Positions 1-64,000 of a stretch of 64,000 nt of DNA are shown here, piece by piece. Below the pieces are notes generated by a model, which had not been told where the DNA came from, did no database searches, and was given only the letters and a program-made list of their open reading frames with translations. The stretch's first letter is position 1; each line of letters opens with the position of its first letter. The stretch is taken from NCBI GenBank assembly GCA_021800795.1, contig JAJYYO010000002.1, forward strand, positions 129,354 through 193,353, written 5' to 3'. The position numbers and the translations under genes are program-made. The stretch comes from Pseudomonadota bacterium (GTDB lineage: Bacteria; Pseudomonadota; Gammaproteobacteria; Burkholderiales; Gallionellaceae).

Positions 1-59
1 ACTGATCATTACGGGAGCAATATGCTCCCGTAATTACTGAAATATGTGGCTCTATATGA

Positions 60-350
60 TTTGCAGCGGATGCTCAAATGCGATTTCTTACTTCTGCCGG
101 GGGTAGCCCGGCGGCTAGTTACTTTTTCTTGAATCGCCAAGAAAAAGTAACGAAAAAGAAAGCGACCCCGGTTTGCCGCGCCTGCCTGTCTGATAGCAGA
201 CAGGCGGCGTACCCTTGATAGCCGACAAACAGCGGGGCTGCGGAACTCGCACGATCCGCTGCGCGGCCACGTGCTCAGACAGTCCTCGCCCAACTGCACC
301 GCTGTTTGTCGGCTATCTTCGGCGGCGCACAGGGGCTGAGGGTGATATGG
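60..350. repeat. Non-coding interspersed repeat-like region with several inverted repeats
   Basis: Perfect inverted repeats: GTTACTTTTTCTTG (118-131)/CAAGAAAAAGTAAC (138-151); GATAGCCGACAAACAGCGG (217-235)/CCGCTGTTTGTCGGCTATC (299-317). The overlapping 116-aa ORF looks spurious. Confidence 0.6.
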
Positions 351-487
351 AACGTACATAATTTCATCGCACTATTTACTTTGACGTTTTCATATTACCC
401 GCTGCACTTCATATAGAACCATTTCGTCATAGCTCCTGTAATCCGACAGATAACATACGGCCCTTTACCGGCCTGCATATGATCCGG

Positions 488-1990
488 CTACGGTTTTCTG
501 TTTTCGATGTTTTTCAAGGCGGCTTCGATACTCTGGCACAGCGTTTTCAACACCTTGATGCGTGCGAAGTATTTGTCATTGGCTTCTATCAGGGTCCAGG
601 GTGCGATCTCGGTGCTGGTTCTGTCCACCATGTCGCATACGGCCTGTTCGTACTCTTCCCATTTTTCGCGATTTCGCCAGTCTTCCGGCGTTAGCTTGAA
701 GTGCTTGAAGGCAATCGCTTCGCGTTCCTTGAATCTTTTGAGTTGTTCGTCTTTGCTGATGGAGAGCCAGAATTTAACCACCACGATGTTGTGACGCACC
801 ATTTGTGCTTCGAAATCATTGAGTTCGCCGTAGGCGCGCATCCAGTCGGCTTCCGAGCAGAATTTCTCGACGCGTTCCACCAGCACGCGACCATACCAGG
901 AACGGTCAAAAATCGTCAGGCGACCGCGCCGCGGTATGTGGCGCCAGAATCGCCACAGATAGGGCTGCGCACGTTCTTCTTCGGTAGGGGCTGCTATCGG
1001 GATTACGTTGTAGTACCGCGCATCCAGCGCACCGGTGATGCGCCGGATGGCGCCGCCCTTGCCCGCAGCATCATTGCCTTCGAACATGGCGATCACGGTG
1101 ATGTTTTTGAATTTTGCGCTGCGTGTCAGCAGCGCAAGTTTGCCCTGATATTTTTCCAGTTCGTCCGGATAATTCTTTTTGTCGATCTTCTGACTGAGAT
1201 CCAGCGTCTTCAGAATGTCGAGGTTGTCAATCGACGGCAGCGGCGGGGGCGCGGAAATTTCCGTTATTTCCTTATTGGCTTCGTCCAGCCGTTTGCGGAT
1301 GGCATCGAGCAGGGTTTTACCCACAGTCATACTGCGATAGTTTGAATCGAAGCCTTCGACGATGGTCCAGGGCGCCTCAGCCGTGCTGGTGTGGCGAATC
1401 ACGCTTTCACCGACGAGACGAAACTTGTCATACAGCTTGTAATGTTCCCAGTCGCGTTCGGTGACACGCCAGCGGGTTTTCGGGTCTGCTTCGAGAAGTT
1501 TCAGGCGTTGTTTCTGCTTGTCACGGGACAAATGCATCCAGAACTTGAGGATCAGCGCGCCCTCATCGGCCAGCATGGTTTCCAGGCGTTTTGCGCGTTC
1601 CAGACTCTGGTCGAGATCGGCAGTCTTGCTGTGACCATGCACAAGATTGATGATGGGCCGGGTGTACCAGGAACCCAGGAAGATGCCAGTACGCCCTTTC
1701 GGCGGCAGTTCGCGCCAGAATCGCCACATCATCGGCCGATCCAGTTCTTCATCCGATGGATCACCCATGCCGTGCGTTTGCAAATAACGCGGATCCATCC
1801 ACTCGTTGAGCAGGTTGACCGTTTCGCCCCGTCCCGCCCCGTCAACTCCGCCAACCAGAATGATGACCGGGAATTTTGCCAGTTTAAACATTTCAATCTG
1901 GGCTTCCAGCAAGGCAGCGCGCAACGCCGGCAATTCCTTGTCATAGGTCTTTCTGTCTATCTTGTGACCGAGTTCAGCAGACTCAAACAT
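488..1990 (-). CDS. pap: Polyphosphate:AMP phosphotransferase (two-domain PPK2 family)
   Basis: Tandem PPK2 domains: GGVDGAGRGE and EGNDAAGKGGAIRRI, DRSWYGRVLVERV, WRFWRHIPRRG. Confidence 0.9.
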   Translation of the reverse strand: MFESAELGHKIDRKTYDKELPALRAALLEAQIEMFKLAKFPVIILVGGVDGAGRGETVNLLNEWMDPRYLQTHGMGDPSDEELDRPMMWRFWRELPPKGRTGIFLGSWYTRPIINLVHGHSKTADLDQSLERAKRLETMLADEGALILKFWMHLSRDKQKQRLKLLEADPKTRWRVTERDWEHYKLYDKFRLVGESVIRHTSTAEAPWTIVEGFDSNYRSMTVGKTLLDAIRKRLDEANKEITEISAPPPLPSIDNLDILKTLDLSQKIDKKNYPDELEKYQGKLALLTRSAKFKNITVIAMFEGNDAAGKGGAIRRITGALDARYYNVIPIAAPTEEERAQPYLWRFWRHIPRRGRLTIFDRSWYGRVLVERVEKFCSEADWMRAYGELNDFEAQMVRHNIVVVKFWLSISKDEQLKRFKEREAIAFKHFKLTPEDWRNREKWEEYEQAVCDMVDRTSTEIAPWTLIEANDKYFARIKVLKTLCQSIEAALKNIENRKP

Positions 1991-2005
1991 GGCATCCTCC
2001 CGTAT

Positions 2006-2452
2006 TTACAGAAATTCCGGCGTGATCACCAGGCGCAGCGTGATTTCCGAGGAGCTTTCGCGATAATTAAACCACCATAGCCCGCCTTTTTTGATGCGTA
2101 AAGAGGAAAACTCGCACCCCAGCAATTGTGCTGCAACGGTTCCCAGAGTGGGCTGGTGCCCGACTACCAGCACAGCATCGCCTGCGCCCGGCCAGCGTAC
2201 TGCCTGCAATACGGCATGGGCGGACGCGCCCGGGGCAATTGCAGGCACCGTTGTGAAGTGAGAGGTAAACGCCGCGGCGGTTTGCTGGGTTCGCACGGCC
2301 GGGCTAACCAGTATTCGAGCATGCTCGGGCAAATGCCGGCGCAGGAATGCGGCTGTTTTTTCGGCCTGCTTGCGACCCTTATCGGTTAATTCGCGTGACA
2401 GGTCGGCCAGCCCGTCTTCCGCTTCCGCATGGCGCCATAAAATTAAATCCAT
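2006..2452 (-). CDS. sixA: Phosphohistidine phosphatase SixA
   Basis: N-terminal LILWRHAEAE (RHG motif), VVGHQPTLG; 148 aa. Confidence 0.9.
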   Translation of the reverse strand: MDLILWRHAEAEDGLADLSRELTDKGRKQAEKTAAFLRRHLPEHARILVSPAVRTQQTAAAFTSHFTTVPAIAPGASAHAVLQAVRWPGAGDAVLVVGHQPTLGTVAAQLLGCEFSSLRIKKGGLWWFNYRESSSEITLRLVITPEFL

Positions 2453-2554
2453 AATAATCTCCGTATATGATATGTTTTCGACTTTTTTGAAAAAAGGTTT
2501 ATACTGTGTATACGGTATATACTATATGCCTGATCTTAATTCAAGGAGAATGAT

Positions 2555-3046
2555 ATGAAAGCCAAAAAACCCGAGCAGATTACAGGTGACATTGTTAAGC
2601 CGGCAACTGCCCCAAAGCCGCTTGGCAAATCGACCGCTGCTGCCAAACCGGCAGGAAAACCTGCGCCCGCAGTCAAATCCGCTGCGGGCTCAGTCAAACC
2701 TTCCCCGGCGGCGGCCACGCCGGTCGTAAAGAAAGCAAAGGCTGAGCCTGTTGAAGCGGTTAAACAGTCAGCTGAAGCGGCAAAAGCGGCAAAGGCAGAA
2801 AAAGAACTCAAAACTGTCAAAAAACCAAAACTGAAAGTGGTGCGCGACAGCTTTACCATGCCGCACAGCGAATATGTGAAAATCGCCGAAATCAAGGAAT
2901 TGTGCCTCAAGGCGGGTGTGCAAGTAAAGAAAAGCGAAGTGCTGCGGGCCGGTGTGATTGCGTTGTGCGCAATGAACGAGGCGCAACTGAAGGGTGCGAT
3001 GAGCGCGCTGGATAAAATTAAAACCGGTCGCCCCAACAAGCAATAA
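2555..3046 (+). CDS. Lys/Ala/Pro-rich protein with a conserved C-terminal domain (histone-like/RHH-like)
   Basis: Low-complexity KPA/AKP N-terminus followed by KLKVVRDSFTMPHSEYVKIAEIKELCLKAGVQVKKSEVLRAGVIAL. Confidence 0.6.
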   Translation: MKAKKPEQITGDIVKPATAPKPLGKSTAAAKPAGKPAPAVKSAAGSVKPSPAAATPVVKKAKAEPVEAVKQSAEAAKAAKAEKELKTVKKPKLKVVRDSFTMPHSEYVKIAEIKELCLKAGVQVKKSEVLRAGVIALCAMNEAQLKGAMSALDKIKTGRPNKQ

Positions 3047-3125
3047 AAACCAGGATGCAGGAGTCTGGATGCAGGAAAACGGGTGGATACATCCTGCCTA
3101 TCTACACTACCCGCTGAATCCTGAA

Positions 3126-5213
3126 TCAGGTTGTTGTTTTTGCCTGCGTGCCGGAAAGTTGCCCGAGCAACTCGTTTTGCGCACACTTGTTTGCTGCAAG
3201 GCGTGCCTGCCTGTGGCGATATTGCCCTTCGCCATTCATCTCCCACGCCTGGCAGTTGTCCTGCAGGTATACCTTCAGGCCTTCGTCGATCACACGTTTT
3301 TTGAGCTTCTTGTCGAGGATGGGGAAACAGACTTCGATGCGCCTGAAAAAATTACGATCCATCCAGTCCGCGCTGGAAAGGTATACATCGTGTTTCAAAT
3401 CATTGCGGAAATAAAAAATGCGGGTGTGTTCCAGAAAACGCCCGATGATGGAGCGCACCTTAATGTTTTCGGACAGGCCTGGCACGCCGGGGCGCAATGC
3501 GCATACGCCGCGCACAATTAAATCCACCTTTACCCCGGCTTGCGAGGCTTCATACAGTGCGGCGATGGTGATAGGCTCCAGCAGCGCGTTCATCTTGGCG
3601 ATGATGTGGGCGCGGCGGCCCTCTTTGGCGAGCCGGGTTTCATTCTGTATGGAACGCAATACTTCCGTGTGCAGGGTAAAGGGCGATTGCCACAGGTGGT
3701 TGAGTGTGCGAACGCGCCCCAGACTGGTGAGCTGACTGAACACCTCATTGGCATCGGCGCAGACTTCCTCGTTGCTGGTAAACAGGCCGAAATCGGTATA
3801 GAGGCGTGCGGTACGCGGATGGTAGTTGCCGGTGCCCAGGTGTACGTACCTTCTCAATTTGCCATCTTCGCGGCGTACCACCATCAGCATCTTGGCGTGT
3901 GTCTTGTGCCCGACCACGCCGTATACCACGTGCGCGCCCACTTCTTCGAGGCGGTTCGCCCAGTTGATGTTGGCTTCTTCGTCGAATCGGGCCAGCAGTT
4001 CCACCACCACGGTAACTTCCTTGCCGCGCTTGGCAGCCGCGATCAATGCCTCCATCAGTGCGGAATCGGCTCCAGTGCGATACACGGTCTGCTTGATCGC
4101 GACCACATCCGGATCGCTGGCTGCCTGCTGGATGAAGTTGATGACCGGTTTGAAGGACTGGTAAGGGTGATGCAGCAGAATATCGCTTTTGCGGATCACC
4201 TTGAACATGTCCGCGCCCTTTTTCTGCAATACGCCGGGCACGCCGGGCACAAAAGCCGGAAACTTGAGATCGTCGCGCGCCACCAGACAGGGTATTTCCA
4301 TCAAACGCACCAGATTGACCGGCCCATGCACGCGGTACAGATCGTCATCGGTCAGCTTGAATTCCTTGAGCAGCAGGGCCTCAATCTGCGGGGAGCAGTT
4401 GTCGGCGATCTCCAGGCGAACCGCATCGCCAAAATGGCGCTGCGGCAATTCACCCTGCAAGCTCAGGCGCAAATTTTTGACTTCCTCCTCGTCCACGAAC
4501 AGATTGCTGTTGCGCGTCACTCGGAACTGGAAGCATCCCAGCACCTCCATGCCGCTGAACAGTTCACCGACATGCGCATGCAGAATCGAGGACAGGAAAA
4601 CGAAACCATATTCGCAGCCGCTCACTTCCGGTGGAAGCAGGATGGTGCGCGGCAACACGCGGGGCGCCTGCACGATGGCACGGGTTGAGTTGCGGCCGAA
4701 TGCGTCTTTGCCCACCAGTTCCACGGCAAAATTCAGGCTCTTGTTGAGTACGCGCGGGAACGGGTGTGCAGGGTCCAGCCCGATCGGCGTCAATACCGGC
4801 ATGACCTCACGAAAGAAGTAATCCTTCATCCATGTCTGCTGTGCTTCGTCCCAGTGGGTGCGGCGCAGGAATTTGATGCCCTGTTCGGCGAGCGCAGGGG
4901 TGATCTCATCGTTGAACAGCTGATACTGATGTTCTATCAGCTGGTGCGCCTGTTCGCGAACCAGCTTGAGTGTCTGCTGCGCACTCATGCCGTCAGCTCC
5001 CGTCGAAATTCCACCCAGCTTGATCTGCTCCATCAGCCCGGCCACGCGGATCTCGAAAAACTCATCCAGATTGCTGCTGCCGATGCAGAGGTATTTTAAA
5101 CGCTCCAGCAGCGGAATTCTGACATCTTCAGCCTGCGCGAGCACGCGACGGTTAAATTCAAGCTGACCGAGTTCCCGGTTGAGAAATTGCTGCGGGGTGA
5201 ATGTATTCGGCAA
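3126..5213 (-). CDS. ppk1: Polyphosphate kinase 1
   Basis: FLNRELGQLEFNRRVLAQA, HHPYQSF, KQTVYRTG, THAKMLMVVRRE, HLGTGNYHPRTARLYTDFGLFT. Confidence 0.97.
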   Translation of the reverse strand: MPNTFTPQQFLNRELGQLEFNRRVLAQAEDVRIPLLERLKYLCIGSSNLDEFFEIRVAGLMEQIKLGGISTGADGMSAQQTLKLVREQAHQLIEHQYQLFNDEITPALAEQGIKFLRRTHWDEAQQTWMKDYFFREVMPVLTPIGLDPAHPFPRVLNKSLNFAVELVGKDAFGRNSTRAIVQAPRVLPRTILLPPEVSGCEYGFVFLSSILHAHVGELFSGMEVLGCFQFRVTRNSNLFVDEEEVKNLRLSLQGELPQRHFGDAVRLEIADNCSPQIEALLLKEFKLTDDDLYRVHGPVNLVRLMEIPCLVARDDLKFPAFVPGVPGVLQKKGADMFKVIRKSDILLHHPYQSFKPVINFIQQAASDPDVVAIKQTVYRTGADSALMEALIAAAKRGKEVTVVVELLARFDEEANINWANRLEEVGAHVVYGVVGHKTHAKMLMVVRREDGKLRRYVHLGTGNYHPRTARLYTDFGLFTSNEEVCADANEVFSQLTSLGRVRTLNHLWQSPFTLHTEVLRSIQNETRLAKEGRRAHIIAKMNALLEPITIAALYEASQAGVKVDLIVRGVCALRPGVPGLSENIKVRSIIGRFLEHTRIFYFRNDLKHDVYLSSADWMDRNFFRRIEVCFPILDKKLKKRVIDEGLKVYLQDNCQAWEMNGEGQYRHRQARLAANKCAQNELLGQLSGTQAKTTT

Positions 5214-5228
5214 GTTGTCGCACCTTGA

Positions 5229-5498
5229 TTATTTTTGGGGTGTATAACCTTCCGGCATTTGCGTACCCGTTCCGAAGAAATAATTCTCCATTTGTGTTGC
5301 AAGGTATTTGCGTGCCGCAAGATCAGCCAGATTGAGACGGTTTTCGTTTACCAGCATGGTCTGAAACTTGATCCAACCCTGCCAGGCTTCCTTGGATACA
5401 TTTTCAAAGATCCGCTGACCAAGAGGGCCGGGATAGGGTGCGCGATCCAGCCCTTCGGCTTCACGGCCCAGTTTTACGCATTGAATCATTCTAGTCAT
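5229..5498 (-). CDS. yggX: Probable Fe(2+)-trafficking protein (YggX family)
   Basis: [30 protein letters not shown]...; 89 aa. Confidence 0.95.
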
Positions 5499-5581
5499 GT
5501 TGCATTTCTCCGTTTAAGTAATTATGTGACGCAATTATGACATTAACGTGACAATCGCGTGGCGGTACGTTGCGAACTCCA

Positions 5582-5629
5582 GGAGCCTGTCGGACTTCTT
5601 TCGCTCGCGAAAGAAGTCCGACAGGCTCC
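5582..5629. terminator. 23-bp perfect palindrome (REP-like/bidirectional terminator candidate)
   Basis: GGAGCCTGTCGGACTTCTTTCGC (5582-5604) TC GCGAAAGAAGTCCGACAGGCTCC (5607-5629), intergenic. Confidence 0.7.
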
Positions 5630-5640
5630 CAGGACAAGGC

Positions 5641-7032
5641 TCAGTGAAATTGGCGGTCTTGCCTGGCGCGAGAAAAGTCACGCATGAATGCCACACGCAC
5701 CAATAACCCGCTTCCGCTGCCGGGTGTGGTTAATATCAGCCTTGCTCCGTGTATGCGCACTATGTCGCTGACAATTGCCAGGCCCAATCCGCTGCCATAA
5801 CCTTGCGCATGGGCGCCACGGAAGAAGCGTTGCAGCACTTGCTGACGTTCATGTTCTTTAATACCCGGGCCGTCATCTTCCACTTCGAGAACGGCCCCGG
5901 ACTCCGTCACATGAGTTTTAATTGTTACACGGGTGTATTTTCCTGCATGTTCGATTGAGTTGTGTATCAGGTTCGACAGAAGTTCCTGCAGCAGAATGGC
6001 CTGGCCGTTGACGCAGGCTGTTTCCAGCTGGAACCCCAGATCAACACCAGCGGCATAGGCACGACTCGACCACTCATTCGCCGCTTCTGCGCCGATATCC
6101 TTGAGGTTGACGCGACTGAATTGTGCCATGCTCTGCCCATCAGGATCTGTGCGGGCGATTACCAGTAATTGATTCGCAAGCTTGGCAGCACGGCTGGCTG
6201 ACTGATGGATGCGTTCCAAAGTGGGATGCAATGATTCAGGATGCGGCTCCAGCAGCGACAGCTCAGACTCCGTTTGCAGCGCTGTCAGAGGCGTGCGCAA
6301 CTGGTGAGCTGCATCGGCGAGAAAAGTTTTCTGGAGTGTACTTGCTTCGGCTTGTCGTTTAAACAGCTGATTGAGCGTGGTGATCAGCGGTTGCAGTTCA
6401 CTCGGCGCATGCGGTAACTCCAGGGCGCGCAGGTCATCCAGGGAGCGATCGGCCAGTTGAGCGCGTATATCCTGAAGAGGCTTCAGACCATGCCGCACGG
6501 CTACCAGCATGACACCCGTTGTCGTCACGCCCAGCACCAGGATGGACAGCAGGGTGGTAATCAACGCCTGAGCGTGCACTCTGTTGCGTTTAATCAGCGT
6601 TTCGGCCATCCGTACCTGGCAGGGATTTTCGCCGCACGCGACTGCGTATACCGCCATGCGCAACAAGCGCCCGTTAATCTTGCGATCGACAAAGCGCATT
6701 TCGCCGACGGCGATTTTATCTTCCGGCGTGTCAAGCGCGGCATCTCCGGCGAGTACCTTGCCATTCGGGGCTAAAACCAGAAAAAACTCAGTATCAAGCT
6801 GATCGGTGCGAAGCAGGTGTTCGGTTTCGCCGGTCATGTTGAAATGAAAATTGCTGCCTTCCACTTTCAGAAAGCTTGCAATTGCAATGGCAAGATCGCC
6901 GAGTTGGTGATCGAATTCCTGTTTTGCGGGCGAAATCACGAGCCAATACTGGAGTGCGGCAGCCACGGGTGCAATCACCAGCATGGGCACCAGCAGCCAG
7001 AGCAGCAACTGCTGTTTAAGGCTGGATGCCAT
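5641..7032 (-). CDS. Two-component sensor histidine kinase (TctE/QseC-like)
   Basis: FLADAAHQLRTPLTAL H-box, ELLSNLIHNSIEH N-box, GSGLGLAIVSDI. Confidence 0.93.
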   Translation of the reverse strand: MASSLKQQLLLWLLVPMLVIAPVAAALQYWLVISPAKQEFDHQLGDLAIAIASFLKVEGSNFHFNMTGETEHLLRTDQLDTEFFLVLAPNGKVLAGDAALDTPEDKIAVGEMRFVDRKINGRLLRMAVYAVACGENPCQVRMAETLIKRNRVHAQALITTLLSILVLGVTTTGVMLVAVRHGLKPLQDIRAQLADRSLDDLRALELPHAPSELQPLITTLNQLFKRQAEASTLQKTFLADAAHQLRTPLTALQTESELSLLEPHPESLHPTLERIHQSASRAAKLANQLLVIARTDPDGQSMAQFSRVNLKDIGAEAANEWSSRAYAAGVDLGFQLETACVNGQAILLQELLSNLIHNSIEHAGKYTRVTIKTHVTESGAVLEVEDDGPGIKEHERQQVLQRFFRGAHAQGYGSGLGLAIVSDIVRIHGARLILTTPGSGSGLLVRVAFMRDFSRARQDRQFH

Positions 7033-7699
7033 CCACGAATTCCTCTACCAGATAACCAAAACCCCGAATGGTCCGGATGGAAATGCCGGCGGGTGAAAGT
7101 TTTGTACGCAGGCGAGAGACATAAACTTCAATTGCATTGCCGGACGGCGCATCGTCCCAGCCGGAAATCGCTTCCAGAATCTGTTCTTTGCTGACGACTT
7201 TGCCTGAATGATTTAAAAGGTATACAAGCACGGCCCATTCTCTGGGCAAAAAATCCACGGGAATATCCGCCAAAAAAGCGCGTTTGGCTGTCAGGTCTAT
7301 ACGCAGGGAGCCCAACAATATTTCGTTGTGTTGACGAGTATGGAGACGTCTGGTCAGTGCCTGGATGCGGGCCACCAGCTCGGTCAATGCAAAAGGTTTG
7401 ACCAGATAATCATCCGCACCGAGCTCGAATCCATGCACCCGATCTTCTATGGCATCCCGTGCCGTCAACATCAGGATGGGCATGTCGCGGCTTCCCGAGC
7501 GCAAGCTGCGTAATATCTCGAAGCCGTCCATACCCGGCAGTCCGACATCCAGAACGATGACGTCATAGGCCGTCAGTTTCACCGCATGCAGAACAGATTC
7601 GCCGTCCGTCGTCCAGTCAACCGCCCACTTCTGGGATCTCAAGGCCCGGGCTGTTGTCTCGCCCAGATGAGGGTCGTCTTCAACCAGTAATATACGCAT
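7016..7699 (-). CDS. OmpR-family response regulator
   Basis: MRILLVEDDPHLGE, VLDVGLPGMDGFEIL, C-terminal winged helix; overlaps the kinase start. Confidence 0.95.
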   Translation of the reverse strand: MRILLVEDDPHLGETTARALRSQKWAVDWTTDGESVLHAVKLTAYDVIVLDVGLPGMDGFEILRSLRSGSRDMPILMLTARDAIEDRVHGFELGADDYLVKPFALTELVARIQALTRRLHTRQHNEILLGSLRIDLTAKRAFLADIPVDFLPREWAVLVYLLNHSGKVVSKEQILEAISGWDDAPSGNAIEVYVSRLRTKLSPAGISIRTIRGFGYLVEEFVDGIQP

Positions 7700-7906
7700 G
7701 AGCCAGTCAGTCTTTAAATTCCCTGCTCAAGTTTAACCCAGCCGTCCCGGATTGTCAGTTGAAGGATGCGTGTTGTTGCGCTGTTTTATGACAAAGTTAC
7801 ACGATGACAGGCTCCTGAAAGGTTCCCTACATATTGTTGCAAGGTTGCAACTGTAGAGTGTGCCGCCAACGAACTGTTTACCCTGCACACTTTAAAAGCG
7901 AACAAG

Positions 7907-9133
7907 ATGACTATACCTGTCGACATGCCTCCTGCAAAAACCGCCTATAAGATTTTATCGCTCAGAATGCAGGTGCTTGCAATTGCCGGCATCGTATTAC
8001 TGCTGGGTGCTGCGGGTTTGGGAGTCCATTTTCTGTCGGAAAAACCAGAGGTAAAGACAGTCAAGCCAGAGGCGCCCGGTACTTTTCGTCCTACCAGGGC
8101 GCAAATGGAAAGTCTCGGTGTTTTACAGGTTCAACAGATGGGCTTTCGAGGGGAGCAGGTGACCGATGGCAGTATCGTTTACAACGATGATGTTACCACG
8201 CCGGTATTCTCGCCGTATTCCGGACAGGTGACGCGTGTTATCGCAAAACTGGGCGACACGGTTAAAAAAGGCGATCCGCTGATGGCGGTGGCGGCCGTGG
8301 AATTCGTGCAGGCGAAGAACAGTCTGATAGCGGCACATGCACAGGTGACATTGACGACAGCCGCCGAAGCGCGTCAGCATGAGCTTTATCTGGCGAAGGC
8401 CGGTTCTTTCAAGGACTGGCTGCAAAGTCAGTCCGATCTGAGCACGGCACAGGGCAATCTGCAGGCGGCGAAAAATCAGTTGAGCATTCTGGGAAAATCC
8501 GGGAAGCAGATCAGCGCGCTTGAAAACGGAGCAAGCTCATCTGAAAGCAACCCGGAAACGCTGGTTTTAGCGCCAGTCTCGGGCACCGTGACGCAGCGCC
8601 AGGTGGGGGTGGGTCAGTATATTCAGAGCGCAGGGGCCGCCAGTCCGGTTTACACCATCAGCAATTTATCCACGGTCTGGCTGCTTGCCAACGTCCGGGA
8701 GACGGATGCGCCGCTCGTTCATGTCGGGCAACTGCTTGAAGCGCATGTACTGGCGTTTCCGGATCGTATCTTCAAGGCGAAAGTTGCCTGGATCGCCCCG
8801 GCTGTTGATCCGGTGACGCACCGTCTGGCGGTACGCGCCCAAATCGACAACAGCAACGGTGAATTGAAACCGATGATGTTTGCCAATTTCAGTATCGTGA
8901 CCGGTGACGAAGTAAAAGCCGTCGGGGTGCCGCAGAGCGCCGTGGTGTATGAAGGCAGCGGGGCGCATGTGTTTGTGGCAAACAGTGACGGCACGCTGGC
9001 GATACGCCAGGTTCGCATCGGGCGCAGTAACGGCAACCTGCTGGAAGTCAGCGAGGGTTTAACGGCCGGCGAGAAGATCGTCACCCGCGGCACGTTGTTT
9101 ATCGACCGCGCGACCGGCGGGAGTGAGCAATGA
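7907..9133 (+). CDS. RND efflux periplasmic adaptor subunit
   Basis: MFP/HlyD-like: VFSPYSGQVTRVIAKLGDTVKKGDPL, LVLAPVSGTVTQRQVGVGQYI. Confidence 0.92.
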   Translation: MTIPVDMPPAKTAYKILSLRMQVLAIAGIVLLLGAAGLGVHFLSEKPEVKTVKPEAPGTFRPTRAQMESLGVLQVQQMGFRGEQVTDGSIVYNDDVTTPVFSPYSGQVTRVIAKLGDTVKKGDPLMAVAAVEFVQAKNSLIAAHAQVTLTTAAEARQHELYLAKAGSFKDWLQSQSDLSTAQGNLQAAKNQLSILGKSGKQISALENGASSSESNPETLVLAPVSGTVTQRQVGVGQYIQSAGAASPVYTISNLSTVWLLANVRETDAPLVHVGQLLEAHVLAFPDRIFKAKVAWIAPAVDPVTHRLAVRAQIDNSNGELKPMMFANFSIVTGDEVKAVGVPQSAVVYEGSGAHVFVANSDGTLAIRQVRIGRSNGNLLEVSEGLTAGEKIVTRGTLFIDRATGGSEQ

Positions 9134-12100
9134 ATCGTGTTGTCGTATTCGCGCTCAAGCAGCGGGTTGCTGTCTTGCTCATGATGGCGACCCTTTTTGT
9201 CGCAGGCATAGTCAGCTTTATTAAACTCAATATAGAAGCCTACCCGGATCCGGTGCCGCCCCTGGTCGATATCATTACCCAGAGCACGGGTCAGTCCGCC
9301 GAGGAGATCGAGCGTTACATCACCATTCCGCTCGAAGTGCAGTTGGCCGGTATTCCTCATGTCACGACGGTGCGCACCATTTCGCTGTTCGGCCTGTCCG
9401 ATGTCAAGGTGCAGTTCACTTATGACATTAGTTACAAGGATGCCGAGCAGCAGGTGATCAATCGCTTATCTCAACTGTCGCCGCTGCCCAACGGGGCGAT
9501 GCCGCAGATTTCACCGACCAGCCCGATAGGTGAAATCCTGCGCTACCGCGTGTACGGCCCGCCGGGCTACTCCGTGCAGGATTTGAAGACCGTTGAAGAC
9601 TGGATGCTGGAGCGGCGTTTCAAGGCGGTGCCCGGCGTAATCGATGTCAATGGCTGGGGTGGCAAGAGCAAGGACTATGAAATCAGCATCGATCTGTCCA
9701 GGCTGATTCATTACGGGCTGACCATGCCGCAGGTGCTGCAGGCAATAGGCAACAGCAACCTCAATGTGGGCGGCCAAACTGTCAATTTCGGGCCTCAGGC
9801 GGCGGTGGTGCGCGGCATTGGTCTGATTCATTCGATGGAGGATATCCGCAACACGATGCTGGCCGCGAACAACGGCGCCCCTGTCTTGGTTCGCGATGTC
9901 GCGACCGTCAGCGTCAGCAATCTGCCGCGACTGGGGATTGCCGGAAACGACGGGGACGACGACATCGTGCAGGGCATCGTGTTGATGCGGCGCGGGGAAC
10001 AAAGCACGCCGACCATAAAACGGGTTGAGGCCGAGCTTGAAAAGATCAACAAATCCGGGATATTGCCGCCGGGCGTGCATATCGAGCGAATCTACGACCG
10101 CAGCGAACTGATCGGCGTGACCACGCACACTGTCATCGAAAACCTGTTGTTCGGTATCGTGCTGATTTTCATCGTGCAGTGGGTATTTCTGGGCAATCTG
10201 CGCAGTGCAATCATCGTCAGCGCGACGATTCCGTTCGCCATGTTTTTCGCCATCATCATCATGACGTTGCGCGGTGAGTCCGCCAATTTGCTGTCGGTCG
10301 GCGCCATCGATTTCGGCCTGATTGTCGATGCGACGGTGATCATGGTGGAAAATATTTTCCGCCATCTGGCCGAAAGTAAGGAAAAAACGCATGCGGAAGC
10401 GCCGCTATTCATGCAATACATTCGACCTGACTCTTCGCTGCACGGCAAATTGGCGCATATTGCCTTTTCCGCAACCGAAGTTAACCGTTCGATCTTTTTC
10501 TCCGCTGCCATCATCATCGCCGGCTTCATCCCCCTGTTTACCTTAAGCGGCGTCGAAGGGCACATTTTCGGGCCGATGGCCTCCACCTATGCTTACGCCA
10601 TCATCGGCGGGTTGATCGCGACCTTTACGATTGCGCCGGCCTTAAGCTCGCTGCTGTTGCCCGCGCATGTGACCGAGACCGAAACCTTTGCGGTGGAATG
10701 GCTGAGGCGCATTTATACGCCGCTGATCGGGTTTGCTCTTGCGAATCGGGTGATGATGCTGGGCATGGCCGCGCTGCTGGTGATATTGGCCGGATTTGCA
10801 GTGCGTTCGCTGGGAATGGAGTTCATGCCCAAGCTTGAGGAAGGCAATATGTGGATCAGAGCCTCGATGCCCGACTCCATTTCGCTGGAAGAGAGCAATG
10901 CCTACGTCAACCGGATGCGCACCCTGATCAAAAGCTATCCGGAGGTGCAAACCGTCATCTCGCAAAACGGGCGGCCTGATGACGGAACCGATGCGACCGG
11001 TTTTTTCAATGCGGAATTCTTTGTGCCGTTAATTCCTTTCGATACATGGCCCAAGGGAGTTGACAAGGAAAAACTGACTGAGGAAATCAGCTCAAAGATG
11101 CAAGCCGGGTTTCCGGGCGTGGAGTTCAATTTTTCGCAATACATCGAGGACAACGTGGAAGAAGCATCGTCCGGCGTCAAGGGACAAAACTCGGTCAAGT
11201 TGTATGGCAACGATCTGGCCGAATTGGAAAAAACCGCCGGGCAGATTCAGTCGGTGATGGCGAAAGTGCCTGGGATTACCGATCTGTCTATCTTCCGGGC
11301 GCTGGGTCAGCCGACGGTCAGGATCGACATCGACCGCGTACGGGCGGCACGTTACGGTCTGGCGCCCGGCGACATCAACGCAACGGTACAGGCAGCGATA
11401 GGCGGACAGGCTGCCGGAAACCTGTATGAGGATGGCAGTGACCGCAATTTCCCGATGATCGTTCGCATGGCTCAGCATGACCGGAAAAGTCTGGATGCGA
11501 TCAGGCGCATTACCATCGGGGCTCCCAATCCAAGCGGCAACGGGGTGGTTCAAATTCCGTTGGCCGATGTTGCCGACGTCAAACTGGTCTCCGGCGCATC
11601 CTTCATCTATCGGGAAGGCCAGGAGCGCTACATACCAATCAAATTCAGCGTGCGGGGCCGCGATCTGGGCGGCGCGGTCATGGAAGCGCAGCAAAAGGTG
11701 GCGGAACAGGTAAAAATACCCGGCGGATACCGGCTGGAGTGGGTGGGTGAATTCGGGCAAATGAATGAGGCGATGGCTCGCCTGAAGGTCGTCGTACCCT
11801 TGAGTCTGGGTCTCATCATGCTGCTGCTGTTTTTCAACTTCAGTTCGATTGCCGACACCCTGCTTGCCGCCAGCGTGATGCCGATGGCGCTGATAGGCGG
11901 GATTTTTGCACTCTATCTGACTGGAACCCCGTTCAGCGTGTCGGCAGCGATCGGTTTTATCGGCCTGTTCGGCATCTCGGTGATGGAGGGCATCATTGTG
12001 CTGACTTATTTCAATCAGCTCATCGAAACGGGAGTGGAGCGTTCACAAGCGATCCAAAAGTCCTGTCAGACCAGGTTGCGACCGGTCATGATGACCTGTT

Positions 12101-12300
12101 GCGCGGCGTGCGTCGGCCTGTTGCCCGCAGCCTTCTCGACCGGCATCGGTTCGCAGGTGCAAAAACCGTTGGCATTGGTGGTGGTGGGCGGAATTTTGCT
12201 GGCGCCCGTGCTGGTGCTGATCATCCTGCCGCTGCTGATCGATCTTTTCTCCAGACGTAAATTCCCCTTGAAGGCAGCCGTCACGGCGGCAGAACCATGA
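9130..12300 (+). CDS. CzcA-like heavy-metal efflux-type RND permease
   Basis: 1056 aa; TMS4 motif DFGLIVDATVIMVEN as in the HME-RND subfamily; overlaps the adaptor stop. Confidence 0.92.
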   Translation: MNRVVVFALKQRVAVLLMMATLFVAGIVSFIKLNIEAYPDPVPPLVDIITQSTGQSAEEIERYITIPLEVQLAGIPHVTTVRTISLFGLSDVKVQFTYDISYKDAEQQVINRLSQLSPLPNGAMPQISPTSPIGEILRYRVYGPPGYSVQDLKTVEDWMLERRFKAVPGVIDVNGWGGKSKDYEISIDLSRLIHYGLTMPQVLQAIGNSNLNVGGQTVNFGPQAAVVRGIGLIHSMEDIRNTMLAANNGAPVLVRDVATVSVSNLPRLGIAGNDGDDDIVQGIVLMRRGEQSTPTIKRVEAELEKINKSGILPPGVHIERIYDRSELIGVTTHTVIENLLFGIVLIFIVQWVFLGNLRSAIIVSATIPFAMFFAIIIMTLRGESANLLSVGAIDFGLIVDATVIMVENIFRHLAESKEKTHAEAPLFMQYIRPDSSLHGKLAHIAFSATEVNRSIFFSAAIIIAGFIPLFTLSGVEGHIFGPMASTYAYAIIGGLIATFTIAPALSSLLLPAHVTETETFAVEWLRRIYTPLIGFALANRVMMLGMAALLVILAGFAVRSLGMEFMPKLEEGNMWIRASMPDSISLEESNAYVNRMRTLIKSYPEVQTVISQNGRPDDGTDATGFFNAEFFVPLIPFDTWPKGVDKEKLTEEISSKMQAGFPGVEFNFSQYIEDNVEEASSGVKGQNSVKLYGNDLAELEKTAGQIQSVMAKVPGITDLSIFRALGQPTVRIDIDRVRAARYGLAPGDINATVQAAIGGQAAGNLYEDGSDRNFPMIVRMAQHDRKSLDAIRRITIGAPNPSGNGVVQIPLADVADVKLVSGASFIYREGQERYIPIKFSVRGRDLGGAVMEAQQKVAEQVKIPGGYRLEWVGEFGQMNEAMARLKVVVPLSLGLIMLLLFFNFSSIADTLLAASVMPMALIGGIFALYLTGTPFSVSAAIGFIGLFGISVMEGIIVLTYFNQLIETGVERSQAIQKSCQTRLRPVMMTCCAACVGLLPAAFSTGIGSQVQKPLALVVVGGILLAPVLVLIILPLLIDLFSRRKFPLKAAVTAAEP

Positions 12301-13835
12301 TGAAATCATTTCCAGAATTACGCTGTGCGGTATTCCTGATAATATTGCCGATCGTTACCGGTTGCGCGGTGGGCCCCGATTTTAAGCGGCCCGATGCGCC
12401 CAAGGCGACCGGTTATGCGCCCGCTGCCGCGAGCGTACCTGTATTGGCAGGAGAGTCGCAGCGATTCAATCCCAAGGCGGATGTCCCGTTTGACTGGTGG
12501 AAACTGTTTGGTTCACCTGAAATCAACTCACTGATAGAGCGTGCCTTCAAAGCCAACCCGGATATCGCATCCGCTCAGGCAGCCCTGCGTCAGGCGCAAC
12601 AGAATGCGGTTGCGCAACAGGGATTTTTCTATCCGACGGTCGGTGTGAGTTACTCGCCTTCACGCAACAAGCTGGCGGGCAATATGGGCGGCAACTCTCC
12701 CGGTATACAGGGTAACGGCACTGTGATTCAGACAGGCTCGAATCCTGCCGGCCCCGTCTATAATTCACCCGCCTATTACAATTTTCACGTGGCGCAGTTA
12801 ACCGTCGGTTATGTGCCGGACGTATTCGGCCTCAACCGCAGAATGGTTGAATCGGCTCAGACACAGGTAGATGCTCAAAAAATGCAACTGGAAGCGACCT
12901 ATATTACGCTTGCCTCGAACGTGGTTGCCGCAGCGATACAGGAAGCATCGCTGCGCGCGCAGATAGCCGCAATGAAAAAAGTGGTCGGTTTCAACAGGCA
13001 GATGCTTGAACTCTTGCAGGCTCAATACAGGCTGGGAGACGTATCCGGCGTGGATGTTGCGGCGCAGGAGTCATTGCTCGCGTCCGTGGAGCAGACGCTG
13101 GCGCCGCTTCAGGCACAGCTTGAGCAAACGCGCGATTTGATACGCGCGCTGGCAGGTAATTCGCCGGATGAGGAGGTCGAGGAAAAGTTTGAACTTGCAT
13201 CGCTTCATTTGCCGGTGGAACTGCCGCTCAGCCTGCCTTCCAGAATTGTCGAACAACGTCCGGATGTACGCGCTGCCGAAGAGCAGCTGCACTTTGCGAG
13301 CGCACAGGCAGGGGTGGCTATCGCCAACAGACTGCCGCAATTTGCGTTGACCGCAGCCATCGGCGGTATGGCGGATAATCCCTCATGGATGTTCCGTTCC
13401 GGCGGCGGTTTTTTCAATCTGGCGGCCAGTGTCAGTCAGACCATTTTTGACGGGGGTACGCTGCATGCCAGGTCACGCGCCGCTGAACAGGCGCTGATCG
13501 GGGCAGGTGCGCAGTATCGCAGCACGGTGATCGCCGCATTGCAGAATGTCGCCGACACGTTGTACACGATACAGTCGGATGCCTCGCAGCTCAAGGCGGC
13601 AGCATCCGGCGCACTGGCGGCCAGGACATCAGTTGAACTTGTCCGCAAACAATATCAGTTGGGCGCGGTAAATTATCAGGCACAGTTAGCGGCCGAACAA
13701 AATGATCAACTGGCTGCGATCAATCTGACGCAGGCGCAAGCCAGTCGTCTTGGCGTGACCGTCGCGCTTTACCAGGCGCTGGGTGGAGGATGGTGGAATC
13801 GCCCCGTTACGCCTGCTGATAAACGGCAGCAGTAA
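12297..13835 (+). CDS. NodT-family efflux outer-membrane lipoprotein
   Basis: Lipobox ...VTGCAVGPDFKRP; WWKLFGSPEINSLIERAFKANPDI; overlaps the permease stop. Confidence 0.93.
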   Translation: MMKSFPELRCAVFLIILPIVTGCAVGPDFKRPDAPKATGYAPAAASVPVLAGESQRFNPKADVPFDWWKLFGSPEINSLIERAFKANPDIASAQAALRQAQQNAVAQQGFFYPTVGVSYSPSRNKLAGNMGGNSPGIQGNGTVIQTGSNPAGPVYNSPAYYNFHVAQLTVGYVPDVFGLNRRMVESAQTQVDAQKMQLEATYITLASNVVAAAIQEASLRAQIAAMKKVVGFNRQMLELLQAQYRLGDVSGVDVAAQESLLASVEQTLAPLQAQLEQTRDLIRALAGNSPDEEVEEKFELASLHLPVELPLSLPSRIVEQRPDVRAAEEQLHFASAQAGVAIANRLPQFALTAAIGGMADNPSWMFRSGGGFFNLAASVSQTIFDGGTLHARSRAAEQALIGAGAQYRSTVIAALQNVADTLYTIQSDASQLKAAASGALAARTSVELVRKQYQLGAVNYQAQLAAEQNDQLAAINLTQAQASRLGVTVALYQALGGGWWNRPVTPADKRQQ

Positions 13836-13846
13836 TCAGGCTGCCG
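13824..13846. terminator. Hairpin spanning two convergent stop codons
   Basis: CGGCAGC AGTAATCAG GCTGCCG; contains TAA of the OMP gene (13833-13835) and the uppP stop (13836-13838). Confidence 0.55.
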
Positions 13847-14663
13847 ACCAGCTCACCATGCCGGTGTAATAGGTGAGCAGCACGATCAGGCCGAAGGCGA
13901 TGCGATACCAGGCGAACACGGTGAAATCGTGGCTGCTGATGAAGCGCAACAGCCAGCGCACGCACAGGAAAGCCGAGATGAAAGAGGCGGTAAAGCCCAC
14001 TGCCCACATGCCCAGGTCGGAGCCCGAAAGCAAGGCGCGTTCCTTGTACATTTCATACACCGTTGCGGCGATCAGCGTGGGCATGGCGAGGAAAAAGGTG
14101 AATTCCGTCGCGGCGCGGCGCGAAAGGCCGAAAAACAGCCCGCCTATGATGGTGGCGCCCGAACGCGAAGTGCCGGGGATCAGCGCCAGCGCCTGAGCGA
14201 AGCCGACTTTCAGGGCGCCGCGCCAGTCCAGATCGTCCGCAGTTTCCACGGTAATCACATGCTTGCGTTTTTCCGCCCACAGGATGAACAGCGCCCCGAC
14301 GATGGAGGTGACGGCGACGGTAAGCGGATTGAACAGCGCCGCCTTGATGTGTTTGCCGAAAAGCAGGCCGATAATGGCCAGCGGCAGAAAGGCGATTGCA
14401 ATGTTGAACAGAAAGCGCTTCGCGGCGGCATCGCCTTTTTGCACGCCCGCTACCAGCGAGGTAATCTTGGCTCGGTATTCCCACATCACGGCCATGATGG
14501 CAGCCGACTGGATGACGATCTCGAACAGTTTGCCGCGCTCGTCGTTGAAATGGAGCAGGCTGCCGACCACGATCAGATGACCGGTCGAGGAAATCGGCAG
14601 AAATTCGGTCAGGCCTTCGACGATGCCGAGGATGGCGGCTTTAAGCAACAAAATAGTGTCCAT
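13836..14663 (-). CDS. uppP: Undecaprenyl-diphosphatase (BacA/UppP)
   Basis: [29 protein letters not shown]. Confidence 0.96.
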
Positions 14664-14678
14664 CGTTTTTCCTGTAGC

Positions 14679-14694
14679 GCGGGTTTTAACCCGC
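14679..14694. terminator. Short palindrome at the 3' end of the DUF1289 gene
   Basis: GCGGGTT TT AACCCGC; the DUF1289 stop codon lies inside the hairpin. Confidence 0.4.
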
Positions 14695-14874
14695 CATCTC
14701 GCAAATTATTGAGATACGCCGATTCACTGCGCAGCGTTCCTCTTCGCTCATTTCCACCCAGCGCGTTACCTCTTCGAAGGTGCGCAGGCAGCTGCGGCAC
14801 ACATCATCTCCCAGCACCGTGGTGCAGTGCCCGATACACGGGCTTTCCGAAGTCACGGCGGGCGACGGTTGCAT
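14686..14874 (-). CDS. DUF1289 domain-containing protein
   Basis: [29 protein letters not shown], Cys-rich. Confidence 0.85.
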
Positions 14875-14877
14875 GAA

Positions 14878-16965
<2,088 letters not shown>

Positions 16966-17079
16966 AGGTACTGGAAAAGTAGGGGAAAAGCAACCCGGTT
17001 GGCATAGTTGGGTTGAGCATCAGGGGTGTGTGTTGTTATACTGGCAAAATAACAGCTAAATTAACCGGGTTAAATCAAA

Positions 17080-17736
17080 ATGCAGAATATGGAACAAGCA
17101 CGCTTCAATATGATTGAACAGCAAATTCGCCCATGTGACGTATTGGAGGCGAGGATTCTGGAGCTGCTCCATCACGTGCGCCGTGAACATTTCGTGCCGG
17201 AAGATAAAAAGGCCATGGCCTTTATGGATATGGAAATACCGTTAGGTTACGGCGTGTTTATGTGGCAGCCCAAGCTGGAGGCGCGCGCCATACAGGAATT
17301 ACGCCTCGGGCGCCGCGACAGGGTGCTGGAAGTGGGCACCGGCAGCGGTTATCTGACCGCCTTGTTGTCCGCGCTGGCAGGGCATGTCACCTCGGTCGAA
17401 ATCGAGCCTGCATTGAGTGCGATGGCAAAGTCGCATTTGCATGCTTACCAGCGGGAAAACGTTGCGCTGGAGATCGGCGATGCGTCTTGCGGCTGGGGAG
17501 ACGGCGCAACCTACGATGCAATCGTGCTGACCGGCTCTACGCCGGTGTTGCCGGCAGCCTTTCAAAACAGCCTGAACATAGGCGGACGACTGTTTGCCAT
17601 CGTTGGCGATGCGCCGGTGATGGAGGTGAAGCTGATTACCCGGGTTTCGCCGGATACCTATGAAACAGTCAACCTGATGGAAACTTCCGTTGCACCGCTG
17701 CAAAATGCGCTACATCCCGAGCGGTTTGTATTTTAA
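17080..17736 (+). CDS. pcm: Protein-L-isoaspartate O-methyltransferase
   Basis: MIEQQIRPCDV, VLEVGTGSGYLTALLSAL. Confidence 0.92.
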   Translation: MQNMEQARFNMIEQQIRPCDVLEARILELLHHVRREHFVPEDKKAMAFMDMEIPLGYGVFMWQPKLEARAIQELRLGRRDRVLEVGTGSGYLTALLSALAGHVTSVEIEPALSAMAKSHLHAYQRENVALEIGDASCGWGDGATYDAIVLTGSTPVLPAAFQNSLNIGGRLFAIVGDAPVMEVKLITRVSPDTYETVNLMETSVAPLQNALHPERFVF

Positions 17737-17785
17737 ACTTTTGCATGGACTGATGCCGGGCCGGCAATAAAATGGCGCAAATTCG

Positions 17786-19105
17786 ATGAAAATTAAGCCT
17801 GCGATAGTTTTGCTGGTCACGATGCTGGCTGCGAACGATGTGCAGGCGGCTGATCTGCTGGATGTTTTTCACAGTGCACAGGCCAATGACCCGGTGATTG
17901 CCGCTGCGCGCGCCACACAACAGGCAGGACGGGAAAAACTGCCGCAGGGTCGTTCCCTGTTGATGCCCACGGTTAACCTTAGCGCAAATTCCACCACCAA
18001 CAATCAAAATGTTCAGTATCTTGGCTATCCGCTCACGGTCTTAAGCGGCAATTATCGTTATAACAGCAATGGTTATGGCGTGACGCTGGTGCAACCCCTG
18101 TACCGCCAGCAAAACTGGGTTGCCTATTCCGAGGCCGAGTTGCAGGTCGCGCAAACCGACGCACAACTGAGAATTGCAGAACAGGATCTGGTGTTGCGCA
18201 CTGCTCAGGCTTACTTCGATGTGCTGATCGCCCAGGACAGCGTACAGCTTGCCCAGGCGCAAAAGAGCGCGATTGCCGAGCAACTGGCTCAGGCTAAAAG
18301 GAATTTTGAAGTAGGCAGCGCCACGATTACCGACACCGACGAGGCGCAGGCGCGCCATGACCTGACCTATTCGCAGGAGATCGCAGCGCAGAACAATCTG
18401 GAAATCAAACGCGGCTTATTGCAGCAACTGATCAGCGCGCTGCCGCAAGATCTTAAAAGCATCGGGCCGCAATTCAGGCCGGAGGCGCCGCTGCCTGCCG
18501 ATATGGCAAAGTGGGTGAATGACGCCGAGCTGAATAACCCGCAACTTGCCATTGCCCATGCCGGGTTTGAGCTGGCCAAAAAAGAAGTTGAGAAAAATCG
18601 CGGCGGACATTATCCCACCCTGGATATGGTGGCTAACTATTCGACCAATAATGTCGGCGGCAGTATGGCCAGCGATATCACTACCAGAAGCATAGGCGTG
18701 CAGCTCAATGTGCCGATATTTGAGGGAGGCGCTGTGAATTCCAGATGGCGCGAAGCGGAAGCCAATCGCGAACGTGCTCGCCAGGAGCTGGAAAACGCCC
18801 GGCGCAGTGTTGAACAGCAGACACGCCAGGCATATCTTGGCGTGGTGAGCGGCGCAGCCCAGGTCTATGCCTTGCAGCAGGCGCTCACCTCCAGCGTAAG
18901 CGTGCTGGAAGCGAGCAAACTGGGGCAGGAAGTGGGTGTGCGCACCAACCTCGATGTTTTGAACGCGCAGCAGCAACTCTATTCGACGCGCCGCGATTTG
19001 TATCAGGCGCAATACAACTATCTGGTAAGCGAGCTGCGCCTGAAAGCATCAGTGGGTGAGCTGGGCGAAGCGGAACTGGCCAAGGTCAATCAGGCGCTGC
19101 ATTGA
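17786..19105 (+). CDS. TolC-family outer-membrane protein
   Basis: ADLLDVFHSAQANDPVIAAARA; GVRTNLDVLNAQQQLYSTRRDLYQAQYNYL. Confidence 0.95.
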   Translation: MKIKPAIVLLVTMLAANDVQAADLLDVFHSAQANDPVIAAARATQQAGREKLPQGRSLLMPTVNLSANSTTNNQNVQYLGYPLTVLSGNYRYNSNGYGVTLVQPLYRQQNWVAYSEAELQVAQTDAQLRIAEQDLVLRTAQAYFDVLIAQDSVQLAQAQKSAIAEQLAQAKRNFEVGSATITDTDEAQARHDLTYSQEIAAQNNLEIKRGLLQQLISALPQDLKSIGPQFRPEAPLPADMAKWVNDAELNNPQLAIAHAGFELAKKEVEKNRGGHYPTLDMVANYSTNNVGGSMASDITTRSIGVQLNVPIFEGGAVNSRWREAEANRERARQELENARRSVEQQTRQAYLGVVSGAAQVYALQQALTSSVSVLEASKLGQEVGVRTNLDVLNAQQQLYSTRRDLYQAQYNYLVSELRLKASVGELGEAELAKVNQALH

Positions 19106-19616
19106 TTATGGGTGCAGCTGTGCCCCTAATAGTACGTTCGACTCATGAAGCACCAAACATGGGATTTGTGTGAAATGGACACACATAAGCCCAATGTTGA
19201 TAAACCCGAAAGCGGGCAAGTCGCTGGTTTCCCGACGAAATAATTGATCTGAACAAAAAGCGTCAAGGGTGACTTTCCGGCGATGTATCATCGGAACCGG
19301 CCATCCGCAATGTGCCATTTGCTCCAGTTGGCGGATAGCAGCGACGGGGTGCCTGAATTGTTAAGCTGGACGCAAAGCTTTTGCACTGCCGCCCAGCATG
19401 ACGACTGCTGAAGAGGTTAAACAGCTTTTACCTTGGAATGCATTCATTATAAAGGAAGCTGGACTACCGGCAGCATAGACGCTTCTTGTCAGCTAAATGG
19501 ATGAATGATGCCGATCTCATGTATACATTTTATTCAGGTCGAATGCCGCATATATACCGCCCTCCCCTTCGTGGTAGCATCCATTGACAATTAAAATATG
19601 CTGACAGGAAACACAA

Positions 19617-21485
19617 ATGCTTTGGATCGCCCCGTCTGAAAAAGACCTTGCAAGTGATGCACTTGAAAAACGTCTGTGGAATGCGGCCGACCAGTTCCGC
19701 GCAAATTCAGGACTGACTGCGGCGCAGTACTCCGCGCCGGTGCTGGGCCTGATCTTCCTGCTGTTCGCCGAGACCCGTTTTGCACAGCGTCGCGCCGAAT
19801 TGGAATCCGCCGGCGCATCTTCCCGTCGCGCCGCCTCTCGTACTGACGAACCAGCCGCCTACCATGCCGAGTGCGTGATCTTTCTGCCGGAGACCGCGCG
19901 CTTTGCGCATCTGCTGAACCTGCCGGAAGGTGCGAATGTCGGACAGGCCATCAACGATGCGATGGCCGATATTGAAAAGCACAATCCGCAACTGGCAGGC
20001 GTACTGCCGCGCACATTTCAAATTTTTACCAGCACTTTACTCAAGGAACTGCTAAAGAAAGTTTCCGAGATTCCAGTCAGCCTCGACTACGATGCCTTCG
20101 GTCGCATCTACGAATACTTTCTCGGACAATTCGCCCGCACCGAAGGATCAAAGGGTGGCGAGTTCTACACGCCCGGTTCCATCGTGCGCCTGCTGGTGGA
20201 AGTAATCGAGCCATTTCACGGGCGCATCCTCGATCCCGCTTGCGGCTCCGGCGGCATGTTCGTGCAGAGTGCGCGCTTTGTGTCCGAGCACCAGCGCAAA
20301 CTCCCCTCGCCCACTGGGAGAGGGGCAGGGGGTGAGGGAGAGAAGCTCAGCGGCAATCCTGCTGATGAGCTTCTCATCCACGGCGTGGAAAAGACCGACG
20401 ACACCGGACGCCTGGCGCGCATGAACCTCGCCATCCACGGTCTCGAAGGTGACATCCGCCACGGCGGCCACATCAACAGCTACTACGACGACCCGCACGA
20501 AGCAGTCGGCAAATTCGACTTTGTCCTCGCCAATCCGCCGTTCAACGTCAACGCCGTGGACAAGGACAGGCTGGCATCGGACGTGGGTGCAGGCCGACGT
20601 TTCCCTTTCGGCGTGCCGCGTACCGACAACGCCAACATGCTGTGGATACAACTGTTTTATTCCAGTCTGAACTCCTCGGGCCGTGCCGGTTTCGTGATGG
20701 CGAACTCAGCCTCTGACGCGCGCAGCAGCGAGCAGGAAATCCGCAAACAATTGATCGAAGCCCGCGCCGTGGACGTGATGGTCGCCGTCGGCCCCAACAT
20801 GTTCTACACCGTTACGCTGCCCTGCACGCTGTGGTTCCTCGACAAAGGCAAATCCAATTGCCCCTCGCCCGCAAGCGGGATAACCAGCGACTTGGCTGAC
20901 GTAGTTGGTCAGCCTGGTCGAATGGCTAGTAGTTCCATCAGAGGGGCCGGGGGTGAGGGAGCGCTTTCCCGCCGCGACACCATCCTCTTTATCGACGCCC
21001 GCCACATCTACCGCCCGATCGACCGCGCGCATCGCGACTGGGCTGATGCACAGATAGGCTTCATCGCCAACGTCGTGCGCCTGTATCGCGGCGAAGCGCC
21101 GGACTACACCCTGGGCGGCGAAGCAGCTCGCGCCAAGCTGGAAGAAGTATTTTCTTCCCCTGCAACCCACCCCCATCCTAACCTTCCCCCTGAAGGGGAA
21201 GCGACGATTGCCCTCTCCCCTTCAAGGGGAGAGTTGGAGAGGGGATGGGTTTCTTACCGCGACATTGCTGGATTGTGCAAAGCTGCAACACTTGCAGAAA
21301 TCGAAGCGCAAGGCTGGAGCCTCAACGCCGGGCGTTATGTCGGCGTAGCGGCGGGTGAAGAAGTCAGCGACGAAGACTTCAAGGAAAAACTGGAAACGCT
21401 GAACGAGGAACTGGAAGTGCTGAATTCTGAAGCGCTGGAATTGCAGGCGCTTATCGCGCAGAATGTCGCATCGTTGTTGACCTGA
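19617..21485 (+). CDS. hsdM: Type I restriction-modification methyltransferase subunit (RM1 HsdM)
   Basis: [40 protein letters not shown] (NPPF). Three repeat-derived in-frame segments are visible. Confidence 0.95.
20301..20350. repeat. In-frame CCTCTCCC/GGGAGAGG-type palindromic repeat in hsdM1 (copy a)
   Basis: CTCCCCTCGCCCACTGGGAGAGGGGCAGGGGGTGAGGGAG, translated [13 protein letters not shown]. Confidence 0.8.
20860..20964. repeat. In-frame palindromic repeat in hsdM1 (copy b), interrupted by the 60-bp element
   Basis: CCCCTCGCCCGCAAGCGGGA | 60 nt | GAGGGGCCGGGGGTGAGGGAGCGC. Confidence 0.8.
20881..20940 (-). mobile_element. 60-bp in-frame element, copy 1 (nested in a palindrome)
   Basis: TAACCAGCGACTTGGCTGACGTAGTTGGTCAGCCTGGTCGAATGGCTAGTAGTTCCATCA; reverse complement matches 54838-54897 at about 50/60 positions. 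Confidence 0.75.
21164..21250. repeat. In-frame palindromic repeat in hsdM1 (copy c, double hairpin)
   Basis: AACCCACCCCCATCC...CTTCCCCCTGAAGGGGAAG...CTCTCCCCTTCAAGGGGAGAG...[36 protein letters not shown]. Confidence 0.8.
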
Positions 21486-21497
21486 AAGGAGCGAACC

Positions 21498-21737
21498 ATG
21501 AATTCCGCAATAGAAAACAGTATTCTCGAACGCCTCCACCGGCTGGATGTGCGCCGCCAGGCAGAGGTGCTCGATTTTGTTGACTACCTTGCCGCCAAGT
21601 CCAGCGCAGATACAACCGCCGCCAATTGGCCCAGCCTCGATCCTGCACGAGACCTCGCCAGATTTGCGGGAAAATTAACCTTCGATGAAGATGCCGTCGC
21701 CTACCAACGCCGCATCCGCGACACCGAATGGCCATGA
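21498..21737 (+). CDS. DUF2281/VapB-like antitoxin
   Basis: ILERLHRLDVRRQAEVLDFVDYLAAKSS, followed directly by a PIN-toxin remnant. Confidence 0.65.
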   Translation: MNSAIENSILERLHRLDVRRQAEVLDFVDYLAAKSSADTTAANWPSLDPARDLARFAGKLTFDEDAVAYQRRIRDTEWP

Positions 21738-21847
21738 AATACGTTCCCGACACCATCCATTTCGATGCCGTATTGCTCACCAACGACCAGCGGCTACTGA
21801 CGCTTCCCGGTTTGCGCAGTCAGCCGCTCGAACTCAAGCATGACTGA
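21734..21847 (+). pseudogene. Internally deleted PIN-domain (VapC-like) toxin remnant
   Basis: 37-aa ORF MKYVPDTIHFDAVLLTNDQRLLTLPGLRSQPLELKHD: VapC-like start fused to a PIN-like C-terminus. Confidence 0.55.
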
Positions 21848-22043
21848 TTCCTCAAGCATCGCCGAAGCATGGAGCGTGGAAGCGCTGCGCCGTTCGGCAG
21901 AAATTGACAGTGGATTGGTTGATACTGTTTCTTCTGAAGAAGTCAGTGCTGCGGTTTGCAAATTGCTGAAGGGGGAGGCTGCGCAGGCGCGCGAGCTGGA
22001 ACAGACTATTGCCCTGAATGTGGCGGGGATTCTGGAAGCGTGA
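21840..22043 (+). CDS. Small ORF: addiction-module-like segment plus HsdM-like C-terminal tail
   Basis: AWSVEALRRSAEIDSGLVDTVSSEEV resembles the C-terminus of putative addiction module antitoxins; ELEQTIALNVAGIL resembles the HsdM1 tail [14 protein letters not shown]. Confidence 0.45.
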   Translation: MTDSSSIAEAWSVEALRRSAEIDSGLVDTVSSEEVSAAVCKLLKGEAAQARELEQTIALNVAGILEA

Positions 22044-23164
22044 TGAGGGCGAACGACTGGCGAACAGCGAAGCTTGGCGATTTGGTTTCTTTTAAGACCG
22101 GCAAGCTTGACTCAAATGCCGCTGTGCCAGATGGTGACTATCCATTCTTCACTTGCTCGCAGGAGACGCTGCGAACGAATACGTACAGCTTCGATACGGA
22201 GTGTGTGCTGCTGGGCGGGAACAATGCAAACGGCATTTTTCCGCTGAAATACTTCAAGGGAAAATTCGACGCATATCAGCGTACCTATGTTGTTAAACCC
22301 CGTGACCCGGAGCATCTAACAACAAAATTTCTTTATTACTCATTACGAACAAAACTTTCAGAATTGCGCAGTTTTTCAACAGGTGCTGCGACCAAATTTT
22401 TGACGCTCACAATACTTAACGAAACGGCAATTGAAGTCCCGTCGCTTGAGGAGCAACGCCGCATCGCAGGTATCCTCTCCGCATACGATGAGCTGATCGA
22501 AAACAACCAGCGGCGCATCCGCATACTGGAAGACATGGCGCGCAGCCTCTACCGCGAATGGTTCGTCAACTTCCGCTATCCCGGCTATGAATCCATACCG
22601 CTCGTCAATTCGTCGCTTGGGCAGATTCCGCAGGGGTGGGAGGCAAAGAAAATTGCAGAGTTATTGGCGAAGGTTTCTCGTCAGGGGAAGATCAAAACAC
22701 AAGACTATCTACAGGCAGGAGATTTGCCTGTTATAGATCAAGGGCGAGAACTGGTCGGAGGTTACACGAATGATGCCGATGTTGAATATTCAGGCGAGCT
22801 GCCTGTGATTGTGTTTGGAGATCATACGAGGATTCTCAAGTTTATAGATTTCCCGTTTGCTTGTGGAGCTGATGGAACGCAGCAATTGCGTTCCAATGAC
22901 GAGCGAATGCCTGTAAGCCTTTTTTTCTACACGCTCTCTGCTATCGAGTTGTCTGACTTTGCTTATGCCAGGCATTTCAAGTTTCTGAAAGAAGAGTTGG
23001 TGGTTGTGCCCATTGCTAAGGTAGCAACTGCTTTTTCAGAGCGGGTTGATCCGATAAAAAGGCTGGTTCGAATCTTGCAGCAACAGTCGGACAATCTTCG
23101 CCGCACCCGCGACCTGCTGCTTCCGCGCTTGCTGTCTGGGCAAGTCAACCTTAAAGAGAGCTGA
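22043..23164 (+). CDS. hsdS: Type I restriction-modification specificity subunit (RM1 HsdS)
   Basis: Two TRD/CR units: WRTAKLGDLVSFKTG...LSAYDELIENNQRRI; IPQGWEAKKIAELL...RTRDLLLPRLLSGQV. ATG at 22043 overlaps the preceding stop. Confidence 0.93.
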   Translation: MRANDWRTAKLGDLVSFKTGKLDSNAAVPDGDYPFFTCSQETLRTNTYSFDTECVLLGGNNANGIFPLKYFKGKFDAYQRTYVVKPRDPEHLTTKFLYYSLRTKLSELRSFSTGAATKFLTLTILNETAIEVPSLEEQRRIAGILSAYDELIENNQRRIRILEDMARSLYREWFVNFRYPGYESIPLVNSSLGQIPQGWEAKKIAELLAKVSRQGKIKTQDYLQAGDLPVIDQGRELVGGYTNDADVEYSGELPVIVFGDHTRILKFIDFPFACGADGTQQLRSNDERMPVSLFFYTLSAIELSDFAYARHFKFLKEELVVVPIAKVATAFSERVDPIKRLVRILQQQSDNLRRTRDLLLPRLLSGQVNLKES

Positions 23165-23167
23165 GTT

Positions 23168-25699
23168 ATGCCTACGCATCTTGACGCAATTGGTTACGTG
23201 AACGACCTCTCCACGGAGGTCAACGAACCTTGGTTCAAAATGATCTGCGACCTTGCGGCTGTGAGCGGCGTGTCGGAACTTGATCAGATGGCACACGACA
23301 CGCTCTTTGCCCTCTATACCGATAAGGCAAGCTACATCGGAATGACGTCTGCCGCCGCCATGGCTACTCCCGCTACGGCTGCTGCTTCACCGGATTTTCT
23401 CGACCAGCTTTCAAGTTTTACGAATTTTAAACTTCTTGGCGATACACTCGAAGTCAGTTTCAAAAAAAGAATCACCCTGATTTTCGGGGCGAATGGCAGC
23501 GGCAAATCCAGTCTTTGTGAATCGCTGAAGGTTCTCGCATCTACCGAACCATCAAGTCGACCACTCCAGAACGTCAGAGTGGCAGGCGCAGGAACTCCTG
23601 CATTTCGCTTCAAGTTTAAGAGCGATACAGCGCATCAAGCGTGGACGCCCAGCATTGGCTACGGCCCAAGGCGAACGATAGTCAAATACTTCGACACGGC
23701 GATTGCGATCAGGAATGTGAAAAACGCGGTTGAACCAGGGCGTGTCATAGTGCTGACTCCGTTCAGACTCCACGTCTTCGAGTGGACAAAGGCACTGACA
23801 ACGAAATTGCGCGAAGCACTCCAGCGCGAGCAGCAGGGCAACTCGGTAAAGCTGGCCCAAACGTTGGGAGAAATTCGAACGGACTTCGCAAGGTTCAAAG
23901 GCTATCCATTGTCAGGCATTGACGAAAAGACTGTTGCCATCATTTCTGCCCAAATAAAACTTGGCGAGGGTTTTGCAGAGCAAAAACTGTTGAGCGAAAA
24001 GCAGGCTGCCGCCGCAGAGTTGGAGAAAGCCGCGTCTGAAGAAGGCTTGAAGCTGCTCAGAGCGGAGCATCGCGAGTTGGAGGTCTTTCTAACCTCGATC
24101 AATACGATGCTTAACTCAGCCGAAGGGTTGTGGGCGATTGAACCCACAAGTAAAGCGGAAGTGCTCGCTAGGAAACGAGCTGAGCAGGAACTGTTGGCTA
24201 AGGCGCTCATCCCGAAAGGTGGGACACTAGAAGGCTTGCTGGCACTGATACGCGCAGCATCGCCACTGTGCAAAATGGACGAGGCAGCAGGTCATGCATG
24301 TCCGCTCTGCAACCGTGACATGGGCATCCCAGAAGTAGAGTTATTTAAACGCTATCACGACCTGTTGGTTGGCGAACTGGAGAAGGACATCGCTACCCTA
24401 AAGGCGGACCTTGCCAAGGCTGTCGAGTTCGCAAACTCTGTCGTCAAAGTGGATCGGAATGGGTGGGGGAAATACACAAACATCCAAGCGGAAGTGCTGA
24501 CAGCCGCGAAGGCCGACTCAGACCACATTGTTGCCAGTTGCGACGTATCCAAAGAGCCTACGGCAGAGGCGAAAGCGGCGCTTGAATCGCTCAAATTATT
24601 AGCGACAACGTGTGCGGCACAGCTAGAATCGAAAAAGAACGCCATCGAAGTCGCCGCAAAAGGCAGAGAGGAATTGATAAAGCAATTGGCGAAGCTGCGC
24701 GACGAAATCGAGCCATTGGAGTATGCGCAAACCATTGCTGCACAATTGAATAAATTGCGAGGTGCAAAATGGAGAGTGGATAGGTCGAAATTCTGGAGCA
24801 ACAAGCTCCCTGCATTTACTCAGGTGCTTACAAAGATAACGAAGAAAGCAAAGGAAGCGCACGAAGAGTTGGTGGTCGTGGATTTTGAGGCACGCCTGAA
24901 CGCGGAATATAGGGCTCTCACGGAAAAAGATATGGCGGCATTTGGCGTGATGCTCGCTCGAAAAGGAACTGATGCAGCCGTAACGGTATTGCCGCAGATA
25001 GGAGGAAAAGACATTGAAGGCGTGCTGAGCGAAGGGGAGCAACGGGTTCACGCTCTCGCGTTGTTTTTTGCTGAACTTGAAACTTGCCCTCAGTCGGTTT
25101 TGGTATTTGATGATCCGATCTCCAGCTTCGATTACAACTACATTGCGAACTATTGTGCCCGATTGCGCGACTTCACGCTGAAGCATCCGACGCGGCAGAT
25201 TATCGTCCTGACTCACAACTGGGAGTTCTTCGTTCAACTCCAGACTTCACTGAATGGGGCTGGTTTAAATGGTCAGCTCTCGGTTCAGGTGCTTGAGAAT
25301 TGCACTGTCGTCGCAGACTACAGCGAAAAGGCAGATGAGCTAAAAGCCGACATTACTGCGATTCTCGCTACTGCAGGAGAACCAAGTAAAAGCTTGAAGG
25401 AGGAGATGGCTGGCAAAATGCGGCGTCTGATTGAGTCGGTGGTAAACACTCATGTTTTCAACAAGCAGCGACATCAATTTAAGCAGAAGAGCCAGCCAGT
25501 CTCGGAGTTTCATGAATTCACAAAACTCGTACCGCTGTTGCCTGCTGAAGCTGCAAAACTGCGTGATCTCTATGCAAAACTAAGCATAAGCGAGCACGAT
25601 GACCCACGAAATGCTTACGTCAACACGGATAAATCCGCTTTTCAAAGCCGTTACGACACTATTACTGCTGTCGAGACTGACTTAATTTCGAGAAAATAG
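23168..25699 (+). CDS. SMC/Rad50-type ABC ATPase with zinc-hook CxxC, RloC/PrrC-like
   Basis: Walker A FGANGSGKSSL, CPLCNRDM hook, signature LSEGEQRVHALALF, Walker B VLVFDDPISSFDY, H-switch IVLTHNW, C-terminal RRLIESV...SISEHDDP. Confidence 0.8.
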   Translation: MPTHLDAIGYVNDLSTEVNEPWFKMICDLAAVSGVSELDQMAHDTLFALYTDKASYIGMTSAAAMATPATAAASPDFLDQLSSFTNFKLLGDTLEVSFKKRITLIFGANGSGKSSLCESLKVLASTEPSSRPLQNVRVAGAGTPAFRFKFKSDTAHQAWTPSIGYGPRRTIVKYFDTAIAIRNVKNAVEPGRVIVLTPFRLHVFEWTKALTTKLREALQREQQGNSVKLAQTLGEIRTDFARFKGYPLSGIDEKTVAIISAQIKLGEGFAEQKLLSEKQAAAAELEKAASEEGLKLLRAEHRELEVFLTSINTMLNSAEGLWAIEPTSKAEVLARKRAEQELLAKALIPKGGTLEGLLALIRAASPLCKMDEAAGHACPLCNRDMGIPEVELFKRYHDLLVGELEKDIATLKADLAKAVEFANSVVKVDRNGWGKYTNIQAEVLTAAKADSDHIVASCDVSKEPTAEAKAALESLKLLATTCAAQLESKKNAIEVAAKGREELIKQLAKLRDEIEPLEYAQTIAAQLNKLRGAKWRVDRSKFWSNKLPAFTQVLTKITKKAKEAHEELVVVDFEARLNAEYRALTEKDMAAFGVMLARKGTDAAVTVLPQIGGKDIEGVLSEGEQRVHALALFFAELETCPQSVLVFDDPISSFDYNYIANYCARLRDFTLKHPTRQIIVLTHNWEFFVQLQTSLNGAGLNGQLSVQVLENCTVVADYSEKADELKADITAILATAGEPSKSLKEEMAGKMRRLIESVVNTHVFNKQRHQFKQKSQPVSEFHEFTKLVPLLPAEAAKLRDLYAKLSISEHDDPRNAYVNTDKSAFQSRYDTITAVETDLISRK

Positions 25700-25766
25700 C
25701 GATGTACCACGCTGCATTGAAGATCAGTTCATCGAACAACACGCTATCCAGCGCTTCCCTTTTTAC

Positions 25767-25794
25767 GATGGGAAAAGTAGCATGTTTTCCCATC
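25767..25794. promoter_or_regulatory. Perfect 10-bp inverted repeat, operator candidate
   Basis: GATGGGAAAA GTAGCATG TTTTCCCATC, 21 bp upstream of the wHTH ATG. Confidence 0.55.
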
Positions 25795-25815
25795 AAAACT
25801 GTTAATATTTTGACC

Positions 25816-25986
25816 ATGCAATCCATTAATAAAAAAGCACTTTTAAGAATATACAGCTGTTGGAGGGGTTGTGCATTCATGCCGAATGATTTTGTCGAGG
25901 ATTTTAGCCGCGACCAGATTGAAAACGCGCTTACGGGATTATGCCGCGAGGGTAAGAGACGCCATATCTGCGGGGTGTGCGGCTGA
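25816..25986 (+). CDS. Short wHTH protein resembling the N-terminal part of DUF6088/AbiEi-type antitoxins, possibly truncated
   Basis: MQSINKKALLRIYSCWRGCAFMPNDFVEDFSRDQIENALTGLCREGKRRHICGVCG, 56 aa. Confidence 0.5.
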   Translation: MQSINKKALLRIYSCWRGCAFMPNDFVEDFSRDQIENALTGLCREGKRRHICGVCG

Positions 25987-26732
25987 TGGAATCGAAATCC
26001 GAATTCAGCGATTACATCGTGTATGTGGATGAAAGCGGTGATCACAGCCTGACTTCGATAGATGCGGGCTACCCAGTATTCGTGTTGTCATTCTGCGTGT
26101 TTCGCAAGGATGACTATGCCGAGAGGGTTACTCCTGCGGTGCGTAAACATAAATTCGATGTGTTCGGGCACGATATGGTGGTGCTGCACGAACATGAAAT
26201 ACGCAAGAAAACCGGTGCGTTTGCACGTCTGGGAAAGGAAGCGCGTGAAGGTTTTATGGAGTCGCTGACCAATATCATTGCGGCTGCCGACTTTACGCTG
26301 ATTGCGGTGGTGATTGACAAACGCCGCTTGGCAAACAAGTATATAAATCCTGCGCATCCATATCATTTGGCGATGGCGTTTGGGCTGGAGCGGCTCCATC
26401 GCTTGGTGCGGAGTCGGGGGCAGGATGATCGCATTACGCACATTGTTTGCGAGGCACGCGGATCGAAAGAAAACGCTGAGCTGGAGCTGGAGTTTCGCCG
26501 CATCCGTGATGGTGCGAATTATTTCAATAAGCGGTTGCCGTTTGAGTTGATGATTGCAGACAAGAAAACCAATTCGGAGGGAATGCAGTTGGCTGATTTA
26601 ACGGCTCGGCCTATCGGTATTTCGGTATTACGTCCCGAGCAGCTGAACCGTGCGATGGCAATATTGGAAAGCAAATTTTATCGGGATGGTGCGGGGAATA
26701 AGAACGGCTTCGGGCTAAAAGTGTTTCCCTAG
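25986..26732 (+). CDS. DUF3800 domain-containing protein
   Basis: IVYVDESGDHSL; TLIAVVIDKRRL; MQLADLTARPIG. Start overlaps the wHTH stop (TGATG). Confidence 0.85.
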   Translation: MESKSEFSDYIVYVDESGDHSLTSIDAGYPVFVLSFCVFRKDDYAERVTPAVRKHKFDVFGHDMVVLHEHEIRKKTGAFARLGKEAREGFMESLTNIIAAADFTLIAVVIDKRRLANKYINPAHPYHLAMAFGLERLHRLVRSRGQDDRITHIVCEARGSKENAELELEFRRIRDGANYFNKRLPFELMIADKKTNSEGMQLADLTARPIGISVLRPEQLNRAMAILESKFYRDGAGNKNGFGLKVFP

Positions 26733-26957
26733 AAAGTCGAAAGGCACCGAAGTTGTCCTCGATGCCTAACGCCGACCGGGTAGTCCCAATCCATTTTGAC
26801 CTTATTATATTGGTAAAACTTACTGACTTCAACTATTCCTTTTTTGGTAAGGATAAAAGAAGCTTGTTTAATTTGTTGACGGAGTGACTCTGATATATAA
26901 GTAATTGATTTTACGATTTATTCTTAATTAAATTGAAAACGTCAAAGTATAAACAAT

Positions 26958-29900
26958 ATGAGTTTTCCGCATTACACCGAAGATAGTCTCGTTGAGCAAC
27001 CTGCCATCCAGCTTTTTGCCGAGCTGGGCTGGGAGACGCTATCGGCTTCGGATGAGGTGACGGGTGCAGGCGCACTTGCAGCGTGCGCTCCCTCACCCCA
27101 GCCCTCTCCCGGTGGGAGAGGATGTTATTTGGGTCGCGAGACAAAATCCGAGGTGGTGCTAGGCGCGAGATTGCGCAACGTGATGGCGAGGCTGAATCCA
27201 TCGCTGCCACCAGAAGCCATCTCCGCCGCCGTGGATGAATTGTCGCGTGACCGTTCCGCGATGACGCCTGCCGCCGCAAACCGCGAGCTGTGGGATTCGA
27301 TGCGCGACGGGGTGAAGGTGTCTGTGCCTGATACAGCGAAAGGCGGAGTGAAGATCGAGCGGGTGCGGGTGGTGGATTGGGATGATCCCGCCGCCAACGA
27401 TTTTCTGCTGGTCAGCCAGATGACCATTGTCGGCCAGCTCTACACCTGCCGCCCGGATTTGATCGGTTTCGTGAATGGACTGCCGTGGGTGGTGATCGAA
27501 TTGAAGAAGCCGGGTGTGCCTGCGAAGCAAGCCTTTGATGGCAACCTGACAAGTTACAAGCACGCGCAGAACGGCGCGCCGTCGTTGTTCTGGTCTAATG
27601 CGTTGCTGATCGCCTCAAATGGCACGGATAGTCGCGTTGGTTCGCTGACTGCCGATTGGGAACGGTTCTTTGAGTGGAAGCGTATCGAAAGCGAAGACGA
27701 GATACGTCGTGTGTCGCTGGAAGTGATGTTGCGCGGACTATGTGAACCTGCGCGCCTGCTGGATATGGTGGAAAACTACACGCTGTTTTCAGAGCACAAG
27801 AGCGGTCTTACCAAGATCATTGGGCAAAACCATCAATTCATCGGCGTGAACAATGCTATCCGCGCCATGCTCAAGGCGCGCGAAGAAGGCCACGGGCGAG
27901 GCGGCGTGTTCTGGCAGACGCAGGGCTCAGGCAAGAGTTTTTCAATGGTGTTCTTTGCGCAAAAGGTGTTGCGCAAGGTTCTTGGTAATTGGACGTTTGT
28001 GGTTGTTACCGACCGGGTTGAACTGGACGAGCAGATTGCCAAGACATTTGCGGCCTGTGGTGCGGTGAGCGATGCTGCCGCCTGCCACGCGCAAAGCGGC
28101 GCGCAATTGCGCGAATTGCTCTCCGGCAATAATCGCTATGTGTTTACGCTGATCCACAAGTTCCAGACGGCTGAATTGTTGTGCGACCGGCGCGATGTGA
28201 TTGTGCTGACCGACGAGGCGCACCGCAGTCAGTACGATATGCTGGCGCTGAACATGCGCGCAGCATTGCCGAATGCGATGTTTGTCGCGTTCACCGGCAC
28301 GCCGCTGATCGCAGGCGAAGAGCGCACACGCGAGGTGTTCGGCGATTACGTTTCCATTTACGACTTCCAGCAGTCCGTCGAAGATGGTGCGACGGTGCCG
28401 CTGTTCTATGAAAATCGCACGCCTGAATTGCATCTGGATAATCCGGACCTGAACGATGACATCTACGAATTGATCGAGAACGCCGATTTATCTGATGAGG
28501 CCGAGAAAAAGTTGGAACGCGAACTGGGGCGGCAATACCACCTGATTACTCGTGACGACCGGCTGGATACGGTGGCGCAGGACATCGTGAAGCATTTCCT
28601 CGGGCGCGGTTTTCAGGGCAAGGCGATGGTAGTGTCCATCGATAAGGCGACGGCGCTGCGCATGTACGACAAGGTGCGCAAGTATTGGCCGCACCCTCAC
28701 CCCAACCCTCTCCCAAGGGGAGAGGGGGCTGATATTGATATGGCTGTGGTGGTATCAGCAGGGCAGAACGAGATTGAGCAGATGGCGAAGCTGGGCATTG
28801 ACATCGTGCCGCACCGCAAGCGCATGAACGATGAAAAGCTGGATGAAAAATTCAAGGACACAACCGATCCGCTGCGGCTGGTCTTCGTCTGTGCGATGTG
28901 GCTGACAGGCTTTGATGCGCCGAGCTGTTCGACCATCTATCTCGACAAACCGATGCGCAACCACACGCTGATGCAGACCATCGCACGCGCTAACCGCGTG
29001 TACCCCGGCAAGCACAGCGGCTTGATCGTGGACTACGCCAACGTGTTCGCTTCGCTGGAGAAGGCGCTGGCGATTTACGGCAAAGGTGGCGGCGGAGAAA
29101 TGCCGGTGCGCGACAAGAAGGCGTTGGCGGATGAGCTGCGCGTTGCTGTGAATGACGCGAATGTGTTTTGCCGGGAGCATGGCGTCGCTTTGGCGGAAAT
29201 CGAAACCATGCCAACGGCAAACTTTGCACAAGCTGGCGCGATCAATGCTGCCGCAGACCGCCTGATGGCACCGGAAGCAATCAAGCGCGACTTCCTCGCG
29301 CTGGAGGCATTGGTCAGCAGCCTGTATCGCGCGGTGAAGCCAGATCCGGTAGCGATAGAGTTTGTGCAACGTTGCGGTTGTCTTGCCGCAATCGCACAGT
29401 GCATCCGCACTGTGACCGAGCCGCCGGATATTTCGCACATCATGCAGGGTATTCAGGATTTGCTGGACGAATCTATCGCGGCAGAGCCGTTCAAGATTCG
29501 GCAAACGACTTCAGCCTATGGGCAGATCGACCTTTCCAAGATTAATTTTGAGGCGTTGCGCAAACGCTTCGAGAACAAGAAGCCGAGCAACACGGATGTT
29601 GAACGTTTGAAAGCAGCGGTGCGGGCGCAACTGGAACGTATGGTGCGTTTCAACCCGACCCGCGCCGACTATTTGCAAAAGTTCCAGGAATTGATTGAGG
29701 GTTACAACTCGGGTAGTCGCAACATCGAAGAGGTTTTCAAAGAGCTGCTGGCGCTATCGTCTGTACTGACGGAAGAGCAGACGCGCCATGTGCGCGAAAA
29801 CCTCACCGAAGAAGAGTTAACCATCATGGATATTCTGACCCGGCCCGCTCCTGAACTGACCAAAGAGGAGCGGGAAGAAGTGAAGAAGGTCGCACACCAT

Positions 29901-30110
29901 CTGCTGGAGACGCTGCATAAGTTGCTGGTGCTGGGATGGAGGCAAAAAATCTCTACCCGCGCCCGGGTGAAGATCGAAATCGAGAATGCGCTTGATGAAG
30001 GCTTGCCGCGCGCTTACTCCAAAGAAATCTATGAGTCCAAGTGCTCAGCCGTATTTGAACATGTGTATCAGAGTTATCAAGGTGAAGGTCGTAGCGTCTA
30101 TGCCGCGTGA
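26958..30110 (+). CDS. hsdR: Type I restriction endonuclease subunit R (RM1 HsdR)
   Basis: PDLIGFVNGLPWVVIELKKPG nuclease motif; WQTQGSGKSFSMVFF; LTDEAHRSQ; VFVCAMWLTGFDAP. Confidence 0.96.
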   Translation: MSFPHYTEDSLVEQPAIQLFAELGWETLSASDEVTGAGALAACAPSPQPSPGGRGCYLGRETKSEVVLGARLRNVMARLNPSLPPEAISAAVDELSRDRSAMTPAAANRELWDSMRDGVKVSVPDTAKGGVKIERVRVVDWDDPAANDFLLVSQMTIVGQLYTCRPDLIGFVNGLPWVVIELKKPGVPAKQAFDGNLTSYKHAQNGAPSLFWSNALLIASNGTDSRVGSLTADWERFFEWKRIESEDEIRRVSLEVMLRGLCEPARLLDMVENYTLFSEHKSGLTKIIGQNHQFIGVNNAIRAMLKAREEGHGRGGVFWQTQGSGKSFSMVFFAQKVLRKVLGNWTFVVVTDRVELDEQIAKTFAACGAVSDAAACHAQSGAQLRELLSGNNRYVFTLIHKFQTAELLCDRRDVIVLTDEAHRSQYDMLALNMRAALPNAMFVAFTGTPLIAGEERTREVFGDYVSIYDFQQSVEDGATVPLFYENRTPELHLDNPDLNDDIYELIENADLSDEAEKKLERELGRQYHLITRDDRLDTVAQDIVKHFLGRGFQGKAMVVSIDKATALRMYDKVRKYWPHPHPNPLPRGEGADIDMAVVVSAGQNEIEQMAKLGIDIVPHRKRMNDEKLDEKFKDTTDPLRLVFVCAMWLTGFDAPSCSTIYLDKPMRNHTLMQTIARANRVYPGKHSGLIVDYANVFASLEKALAIYGKGGGGEMPVRDKKALADELRVAVNDANVFCREHGVALAEIETMPTANFAQAGAINAAADRLMAPEAIKRDFLALEALVSSLYRAVKPDPVAIEFVQRCGCLAAIAQCIRTVTEPPDISHIMQGIQDLLDESIAAEPFKIRQTTSAYGQIDLSKINFEALRKRFENKKPSNTDVERLKAAVRAQLERMVRFNPTRADYLQKFQELIEGYNSGSRNIEEVFKELLALSSVLTEEQTRHVRENLTEEELTIMDILTRPAPELTKEEREEVKKVAHHLLETLHKLLVLGWRQKISTRARVKIEIENALDEGLPRAYSKEIYESKCSAVFEHVYQSYQGEGRSVYAA
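27087..27124. repeat. In-frame palindromic repeat in hsdR1 (copy 1)
   Basis: CCTCACCCCAGCCCTCTCCCGGTGGGAGAGG; PSPQPSPGGRG between EVTGAG and LGRETKSEVV. Confidence 0.8.
28691..28728. repeat. In-frame palindromic repeat in hsdR1 (copy 2)
   Basis: GCACCCTCACCCCAACCCTCTCCCAAGGGGAGAGGGGG; PHPNPLPRGEG. Confidence 0.8.
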
Positions 30111-30183
30111 TTATTTGAAGGTCAGCGCCTGCAGCGTTAACCATAACAGCAAGGAGTGGAGAAATTCAGCTGCGGCACGATAA

Positions 30184-30300
30184 TTAAGGAACCGCTGATT
30201 TATTCGTCTTCCCCGCAAAAGCGGGGAACCAGCGCCTTTATTTAACTGGGTTCCCGCCTACGCGGGAACGACAAAACCGAATAAATCAGCGGTTCCTTAA
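30184..30300. mobile_element. 117-bp MITE-like element
   Basis: Perfect 23-bp terminal inverted repeats TTAAGGAACCGCTGATTTATTCG/CGAATAAATCAGCGGTTCCTTAA; two internal hairpins (CCCCGCAAAAGCGGGG; GTTCCCGCCTACGCGGGAAC). Confidence 0.8.
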
Positions 30301-30515
30301 GCTACACAGAGGATTTTAATGGGCTGCTTTGGGGCGATTTAATCGCGAGTCCGTCCATCTCCTAAGTCTCGTTTGTGACACTTCGAGAGTGGCGGCTTTC
30401 GGGCAATCAAATCTGCGATTGTATGCAACTCACGTAATGCGTGTTGCGTCAATAAGTTAAGCGCAGCGGCGCAGCGCGGAAGCATGCTGCCAGAATTTTG
30501 GCTGCCGGATAGCCG

Positions 30516-31838
30516 CTATATCTTCCTCGCAAACACCTTGGATTTCCGCTGGTAGTTGTACAGCGATTTTTTCTGTTCCGGCAGCGCGGTAACTTCGGTT
30601 TCCTTGAAGCCGCGTTCGAGAAACCAGTGCGCGGTGCGGGTGGTCAGCACGAACAGCTTCTTCAGCTTCTGCGTTTTGGCAAGAGCAATCATATGGTTGA
30701 GGATGGCTTCGCCATAGCCGCGATCACGGTACTGCACATCCACCGCCAGACAGGCGAGTTCGGCAGACGCTTCGTTGGGGAAGGGATAGAGCGCCGCACA
30801 CCCGACAATGCGGTGGTCGTGTTCCAGCACCACGAAGCGCTCGATTTCGCGTTCCAGCAATTCGCGACTGCGCCTCACCAGTATGCCCTGCTCCTCCAGC
30901 GGGATCAGCAGTTTCAGGATGCCGCCGACATCTTCTATCGAGGCATCGCGCAGTGTGTTGAGTGTGGATTCCACCACCATGGTGCCTATGCCTTCATCGC
31001 TGAACAGCTCTTGCAACACGGCCCCGTCGATATGGCGGCTGATCAGATGGGTGCGTGCAACGCCGGCTTCGCAGGCGCGTATCGCGCAGGGCAGGAACAG
31101 GTTTACGTCGTCCGGCAGTTCTCGATCCGAGGACAATTCGGCCAGTGCCTGGCTGACGGTCAGTTCCTTGATCAGCTCGCCTTGTTCGCCCAGTACGCCG
31201 TCTGTCTCCATCAGAAACATCAGTTTGTCGGCATCCAGCGCGATGGCGGTCGCAGTGGCGACATCTTCCAGTGTGAGGTTGAACACTTCGCCGGTGGGTG
31301 AATAGCCGAGCGGCGAGAGCAGCACCACCTCACCGAATTCCATGCGATCGTTGAGCGCGGCGACATCCACCTTGCGCACGCTGCCGGTATGTTGCAGATC
31401 CACCCCGTTGATTACGCCTATCGGTTGGGCGGTGATGAAGTTGCCGCCCGCCACGCGGATATCGGCATTGGCCATCGGCGAATTCGCCAGCCCCATCGAC
31501 AGCAGCGCTTCGATCTCGACACGTACGCGGCCGACCGCCTCCTTCACGCATTGCATGGTGCGGGCGTCGGTCAGCCGTATGCCCTGATGATAGCTGTCCT
31601 GCAAGTGGTTATCGGCCAGATGCTGTTCGATCTGCGGACGTGCGCCATGCACCAGCACCAGCCGGATACCGAGCGCGGCCAACAGGTTGAAATCGTGCGT
31701 CAAACCGATGAATTTTCCGTCTTCGACGACTTCTCCGCCGAATGCGATGACGAAGGTCTTGCCACGAAAACTGTTGATATAGGGTGCGACGGAACGGAAC
31801 CAGGCAACGAAATGGGCGGGGGTGGTTTTGATCGGCAT
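30516..31838 (-). CDS. argA: Amino-acid N-acetyltransferase (N-acetylglutamate synthase)
   Basis: AAK domain FVIAFGGEVVEDGKF plus GNAT domain YRDRGYGEAILNHMI; 440 aa. Confidence 0.95.
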   Translation of the reverse strand: MPIKTTPAHFVAWFRSVAPYINSFRGKTFVIAFGGEVVEDGKFIGLTHDFNLLAALGIRLVLVHGARPQIEQHLADNHLQDSYHQGIRLTDARTMQCVKEAVGRVRVEIEALLSMGLANSPMANADIRVAGGNFITAQPIGVINGVDLQHTGSVRKVDVAALNDRMEFGEVVLLSPLGYSPTGEVFNLTLEDVATATAIALDADKLMFLMETDGVLGEQGELIKELTVSQALAELSSDRELPDDVNLFLPCAIRACEAGVARTHLISRHIDGAVLQELFSDEGIGTMVVESTLNTLRDASIEDVGGILKLLIPLEEQGILVRRSRELLEREIERFVVLEHDHRIVGCAALYPFPNEASAELACLAVDVQYRDRGYGEAILNHMIALAKTQKLKKLFVLTTRTAHWFLERGFKETEVTALPEQKKSLYNYQRKSKVFARKI

Positions 31839-31933
31839 AGCAAATCCTTAAGTTTGTAAAGGGATAAGGGGGAAGTGAGAAGTGAGAAGGATAACAGCGG
31901 CGCGGAGGTTTTGCCCTTCCCTCTTTACTCTTC

Positions 31934-32668
31934 TCAGTTATTAAAATCGCCCCACAGCGTCTGGAGTGCAGACAGCCCGGCAACGGCGGCCGTCTCGGTG
32001 CGCAGCACGCGCGCGCCCAGGCGTATGGGTGTAAAGCCGCAAAGCTGCGCAGACTCGCTCTCGGCCCGTGAAAATCCGCCTTCCGCGCCTATCAGCAATA
32101 TCACGGCACCTGGAGGCTTTGGCTGATCGCGTAACGAGGCGGCGCCTTGTGGCAGCAGGATATATTTGCTGACGGTTAATGCGCGTATCTGTTGCAGCCA
32201 TGCCAGGATGTCCATTGGCGCGTGAATGACAGGCAACACGTTGCGCCCGCATTGCTCGCAAGCCGAGATGGCAACTTGTTGCCAGTGCTCAGTGCGGCGG
32301 GCGGCGCGCTCGGCGGACAATCGGGCTACGCTGCGCTCGGTGGACAGCGGTTGAATTTCACAAACACCCAGCTCGGTGGCCTTCTGTATCACCCAGTCCA
32401 TCTTCTCGCTGCTGGTCAGGGCCTGCGCCAGCAACACGGGCAAGGGTGATTCGCGGTTGACGTCGATCTGGATGATGTCCTTGACGATGACCTGTTTGCC
32501 GGAAAGCGCTTCAAGCACGCCATGACACTCGAAGCCCATTCCGTCAAAAAGCTGTACGTTGTCGCCTTCGCGAAGACGAAGCACGCGGCTGGCATGGTGG
32601 GCGGCATCAGCCGGTAAACTGAATGAACCCTGTACGGGAAGCGGGGGCGGACAGTAAAAGCGTGGCAT
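31934..32668 (-). CDS. rsmE: 16S rRNA (uracil1498-N3)-methyltransferase RsmE
   Basis: MPRFYCPPPLPV start, LIGAEGGFSRAESE, RLGARVLRTETAA. Confidence 0.93.
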   Translation of the reverse strand: MPRFYCPPPLPVQGSFSLPADAAHHASRVLRLREGDNVQLFDGMGFECHGVLEALSGKQVIVKDIIQIDVNRESPLPVLLAQALTSSEKMDWVIQKATELGVCEIQPLSTERSVARLSAERAARRTEHWQQVAISACEQCGRNVLPVIHAPMDILAWLQQIRALTVSKYILLPQGAASLRDQPKPPGAVILLIGAEGGFSRAESESAQLCGFTPIRLGARVLRTETAAVAGLSALQTLWGDFNN

Positions 32669-32737
32669 GAAGAGAAAGTATGGGTGGCTATGGGCGTGAT
32701 AATATACCGCCACGGAATATCTTGTCAGGAGCATGAA

Positions 32738-33292
32738 ATGGTCAGTTTGCAACCCCCTCTGTGTGACTTCGGCTGGAAGGCGCGTGATTTCGACCTTACA
32801 GGTGTGGATGGCGTACGTTATAACCTCGCGAATGCGCGGGGCGAGAACGGTTTGCTGGTGATGTTCATCTGCAATCATTGCCCCTATGTGAAGTCGATCC
32901 GCGACCGTCTGGTGGCGGACACGCTCGAATTAAAGCAGCACGGCGTCAACAGCATCGCCATCATGTCCAACGATCCGGCAGAATACGCTGAAGATAGTTT
33001 CGACAACATGAAACTGGTCGCACGGCAGTATCAATACCCGTTTCCCTATGTTTGGGACGAGAGTCAGCAGGTGGCGAAGGAATACGGCGCGGTCTGCACG
33101 CCTGATTTTTTCGGGTTCAATGCCGATCTCGAACTGCAATATCGAGGCCGTCTGAATGCATCGCGCAAGGAAGCAATAGCGGACGCCCCTCGCGATCTGT
33201 TTAACGCGATGTTGCAGGTTGCCCGGACCGGCCAGGGGCCGCGCGAGCAGATTGCCAGCATGGGTTGTTCGATCAAATGGAAAAATGAGTGA
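32738..33292 (+). CDS. Thioredoxin-like/redoxin family protein
   Basis: LVMFICNHCPYVKSIRDRL; VCTPDFFGFNADLELQYRG. Confidence 0.88.
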   Translation: MVSLQPPLCDFGWKARDFDLTGVDGVRYNLANARGENGLLVMFICNHCPYVKSIRDRLVADTLELKQHGVNSIAIMSNDPAEYAEDSFDNMKLVARQYQYPFPYVWDESQQVAKEYGAVCTPDFFGFNADLELQYRGRLNASRKEAIADAPRDLFNAMLQVARTGQGPREQIASMGCSIKWKNE

Positions 33293-34119
33293 TGGAACAG
33301 CGCAGCCTGTCGAAAACCGGCGCCTTTGGCATGAGCGCCCTGCTCAAGGCGACCATTGCAGCCGTCAAGCTGGTGGCTGCTGAAGAAATCATGCCGCGCT
33401 ATCTGAAGGTGGCGCACAAGCATAAAAGCGACGGCAGTCTGTGTACCGATGCGGATATCGCCACGCAAACCGCACTGGCCCGGAAGCTGCAAGCCATTTG
33501 CAATGTCCCGGTGTTAGGCGAGGAAATGACCGAAGATGAGCAGCATGCGATCTGGCATTCCGCACAGGAAGGTCTGTGGTGTGTGGATCCGATAGACGGT
33601 ACATCCAACTTCGTGCACGGCCTGCCTTATTTTGCCGTATCGGTCGCCCTGCTGCGCGATGGAAAGAGCGTGCTGGGGGTGGTCTATGATCCGGTTTCGG
33701 ATGAAATGTTTGCCGCAGAATCCGGCAGGGGCGCTTATCTGAATGGTGAAAAACTGTTTGGACGCGTTACCGCCCAGACGATGAGCCGTGCGCTTGCCAA
33801 TGTCGATCTGAAGCGACTCTCCGCCGGTCTGGCCGCGACATTGGCGACCCGTCCGCCCTGTGCTTCGCAACGAAATTTCGGCGCCAGTGCGCTGGATTGG
33901 TGTTATACCGCCGCCGGACGCTATGATCTTTATCTGCATGGCGGGCAAAAACTCTGGGACTACGCGGCAGGGGTGCTCATCCTGTCGGAAACGGGCGGAT
34001 ACGCCTGCTGTATCGAGAGCGATGATTTCGCGGCGGGTAATGTCTGGCAGCGTTCGGTTATCGCGGCGCGCAGCGAGACCTTGTTCGATGAGTGGAAAAA
34101 ATGGATACGCGCGCAGTAG
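33289..34119 (+). CDS. Inositol monophosphatase / 3'(2'),5'-bisphosphate nucleotidase family protein
   Basis: VDPIDGTSNFVHGLPYFAVSVAL; LWDYAAGVLILSETGG. Confidence 0.88.
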   Translation: MMEQRSLSKTGAFGMSALLKATIAAVKLVAAEEIMPRYLKVAHKHKSDGSLCTDADIATQTALARKLQAICNVPVLGEEMTEDEQHAIWHSAQEGLWCVDPIDGTSNFVHGLPYFAVSVALLRDGKSVLGVVYDPVSDEMFAAESGRGAYLNGEKLFGRVTAQTMSRALANVDLKRLSAGLAATLATRPPCASQRNFGASALDWCYTAAGRYDLYLHGGQKLWDYAAGVLILSETGGYACCIESDDFAAGNVWQRSVIAARSETLFDEWKKWIRAQ

Positions 34120-34128
34120 GAGAACATA

Positions 34129-35502
34129 TTGAAGATTCTGATATTAGGTGCGGGACAGGTCGGCTCGACCGTTGCGGAAAGCCTGGTAAGCGAGGCGAAT
34201 GACATCACGGTGGTGGATCAGGATGCCGCAAAGCTGGCCTTGCTGCAGGAGCGTCTGGATCTGCGTACCTTGATTGGCAATGCTTCTCACCCTTCGGTGC
34301 TGGAGCGGGCAGGTATTGGCGACACGGACATGTTGCTGGCGGTGACGCAAAGCGATGAGGTCAACATGGTGGCCTGCAAGCTGGCGGCCAGCTTCTACAA
34401 CACGCCGACACGCATAGCCCGCATCCGTTCCGCCGATTACCTGGCTCGTCCCGGCTTATTCGACAAAGACAACTTCTGCGTGGACTTTTCCATCTGCCCC
34501 GAGCAGATCCTCACCGACTACATTACCAAGCTGATTGAATTTCCCGAGGCGTTGCAGGTGTTGCATTTTTCCGATGGCAAGGCGTCACTGGTGGCGGTGC
34601 GCGCCTTTATCGGCGGGCCGCTGTTGGGAAAACCCATCAGCTTTCTGCACACTCATATGCCTCAGGTCGATGCACGTGTGGCGGCAATTTTTCGCAAGGA
34701 TGGCCCGTTGATACCAGAGGGCAGCACCGTGGTCGAAGAGGGAGACGAAATTTTCTTTATCGCCGCGACCAAAAACATCCGCAGCGTGCTCAAGGAAATG
34801 CGCCGCATGGACAAGCCTGCCCGGCGCGTGATGATCGTCGGTGGCGGTAATATCGGTCGCAGGCTGGCCCGCGCTCTGGAACTGGACTATCAGGTAAAGC
34901 TCATCGAGTTTAACAAGACATCCTGCGAAAATCTGGCCGAGGAGCTCTCCAACACGCTGGTGCTGCATGGTGACGGGACAGACGAAAAGCTGCTGCAGCA
35001 GGAACATGTCGATGAGGTAGATGTGTTTTGTGCGCTGACCAATGACGACGAGAACAACATCATGTCGGCCCTGCTGGCCAAACAGGCCGGGGCGCGCAAG
35101 GTCATCGCCCTGATCAATCGCAGCGCTTATGTCGATCTGCTGCAAGGCGGCAAGATTGATATCGCGCTGTCCCCGGCGCAAGTCACCATCGGCTCCCTGC
35201 TGGCTTACGTGCGCCAGGGCGACGTGGCCGCCGTGCATTCATTGCGCCGGGGGGCCGCAGAAGCGCTGGAACTGGTGGTGCATGGCGACCGTCAGTCTTC
35301 CCGCGTGGTGGGACGGCGCATCGACGAAATCGATTTGCCCAAGGGCGCGACCATAGGCGCGGTGGTGCGCGGTGCGGAAGTCATGATGGGGCACAGAGAT
35401 CTGGTTATTGAGGCCGACGATCACGTCATCGTATTTGTCATCAACAAGCCGATGGTGAAAAAGGTCGAGAAATTATTTCAGGTTAAACTCGGGTTCATTT
35501 GA
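34129..35502 (+). CDS. trkA: Trk potassium uptake regulatory protein TrkA
   Basis: Two NAD-binding halves MKILILGAGQVGSTVAE and VMIVGGGNIGRRLA. Confidence 0.96.
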   Translation: MKILILGAGQVGSTVAESLVSEANDITVVDQDAAKLALLQERLDLRTLIGNASHPSVLERAGIGDTDMLLAVTQSDEVNMVACKLAASFYNTPTRIARIRSADYLARPGLFDKDNFCVDFSICPEQILTDYITKLIEFPEALQVLHFSDGKASLVAVRAFIGGPLLGKPISFLHTHMPQVDARVAAIFRKDGPLIPEGSTVVEEGDEIFFIAATKNIRSVLKEMRRMDKPARRVMIVGGGNIGRRLARALELDYQVKLIEFNKTSCENLAEELSNTLVLHGDGTDEKLLQQEHVDEVDVFCALTNDDENNIMSALLAKQAGARKVIALINRSAYVDLLQGGKIDIALSPAQVTIGSLLAYVRQGDVAAVHSLRRGAAEALELVVHGDRQSSRVVGRRIDEIDLPKGATIGAVVRGAEVMMGHRDLVIEADDHVIVFVINKPMVKKVEKLFQVKLGFI

Positions 35503-36962
35503 TGGGGCGCACACTCACCGTTATTCACGCGCTGGGATTGATGCTGGTGGTATTCAGCCTGTCCTATGTCATGCCGGTAATCACCACGCTGATCTATGCC
35601 GACACCACCATGCTGCTGGATTTTCTGCTGGCGATGGTGTGGACGGCTGCCCTGGGCGGGTTGATGTGGATGCTCACCCGCCGTTACAAGGGTGAGTTGT
35701 CGATCCGGCACGGTTACCTGCTGGTCGTGGCAATGTGGGCGACCATGCCTGCGGTCGCAACGCTGCCCTTATTGATGGTGTTGCCGGGTTTGTCGTTTAC
35801 CGATGCCTATTTTGAAACCATGTCCGGCCTGACTACTACCGGTGCGACTGTGTTGACCGGGCTGGACTATCTGCCGCCTGCCATTAACATTTGGCGTCAT
35901 GAGTTGAACTGGCTGGGCGGCATGGGCATCATCGTGCTGGCGGTTGCGGTTTTACCGCTGCTGGGTATCGGCGGTCGCCAGCTCTTCAAGGCCGAAACCC
36001 CGGGGCCCATGAAGGATGCCGCGTTGACGCCGCGAATTACCGAGACGGCGCGCAACTTGTGGCTGGTTTATCTGTGCATCACGCTGGCCTGTATCGCGTC
36101 GCTGAAACTGGCAGGCATGAACTGGCTGGATGCGATTTGCCATGCCTTTGCAGCGACGGGCCTGGGTGCGTTCTCGACGCACGATGCCAGCATCGGTTAT
36201 TTTAATTCACCGGCGATTGAAGCGGTGCTGATGGTGTTTATGCTGTTGTCGGCGATGAATTTTTCAACCCACTTTATGGCCTGGAGAGCAAAAAGCCTGA
36301 AGCCCTATCGACTCGATGTGGAGGGGTTGTCCACGGTAGGGCTGGTGCTGATCAGTTGTGCAGGGATGACCTTTTTTTTGTGGTGGCAGGGAACTTATGC
36401 CAGTTTCTGGACGGCTTTGCGTTATGCCAGCTTTAATCTGGTATCAATGGCGACCGACTGCGGTTTGTCCAATGCGGACTTTAACCGTTGGCCGATTTTT
36501 GCACCGCTCTGGATGCTGTTTTTGGGCGGCATCGTTGCCAGTTCAGGCTCTACCGGGGGCGGGATCAAGATGATAAGAGCGCTGGTGCTGGTCAAACAGG
36601 CCGGGCGGGAATTTGTCAAGCTGCTGCATCCGGCGGCCGTGAACCCGATGAAGATCGGCGGACAGGTCATTCCGAACAGGGTGGTGTTCTCGGTGCTGGG
36701 CTTCATCTCTCTGTATTTTATGAGCGTGGTGATCTTGACCTTCGCGCTGCTGATCAGCGGGCTGGATTTTATTTCGGCTTTTTCGGCGATCATTGCCTGT
36801 ATCAACAATGTCGGACCGGGTCTGGGCGTGGTTGGCCCTGCCAGCAACTATGGCGTGCTGACGGATTTACAGACCTGGGTATGTACCTTTGCCATGCTGA
36901 TCGGGCGCCTGGAAATATTTACCGTGCTGATTTTGTTTACCCCTCAGTTCTGGCGGCGATGA
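35499..36962 (+). CDS. trkH: Trk potassium uptake membrane protein TrkH
   Basis: ETMSGLTTTGATVL, SSGSTGGGIKMIRALVL; overlaps trkA. Confidence 0.95.
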   Translation: MMGRTLTVIHALGLMLVVFSLSYVMPVITTLIYADTTMLLDFLLAMVWTAALGGLMWMLTRRYKGELSIRHGYLLVVAMWATMPAVATLPLLMVLPGLSFTDAYFETMSGLTTTGATVLTGLDYLPPAINIWRHELNWLGGMGIIVLAVAVLPLLGIGGRQLFKAETPGPMKDAALTPRITETARNLWLVYLCITLACIASLKLAGMNWLDAICHAFAATGLGAFSTHDASIGYFNSPAIEAVLMVFMLLSAMNFSTHFMAWRAKSLKPYRLDVEGLSTVGLVLISCAGMTFFLWWQGTYASFWTALRYASFNLVSMATDCGLSNADFNRWPIFAPLWMLFLGGIVASSGSTGGGIKMIRALVLVKQAGREFVKLLHPAAVNPMKIGGQVIPNRVVFSVLGFISLYFMSVVILTFALLISGLDFISAFSAIIACINNVGPGLGVVGPASNYGVLTDLQTWVCTFAMLIGRLEIFTVLILFTPQFWRR

Positions 36963-36981
36963 ATATGGACAAACGGTTAAA

Positions 36982-37485
36982 TTGCCAAGACATAGTCTAT
37001 CGGTTACGATTACAGATCGATTCATTATAGGTGGTAAAAACCGGCACATCCGTGTCGAGCGAGGGGGTAAGTTGAGCGAAAATTTGCCGTTGTTGGGTGT
37101 CAAGGTGGTGCTGATCGATGACAGCAACACCATTCGTCGTAGCGGTGAAATATTTCTGTCGCAAGCGGGTTGCCGTGTGGTACTTGCGGAAGACGGGTTT
37201 GACGGCCTGTCGAAAGTGGTGGATGTCCAGCCTGACATTATTTTTGTGGATGTGATGATGCCGAGACTGGATGGCTATCAGACTTGCGCCCTGATCAAAA
37301 ACAACCCGCAGTTCAAAAATATCCCGGTGGTCATGTTGACCAGCAAGGACACGCTGTTTGACCGCGCACGCGGAAAATTGGTGGGTTCCGATCAGTATCT
37401 GATCAAACCCTTCAATAAAAAGAGCCTGATAGAATCCGTCACCATGCATACACAAAAAACTGGAGAACATGAAGATGGCTATTAA
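36982..37485 (+). CDS. pilG: Twitching-motility response regulator PilG-like
   Basis: VVLIDDSNTIRRSGEIFL, FVDVMMPRLDGYQTC. Start uncertain (the ORF-track start is TTG). Confidence 0.85.
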   Translation: MPRHSLSVTITDRFIIGGKNRHIRVERGGKLSENLPLLGVKVVLIDDSNTIRRSGEIFLSQAGCRVVLAEDGFDGLSKVVDVQPDIIFVDVMMPRLDGYQTCALIKNNPQFKNIPVVMLTSKDTLFDRARGKLVGSDQYLIKPFNKKSLIESVTMHTQKTGEHEDGY

Positions 37486-37840
37486 AAAAATACTGGTGGT
37501 GGATGATTCGGCAACGGAGCGACATATACTGGGAGAAATTCTGACGAGACGGGGCTTCGAGGTTTCTTTCGCCGAAAGCGGTGAGATTGGCGTTGCGAAA
37601 GCCAAACAGGAGAGGCCTGATCTGGTCGTGATGGATGTGGTGATGCCCGGTCTGAACGGTTTTCAGGCAACGCGCGCGATTGCCAAGGATCCTGACACCG
37701 CGCAAATTCCGGTGCTGCTCTGCACCACCAAGGATCAGGAAACAGACAAGATATGGGGAATGCGCCAAGGCGCAAAGGATTATCTGGTCAAGCCGGTCAA
37801 TGAGGCTGAGTTGCTCAGCAAAATTGCAGCAATCATTTGA
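37469..37840 (+). CDS. pilH: Response regulator PilH-like
   Basis: KKILVVDDSATERHILGEILTRRGF, VVMDVVMPGLNGFQATR. Confidence 0.88.
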   Translation: MKMAIKKILVVDDSATERHILGEILTRRGFEVSFAESGEIGVAKAKQERPDLVVMDVVMPGLNGFQATRAIAKDPDTAQIPVLLCTTKDQETDKIWGMRQGAKDYLVKPVNEAELLSKIAAII

Positions 37841-37858
37841 CTAGAAAACTGACCGGCC

Positions 37859-38350
37859 ATGTCAAAGCGACTCAATCTGCGCGAATTTCAGCAAAACCTC
37901 AGCAGTCGCATGCAGGACAAAAGCCGCCAGGGCGATCAGGTATCATTGCTGGGGGTGCAAATCGCCGGGCAGAATTATCTGGTGGCGATGACGGACATCA
38001 GCGAGGTGTTGTCGCTGCCCCCCTTAACGCCTGTGCCGCTGACCCGGCCGTGGTTCTGCGGCGTCGTCAATGTGCGCGGCAATTTGTTTTGCGTGGCAGA
38101 TATGCCCGCATTCCTGTATCAGAGTGCGGCATCGGGCTCGGTGACCAATCGCCTGTTGCTGGTCTCGGAACGCTATACAGTCAATGCGGCTTTGCTGGTA
38201 GACAGAGTGTTCGGGTTGCGTGATACGCGCGACTGGCAGCGCGATGCAATTCAGCCCGACCAATATTTAGATGAGCACGGTGTTGTATGGCGCAAGCTGG
38301 ATGTGGTCGGGTTGCTCAGCCAGCCGGAATTTTTGCAAATAGGCATTTAG
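37859..38350 (+). CDS. pilI: CheW-like protein PilI
   Basis: CheW domain, [22 protein letters not shown]. Confidence 0.87.
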
Positions 38351-38372
38351 CGGTATACATCCGTCGGAGAAA

Positions 38373-40400
38373 ATGAACATGGCATTCAAGCTTAAATTAC
38401 CGGATTTCAAGACTGACAGCAGCGCTGCCCAGGAAGCTACAGGTGGATCTTTGCCGCTGATCGGCCATTTGCCGTTTGCGAAACAGTTGCAGATACTGGG
38501 TGGGGGGGTGGTGGTGTTTTTTCTGCTCGGGGCCATTGCGGTTGCGCTCGACTATCGCGCCACCTCGAACGGTGAACACTATCAGGAGTTGTCCGGTGAC
38601 CTCGTCATGTTGTCGCAACGGCTCGCAAAGGACGCTGGATCGGCCCTGCAGGGCAAGCAAACCGCGATCGAGGGTTTGCCGCAGGGAAGGGCTGACTTTG
38701 AGCGTATCTTGCAAGCTCTGGACAAGGGCGACGCTGTTGCGCCCGCAACCAGCGGTGCGCCTCGTGTCGTATTGGACAGGCTGTTGCCCATTGCCCGGCA
38801 ATCCATGACATACATCAAGGAAGTCGAAAATGGCCGCGCCGGTCTTTTGACGGTATCTGGCGCAGTGAACGTGGTGAAAGAGATTGGCCCGCCATTGCGC
38901 GAGGCGATAGCTCGCTTGCCCGCATCAGGTGTAAACAGTGAACGCGCGGTCAGTTTCGCCTTGCTGGTGGAGCGCATCGGATATGATGCCAGTTCCATGT
39001 TGGGTGCGGTGGTAACCGATGAGATGCTTGCAAATCTGGGATCGAATACGGCAGCGGCGGAAGCCTTGCTGAACAGCTTTGACAAGACCAATCCGGCTGT
39101 AGCCAAAGTCGCTGACTTGTTCGTGGTTTATCGCAACTCGGTTGATGCGGTGATGGGGCAGTCGCCCGGCCTGTTTGGCGCGAAACGAGGCGTCAGTGAC
39201 TACTTTGACAGTGTGAGTGTTACCCAAAAAGGGGCGCTGGTTGTCGAACTGACTGCGCTGAAAGAGGCCTATGCCGCTGCGCTGGCAGGTCGCTGGACGA
39301 TTTACGCGATATTGTTTTCTGCCGCGTCGTTGTTGGTTTTATTTGGCTTGTTGTTCAGGGCTTACCTGAATGAGGCGCGTCATCGCACAGCGTTGGCGGA
39401 GGCTGCCAACAAGCAAACGCAGAAGGCGATTTTGCGCCTGATGGATGAGTTGAACGATCTGGCGGAAGGCGATCTGACGGTGCGTGCGACGGTAACGGAA
39501 GATATTACCGGCGCGGTTGCCGATTCGATCAATTACACCGCCGAGGAATTGCACAAACTGGTTTCCCGCATTACCGATGCCTCCGAACAAATGGGATTGG
39601 CGACTCAGGACTCGGAAGGGATGGCGCAGCGACTGCTGGTCTCCACGCAGAAGCAGGTGAAAGAAATCAAGGATGCCGAGGAATCGGTACAACTGATTGC
39701 ACGCTCGATCGGAGAGGTGGATGCAGCCGCGGTTAAGGCGGCCGAGGTGGGCAGACATACGCTGGTGGTGACCCACGAGGGCTCGCTCGCGGTGCGCAAT
39801 ACGATTGCCGGTATGGACGGCATACGTGAGCACATTCAGGAAACTTCCAAACGCATCAAGCGGCTCGGTGAAAGTTCGCAGGAAATTGGAGAGATCGTGG
39901 ATCTGATTTCCGATATTACCGAACAGACCAACGTGCTTGCGCTGAATGCGGCGATTCAAGCCGCGTCAGCCGGTGAGGCGGGGCGTGGTTTCTCGGTGGT
40001 TGCCGAAGAAGTGCAGCGGCTGGCGGAACGTTCCGGAGAGGCGACCAAGCAGATTGGTGCGCTGGTTAAAACGATCCAGAGCGATACTCAGGATGCGGTG
40101 GCCGCGATGGAAAAGAGTACCCTGGGGGTGGTGGAGGGTGCAAAGCTGTCGGAAGTGGCGGGTCAATCGCTGAAAGAAATCGAGCAGGTATCGAACCAGC
40201 TGGCTGCGCTGATCAGCAGTATTTCGGTGTCCACTCAGGTGCAAACCGAAATGGCCAGCGAAGTGGCCAGTGTGATGCAGGATATTATGGATATTTCAGA
40301 GCAGACCACGGAGGGGACGCGTCTGACCTCGGATTCCGCTGCCAAGCTGACCAGCTTGGCGGCAGGCCTGAAGGATTCGGTCGCCGGCTTCAAGCTCTGA
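38373..40400 (+). CDS. pilJ: Methyl-accepting chemotaxis protein PilJ
   Basis: HAMP-like segment; [43 protein letters not shown] hairpin. Confidence 0.93.
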
Positions 40401-40412
40401 TAACGGCCAGTC

Positions 40413-43400
40413 ATGCCTAACCAAACGTCATTCGATCTCGCCTCACTTGCCGTTGTAAAGCCCGGGATGGAAGAGGCGTTGCGAGTGGTAGGCGAACGCC
40501 TTTTTCAATTTCTGGACGCCCCCACGCTCAATGTGCCTGCGTTGGAAGAGGCGTGCGTAGAATTGCACCGTGTGCAGGGTGTGCTCAGAATGATCCGTCT
40601 GGAAGGAGTGGCGGTGTTCTGCACGGAAATTGGGAACGTGTTGGAAGAGTTATGCGAAAACCCCGGTCTGGCTTCCTACCTGTATCGAACTGTTCTGCAA
40701 AGCGCGCTGGGCGGCCTGTCTGATTATCTGGATGCGCTGATGCAAGGGGCGGATAACGCCGTATTGCGTCTGTTTCCGAAATACGAAGCCATGCAACACC
40801 TGCGCGGCATGGAAATGTCATTCGAGCAGGATCTGTTCTTTCCCAATCTGGCTGTGCAATTGCCGGAGAGCGTGCTGGGCATCGCTCAGCCGGAAAATGT
40901 CAAAGCGCTGATCAAGGCGGCGCACAGCCAGTATCAGCGTGGCCTGATACTTTGGTTGCAAAAGAATGATGTAACAGGCGCGTTTTTACCGATGAAACAG
41001 GCTCTGGATACGGTATTGAACTGCGTACCCCAGGACGACAGGCGGGCATTCTGGTGGATAGCAGGCGGTCTGCTCGATTGCGTAAAGCATGAGGATTTGT
41101 CACACGATCTGAGTGTGCGCAAATTGCTGGGCAGGATAGATCGGCAGATGCGAGCGGTTGAGAAAGAGGATGCGGGCGATGTTCAGCATATCCTCAATGA
41201 AATGCTCTACCTGATAGGAAGGTGCGATGCCGCGAGCGATCGTGTAGAGCAGATACGGAAACAATACGCTCTGAATCAATACTATCCCGCCGTGATGGAT
41301 TCTGCCGAGGAAAAACAGTCCTACGAGGAACTGCGCGATCAGATGCAGGAGGCTGAAGATAACTGGGAGTTGTGCGTTGCGGGCAACAAGGATGCGTGCA
41401 ACAGATTTGTCGAGTATGTGGAAAAAATTGCTCAGAAAAGTGACCGGCTGGAACATGATCCTCCTCATTATCTGACCAAAAAAATCGAGGCCTTGTCGGC
41501 CTACTTGCGCGATCCGGAATATGCCCGCCTGATTGGCGAAGATGTGGCAATGGCGCTGATGCTCTGGCGCAGCGGCATGACGCACTATGAGACCATAGAC
41601 ACTCGTTTCCAGGAGCAGGCGCGCACTCTGTCCAATCAGATAGATGCAGCGATGAGTCAGAAGCCTGAGGATGCGCAACGCATCGCGGAGTTGATCAGCC
41701 TTTATAGCCAGACCGAACAAGGTGCGGTTACCTCTTCGCTGGCCAATGAAATGCTGGCGAACCTGGAGCTCGTTGAGCAGGGGTTGAATGAATTTTTTGA
41801 CGATGCAGGCAAAAGACCGGCACTGAACGGTTTGCAGCGTTTGCTGGTGCAAATTCACGGCGGCCTGCATATTCTCTCTCTGAAACAGGCGGAGCAACTG
41901 TTGCTGGAGATTCAAGCGCTGGTGCGTCATTTTTCAGATGGGGAGGCGGCGCCCAAGCCGGCAGAAGCGCAGGCTCTGGCAAGGGCGGTAAGCACACTGC
42001 ACGCTTACCTTGAGCATCTGGCTCATGGACAAATGGACGATACGATGGTCTTGCGCGGCGCATTGGCCGAATTGGCAAGATTGCGTCAAGTGTCCAGCCC
42101 CGTTGCACCAATAACTTCAATGCCGTCCGCAACAGCGGCGGTCTCCGTCAAACCCGCAGAAATACCTGAAACATCCGTCATTCAGCAGCGTCCCCTGGTA
42201 GAGCATCCGCCCGGTGAAGACGCAGAGCTGCTTGAAATATTTCTGGAAGAGGCAAAAGAAGTGTTGTCCATCATGCGCGACAACGTCGAAATCATTCAGT
42301 TGCATCCCGAAAATCTGGAACCGCTGATAACCATACGTCGCGGCTTTCATACGCTGAAGGGCAGCGGGCGCATGGTGGGTCTGAATACTTTGGGCGAGGT
42401 AGCCTGGGCGGCTGAACGAGCCATGCAAAAATGCCTGCAGGATAAAAAGCCGGCCGACCCCGTTTTAATGCACTTTATTGTGGATGGCTTGCAGGTTTTC
42501 TCCGCCTGGGTGGCGGATCTTGAAAAGCAGGGCTACGCGAACATCGATGCGCATGATTTGCTTGCGCGCGCGCGGCAAATTGAGAGTGGCGCCGGCGTGC
42601 CGGTCGAGCCCGTTGCAAAGCAGCGGATTCCAGAAGTGCCGGATAACGATTTCAAGGAACCGGAGTCGGTGGTCATAGGGGAAATTGCGCTTTCACCCAC
42701 CCTGTTCAAAATTGCCAGCGAGGAAGCCAGCCAGAATGTGCTCGCATTGCGTCATCAGTTTAATGCGATGCTGGTGACTCATCCGCCGCAGGCCGCATAT
42801 GACTTCATGCGTGCTGCCCATACGCTGGCGGGAATATGTCGAAGTCTCGGTTTTATGTCTGTGGTAGAGCTGTCTGCTGCCCTTGAGGGGTGGTTGCAGG
42901 CCAGTATTGACATGCCGGTGAGCATCGGTGCGGAGCAGTTGCACATGCTGGAAGAAGTCATCGTAGAGCTTGATGAGATGGTGCAGTGCATCTGTGCCAG
43001 GGAAATGCCGCAGAAATGCGATGATCTGGTGACGCTGGTGCTGGCCGACAAAGATCGGATAATCAGCGAGAACGAGAGGCTGACACAGCTTGACGAGCTG
43101 AGCGGGGAAGCAGTAGCGACGGGTGTGGAGCCGACAGAACCGGCAGAACCGGTAGAACCGGCCGAAATGGAAGAAGCTGCGGAACAGGCAGAATTCGCGA
43201 AAGCGCCTGTCGAGCCGGCGGGTGATGTTGCAGCGCCTGTCTGGAGCAGAGCCGTGCACAAGCAGCAGGCCAATCTGCGCGATGATGTGGATGAGCAGTT
43301 GCTGCCGGTCTTTCTGGAAGAAGCGGATGAGCTGTATCCCAGGATAGGCGATTGCCTGCGCACCTTGCGCCAGACGCCTAATGGCGATTTGCATTTGTTG

Positions 43401-45458
43401 AACCGCCTGCTGCATACCCTGAAGGGTAGTGCGCGTATGACGGGTGCCATGCGTATAGGTGATGTCGCCCATGAAATGGAAGGCCGTCTGCTGGAGGGGG
43501 GCGAGCCGGCGAGCGATGTTTGGGATGCGCTGGAGAGCGATCTGGATCACCTCAACATCATGCTGGAGGAATTGCGCAGCGGCAAGGTTCAGGAGGCGGT
43601 TGAAGTCGAAGCCGCAGAAGCCATGGGTGAAACAGCGCCCGCCGGCACTGAGCGTACTCAACATGCCAGTATGCTGCGCGTACGTTCGGATACGGTCGAT
43701 CGTCTGGTCAATCAGGCCGGCGAAATCAGCGTGGCGCGTTCGCGTGTGGAAACCGAGTTGCGCGCCTTCAAGGAAGGTCTGCTGGAATTAACCGGCAGCG
43801 TGGCGCGCCTGCGTAAACAGTTGCGCGAGGTGGAAATCCAGGCGGAGAGCCAGATCCAGGCACGCGTTTCGCTGGCCAGTGAAAGCAATGAGCAATTCGA
43901 TCCGCTGGAGTTTGACCGTTTTACGCGTTTGCAGGAACTGACGCGTTTCATGAATGAGAGCGTGCATGACGTGCAGACGGTTCAACAGTCGCTGCTGAAG
44001 AATATCGATGAAACCAGTTCGGCGCTGTTTGCGCAGGCGCGCTTGAACCGCGATCTGCAGCAGAATCTGATGAGCGTGCGCATGGTTCCGTTCAGCAGCA
44101 TGAGCGAACGCCTGTATCGGCTGGTGCGACAAACCGCCAAGGAGTTGAACAAGCGTGCGAACCTCGAATTGACCGGCACCGGAGTGGAGCTGGATCGCAG
44201 CGTGCTGGAAAAGATGGCTGCCCCGTTTGAACATTTGTTACGCAATGCAATCGCGCACGGACTGGAAGATGAGCGGCTGCGTATCGACAGCGGCAAGGAT
44301 GCCATCGGCGAAGTGCAGCTGAGTTTGCGCCAGGAAAGCAATGAGGTGGTATTCGAGCTCAGCGATGACGGCATTGGCTTGAATTTCGCCGCACTGAGGG
44401 CTGAGGCAATCAAGAAGGGCCTTCTGGAGGCTGACGCGGATATTAGCGATGAACAACTGGCCCAGCTGATTTTTACCTCGGGCATTTCTACTGCGAGCGA
44501 AGTGACGGAAGTGGCCGGGCGCGGCATAGGCATGGATGTGGTGCGCAGCGAAATTACGGCATTGGGTGGACGGATCGATGTCAGTTCCGTTTCCGGGCAG
44601 GGTACCAAATTCACGATACACCTGCCGCTCACCCTGGCTGTCACGCAGGTGCTGATGGTGCGTGCAGGCGAGCGTATTTACGCCATTCCGTCCACCATGG
44701 TGGAACAGGTCAGACAGATCAAACCGGCCGAGTTGAACGCTGTGTACAAAGAGCAAAAAGTGGAATGGGAAGGCCATAGCTATCCATTCCATTATTTGCC
44801 GACGATGCTGGGTGATGACGAGCGTGTGCCGGAAGTTCAGCCATATAATCCGGTTTTGCTGCTGCGCAGCGGCAACCAGCGCATCGCCTTGCATGTTGAC
44901 GAATTGCGGGGCAACCAGGAGACCGTGGTGAAAAACATCGGCCCTCAACTGGCAAGGCTGCCGGGTATTGCCGGCGCCACCGTGTCGAGCAACGGCGCGG
45001 TGGTGTTGATTCTGAACCCGGTTCAGATGACGCAGCGCATCATCACGCGTCAGCTGCGCCGTGAAGAAAAAATCGTGCCGCAAGTTCTGCCTTTGATCAT
45101 GGTGGTGGATGATTCGCTGACCGTACGCAAGATCACCACGCGTTTGCTGATGCGGGCCGGATATCAGGTGGTGACAGCCAAGGACGGGGTGGATGCGCTG
45201 GAGCAGCTGAGCGAGATTACGCCGTCCGTGATGCTGCTGGATATTGAAATGCCGCGCATGGACGGTTTTGAATTAACCAAGCTGATGCGGCGTGATGAAA
45301 AGACCAGAAAACTGCCTATCATCATGATCACCTCGCGTACGGCGGATAAACACCGCGACTTCGCCATGGAGCTGGGTGTGAATGCCTACCTCGGCAAGCC
45401 CTTCCAGGAAGACGAGTTGCTGGAACGGATCGCCGAATTTTTACCGGCGGCGGCTTAA
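40413..45458 (+). CDS. chpA: Hybrid multi-Hpt histidine kinase/response regulator (ChpA/PilL-like)
   Basis: 1681 aa: several Hpt motifs (GFHTLKGSGRMVGL, AAHTLAGICRSLGF, LLHTLKGSARMTGA), CheA kinase, CheW domain, C-terminal receiver. Confidence 0.93.
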   Translation: MPNQTSFDLASLAVVKPGMEEALRVVGERLFQFLDAPTLNVPALEEACVELHRVQGVLRMIRLEGVAVFCTEIGNVLEELCENPGLASYLYRTVLQSALGGLSDYLDALMQGADNAVLRLFPKYEAMQHLRGMEMSFEQDLFFPNLAVQLPESVLGIAQPENVKALIKAAHSQYQRGLILWLQKNDVTGAFLPMKQALDTVLNCVPQDDRRAFWWIAGGLLDCVKHEDLSHDLSVRKLLGRIDRQMRAVEKEDAGDVQHILNEMLYLIGRCDAASDRVEQIRKQYALNQYYPAVMDSAEEKQSYEELRDQMQEAEDNWELCVAGNKDACNRFVEYVEKIAQKSDRLEHDPPHYLTKKIEALSAYLRDPEYARLIGEDVAMALMLWRSGMTHYETIDTRFQEQARTLSNQIDAAMSQKPEDAQRIAELISLYSQTEQGAVTSSLANEMLANLELVEQGLNEFFDDAGKRPALNGLQRLLVQIHGGLHILSLKQAEQLLLEIQALVRHFSDGEAAPKPAEAQALARAVSTLHAYLEHLAHGQMDDTMVLRGALAELARLRQVSSPVAPITSMPSATAAVSVKPAEIPETSVIQQRPLVEHPPGEDAELLEIFLEEAKEVLSIMRDNVEIIQLHPENLEPLITIRRGFHTLKGSGRMVGLNTLGEVAWAAERAMQKCLQDKKPADPVLMHFIVDGLQVFSAWVADLEKQGYANIDAHDLLARARQIESGAGVPVEPVAKQRIPEVPDNDFKEPESVVIGEIALSPTLFKIASEEASQNVLALRHQFNAMLVTHPPQAAYDFMRAAHTLAGICRSLGFMSVVELSAALEGWLQASIDMPVSIGAEQLHMLEEVIVELDEMVQCICAREMPQKCDDLVTLVLADKDRIISENERLTQLDELSGEAVATGVEPTEPAEPVEPAEMEEAAEQAEFAKAPVEPAGDVAAPVWSRAVHKQQANLRDDVDEQLLPVFLEEADELYPRIGDCLRTLRQTPNGDLHLLNRLLHTLKGSARMTGAMRIGDVAHEMEGRLLEGGEPASDVWDALESDLDHLNIMLEELRSGKVQEAVEVEAAEAMGETAPAGTERTQHASMLRVRSDTVDRLVNQAGEISVARSRVETELRAFKEGLLELTGSVARLRKQLREVEIQAESQIQARVSLASESNEQFDPLEFDRFTRLQELTRFMNESVHDVQTVQQSLLKNIDETSSALFAQARLNRDLQQNLMSVRMVPFSSMSERLYRLVRQTAKELNKRANLELTGTGVELDRSVLEKMAAPFEHLLRNAIAHGLEDERLRIDSGKDAIGEVQLSLRQESNEVVFELSDDGIGLNFAALRAEAIKKGLLEADADISDEQLAQLIFTSGISTASEVTEVAGRGIGMDVVRSEITALGGRIDVSSVSGQGTKFTIHLPLTLAVTQVLMVRAGERIYAIPSTMVEQVRQIKPAELNAVYKEQKVEWEGHSYPFHYLPTMLGDDERVPEVQPYNPVLLLRSGNQRIALHVDELRGNQETVVKNIGPQLARLPGIAGATVSSNGAVVLILNPVQMTQRIITRQLRREEKIVPQVLPLIMVVDDSLTVRKITTRLLMRAGYQVVTAKDGVDALEQLSEITPSVMLLDIEMPRMDGFELTKLMRRDEKTRKLPIIMITSRTADKHRDFAMELGVNAYLGKPFQEDELLERIAEFLPAAA

Positions 45459-45538
45459 AGTTTTTTCATGGGGGTGTTGCAGGCCGGATGCAGCAATGAA
45501 AAATTGTGAAGGTTCGCACGGCAAGTTACAATGCGGGC

Positions 45539-46099
45539 ATGTCTAAATTCGATCTCACCCACCACTTCCTGATTGCCATGCCTGCCATGCAAGAGGGCTT
45601 CTTTGCCGGCACGCTCACCTATGTCTGCGAGCATGACGAAAACGGCGCGCTGGGGCTGGTGGTGAACCGCCCGATCAGCCTGACGCTGGCTGAAATGTTC
45701 AGTCAGATCAACATTCCGCTGCATCAGCCGGCACTGGGCAAATTGCCGGTGTATGTGGGCGGCCCTGTACAAGTCGAGCGGGGATTCGTATTGCACGACA
45801 CCCGGCAGGATTGGCAGTCCACCCTGCGTATCAATGACAGACTGGCCCTGACGACTTCCAAGGATATACTGGAGGCATTGGGAGAGGGCACGGGCCCGGA
45901 CAATTTTCTGGTAACCCTGGGTTATTCAGGCTGGGAGCCGGGTCAGCTGGAACATGAAATCAACGAAAATACCTGGCTGACGGTGCCTGCCACCGAAGAT
46001 ATCCTGTTCGGGCTGCCGGCCGAAGAGCGGCTCGCGGCGGCGATGGCGCTGCTGGGCGTGAATTACTCGATGCTGGTAGAAGATGCCGGACATGCCTGA
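45539..46099 (+). CDS. YqgE/AlgH family protein
   Basis: FLIAMPAMQEGFFAGTLTYVCEHDENGALGLVVNRP. Confidence 0.93.
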   Translation: MSKFDLTHHFLIAMPAMQEGFFAGTLTYVCEHDENGALGLVVNRPISLTLAEMFSQINIPLHQPALGKLPVYVGGPVQVERGFVLHDTRQDWQSTLRINDRLALTTSKDILEALGEGTGPDNFLVTLGYSGWEPGQLEHEINENTWLTVPATEDILFGLPAEERLAAAMALLGVNYSMLVEDAGHA

Positions 46100-46658
46100 T
46101 AAATCAGGAGCGAGGATTGAGGAGCGAGGAGTGAGTACAGAAAGCTGCTGCGCAGCGACACCGCTCCACTCCTCGCTTTGCTCTCCTCAACCCTCAATCC
46201 GCAATCCTGTCGTTGGCACCCTGCTCGCCTTCGATTTCGGCACGCAACGTATCGGCGTTGCCGTCGGCAACACGTTTTCATCCAGTTCGCAGCCCCTGAC
46301 CACCATAGCCGAGGAAAAAAACGACAGCCGTTTTGCTGCCATCGCGTCCCTCGTGAAAGAATGGCAGCCCTGCGCCCTGCTGGTGGGTCTGCCCGGCAAT
46401 GACGACGGGACGCCGCACGAGTTGACCGCGCTGTGCCGACGTTTCGCCAATCGTCTCCAGGGCCGCTTCAGTCTTCCCACGATACTGGTGGACGAGCGTT
46501 ATACTTCGCTGGCCGCCGGCAGCCAGTTGAACAAGGAAGGCATAAGAGGCCGTGCACAGAAGCGTTTGCTCGACCAGTATGCCGCGCAGCAAATTATGCA
46601 GGCCTATCTTGATGAACCTGCGGCGTGTGTAATATTAAGCAGAGGTGTACATGAATAA
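46083..46658 (+). CDS. ruvX: Putative Holliday junction resolvase RuvX/YqgF
   Basis: [31 protein letters not shown]-terminal start uncertain because of a repeat. Confidence 0.93.
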
Positions 46659-47607
46659 TCCGCAGCTCAACAAGCAGGGCGAATTGCAGCACCTGTTGAC
46701 CACGGAAGGCTTGCCGGCGCACATCATGCGCGACATTCTCGACCGTGCCGCCTCTTTTCTTGAGGTCGCCGAAGGGCGCGAAATCAAGAAAGTGCCGCTC
46801 CTTCACGGCAAGTCGGTGTTCAATATCTTCTTCGAGAACAGCACGCGCACGCGCACCACCTTTGAAATCGCCGCCAAACGCCTGTCGGCGGATGTGGTCA
46901 ATCTGAACATCGGTTCGTCGTCCACCAGCAAGGGCGAAACGTTGCTGGATACCGTGGACAACCTGTGTGCGATGCATGCGGACATGTTCGTGGTGCGCCA
47001 TTCGCAAAGCGGCGCCGCGCACCTGATTGCGCGGCATGTCGCTCCCGAAATACACGTGATCAACGCGGGAGACGGGCGTCATGCGCACCCTACCCAGGCG
47101 TTGCTGGACATGTTCACCATCCGCCACTACAAAAAGGAATTTCATAATCTGCGCGTGGCCATCGTGGGCGACGTGCTGCACTCGCGTGTTGCGCGCTCAC
47201 AGATTCATGCGCTGACGACATTGGGTGTGCCGGAAGTGCGCGTGATCGCCCCGAAGACGCTGCTGCCGACCATGGTCGAGAATCTCGGCGTGCAGGTGTA
47301 TCACGACATGGCGAAGGGACTGAAGGATGTGGACGTGGTGCTGATGTTGCGTTTGCAGAATGAACGCATGCAGGGCGCCTTGCTTCCATCGGGACAGGAG
47401 TATTTCAAGAATTACGGGCTGACCGAGGAAAAGCTGGCCTATGCCAGAACGGATGCGATCGTGATGCATCCGGGGCCGATGAACCGCGGTATCGAAATCG
47501 ATTCGCGCGTGGCCGACGGCGCGCAATCCGTGATTCTGTCGCAGGTGACATTCGGCATCGCGGTGCGCATGGCAGTGATGAGCATACTGGCCGGGAGTCC
47601 GAAATGA
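46651..47607 (+). CDS. pyrB: Aspartate carbamoyltransferase catalytic subunit
   Basis: [44 protein letters not shown]. Confidence 0.97.
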
Positions 47608-48905
47608 ATATCCACATCAAAAACGGTCGGTTGATCGACCCGAGAAACAACATCGACGCAAAGCTGGATGTGTATGTAATGGACAAGCGTATCGCGGCGA
47701 TAGGCCAGGCGCCGGACGGTTTTATGGCTGCTCAGGTGATCGACGCTGCCGGTATGATCGTGATCCCGGGGCTGATCGACCTTGCAGCAAGATTGAGAGA
47801 GCCGGGCTATGAATATATGGCCACGCTGGAGTCGGAAATGCTGGCTGCGGTGGCGGGCGGCGTGACCAGCCTGGCCTGTCCTCCCGACACCGACCCGCCG
47901 CTGGATGAACCTGGCCTGGTGGAAATGCTCAAGCACCGCGCACGCAACCTGAATCTGGCGCGCCTGTATCCGGTAGCCGCCCTGACCACTGCGCTCAAGG
48001 GTTGCGAGCTGACCGAAATGGCGGAGCTGGTGGATGCCGGCTGCGTCGCCTTCAGTCAGGCCGATGCGCCGCTCACCGATACCCGGGTGCTTTATCGTGC
48101 GATGCAATATGCCGCGACGTTCGGCTATTCGGTATGGCTGCGCCCGCAGGACAGTTTTCTGGCACGCGACGGCGTGGCGCATGACGGCGAAGTCGCGACG
48201 CGTTGCGGTTTGCCCGCCATCCCGGTGTGTGCCGAAACCATCGCGCTGGCGACGATGTTGTCCCTGGCGCGTGAAACCGGTGCGAAATTGCACATCTGTC
48301 GCCTGTCCAGTGCGGCAGGTGTGGAAATGATACGTACCGCCAAACAGCAAGGCCTGGCGGTGAGCTGTGACGTGACCATGAACCACGTACACCTGTCCGA
48401 GATGGACATCGGTTACTTCGACCCGAATTGCCGATTGACTCCGCCGCTGCGCAGTCTGCGTGACCGTGCAGCGCTGCGCGCCGGTTTGCTGGACGGTACC
48501 ATAGATGCCATCTGTTCCAACCACGCGCCGGTGGACGAAGATGCCAAGCAATTGCCATTTGCCGAAGCGGAATCCGGTGCAACAGGGCTGGAGTTGCTGC
48601 TGCCGTTGATATTGAAATGGGCGCAGCAGGAAAAAATTTCCCTGTCCGATGCGGTCGCGCGCGCCACGCTGCGACCCGCGCAGATACTGGGTCTGGATGC
48701 CGGCCATCTGAGCATCGGCGCGGCGGCCGATATGTGCGTGTTTGATCCGGAGGCCTGCTGGCGCGTGGAACCCGCAGCACTGAAGAGTCAGGGCAAAAAC
48801 ACGCCGTTTACCGGCATGGAGGTTCAGGGGCTCGTCCGCTACACGCTGGTTGACGGTAAAGTGGTCTATCAGAGCCAGGAATCAGGATTGAGGATCGAGG
48901 ATTGA
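47604..48905 (+). CDS. pyrC': Dihydroorotase-like protein, probably non-catalytic (PyrC')
   Basis: Overlaps pyrB; DHOase fold, but [11 protein letters not shown] replaces DxHxHLREPG and CSNHAPV replaces TDHAPH. Confidence 0.9.
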
Positions 48906-48947
48906 GGATTGTAGGGGCGTAATTTATTGCGCCCACTTTTATAACGA

Positions 48948-49655
48948 ATGCGAAATGCAATGACGAGCGAAACAGAACCGCAGGTTGCCATGGTCGACCT
49001 GAAAAACAGCCTGACCGAAGAGGAGCGAGTCCAATTCGAGCAACAGTTGAGCGAAAAAAATCTTGAGCTTGAACGGGTCGTTGACCCGATGGCGCGTGTA
49101 CGGCTGAAGCTGGATATCGCCGAAATTCTGATCTGGCTGGAGCGCAACAAGGAAGCATGGAATATGGCGCGCACGGCGTTTGCTACCGCCCTGCAAAATG
49201 AGGAATGGCAGGACGCCGTGGAAGCCTGCAACGTGCTGTACCAGACCGGACAGTCAGATTCGATACCTGCGCTGGGTATGGGCGTCTGGCTGGCGGTGAC
49301 TTTTCCGGTTGCGCCTGAACTCACCTTCGCCATGCTCGACCATATCGTCAGCGAAACGCCGAGCCATGCGGATGGTGCGGCGCTCGCAGCCGTCACGGCA
49401 CGCTATGTGATCGACATGCGCGCCGACGATGGGGAGCATGAAGACTGGAGTTTGCTGGCCAATGATCTGATCGCCCGCGTAGCCTTACGCCACAGCAAGG
49501 TGCAGGACCAGCAGGCGCTCAACGCGTGGATGGATAAGCTGGGTTTGCGCGACCCGCAGGTATTTCTGCCGCGTCTGAGTCAGGTGGTGAATGCCATCGT
49601 CGGCGATTCGTGGTGGTTCGACCGCAACGAGCTGCGCGATAAATTGCCGGAATAG
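48948..49655 (+). CDS. Hypothetical protein
   Basis: 235-aa ORF between pyrC' and opdA; no family recognised. Confidence 0.6.
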   Translation: MRNAMTSETEPQVAMVDLKNSLTEEERVQFEQQLSEKNLELERVVDPMARVRLKLDIAEILIWLERNKEAWNMARTAFATALQNEEWQDAVEACNVLYQTGQSDSIPALGMGVWLAVTFPVAPELTFAMLDHIVSETPSHADGAALAAVTARYVIDMRADDGEHEDWSLLANDLIARVALRHSKVQDQQALNAWMDKLGLRDPQVFLPRLSQVVNAIVGDSWWFDRNELRDKLPE

Positions 49656-49744
49656 CAGTTTATTGGGCGAGCCGTGCTATAGCCGTTTCGTAGTAAAATG
49701 CGACCGTCAGTTTTCCCACAGAACTATTTATCTTCAACCTGCTC

Positions 49745-51853
49745 ATGAACCCACTCCTGGATTTTACCGGTCTGCCGCGCTTTGCGGAGATCCAACCCGA
49801 ACATGTTGCACCGGCGATCGAGAAACTGCTGGCGGAATGCCGCACGCTGGTCGCCTATCTGCTGGCCGACAAGAAGCCGCCTACCTGGCAGAATTTCGTG
49901 GTTCCGATGGAAGATGCACATGAGCGATTGTCGCGCGCCTGGGGGCCGGTCGCTCATCTGAATGCGGTGATGAATTCACCCGAGTTGCGCGAAGCTTATA
50001 ACACCACGCTGCCGGTGATCACCCAGTATTACGCGGAGCTCGGGCAGAACCTTGAATTGTTCAATAAATTCAAACAATTGCGAAATAGTCCCGAATTCGG
50101 AAAACTGAATGCGACGCGCCAAAAAATCATCGAGAACGAGTTGCGCGATTTCCGTCTGGGTGGCGCCGAGTTGCCGGAAGACAAGAAGGCGCGCTATCTG
50201 GAAATCCAGGAGCGTCAGTCCGAGTTGTCATCGAAATTTTCGGACAACCTGCTGGATGCCACCAACGACTTCACGCTGATCGTTGAAAATTCTCCCTCAT
50301 CCCAAAGCCCCCTCGCTTCGCTCTCCCCCTCTCAAGGGGGAAGGGGCGAGCGTGGCTCTGATGAGCCGAAAATACCCGATGAACTTGCCGGCCTGCCGGA
50401 AGATGCCTTGCAAGCCGCGCACGAAGCGGCTGTCGAGTCAGGCAAAACGGGATGGCTGTTTACCCTGAAAGCGCCGTCCTATATGCCGGTGATGCAATTC
50501 GCAGACAACCGAGAACTGCGCGAAAAAATGTACCGCGCTTATGCCACGCGCGCCTCTGAATTCGGTAAACCCGAATGGGACAATTCACCGCTGATCAATG
50601 AAATCGTGCAGTTGCGCGGTGAAGAGGCGCGCCTGCTGGGATTCAATAATTACGGCGAATTGTCGCTGGCTGCCAAGATGGCGGAGAGCCCTCAGCAGGT
50701 TGTTGATTTCATGCGCGAACTGGCGCAGCGCGCAAGGCCGTTTGCCGAGAAGGATCTGGCGGAGCTGCGCGAATTTGCGCGCGCTGAGTTGGGCATCGAT
50801 GAACTGCATTCCTGGGATACCACCTATGCAAGCGAGAAGCTGCGCGAGCGGCGCTACGCTTTTTCCGAGCAGGAAGTGAAGGAATATTTCCCTGAAGACG
50901 CGGTGCTGGCCGGATTGTTCAAGCTGGTCGAAACGCTGTATGGTCTGCATATCGTGGCATCCACAGCACCCGTATGGCATGAGAGCGTGCGATTCTTCGA
51001 CATCCGCGATGCGCAAGGCGGGATTGTCGGGCAATTCTATTTCGATCTGTATGCCAGAGCCAGCAAGCGCGGCGGGGCGTGGATGGACGACGTGATCACG
51101 CGCCGGCGTCTGGATGAGGGCATACAGACGCCGGTGGCCTGCATGAACTGCAATTTTTCGGCGCCAGTCGGCGGCAAACCCGCCGTGTTCACGCACGATG
51201 AAGTTATCACGCTGTTCCACGAGTTCGGTCACGGCCTGCATCACCTGCTGACCGAAGTGGAAGACCTGGGCGTGTCCGGCATCAACGGCGTGGAATGGGA
51301 TGCGGTCGAACTGCCCAGTCAGTTCATGGAAAATTACTGCTGGGAATGGGACGTGCTGTGCGGCATGACGCGTCATGTGACAAGCGGAGAACCGCTGCCG
51401 CGCGCGCTGTTCGACAAGATGCTGGCGGCCAAAAACTTCCAGAGCGGTTTGCAGACGCTGCGCCAGATCGAGTTCGCCTTGTTCGACATGCTGATGCACA
51501 GCACCTTCGATGCGGGGGGCGACCAGACCATCTTGCAGTTGCTCGATGAAGTGCGTAAAGAGGTGGCAGTGCTGATCCCGCCTGAATTTAACCGCTTCCC
51601 GCACAGCTTTTCGCATATCTTCGCGGGCGGTTACGGCGCGGGCTATTACAGCTACAAATGGGCGGAGGTGTTGTCCGCGGATGCCTATAGCCTGTTCGAG
51701 GAGCATGGCGTGCTCAATCCGGATGTCGGTGCGCGTTTTCGCGCGGAAATCCTGGCGGTTGGCGGCTCGCGCGGTGCGATGCAATCGTTCGCGGCATTCC
51801 GTGGGCGCGAACCTTCCATCGATGCGCTGTTGCGCCATAACGGTTTAGCCTGA
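49745..51853 (+). CDS. prlC: M3-family oligopeptidase A
   Basis: [19 protein letters not shown] (HEFGH zinc site). Confidence 0.95.
50291..50355. repeat. In-frame palindromic repeat in the oligopeptidase gene
   Basis: [83 protein letters not shown]. Confidence 0.75.
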
Positions 51854-51932
51854 TATATCTAGTGGAGGCCTGTCCTGCGGCTGGGCCGAAACTGGCTGTA
51901 CAGTAGCCGGCAATCTAATTTGCAAGGCTCAA

Positions 51933-53675
51933 ATGAATCACTCCACACTATCGTCCTTCATCTGGTCTGTTGCCGATCTTCTGCGCGGTGATTTCAAGCA
52001 ATCCGAATACGGCAAGGTTATTTTGCCGTTCACGGTGTTGCGCCGTCTGGACTGTGTGCTGGAAGCGACCAAGCCTGCCGTGTTGGTCGAACTGGACGCA
52101 AAACAGCAAGCCGGACTGAATCCTGAACCGTTCCTGTTGCGCAAAGCCGGACAGAGTTTCTACAATACTTCACCGCTGGATATGAAGAAGCTGATGGGCG
52201 ATCAGGATCACATCCGCGAGAACCTGTACAGCTACGTTCAATCATTTTCTCCCGCCGTGCGCGACATCTTCGAGCGGTTCGACTTTCACACCCTGGTTGA
52301 TCGCCTCGCCAAATCCGACCTGCTGTATCAAGTCACCGAGAAGTTCGCGCAGATCGACTTGCATCCCGATGTGGTCAGCAACAGTCAGATGGGACTGGTG
52401 TTCGAGGAGTTGATCCGCAAGTTTGCCGAAATCTCCAACGAGACTGCCGGGGAGCATTTCACCCCGCGTGAAGTCATCCGCCTGATGGTCAACTTGCTGT
52501 TCATCGAAGATGACGATGTACTGTCCAAGCCGGGTGTCGTGCGTACCATTTACGACCCCACCGCAGGCACGGGCGGAATGCTGTCCATCGCAGGTGAATA
52601 TCTGGACGAGCATAACCCGGAAGCGCGGCTCACCATGTTCGGGCAGGAGCTGAATGACGAATCCTACGCCATCTGCAAAGCCGACATGCTTATTAAGGGG
52701 CAGGATGTCGCCAATATCATGCCGGGCAACACCCTGTCGGATGATGGACACCTGCACAAGAAATTCGACTACATGCTGTCCAATCCGCCCTTCGGCGTGG
52801 AGTGGAAGAAGGTCGAATCGGTGATCCGCAAGGAACACGAACAGCAAGGTTTCAACGGACGTTTCGGCCCCGGCTTGCCGCGTGTGTCGGACGGTTCGTT
52901 GCTGTTTCTGCTGCACTTGGTCAACAAGATGCGCCCCGCCGCCGAGGGTGGCAGTCGCTTCGGTATCGTACTGAACGGATCACCGCTGTTCACCGGCGGC
53001 GCAGGTTCGGGCGAGAGTGAAATCCGCCGCTATGTGCTGGAAAATGATCTGGTCGAAGCTATCATCGGCCTGCCCACGGATATGTTCTACAACACGGGTA
53101 TCAGCACTTACGTCTGGATACTCTCCAACCGTAAGCCGGAAGCCCGCCGTGGCTACGTGCAACTGATCGACGCTTCCGGCATGTGGCAGAAGATGCGCAA
53201 GAGCCTCGGCAACAAGCGTCGCGAAATGTCTGATGCGCACATCGCTGAAGTCACCCGCTTGTTTGGCGAGTTTCAGGAAGGCGAACAAAACGACAGGCCG
53301 GTCAGCCGTATCTTCAAAAATGCAGACTTTGGCTACCGCACCATCACCGTCGAACGCCCCTTGCGCGATGCGGCAGGCAAGATTGTGCTGGGCGAAAAGG
53401 GTAAACTGAAAGGCAAGCCGCAATCGGATAGCAGTCTGCGCGATACTGAAAACGTGCCGCTTTCCGAGGATGTGGAAAGTTACTTCAAGCGCGAAGTATT
53501 GCCCCATGCGCCCGATGCGTGGATAGCCCAAGACAAAACCAAAGTAGGTTACGAAATCCCGTTCAATCGCCACTTCTACGTGTTCCAGCCGCCGCGCCCG
53601 CTGGCAGAAATCGATGCGGAATTGAAGCAATGCACTGATCGGATTTTGACCATGATCGCGGGGCTGTCAGCATGA
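51933..53675 (+). CDS. hsdM: Type I restriction-modification methyltransferase subunit (RM2 HsdM)
   Basis: [44 protein letters not shown]. Confidence 0.96.
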
Positions 53676-53692
53676 GTGCTACCCTGTATAAT
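53664..53692 (+). promoter_or_regulatory. Candidate sigma70-type promoter at the hsdM2 3' end
   Basis: CTGTCA (53664-53669), 17-bp spacer, TATAAT (53687-53692). Confidence 0.45.
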
Positions 53693-53703
53693 CGCGTTCA
53701 TAC

Positions 53704-53746
53704 ACCCGCCATGCCTCTCAACGATGCACACTTTGGCGGGTTTTTT
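53704..53746 (+). terminator. Rho-independent terminator/attenuator-like hairpin
   Basis: ACCCGCCA (53704-53711)...TGGCGGGT (53734-53741), continuing into a T6 tract. Confidence 0.6.
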
Positions 53747-53754
53747 GTTTCAGG

Positions 53755-54834
53755 ATGCCACCAATGACAACTGAACCTGGCAATCTCGCACCACACAGCG
53801 AGCTGTATGCAAACATCCGCGCCGTACTCTTGGCGGCGCGCACCCGTGTTCGCCAAACCGTCAACGATGCGATGGTGCAAACCTATTGGCAGATTGGCCG
53901 CTTGATCGTCGAAGGTGAACAAGGCGGCGAAGCTCGCGCAGAATATGGAAAACGTGTACTCCCTGAGCTGGCGAAACGCCTCTCGGCAGAATTCGGCAAG
54001 GGATTTTCCGTCACCAATCTGAAGCTGTTCCGGCAGTTTTATCTGGCTTTCCCAATTAGTCACACGCTGTGTGACCAATCCGGTTTGGGGCGTTTAAGCT
54101 GGTCGCATTTCCGCAATTTATTGCGGGTGGAGGACATCAAGGCGCGTGAATGGTATGCCAAAGAAGCCGCCGAGCAGGGTTGGAGCGTACGCGCGCTGGA
54201 TCGCCAAATCAGCACGCTGTTTTACGAGCGCTTACTGGGTAGTCAGGATAAGGCCGGGGTGCGCATCGAAGCAGCGGTGCGCATTGCCGAACAAGCCCCC
54301 GCCGATCCGCGCGACTTCATCCGCGACCCGTATGTGCTCGAATTCCTCGGCGTGCAGGCCGATGCCGGGCTGTATGAGCAAGACCTCGAACAAGGCCTGC
54401 TCGATCAACTGCAAAAATTTCTCATGGAACTGGGCAAAGGCTTCGCCTTCGTCGCGCGGCAAAAGCACCTGCGGGTGGAAGGCGAAGAGTGTTTTGTCGA
54501 CCTCGTTTTCTACAACTACCTGCTCAAATGCTTCGTGCTCATCGACCTCAAAGTGGGCAAGCTCGCCCATCAGGATGTCGGGCAAATAGACATGTACGTG
54601 CGCGTGTTTGAAGAACAATACCGCAACGAAGGCGACAACCCCACGCTGGGCCTGATCCTGTGTTCCGAGCGCAATGCCGCCGTCGCCAAATACTCCCTGC
54701 TGGCAGACAACCCGCAACTCTTTGCCAGCAAATACCGTTTTATCCTCCCCTCCGAGGCCGAACTGCAAGCCGAGCTGGAACGCGACCGCGCGTTGCTTGA
54801 AGCAAACCAAATGAGCAACGAGGGTGACGCATGA
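53755..54834 (+). CDS. DUF1016/YhcG-like PDDEXK nuclease-domain protein
   Basis: VQTYWQIGRLIVEGEQGG; DLVFYNYLLKCFVLIDLKVGKLAHQDVGQIDMYV. Confidence 0.93.
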   Translation: MPPMTTEPGNLAPHSELYANIRAVLLAARTRVRQTVNDAMVQTYWQIGRLIVEGEQGGEARAEYGKRVLPELAKRLSAEFGKGFSVTNLKLFRQFYLAFPISHTLCDQSGLGRLSWSHFRNLLRVEDIKAREWYAKEAAEQGWSVRALDRQISTLFYERLLGSQDKAGVRIEAAVRIAEQAPADPRDFIRDPYVLEFLGVQADAGLYEQDLEQGLLDQLQKFLMELGKGFAFVARQKHLRVEGEECFVDLVFYNYLLKCFVLIDLKVGKLAHQDVGQIDMYVRVFEEQYRNEGDNPTLGLILCSERNAAVAKYSLLADNPQLFASKYRFILPSEAELQAELERDRALLEANQMSNEGDA

Positions 54835-56348
54835 GCCTGATGGAACCTCTAGCCATTCGACTAGGCGGCCAAACAACACCCGCCAAGTCGCTGGTTATGC
54901 CACGATATTCAGAATACAAAGCCAGCGGCATAGACTGGCTGGGCGAAGTGCCGGAACATTGGGATGTGAAGTCAATTAAGTGGTTATCTCCTGTTCAACG
55001 AGGCGCATCACCTCGTCCAATTGACGACCCCAAATATTTCGATGATGAAGGCGAATATGCTTGGGTGCGGATTGCGGATGTTTCTGCATCTGACGGAGAG
55101 TTACGCGACACAACTCAACGGCTCTCAGACTTGGGAAGTTCGCTCAGCGTTAAGATCAATCCCGGTGAGTTGTTTATCAGCATAGCCGGAACTGTCGGCA
55201 AACCTTGCATCTCAGCGATAAAGGCGTGTATCCACGATGGCTTCGTTTACTTTCCAACGTTGCAAATCCCGCCGATTTTTCTTTATCGGATTTTTGAGGC
55301 GGGTGTTTGTTATGGCGGATTGGGAAAATTCGGTACACAACTCAATCTGAATACGGACACAATTGGTTCAATACGTATTGCACTACCACCCACTGATGAA
55401 CTAAACGCAATTTTAACCTTCCTCGACCGCGAGACGAGGAAGATTGATGCGTTGATTGCCGAGCAGCGGCGGCTGGTGGAGCTGCTGGCGGAAAAGCGGC
55501 AGGCGGTGATTTCGCACGCCGTCACCAAGGGGCTGGGAGCCCGTCATTCCGGCGCAGGCCGGAATCCAGCAGAAAAAATAATCCCGCAAAGCGGACAAAA
55601 CCGTTGTCCTGTTACGCAGGAATTTTCAAATCAACTGGATTCCGGCCTGCGCCGGAATGACGGCGTGGCGATGAAAGATTCCGGCATAGCATGGCTGGGC
55701 GAAGTGCCGGTGCATTGGGAAGTGATGAAAATGAAGCACCTTGCCTCGCGTATTGCCAGTGGGAAAACGCCGCTTGGCGGAAGCGAAATTTATGTAGATG
55801 AAGGCGTGATGTTTTTGAGAAGCCAAAACGTCTATGACGAAGGGCTGCGACTTGAAGATGTTGCTTATATTAGCGAAGCCATTGATGAAATGATGAGCGT
55901 GAGTAGCATCCGACCGAACGATATTTTGCTAAACGTAACGGGTGCATCAATTGGGCGCTCATGCGTTGTGCCATCTGAATTTCCCTCCGCCAATGTTAAT
56001 CAGCATGTTTGTGTAATCCGTTTGAGAACGCTAGCTCAAGTTCCTTTTGTTGGTTTGTTCTTCAAATCAATGCCTGTCAAAAATCAAATCGACCACGCCC
56101 AAAATGGCGCAGCGCGTGAAGGGTTGAACTTCGATCAAATTGGCAATATGTCGATTGCATTGCCACCACTTGAAGAGCAACAAACCATCGCCGCCTTTCT
56201 CGACACCGAAACCGCCAAATTCGACGCCCTCACCTTGGAAGCCAACCGCGCCATCGCGTTGCTGCAAGAGCGCCGCAGCGCGCTGATTTCCGCCGCCGTC
56301 ACCGGCAAAATAGACGTGCGAAAATTTGCGAACCAGGAGGCGATATGA
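54831..56348 (+). CDS. hsdS: Type I restriction-modification specificity subunit (RM2 HsdS)
   Basis: Two repeats IDWLGEVPEHWDVKSIKWL and IAWLGEVPVHWEVMKMKHL. Overlaps DUF1016 and fic by 4 nt. Confidence 0.95.
   Translation: MSLMEPLAIRLGGQTTPAKSLVMPRYSEYKASGIDWLGEVPEHWDVKSIKWLSPVQRGASPRPIDDPKYFDDEGEYAWVRIADVSASDGELRDTTQRLSDLGSSLSVKINPGELFISIAGTVGKPCISAIKACIHDGFVYFPTLQIPPIFLYRIFEAGVCYGGLGKFGTQLNLNTDTIGSIRIALPPTDELNAILTFLDRETRKIDALIAEQRRLVELLAEKRQAVISHAVTKGLGARHSGAGRNPAEKIIPQSGQNRCPVTQEFSNQLDSGLRRNDGVAMKDSGIAWLGEVPVHWEVMKMKHLASRIASGKTPLGGSEIYVDEGVMFLRSQNVYDEGLRLEDVAYISEAIDEMMSVSSIRPNDILLNVTGASIGRSCVVPSEFPSANVNQHVCVIRLRTLAQVPFVGLFFKSMPVKNQIDHAQNGAAREGLNFDQIGNMSIALPPLEEQQTIAAFLDTETAKFDALTLEANRAIALLQERRSALISAAVTGKIDVRKFANQEAI
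54838..54897 (+). mobile_element. 60-bp in-frame element, copy 2 (hsdS2 N-terminus)
   Basis: TGATGGAACCTCTAGCCATTCGACTAGGCGGCCAAACAACACCCGCCAAGTCGCTGGTTA; deletion leaves ATGAGCC|TGCCACGATATTC = MSLPRYSEYKASGIDWLGEVPEHW. Confidence 0.75.
55542..55662. mobile_element. 121-bp in-frame palindrome-bounded element inside hsdS2
   Basis: Perfect 28-bp terminal inverted repeats CGTCATTCCGGCGCAGGCCGGAATCCAG/CTGGATTCCGGCCTGCGCCGGAATGACG. Confidence 0.85.
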
Positions 56349-57478
56349 AATTCGAAACTTTTCAGGCGGGAGTTTGGCAGCAGCGTTATCAGTACAAAAG
56401 CTTTGAGCCTGTACCCGTCAATCATGCGTGGATTTGGGAAGACCCGGCCATCAATGCCCTGCTGGAGAATGCGAATCGGGCACTGGGTGAACTGAATGCT
56501 TTTTCGCTCATCGTGCCGGACATCGATTTGTTCATCGAAATGCACGTGGTGAAAGAGGCGCAAACCTCCAGTCGTATCGAAGGTACGCAAACCGGGATTG
56601 ACGAGGCGCTGATGGCGGAGGAGCAGATTTTGCCCGAAAAACGCGACGACTGGCGCGAGGTGCGCAATTACATTGATGCCGTTAACTCGGCGATTGGCGA
56701 ATTGAAGCATTTGCCGCTGTCCAACCGACTGTTGAAACAGACGCATGCTATCCTGATGCAAGGGGTGCGGGGCGATCACAAGCAACCGGGGGAATTTCGC
56801 ATCAGCCAGAACTGGATAGGCGGTTCCAGCCTGACGGATGCCGTCTTTATCCCGCCGCATCCTGATGGGGTCGCCGAATTGATGGGCGACATGGAGAAGT
56901 TTTGGCATAACGAAGAAATTGTCGTGCCGCATTTGATTAGGGTGGCAATCAGTCATTACCAGTTTGAAACGATCCACCCTTTTCTGGATGGCAATGGGCG
57001 TATCGGGCGGTTGTTGATTCCGTTGTACTTGGTCAGTCATGGCTTGCTGGCAAAGCCCTCGCTGTATTTGTCGGACTTTTTTGAGCGCAATCGGGCAAGT
57101 TATTACGACGCATTGATGCGGGTGCGTATTTCCAATGATCTGGCTCACTGGGTGAAATTTTTCTTGAGCGGCGTAGCGGAAACAGCCAGCAAGGGGCGCG
57201 ATGCGTTCCGGCAAATTTTGTCTTTGCGTAACGAGGTGGAGCAGGCGGTTCTCGGCCTGGGAAAACGTGCTCGTCTTGCGCATCAGGCGTTAAATTATTT
57301 GTATCAAAAGCCAATTATTACCGCTCAAGATATGGAGCGAGCACTGGGAATCAGTACGCCTACCGCCAATACGCTGATTCGCGAATTGATGCGCATTGGC
57401 ATACTGATCGAAATTACCGGACAACAACGTGGGCGCGCCTATGCATTTGATCGTTACCTTAGTCTGTTCGTTAGTTAA
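56345..57478 (+). CDS. Fic-family protein (predicted AMPylator)
   Basis: HPFLDGNGRIGR Fic motif; N-terminal SSRIEG matches the inhibitory (S/T)xxxE(G/N) motif. Confidence 0.94.
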   Translation: MKFETFQAGVWQQRYQYKSFEPVPVNHAWIWEDPAINALLENANRALGELNAFSLIVPDIDLFIEMHVVKEAQTSSRIEGTQTGIDEALMAEEQILPEKRDDWREVRNYIDAVNSAIGELKHLPLSNRLLKQTHAILMQGVRGDHKQPGEFRISQNWIGGSSLTDAVFIPPHPDGVAELMGDMEKFWHNEEIVVPHLIRVAISHYQFETIHPFLDGNGRIGRLLIPLYLVSHGLLAKPSLYLSDFFERNRASYYDALMRVRISNDLAHWVKFFLSGVAETASKGRDAFRQILSLRNEVEQAVLGLGKRARLAHQALNYLYQKPIITAQDMERALGISTPTANTLIRELMRIGILIEITGQQRGRAYAFDRYLSLFVS

Positions 57479-57533
57479 AGTTTGACTACTAACTTTAACT
57501 AACAACTTCTCTTGCTTAAAGTTTGGATAACAA

Positions 57534-60500
57534 ATGAGCCTGCACAAGGAAATAGAATTCGAGAACGACATCTGCGCACATCTGGCCGCACACGGCTGGC
57601 TGTATGCCGATGGCGACTTTGCCAATTACGACCGTGCCCGCGCCATGTTCCCCGCCGATGTGATTGCCTGGGTGCAGGATACCCAGCCCAAGGCGTGGGA
57701 CGCATTGAGCAAGAGTCACGGCGCAGCCGCCGAAGCTGTTTTGCTGGATCGGTTACGCCGCCAACTGGATGATAGAGGCACGCTGGATGTGTTGCGGCAT
57801 GGCATTGAGTTGCTGGGTCTGCGCCAACCGTTGCAGCTTGCGCAGTTCAAGCCCGCGCTGGCGATGAACCCTGAGTTACAACAGAAGTACGCCGCCAACC
57901 GTCTGCGCGTGGTGCGTCAGGTGCGTTACTCTCTGCACAATGAGAATTCGATTGATCTGGTGCTGTTCCTGAACGGCCTGCCAATTGCGACGGTGGAGCT
58001 GAAATCAAACTTCACGCAGTCAGTGGATGATGCGGTTGATCAGTATCGCTTCGACCGCCATCCCAAACCCAAAGGGCAAAACGCCGCCGAACCACTGCTG
58101 GATTTTCCGCGTGGCGCACTGGTGCATTTCGCGGTGAGCAACAGCCAGGTGTGCATGACCACGCGCCTGCTGGGTTCGGCAACCACGTTCCTGCCCTTCA
58201 ATCTGGGCGACCACGGCGCGGCGGGTAATCCGGTCAATCCGAACGGACATCGCACCGCCTATCTGTGGGAACAGGTGTGGGCGCGGGAGGGCTGGCTGGA
58301 GATCATCGGGCGTTATATCGTCGCCCGTCGCGGCAGCAAAAAGCAGATTGTGGCGATCATCTTCCCGCGCTATCACCAGCTGGATGCCACCCGGAAACTG
58401 CTGGAAACGGTGTTGGCTGAAGGTGCGGGACAGAAATACCTGATCCAGCATTCTGCAGGTTCGGGCAAGACCAACTCTATCGCGTGGACGGCGCACTTCC
58501 TTGCCGATCTGCACGACGCGCAGCACCAGAAGCTGTTCGACTCGGTGCTGGTGGTATCGGATCGCACGGTGCTGGATACGCAGTTGCAGGAAGCCATCTT
58601 CGACTTCGAGCGTACCGCAGGGGTTGTCGCCACCATCAAGGGCGAGAACATGAGCAAGAGCGGTGAACTGGCGCAAGCCTTGTCGGGCGGCAAGAAAATT
58701 GTGGTGTGCACCATCCAGACTTTCCCCTTTGCGTTACAGGCCGTGCAGGAGTTGGCAGCGACACAGGGCAAACGCTTCGCGGTGATTGCCGATGAAGCGC
58801 ACAGTTCACAGACGGGTGCTGCCGCATCCAAGCTCAAACAGTTGTTGAGTTTTGATGAAATGCAGGAACTGGCGGATGGCGGCGAGATCGGCACGGAAGA
58901 CTTGCTGGCAGCCAACATGGCGGCACGGGCGAATGACGCGGGGATTACCTACGTCGCCTTTACTGCCACGCCCAAAGCCAAAACGCTGGAGTTGTTCGGT
59001 CGTCGCCCCAATCCGGCACTGCCTGCCAGCGATAGCAATCTGCCTGTTCCGTTTCACGTCTATTCCATGCGTCAGGCCATTGAAGAGTGTTTCATCCTCG
59101 ATGTGCTGAAGAACTACACGCCGTACAAGCTGGCTTTCAAACTCGCCAACGGGCAAGCCCGTTCTCCCACCCCAACCCTCCCCCGCGCTGCGGGAGAGGG
59201 GGCGACAGAATCGCTACGCGAATCTCCAATCCCGGAAGGGCGCGAATGGGATGAGAAAGAAGTGGAGCGCAGCACGGCGATGAAAGGCATCATGCGCTGG
59301 GTGCGATTGCATCCCTACAACATCATCCAGAAGGTGCAAGTGGTGGTGGAGCACTTCCGCGAGAACGTGCAGCCGTTACTCGAAGGTAAAGCCAAAGCGA
59401 TGGTGGTGGTCGGCAGTCGTCTGGAGGCGGTGCGCTGGCAGATTGCCATCGACAAATACATCAAGTCGCAGGGCTACAAAATCGGCACGCTGGTGGCGTT
59501 CTCCGGCGAAGTGAACGATCAGGAATCTTACCCCGACCCACTGTCTGAAACCAGCAAAATGCTCAACGCCAACCTGAACGGGCGCGACATCCGCGAGGCG
59601 TTTGCCACAGACGAGTATCAGATTCTGCTGGTCGCCAATAAATTCCAGACCGGCTTTGACCAGCCCCTGCTGTGCGGCATGTACGTGGACAAGCGGCTGG
59701 CGGGCATTCAGGCGGTGCAAACCTTGTCACGCCTGAACCGCGCCTATCCGGGCAAGGAGACGACCTATGTACTCGACTTCGTGAACGATCCTGACGAGGT
59801 GTTGAGTGCCTTCAAGACTTACTTTGAAACGGCGGAGCTGATTGGGGTAACCGACCCGAATCTGGTGTATGACTTACGCGCCAAGCTGGACTCGGAAGGC
59901 CATTACGACGACAACGAGGTGGATCGTGTGGTGAACGTGGAAATGAATCCCAACGCGTCGCAGTCGGAGCTTTCCGCTGCCATTGAACCCGTGGCGGATC
60001 GACTGTTGAAACGCTACAAAGCCGCGCTGGAAGCATTCAAGGCTGCCGCGATGAAGCAGGATGCCAGCGGGCTTGCCCGCTTCCCCCACCTCAACCCTCC
60101 CCCGAAGGGAAAGGGAGCGAACGAATCGCTGCGCGACTATTACGTTTCTGCAGAACAAGCCGCACAGGACGAAATGAATGCGCTGGTGTTGTTCAAACAC
60201 AATCTGGGAGCATTCCAGCGGGTGTATGCCTTCCTGTCGCAGATATTCGACTATGGCAACACCGCCATCGAGAAACGCGCCATTTTCTTCAAACGATTGC
60301 TACCCCTGCTGGAGTTCGGGCGGGAGCGTGAAGGCGTCGATTTGTCCAAGGTAACGTTGACCCATCACAAGCTGAAGGAGCAGGGCAAACGCAACTTGGC
60401 ACTGGTGAACGGGGAATATCCCAAGCTGGCCCCACTGACCGAACCCGGCAGCGGCGAGGTGCGCGAGCAGGAGAAGATCTACCTCGCACTGATTATCGCC

Positions 60501-60809
60501 AAGGTGAACGATTTGTTTGAGGGCGAGCTGACCGACGACGACAAGCTGATTTACGTAAACCATGTGTTGAAAGGCAAGCTGCTCGAATCGGATATTCTGG
60601 TGCAGCAGGCCAATAACAATACCAAGGAACAGTTCGCCAACTCCCCCGATCTGGCGAATGAGCTGATGAACGCGATCATGGATGCGCTGTCGGCTCACTC
60701 ATCGTTGAGTAAGCAGGCACTTGGGTCGGAGAAGGTGCGGAGTGGTTTGAAAGATGTGTTGCTTGGCCCCGCTCAGTTGTACGAGGCTTTGCGTGAGCAG
60801 CGCGTATGA
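57534..60809 (+). CDS. hsdR: Type I restriction endonuclease subunit R (RM2 HsdR)
   Basis: NGLPIATVELKSNF; IQHSAGSGKTNSIAWTAHFL; IADEAHSSQTG; VANKFQTGFDQPLLCGMYVDKRL. Confidence 0.96.
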   Translation: MSLHKEIEFENDICAHLAAHGWLYADGDFANYDRARAMFPADVIAWVQDTQPKAWDALSKSHGAAAEAVLLDRLRRQLDDRGTLDVLRHGIELLGLRQPLQLAQFKPALAMNPELQQKYAANRLRVVRQVRYSLHNENSIDLVLFLNGLPIATVELKSNFTQSVDDAVDQYRFDRHPKPKGQNAAEPLLDFPRGALVHFAVSNSQVCMTTRLLGSATTFLPFNLGDHGAAGNPVNPNGHRTAYLWEQVWAREGWLEIIGRYIVARRGSKKQIVAIIFPRYHQLDATRKLLETVLAEGAGQKYLIQHSAGSGKTNSIAWTAHFLADLHDAQHQKLFDSVLVVSDRTVLDTQLQEAIFDFERTAGVVATIKGENMSKSGELAQALSGGKKIVVCTIQTFPFALQAVQELAATQGKRFAVIADEAHSSQTGAAASKLKQLLSFDEMQELADGGEIGTEDLLAANMAARANDAGITYVAFTATPKAKTLELFGRRPNPALPASDSNLPVPFHVYSMRQAIEECFILDVLKNYTPYKLAFKLANGQARSPTPTLPRAAGEGATESLRESPIPEGREWDEKEVERSTAMKGIMRWVRLHPYNIIQKVQVVVEHFRENVQPLLEGKAKAMVVVGSRLEAVRWQIAIDKYIKSQGYKIGTLVAFSGEVNDQESYPDPLSETSKMLNANLNGRDIREAFATDEYQILLVANKFQTGFDQPLLCGMYVDKRLAGIQAVQTLSRLNRAYPGKETTYVLDFVNDPDEVLSAFKTYFETAELIGVTDPNLVYDLRAKLDSEGHYDDNEVDRVVNVEMNPNASQSELSAAIEPVADRLLKRYKAALEAFKAAAMKQDASGLARFPHLNPPPKGKGANESLRDYYVSAEQAAQDEMNALVLFKHNLGAFQRVYAFLSQIFDYGNTAIEKRAIFFKRLLPLLEFGREREGVDLSKVTLTHHKLKEQGKRNLALVNGEYPKLAPLTEPGSGEVREQEKIYLALIIAKVNDLFEGELTDDDKLIYVNHVLKGKLLESDILVQQANNNTKEQFANSPDLANELMNAIMDALSAHSSLSKQALGSEKVRSGLKDVLLGPAQLYEALREQRV
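59161..59228. repeat. In-frame palindromic repeat in hsdR2 (copy 1)
   Basis: CTCCCACCCCAACCCTCCCCCGCGCTGCGGGAGAGGGGGCGACAGAATCGCTACGCGAATCT. Confidence 0.78.
60081..60138. repeat. In-frame palindromic repeat in hsdR2 (copy 2)
   Basis: TTCCCCCACCTCAACCCTCCCCCGAAGGGAAAGGGAGCGAACGAATCGCTGCGCGACT; tail resembles copy 1. Confidence 0.75.
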
Positions 60810-60918
60810 AGTTAGCTTCGCTTTCAGTTATGACCCGCCCGCACTGGATTTTCAAGGTCATCATATACGCCCCGAAAAATAGAATAAATTAATAAATAAT
60901 CAATATAAACAACATGAA

Positions 60919-61713
60919 TTGCAAAATATGAAACTGGCTACCTGGAATGTGAATTCGTTAAAAGTCCGTCTGCCTCAGGTGCTGGACTGGCTGGCTGCCA
61001 ACCCGGTCGAGGTGTTGTGTTTGCAGGAAACCAAGCAGCAGGACGCCGATTTTCCGAAGGATGAACTGCTGGCCGCCGGTTATCACAGCGTGTTTTCAGG
61101 GCAGAAGACTTATAACGGCGTGGCGATTTTAAGCCGCGAAGAGCCGTCCGATGTGCAGATGGGGATTCCGGCCCTTCGACCCGGCTCAGGACAGGCTTTT
61201 GAGGATGAGCAGAAGCGCGTGATTGCCGCTACCTTTGGCGATGTGCGCGTGGTCAATGTATATATCCCTAACGGTCAGAGCATAGATTCAGACAAGTACC
61301 AGTACAAGCTGGGCTGGCTCAAGGCGCTGCACGACTGGCTGAAACAGGAACTTGTACGCTACCCGAAGCTGGTATTGCTGGGCGACTACAACATCGCACC
61401 GGAAGACCGCGATGTGCACGATCCGGCGGCATGGGTGGGCAATGTGCTGGTCAGCGAACCTGAGCGTGATGCCTTCCGTGCACTGCAAGCGCTGGGTTTA
61501 AAGGACAGTTACCGTCTGTTCGAGCAGACGGAAAAAACCTTCAGCTGGTGGGATTACCGCATGATGGCATTTCGCCGCAACATGGGGCTGCGCATCGACC
61601 ATATCCTGATCAGCGAGGCGCTGGCGCCCCGGTGCAAAAGCTGCGTCATCGACAAGGCGCCGCGCAAGCTAGAGCGTCCGTCGGATCACACGCCGGTGAT
61701 CGTGGAATTGTAA
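60919..61713 (+). CDS. xth: Exodeoxyribonuclease III
   Basis: MKLATWNVNSLKVRLPQVLDWL, LCLQETKQQD, LLGDYNIAPEDRD, RPSDHTPVIVEL. Confidence 0.95.
   Translation: MQNMKLATWNVNSLKVRLPQVLDWLAANPVEVLCLQETKQQDADFPKDELLAAGYHSVFSGQKTYNGVAILSREEPSDVQMGIPALRPGSGQAFEDEQKRVIAATFGDVRVVNVYIPNGQSIDSDKYQYKLGWLKALHDWLKQELVRYPKLVLLGDYNIAPEDRDVHDPAAWVGNVLVSEPERDAFRALQALGLKDSYRLFEQTEKTFSWWDYRMMAFRRNMGLRIDHILISEALAPRCKSCVIDKAPRKLERPSDHTPVIVEL
61171..61197. repeat. Short in-frame repeat fragment in xth
   Basis: GCCCTTCGACCCGGCTCAGGACAGGCT (27 nt = ALRPGSGQA) between MGIP and FEDEQKRVIAA. Confidence 0.55.
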
Positions 61714-61870
61714 ATCCAGTCGGTCATGGGTTGAACAGGTCGTTTGGGTGCGTGGCTGGTGCAGCAAATTATCCGGCGCGCCGCTCGGACATGAAAAACG
61801 GGAACCCGAATTCCCGTTTTTCATTCAGGCAGTTGCCGGAAATCCTGAAGTTCATATCGGTTTTCTGCCG

Positions 61871-64000
61871 TTAACCGCTGTTGCGCAAACCCGTTGCAAT
61901 GCCGTTGATGGTCAGGTGAATGGCGCGCTTGACCGGCTCGCTGTCGTCGCCCGCACGATGACGCTCCAGGAGGGATACTTGCAGGTGGTTGAGCGGGTCG
62001 ATGTAGGGAGTGCGGGTCTGCAAGCTGCGCGCAAACGCGGGGTTGTCCTGCAACAGGCTGGAGTTGCCGGTCACTTTGGAGAGCATTTCCAGGGTGGTTT
62101 CCCATTCGCCGTAAATTGCTCCAAAAATCCGCTCGCGCAACTCCACGTCTTCCACGAGACCGGCATAACGCGAGGCGATGCCCATATCGGTCTTGGATAA
62201 GACCATATCCATGTTGGACATCAGACCGCGGAAGAACGCCCAGTTTTTGTACATGGCCTGCAGTTGCGCCAGACCCGCTTCGCCTTCGCGCGCGATGAAC
62301 TGTTGCACCGCGCTGCCGAAGCCCAGCCAGCCCGGCAGCAGGGTGCGGTTCAGGCCCCAGCTGAACACCCAGGGGATCGCGCGCAAATCCTCGATGCGAT
62401 CCGAGGCTTTGCGTGAAGACGGACGGCTGCCGATGTTGAGTTCGGCGATTTCGCGTATCGGCGTGGAAGTGAAAAAGTATTCGGTGAAGCCGGGCGTTTC
62501 ATAGACCAGTTTGCGGTACGCGGCAAACGCGTTCAGACTTAAATCTTCCATGATGCGGTGGTATTCCGGCATCGCACTGTCTGCGCCGTGATGATGCAGC
62601 AGCGTCGCCTCCATGGTGGCGGCGATCAGCGTCTCAAGATTGCGCAGTCCGATTTCCGGGTTGGAGTATTTGCTGGAAATAACCTCTCCCTGCTCGGTGA
62701 TGCGGATCTGACCGTTCACGCTGCCCGGCGGTTGCGCCAGAATGGCATCGTAGCTCGGGCCGCCGCCGCGACCGACTGTGCCGCCCCTGCCGTGGAACAA
62801 GCGGAGTTCCAGGCCGTATTTGCCGAATACTTTTACCAGTTCCAGTTCTGCCTTATACAGCTCCCAGTTGGCCGTGACGTAGCCGCCGTCCTTGTTGCTG
62901 TCCGAATAACCCAGCATCACTTCCTGGGTGTTTCCTCTGTTGGCCAGCAGCCGGCGGTAGTAGGGAATGGCGAACAGTTCGTCCATGATGGGCCCGCAGC
63001 TGCGCAGGTCCTCGATGGTTTCAAACAGCGGGATGATATTGACGTGCAGCGCATCGCTGCCTTCCAGCAGGCCTGTCTGTTGCAGCATCAGTGCCAGTTC
63101 CAGCATGTCGCTCACCGCATCGGTCTTGGAGATGATGTGGTTGGGCAATGCGGCCCTGCCAAAGCGCCGGTGTATGTCCGCTGCGGCCTGCATGATGCGC
63201 AACTCGCTTTGTACTACATCGGAGTATTTTTCAAGCTCGACCATCAGCGGCTTTCCCGCCTGCAGCGTGTCGAGCAGCACCTGACGCCGCTCAGCTTCGT
63301 TAAGGCCGGCATAATTGCCGATCGAAGCGCCATGCGTCAACAGTTCGCTGACGGTTTGTTCGTGTATCGCGCTGTGCTGGCGCATATCCAATGGCGCCAG
63401 ATGAAAACCGAAGACCTCTGCTGCGCGGCGCAGATTGGACAGGCGTCCGCGCGCCAGATAAGTAGCGCCGTGCTGATACAGCGAGTCGATCAGTATGTCC
63501 AGATCGGCGATAAACTGTTCAGGCGTGGCGTAAGGCAGGGCCGCCTTATCCACCGGCGGCAGATGCGATATTTCGTGACCAAGTTGGCGGGCGGTGGCCG
63601 ACAGACGCGAATAAATCAGTATCAGTGCGCGGCGATAAGGCTCATCGATCCGGCTGACTGCGGTATCCGGCGAAGCATCGGAAAGGTGGCGCAAGTCATC
63701 GCTGACATCGACAAGACGGTCGGTCAGGGAGAGGCGCCGGCCCAGAAGATGTGTCTCTTTAAGGTAATGCTCGAACGCTACTTCGGAATGCTGCTGCACC
63801 GCAAACTGCATGACATCGTGCGTCACGAAAGGATTGCCGTCGCGGTCGCCGCCTATCCAGCTGCCTACTTTCAACAGGGGGGGTACCTTGATGTCCTTGT
63901 CAAAGCGCGCTTCAAGCTGGTTTTCCAGATTGGCGTAAATTCTGGGGATTTCCTTCAGAAAGGTGTAGCGGTAAAACTCCAGTCCGTTATTGATTTCGTC
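61871..64000 (-). CDS. ppc: Phosphoenolpyruvate carboxylase, 5' end beyond the window
   Basis: VGSWIGGDRDGNPFVT, GYSDSNKDGGYV, FHGRGGTVGRGGGP; frame stays open to the window end. Confidence 0.97.
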   Translation of the reverse strand, partial: DEINNGLEFYRYTFLKEIPRIYANLENQLEARFDKDIKVPPLLKVGSWIGGDRDGNPFVTHDVMQFAVQQHSEVAFEHYLKETHLLGRRLSLTDRLVDVSDDLRHLSDASPDTAVSRIDEPYRRALILIYSRLSATARQLGHEISHLPPVDKAALPYATPEQFIADLDILIDSLYQHGATYLARGRLSNLRRAAEVFGFHLAPLDMRQHSAIHEQTVSELLTHGASIGNYAGLNEAERRQVLLDTLQAGKPLMVELEKYSDVVQSELRIMQAAADIHRRFGRAALPNHIISKTDAVSDMLELALMLQQTGLLEGSDALHVNIIPLFETIEDLRSCGPIMDELFAIPYYRRLLANRGNTQEVMLGYSDSNKDGGYVTANWELYKAELELVKVFGKYGLELRLFHGRGGTVGRGGGPSYDAILAQPPGSVNGQIRITEQGEVISSKYSNPEIGLRNLETLIAATMEATLLHHHGADSAMPEYHRIMEDLSLNAFAAYRKLVYETPGFTEYFFTSTPIREIAELNIGSRPSSRKASDRIEDLRAIPWVFSWGLNRTLLPGWLGFGSAVQQFIAREGEAGLAQLQAMYKNWAFFRGLMSNMDMVLSKTDMGIASRYAGLVEDVELRERIFGAIYGEWETTLEMLSKVTGNSSLLQDNPAFARSLQTRTPYIDPLNHLQVSLLERHRAGDDSEPVKRAIHLTINGIATGLRNSG

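Follow-up and report, generated by a model that had tools for sequence, protein, structure and literature searches.

Organization of the locus

The window, that is, the whole 64,000-nucleotide stretch of DNA analysed here, carries a type I restriction-modification (R-M) operon in the order hsdM-hsdS-[ATPase]-hsdR (Table 1). The neighbours HsdM, HsdS, DUF3800 and HsdR were all identified, in agreement with the R-M setting given for the ATPase gene in the original prediction. The ATPase ORF is intact, with an ATG start and no internal stops, and 3 bases separate the hsdS stop from this ATG; the same 3-base gap was found in four related loci. The nearest solved structures were 3khk for the window HsdM and EcoR124 HsdR (residues 132-479) for the window HsdR. 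To HsdR linked to PrrC, whose partner is a type Ic enzyme, the window HsdR was 25-28% identical over approximately 345 aa, which does not assign the window system to type Ic. A promoter and terminator scan gave signals at background level.

Table 1. Genes, domains and motifs at the locus (window coordinates)
Feature	Position	Strand	Remarks
HsdM, type I methyltransferase	19617..21485	+	same operon
HsdS, specificity subunit	21956..23164	+	ORF from TTG; in-frame ATG at 22043
Zinc-hook ABC-ATPase with C-terminal HEPN-like domain (RloC-like/PDC-S06 superfamily)	23168..25699	+	843 aa
N-terminal helical domain and linker	23168..23398	+	residues 1-77; AF2 model; S06 match from residue 6
Walker A, GANGSGKS	23486..23509	+	residues 107-114
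Zinc hook, CPLC	24299..24310	+	residues 378-381; flanked by two long helical arms
ABC signature, LSEGEQ	25025..25042	+	residues 620-625
Walker B, VLVFDD	25097..25114	+	residues 644-649
C-terminal HEPN-like domain	25256..25696	+	residues 697-843; recombinant relative to the remainder of the gene
R752-x3-E756 (RRLIE)	25421..25435	+	start of candidate RNase triad; on helix 741-763
H810	25595..25597	+	third candidate RNase triad residue; conserved S..EHDDPRN loop following helix 792-805
DUF3800 gene	25977..26732	+	variable slot between ATPase gene and hsdR
HsdR, type I restriction subunit	26958..30110	+	

Several smaller elements were also observed in the operon. In the gap between hsdM and hsdS (21498-21847) there is a small antitoxin ORF, DUF2281-like but under the Pfam cut-off, together with a short tail without a Pfam match that we read as resembling a PIN toxin; this insert is absent from related locus L039 (related loci are designated by L numbers). 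Behind the ATPase gene, positions 25759-25971 contain the remains of a DUF6088 antitoxin, which span 71 aa and have 72% identity to the intact L039 copy, and the DUF3800 gene now lies downstream of them. GC-rich palindromic repeats have been inserted in frame within hsdM (20323, 20944 and 21164-21251) and hsdR (27090 and 28694) and are translated as part of both; four pattern matches were obtained, against 0.01 expected.

Motifs and family assignment of the 843-aa protein

A Rad50- and RloC-like architecture had been proposed from the Walker A and B, LSEGEQ and CPLC motifs. All of these were located (Table 1), the protein matched Pfam AAA_13 (3.9e-20), SMC_N and AAA_23, and the best structural matches of its full-length AlphaFold model (pLDDT 81) were Rad50 and SMC proteins, which bears out the proposal. 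In PADLOC, the best family match was PDC-S06 (7.6e-47, residues 6-694), and the S06 model PDLC04888 matched near full length (8.8e-41, residues 17-839). The PrrC model PDLC02360 gave a weak match confined to residues 645-697, the Walker B stretch.

In the AF2 model, the first ~100 residues, previously unrecognised, open with three helices (7-18, 21-33 and 40-50) that make up a small domain; a low-confidence linker (residues 61-72, pLDDT <50) comes next, and the first ABC strand lies at residue 78. The PADLOC S06 models reach back to residue 6, so this N-terminal region is native to the family and not foreign. At the other end, the arrangement R752-x3-E756-x53-H810 was computed from the sequence.

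Predicted fold of the C-terminal domain

The model of the C-terminal domain was a helical bundle (pLDDT 75, pTM 0.72) in which R752 and E756 share one long helix and H810 lies just past another. When this model was compared with 350,542 PDB chains using Foldseek, 12 of the top 20 matches were HEPN or HEPN-like, the best being 1wwp, 1ufb (probability 0.97), 2q00, 1wty and 8yuf, with several HepT/HEPN toxins ranked next; the E-values of single matches were weak (0.1-1). We take 1wwp, 1ufb, 2q00 and 1wty to be HEPN-like, and most of the remaining matches among these 12 are named in their records as HEPN or its toxin-antitoxin complexes. An unrelated fold, the result that the original prediction had set against itself, was not what headed the list. 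Pfam HEPN models gave no match to the domain, and the canonical HEPN Rx4-6H motif is absent, residues 803-805 being A, K and L with no Arg, while H810 is conserved. A Foldseek comparison with viral structures returned nothing informative. HEPN is the superfamily to which the RloC and PrrC nuclease domains belong (PMC3710099).

Conservation of the protein and its candidate RNase triad

We searched 84,980 species genomes with a two-sequence profile and found 26 relatives, and none were found in phage and viral collections. The hook cysteines C378/C381, the ABC motifs, R752, E756 and H810 were invariant in a 22-member family alignment (32-86% identity). They were likewise invariant in a diverged 12-member alignment assembled from plasmids and genomes, in which identity to the window protein is 16-36% for the other members and only 16-22% for ten of them. 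The invariance of R752, E756 and H810 in both alignments indicates that the predicted R-x3-E...H arrangement is not a chance occurrence. Invariant columns made up 20% of the C-terminal 143 residues compared to 1.4% of the coil, and the C-terminal part was conserved to about the same degree as the ATPase lobes. Across the gene, dN/dS was approximately 0.12 against the two nearest relatives, and the gene is under purifying selection. The C-terminal domain was not found as a separate stand-alone gene in 369 genomes of the class.

Gene neighbourhoods across relatives

The window and the relatives with at least 47% identity were grouped as clade A (18 loci, with the partial or broken copies L049, L051, L052 and L058 placed by identity only), and ten relatives with 32-39% identity formed the sister clade B. 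Type I R-M genes lay nearby in 12 of the 18 clade-A loci compared to 0 of the 10 clade-B loci. The ATPase gene was directly 3' of hsdS in ten loci (window, L038, L039, L040, L041, L042, L044, L047, L048 and L052). The R-M-linked clade-A loci belong to Pseudomonadota, Hydrogenedentes, Thermodesulfobacteriota, cyanobacteria, Chlorobiota and Verrucomicrobiota, and their HsdR subunits are unrelated. Between L038 and the window the ATPase is 84% identical, whereas HsdR is only 38% and HsdM 36% identical, which indicates insertion of this gene into distinct R-M operons at one and the same position.

The interval between the ATPase gene and hsdR is occupied by DUF3800 in the window, DUF6088 and AbiEii in L039, Schlafen AlbA in L040, YhcG in L044 and an unassigned 579-aa protein in L038; it is empty in L041, L042 and L048. 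Six clade-A loci had no R-M gene, and three of these (L043, L049 and L051) end close upstream. Among the others, L046 adjoins a RecD2-like gene and L050 adjoins DUF4365 genes. In Chlorobium ferrooxidans, the L045 gene (50% identical; locus 10001-16913) is followed directly by HamA and a DEAD helicase, a Hachiman-like pair, with no R-M gene. Two further features were noted: in L052 (2105-3103) only the C-terminal 333 residues, comprising the second ATPase lobe and the HEPN-like domain, are left behind hsdS, apparently as a decayed copy; and L038 encodes a nucleotidyltransferase substrate-binding (HEPN-like) protein between hsdM and hsdS (2843-3262).

Recombination at the 3' end of the gene

Divergence at four-fold sites among the window, L038 and L039 rose from 0.24 to 0.64-0.77 past codon 630-682, and none of the 500 permutations run for each of the three pairs reached this jump. 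The stretch concerned, the 3' third of the gene (window 25230-25696), takes in the HEPN-like domain together with the last part of the ATPase lobe, with synonymous divergence increased approximately threefold. Over the C-terminal domain, L039 and L048 of Chlorobiota are about equally close to the window protein, L048 being only 49% identical to it overall. These results indicate that the 3' end of the gene was exchanged by recombination while R, E and H were kept. Such exchange of the C-terminal domain is suggestive of an arms race acting on the putative effector.

Relationship to RloC and PrrC

In these comparisons, canonical RloC was represented by matches to the PrrC model that have the RloC layout. 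Trees of the ATPase head set the window clade and S06-type proteins apart from canonical RloC-like proteins and PrrC (support 100/99, to be read with caution because branches are long). By profile comparison, we linked the C-termini of the window clade to those of S06-type proteins with a probability of 88% (reversed control ~1%), and those of canonical RloC-like proteins to PrrC at 71-76%; between the two groups, only short pieces matched. A 57% local match of the C-terminal domain to PrrC was dismissed, as the triads were not aligned. The R-x3-E...H layout is common to window-clade, S06-type, canonical RloC-like and PrrC proteins. A search by sequence for solved relatives of PrrC or canonical RloC returned none.

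The assignment to the RloC/PrrC type was upheld in part. The protein has the build of RloC, and the prrC slot is kept in related loci; PrrC membership is ruled out by its size (843 aa, twice that of PrrC), its zinc hook and the partial coverage of the PrrC model. The expected C-terminal likeness extends to a HEPN-resembling model and the shared motif, beyond which the profiles do not match, and the ATPase tree places the protein in a lineage apart from canonical RloC and PrrC. Judged from its ATPase architecture and length, the protein is RloC-like in the broad sense of the original 2008 definition, in a lineage separate from canonical RloC.

Proposed function and alternative explanations

With RloC's build in PrrC's place, the best reading is a latent RNase toxin, an RloC-like ABC-ATPase carrying a domain of the HEPN superfamily, that guards the type I R-M system (probability roughly 0.6). 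Sensing and clamping would fall to the Rad50-like ATPase and its zinc-hook coiled coil, and the C-terminal HEPN-like domain would serve as effector, with R752, E756 and H810 forming a putative metal-independent RNase site. In an unchallenged cell the toxin would be kept silent through its own ATPase and hook, and probably also by binding to co-translated HsdMSR. Blocking of the R-M enzyme by a phage anti-restriction factor, or the presence of DNA ends, might then cause an ATP-driven rearrangement that frees the nuclease. The freed nuclease would cut RNA, most likely tRNA anticodon loops, and translation would stop; anticodon cleavage is plausible.

A competing explanation differs in the part given to the Hsd proteins. 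The protein might be a stand-alone, DNA-end-sensing toxin of the RloC type that only shares a defence island with R-M operons and moves with them, with Hsd neither silencing nor triggering it. RloC is indeed governed by an internal switch driven by DNA and ATP and functions in the absence of R-M (PMC3874168), and clade B (0/10) as well as some clade-A loci, such as L045 with HamA and a helicase and L050 with DUF4365, lack R-M genes. The repeated exact placement between hsdS and hsdR, the coupling-type spacing in five loci and the diverged Hsd sets go beyond co-residence in an island, and we regard this explanation as unlikely. It is still less probable that the protein is a Rad50/SbcC-like DNA repair factor or DNA-clamping R-M accessory with a structural, non-catalytic C-terminal domain. 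Its body does match Rad50/SMC best, but Rad50/SbcC have no such C-terminal domain (PMC2610378), this domain is among the best conserved parts of the protein with its charged R, E and H invariant, and the window operon encodes no Mre11-like partner.

A variant compatible with the guard part of the preferred reading concerns the substrate alone: the HEPN-like domain might be an RNase of another specificity, directed at mRNA or rRNA. HEPN RNases include the mRNA cutters RnlA/LsoA (PMC3710099), and profile comparison does not connect the C-terminal domain with RloC or PrrC; against this, the characterised anticodon nucleases likewise carry R-x3-E...H on an ABC-ATPase, and RloC loses its tRNase activity when R, E or H of the motif is mutated (PMC2610378). 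We consider such a specificity possible, though rather doubtful. Extending the guard reading, we tentatively suggest, at less than even odds, that these proteins form a distinct lineage of zinc-hook ABC-HEPN toxins in the PrrC slot, modular across unrelated hsd systems and swapping HEPN by recombination, so that a single sensor would guard numerous R-M enzymes while its RNase effector varies.

Comparison with known systems

The predicted system is of a kind known in outline, and its lineage is separate. Lamassu LmuB/JetABC and Rad50 have the SMC/Rad50 ATPase architecture in common with the window protein but lack the fused HEPN-like domain, their nucleases being separate subunits. Within PADLOC, the protein is a divergent member of PDC-S06 (~158 bits, compared to ~1000 bits for the typical member L034 against its own model), a phage defence candidate; canonical RloC-like proteins match other models of the same group.

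The gene order of the window operon corresponds to that of EcoprrI, hsdM-hsdS-prrC-hsdR (PMC3014915), and PrrC likewise fuses an ABC-ATPase to a C-terminal R-x3-E...H domain. PrrC is only 341-416 aa long and has neither coiled coil nor hook, whereas the window protein has both. RloC of Geobacillus kaustophilus and Acinetobacter baylyi (Davidov and Kaufmann 2008; Klaiman et al. 2013) carries a C-terminal R-x3-E...H of the HEPN superfamily, and canonical RloC is marked by a Zn-responsive tRNase activity that excises the wobble nucleotide. As in the 2008 definition of RloC, the ABC ATPase motifs of the window protein are split by a coiled coil with a CXXC zinc hook, and its length falls within the RloC range (658-897 aa). 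The published RloC motif is Arg-X3-Glu-X36-52-His; the spacing of 53 between the invariant E and H in the window protein is one beyond this range, and EHDDPRN stands where RloC has SH. The recurrent hsdS-hsdR slot also distinguishes the window lineage, since RloC is linked to type I or III R-M in only 8 of 72 cases.

PrrC is silenced by an outside R-M partner, and RloC has been proposed to have dropped this partner by gaining an internal switch. A switch of the RloC type consistently placed in PrrC's slot offers a natural case for asking whether both controls coexist, and the window lineage raises the further question of whether type I R-M systems can exchange guard toxins with one another.
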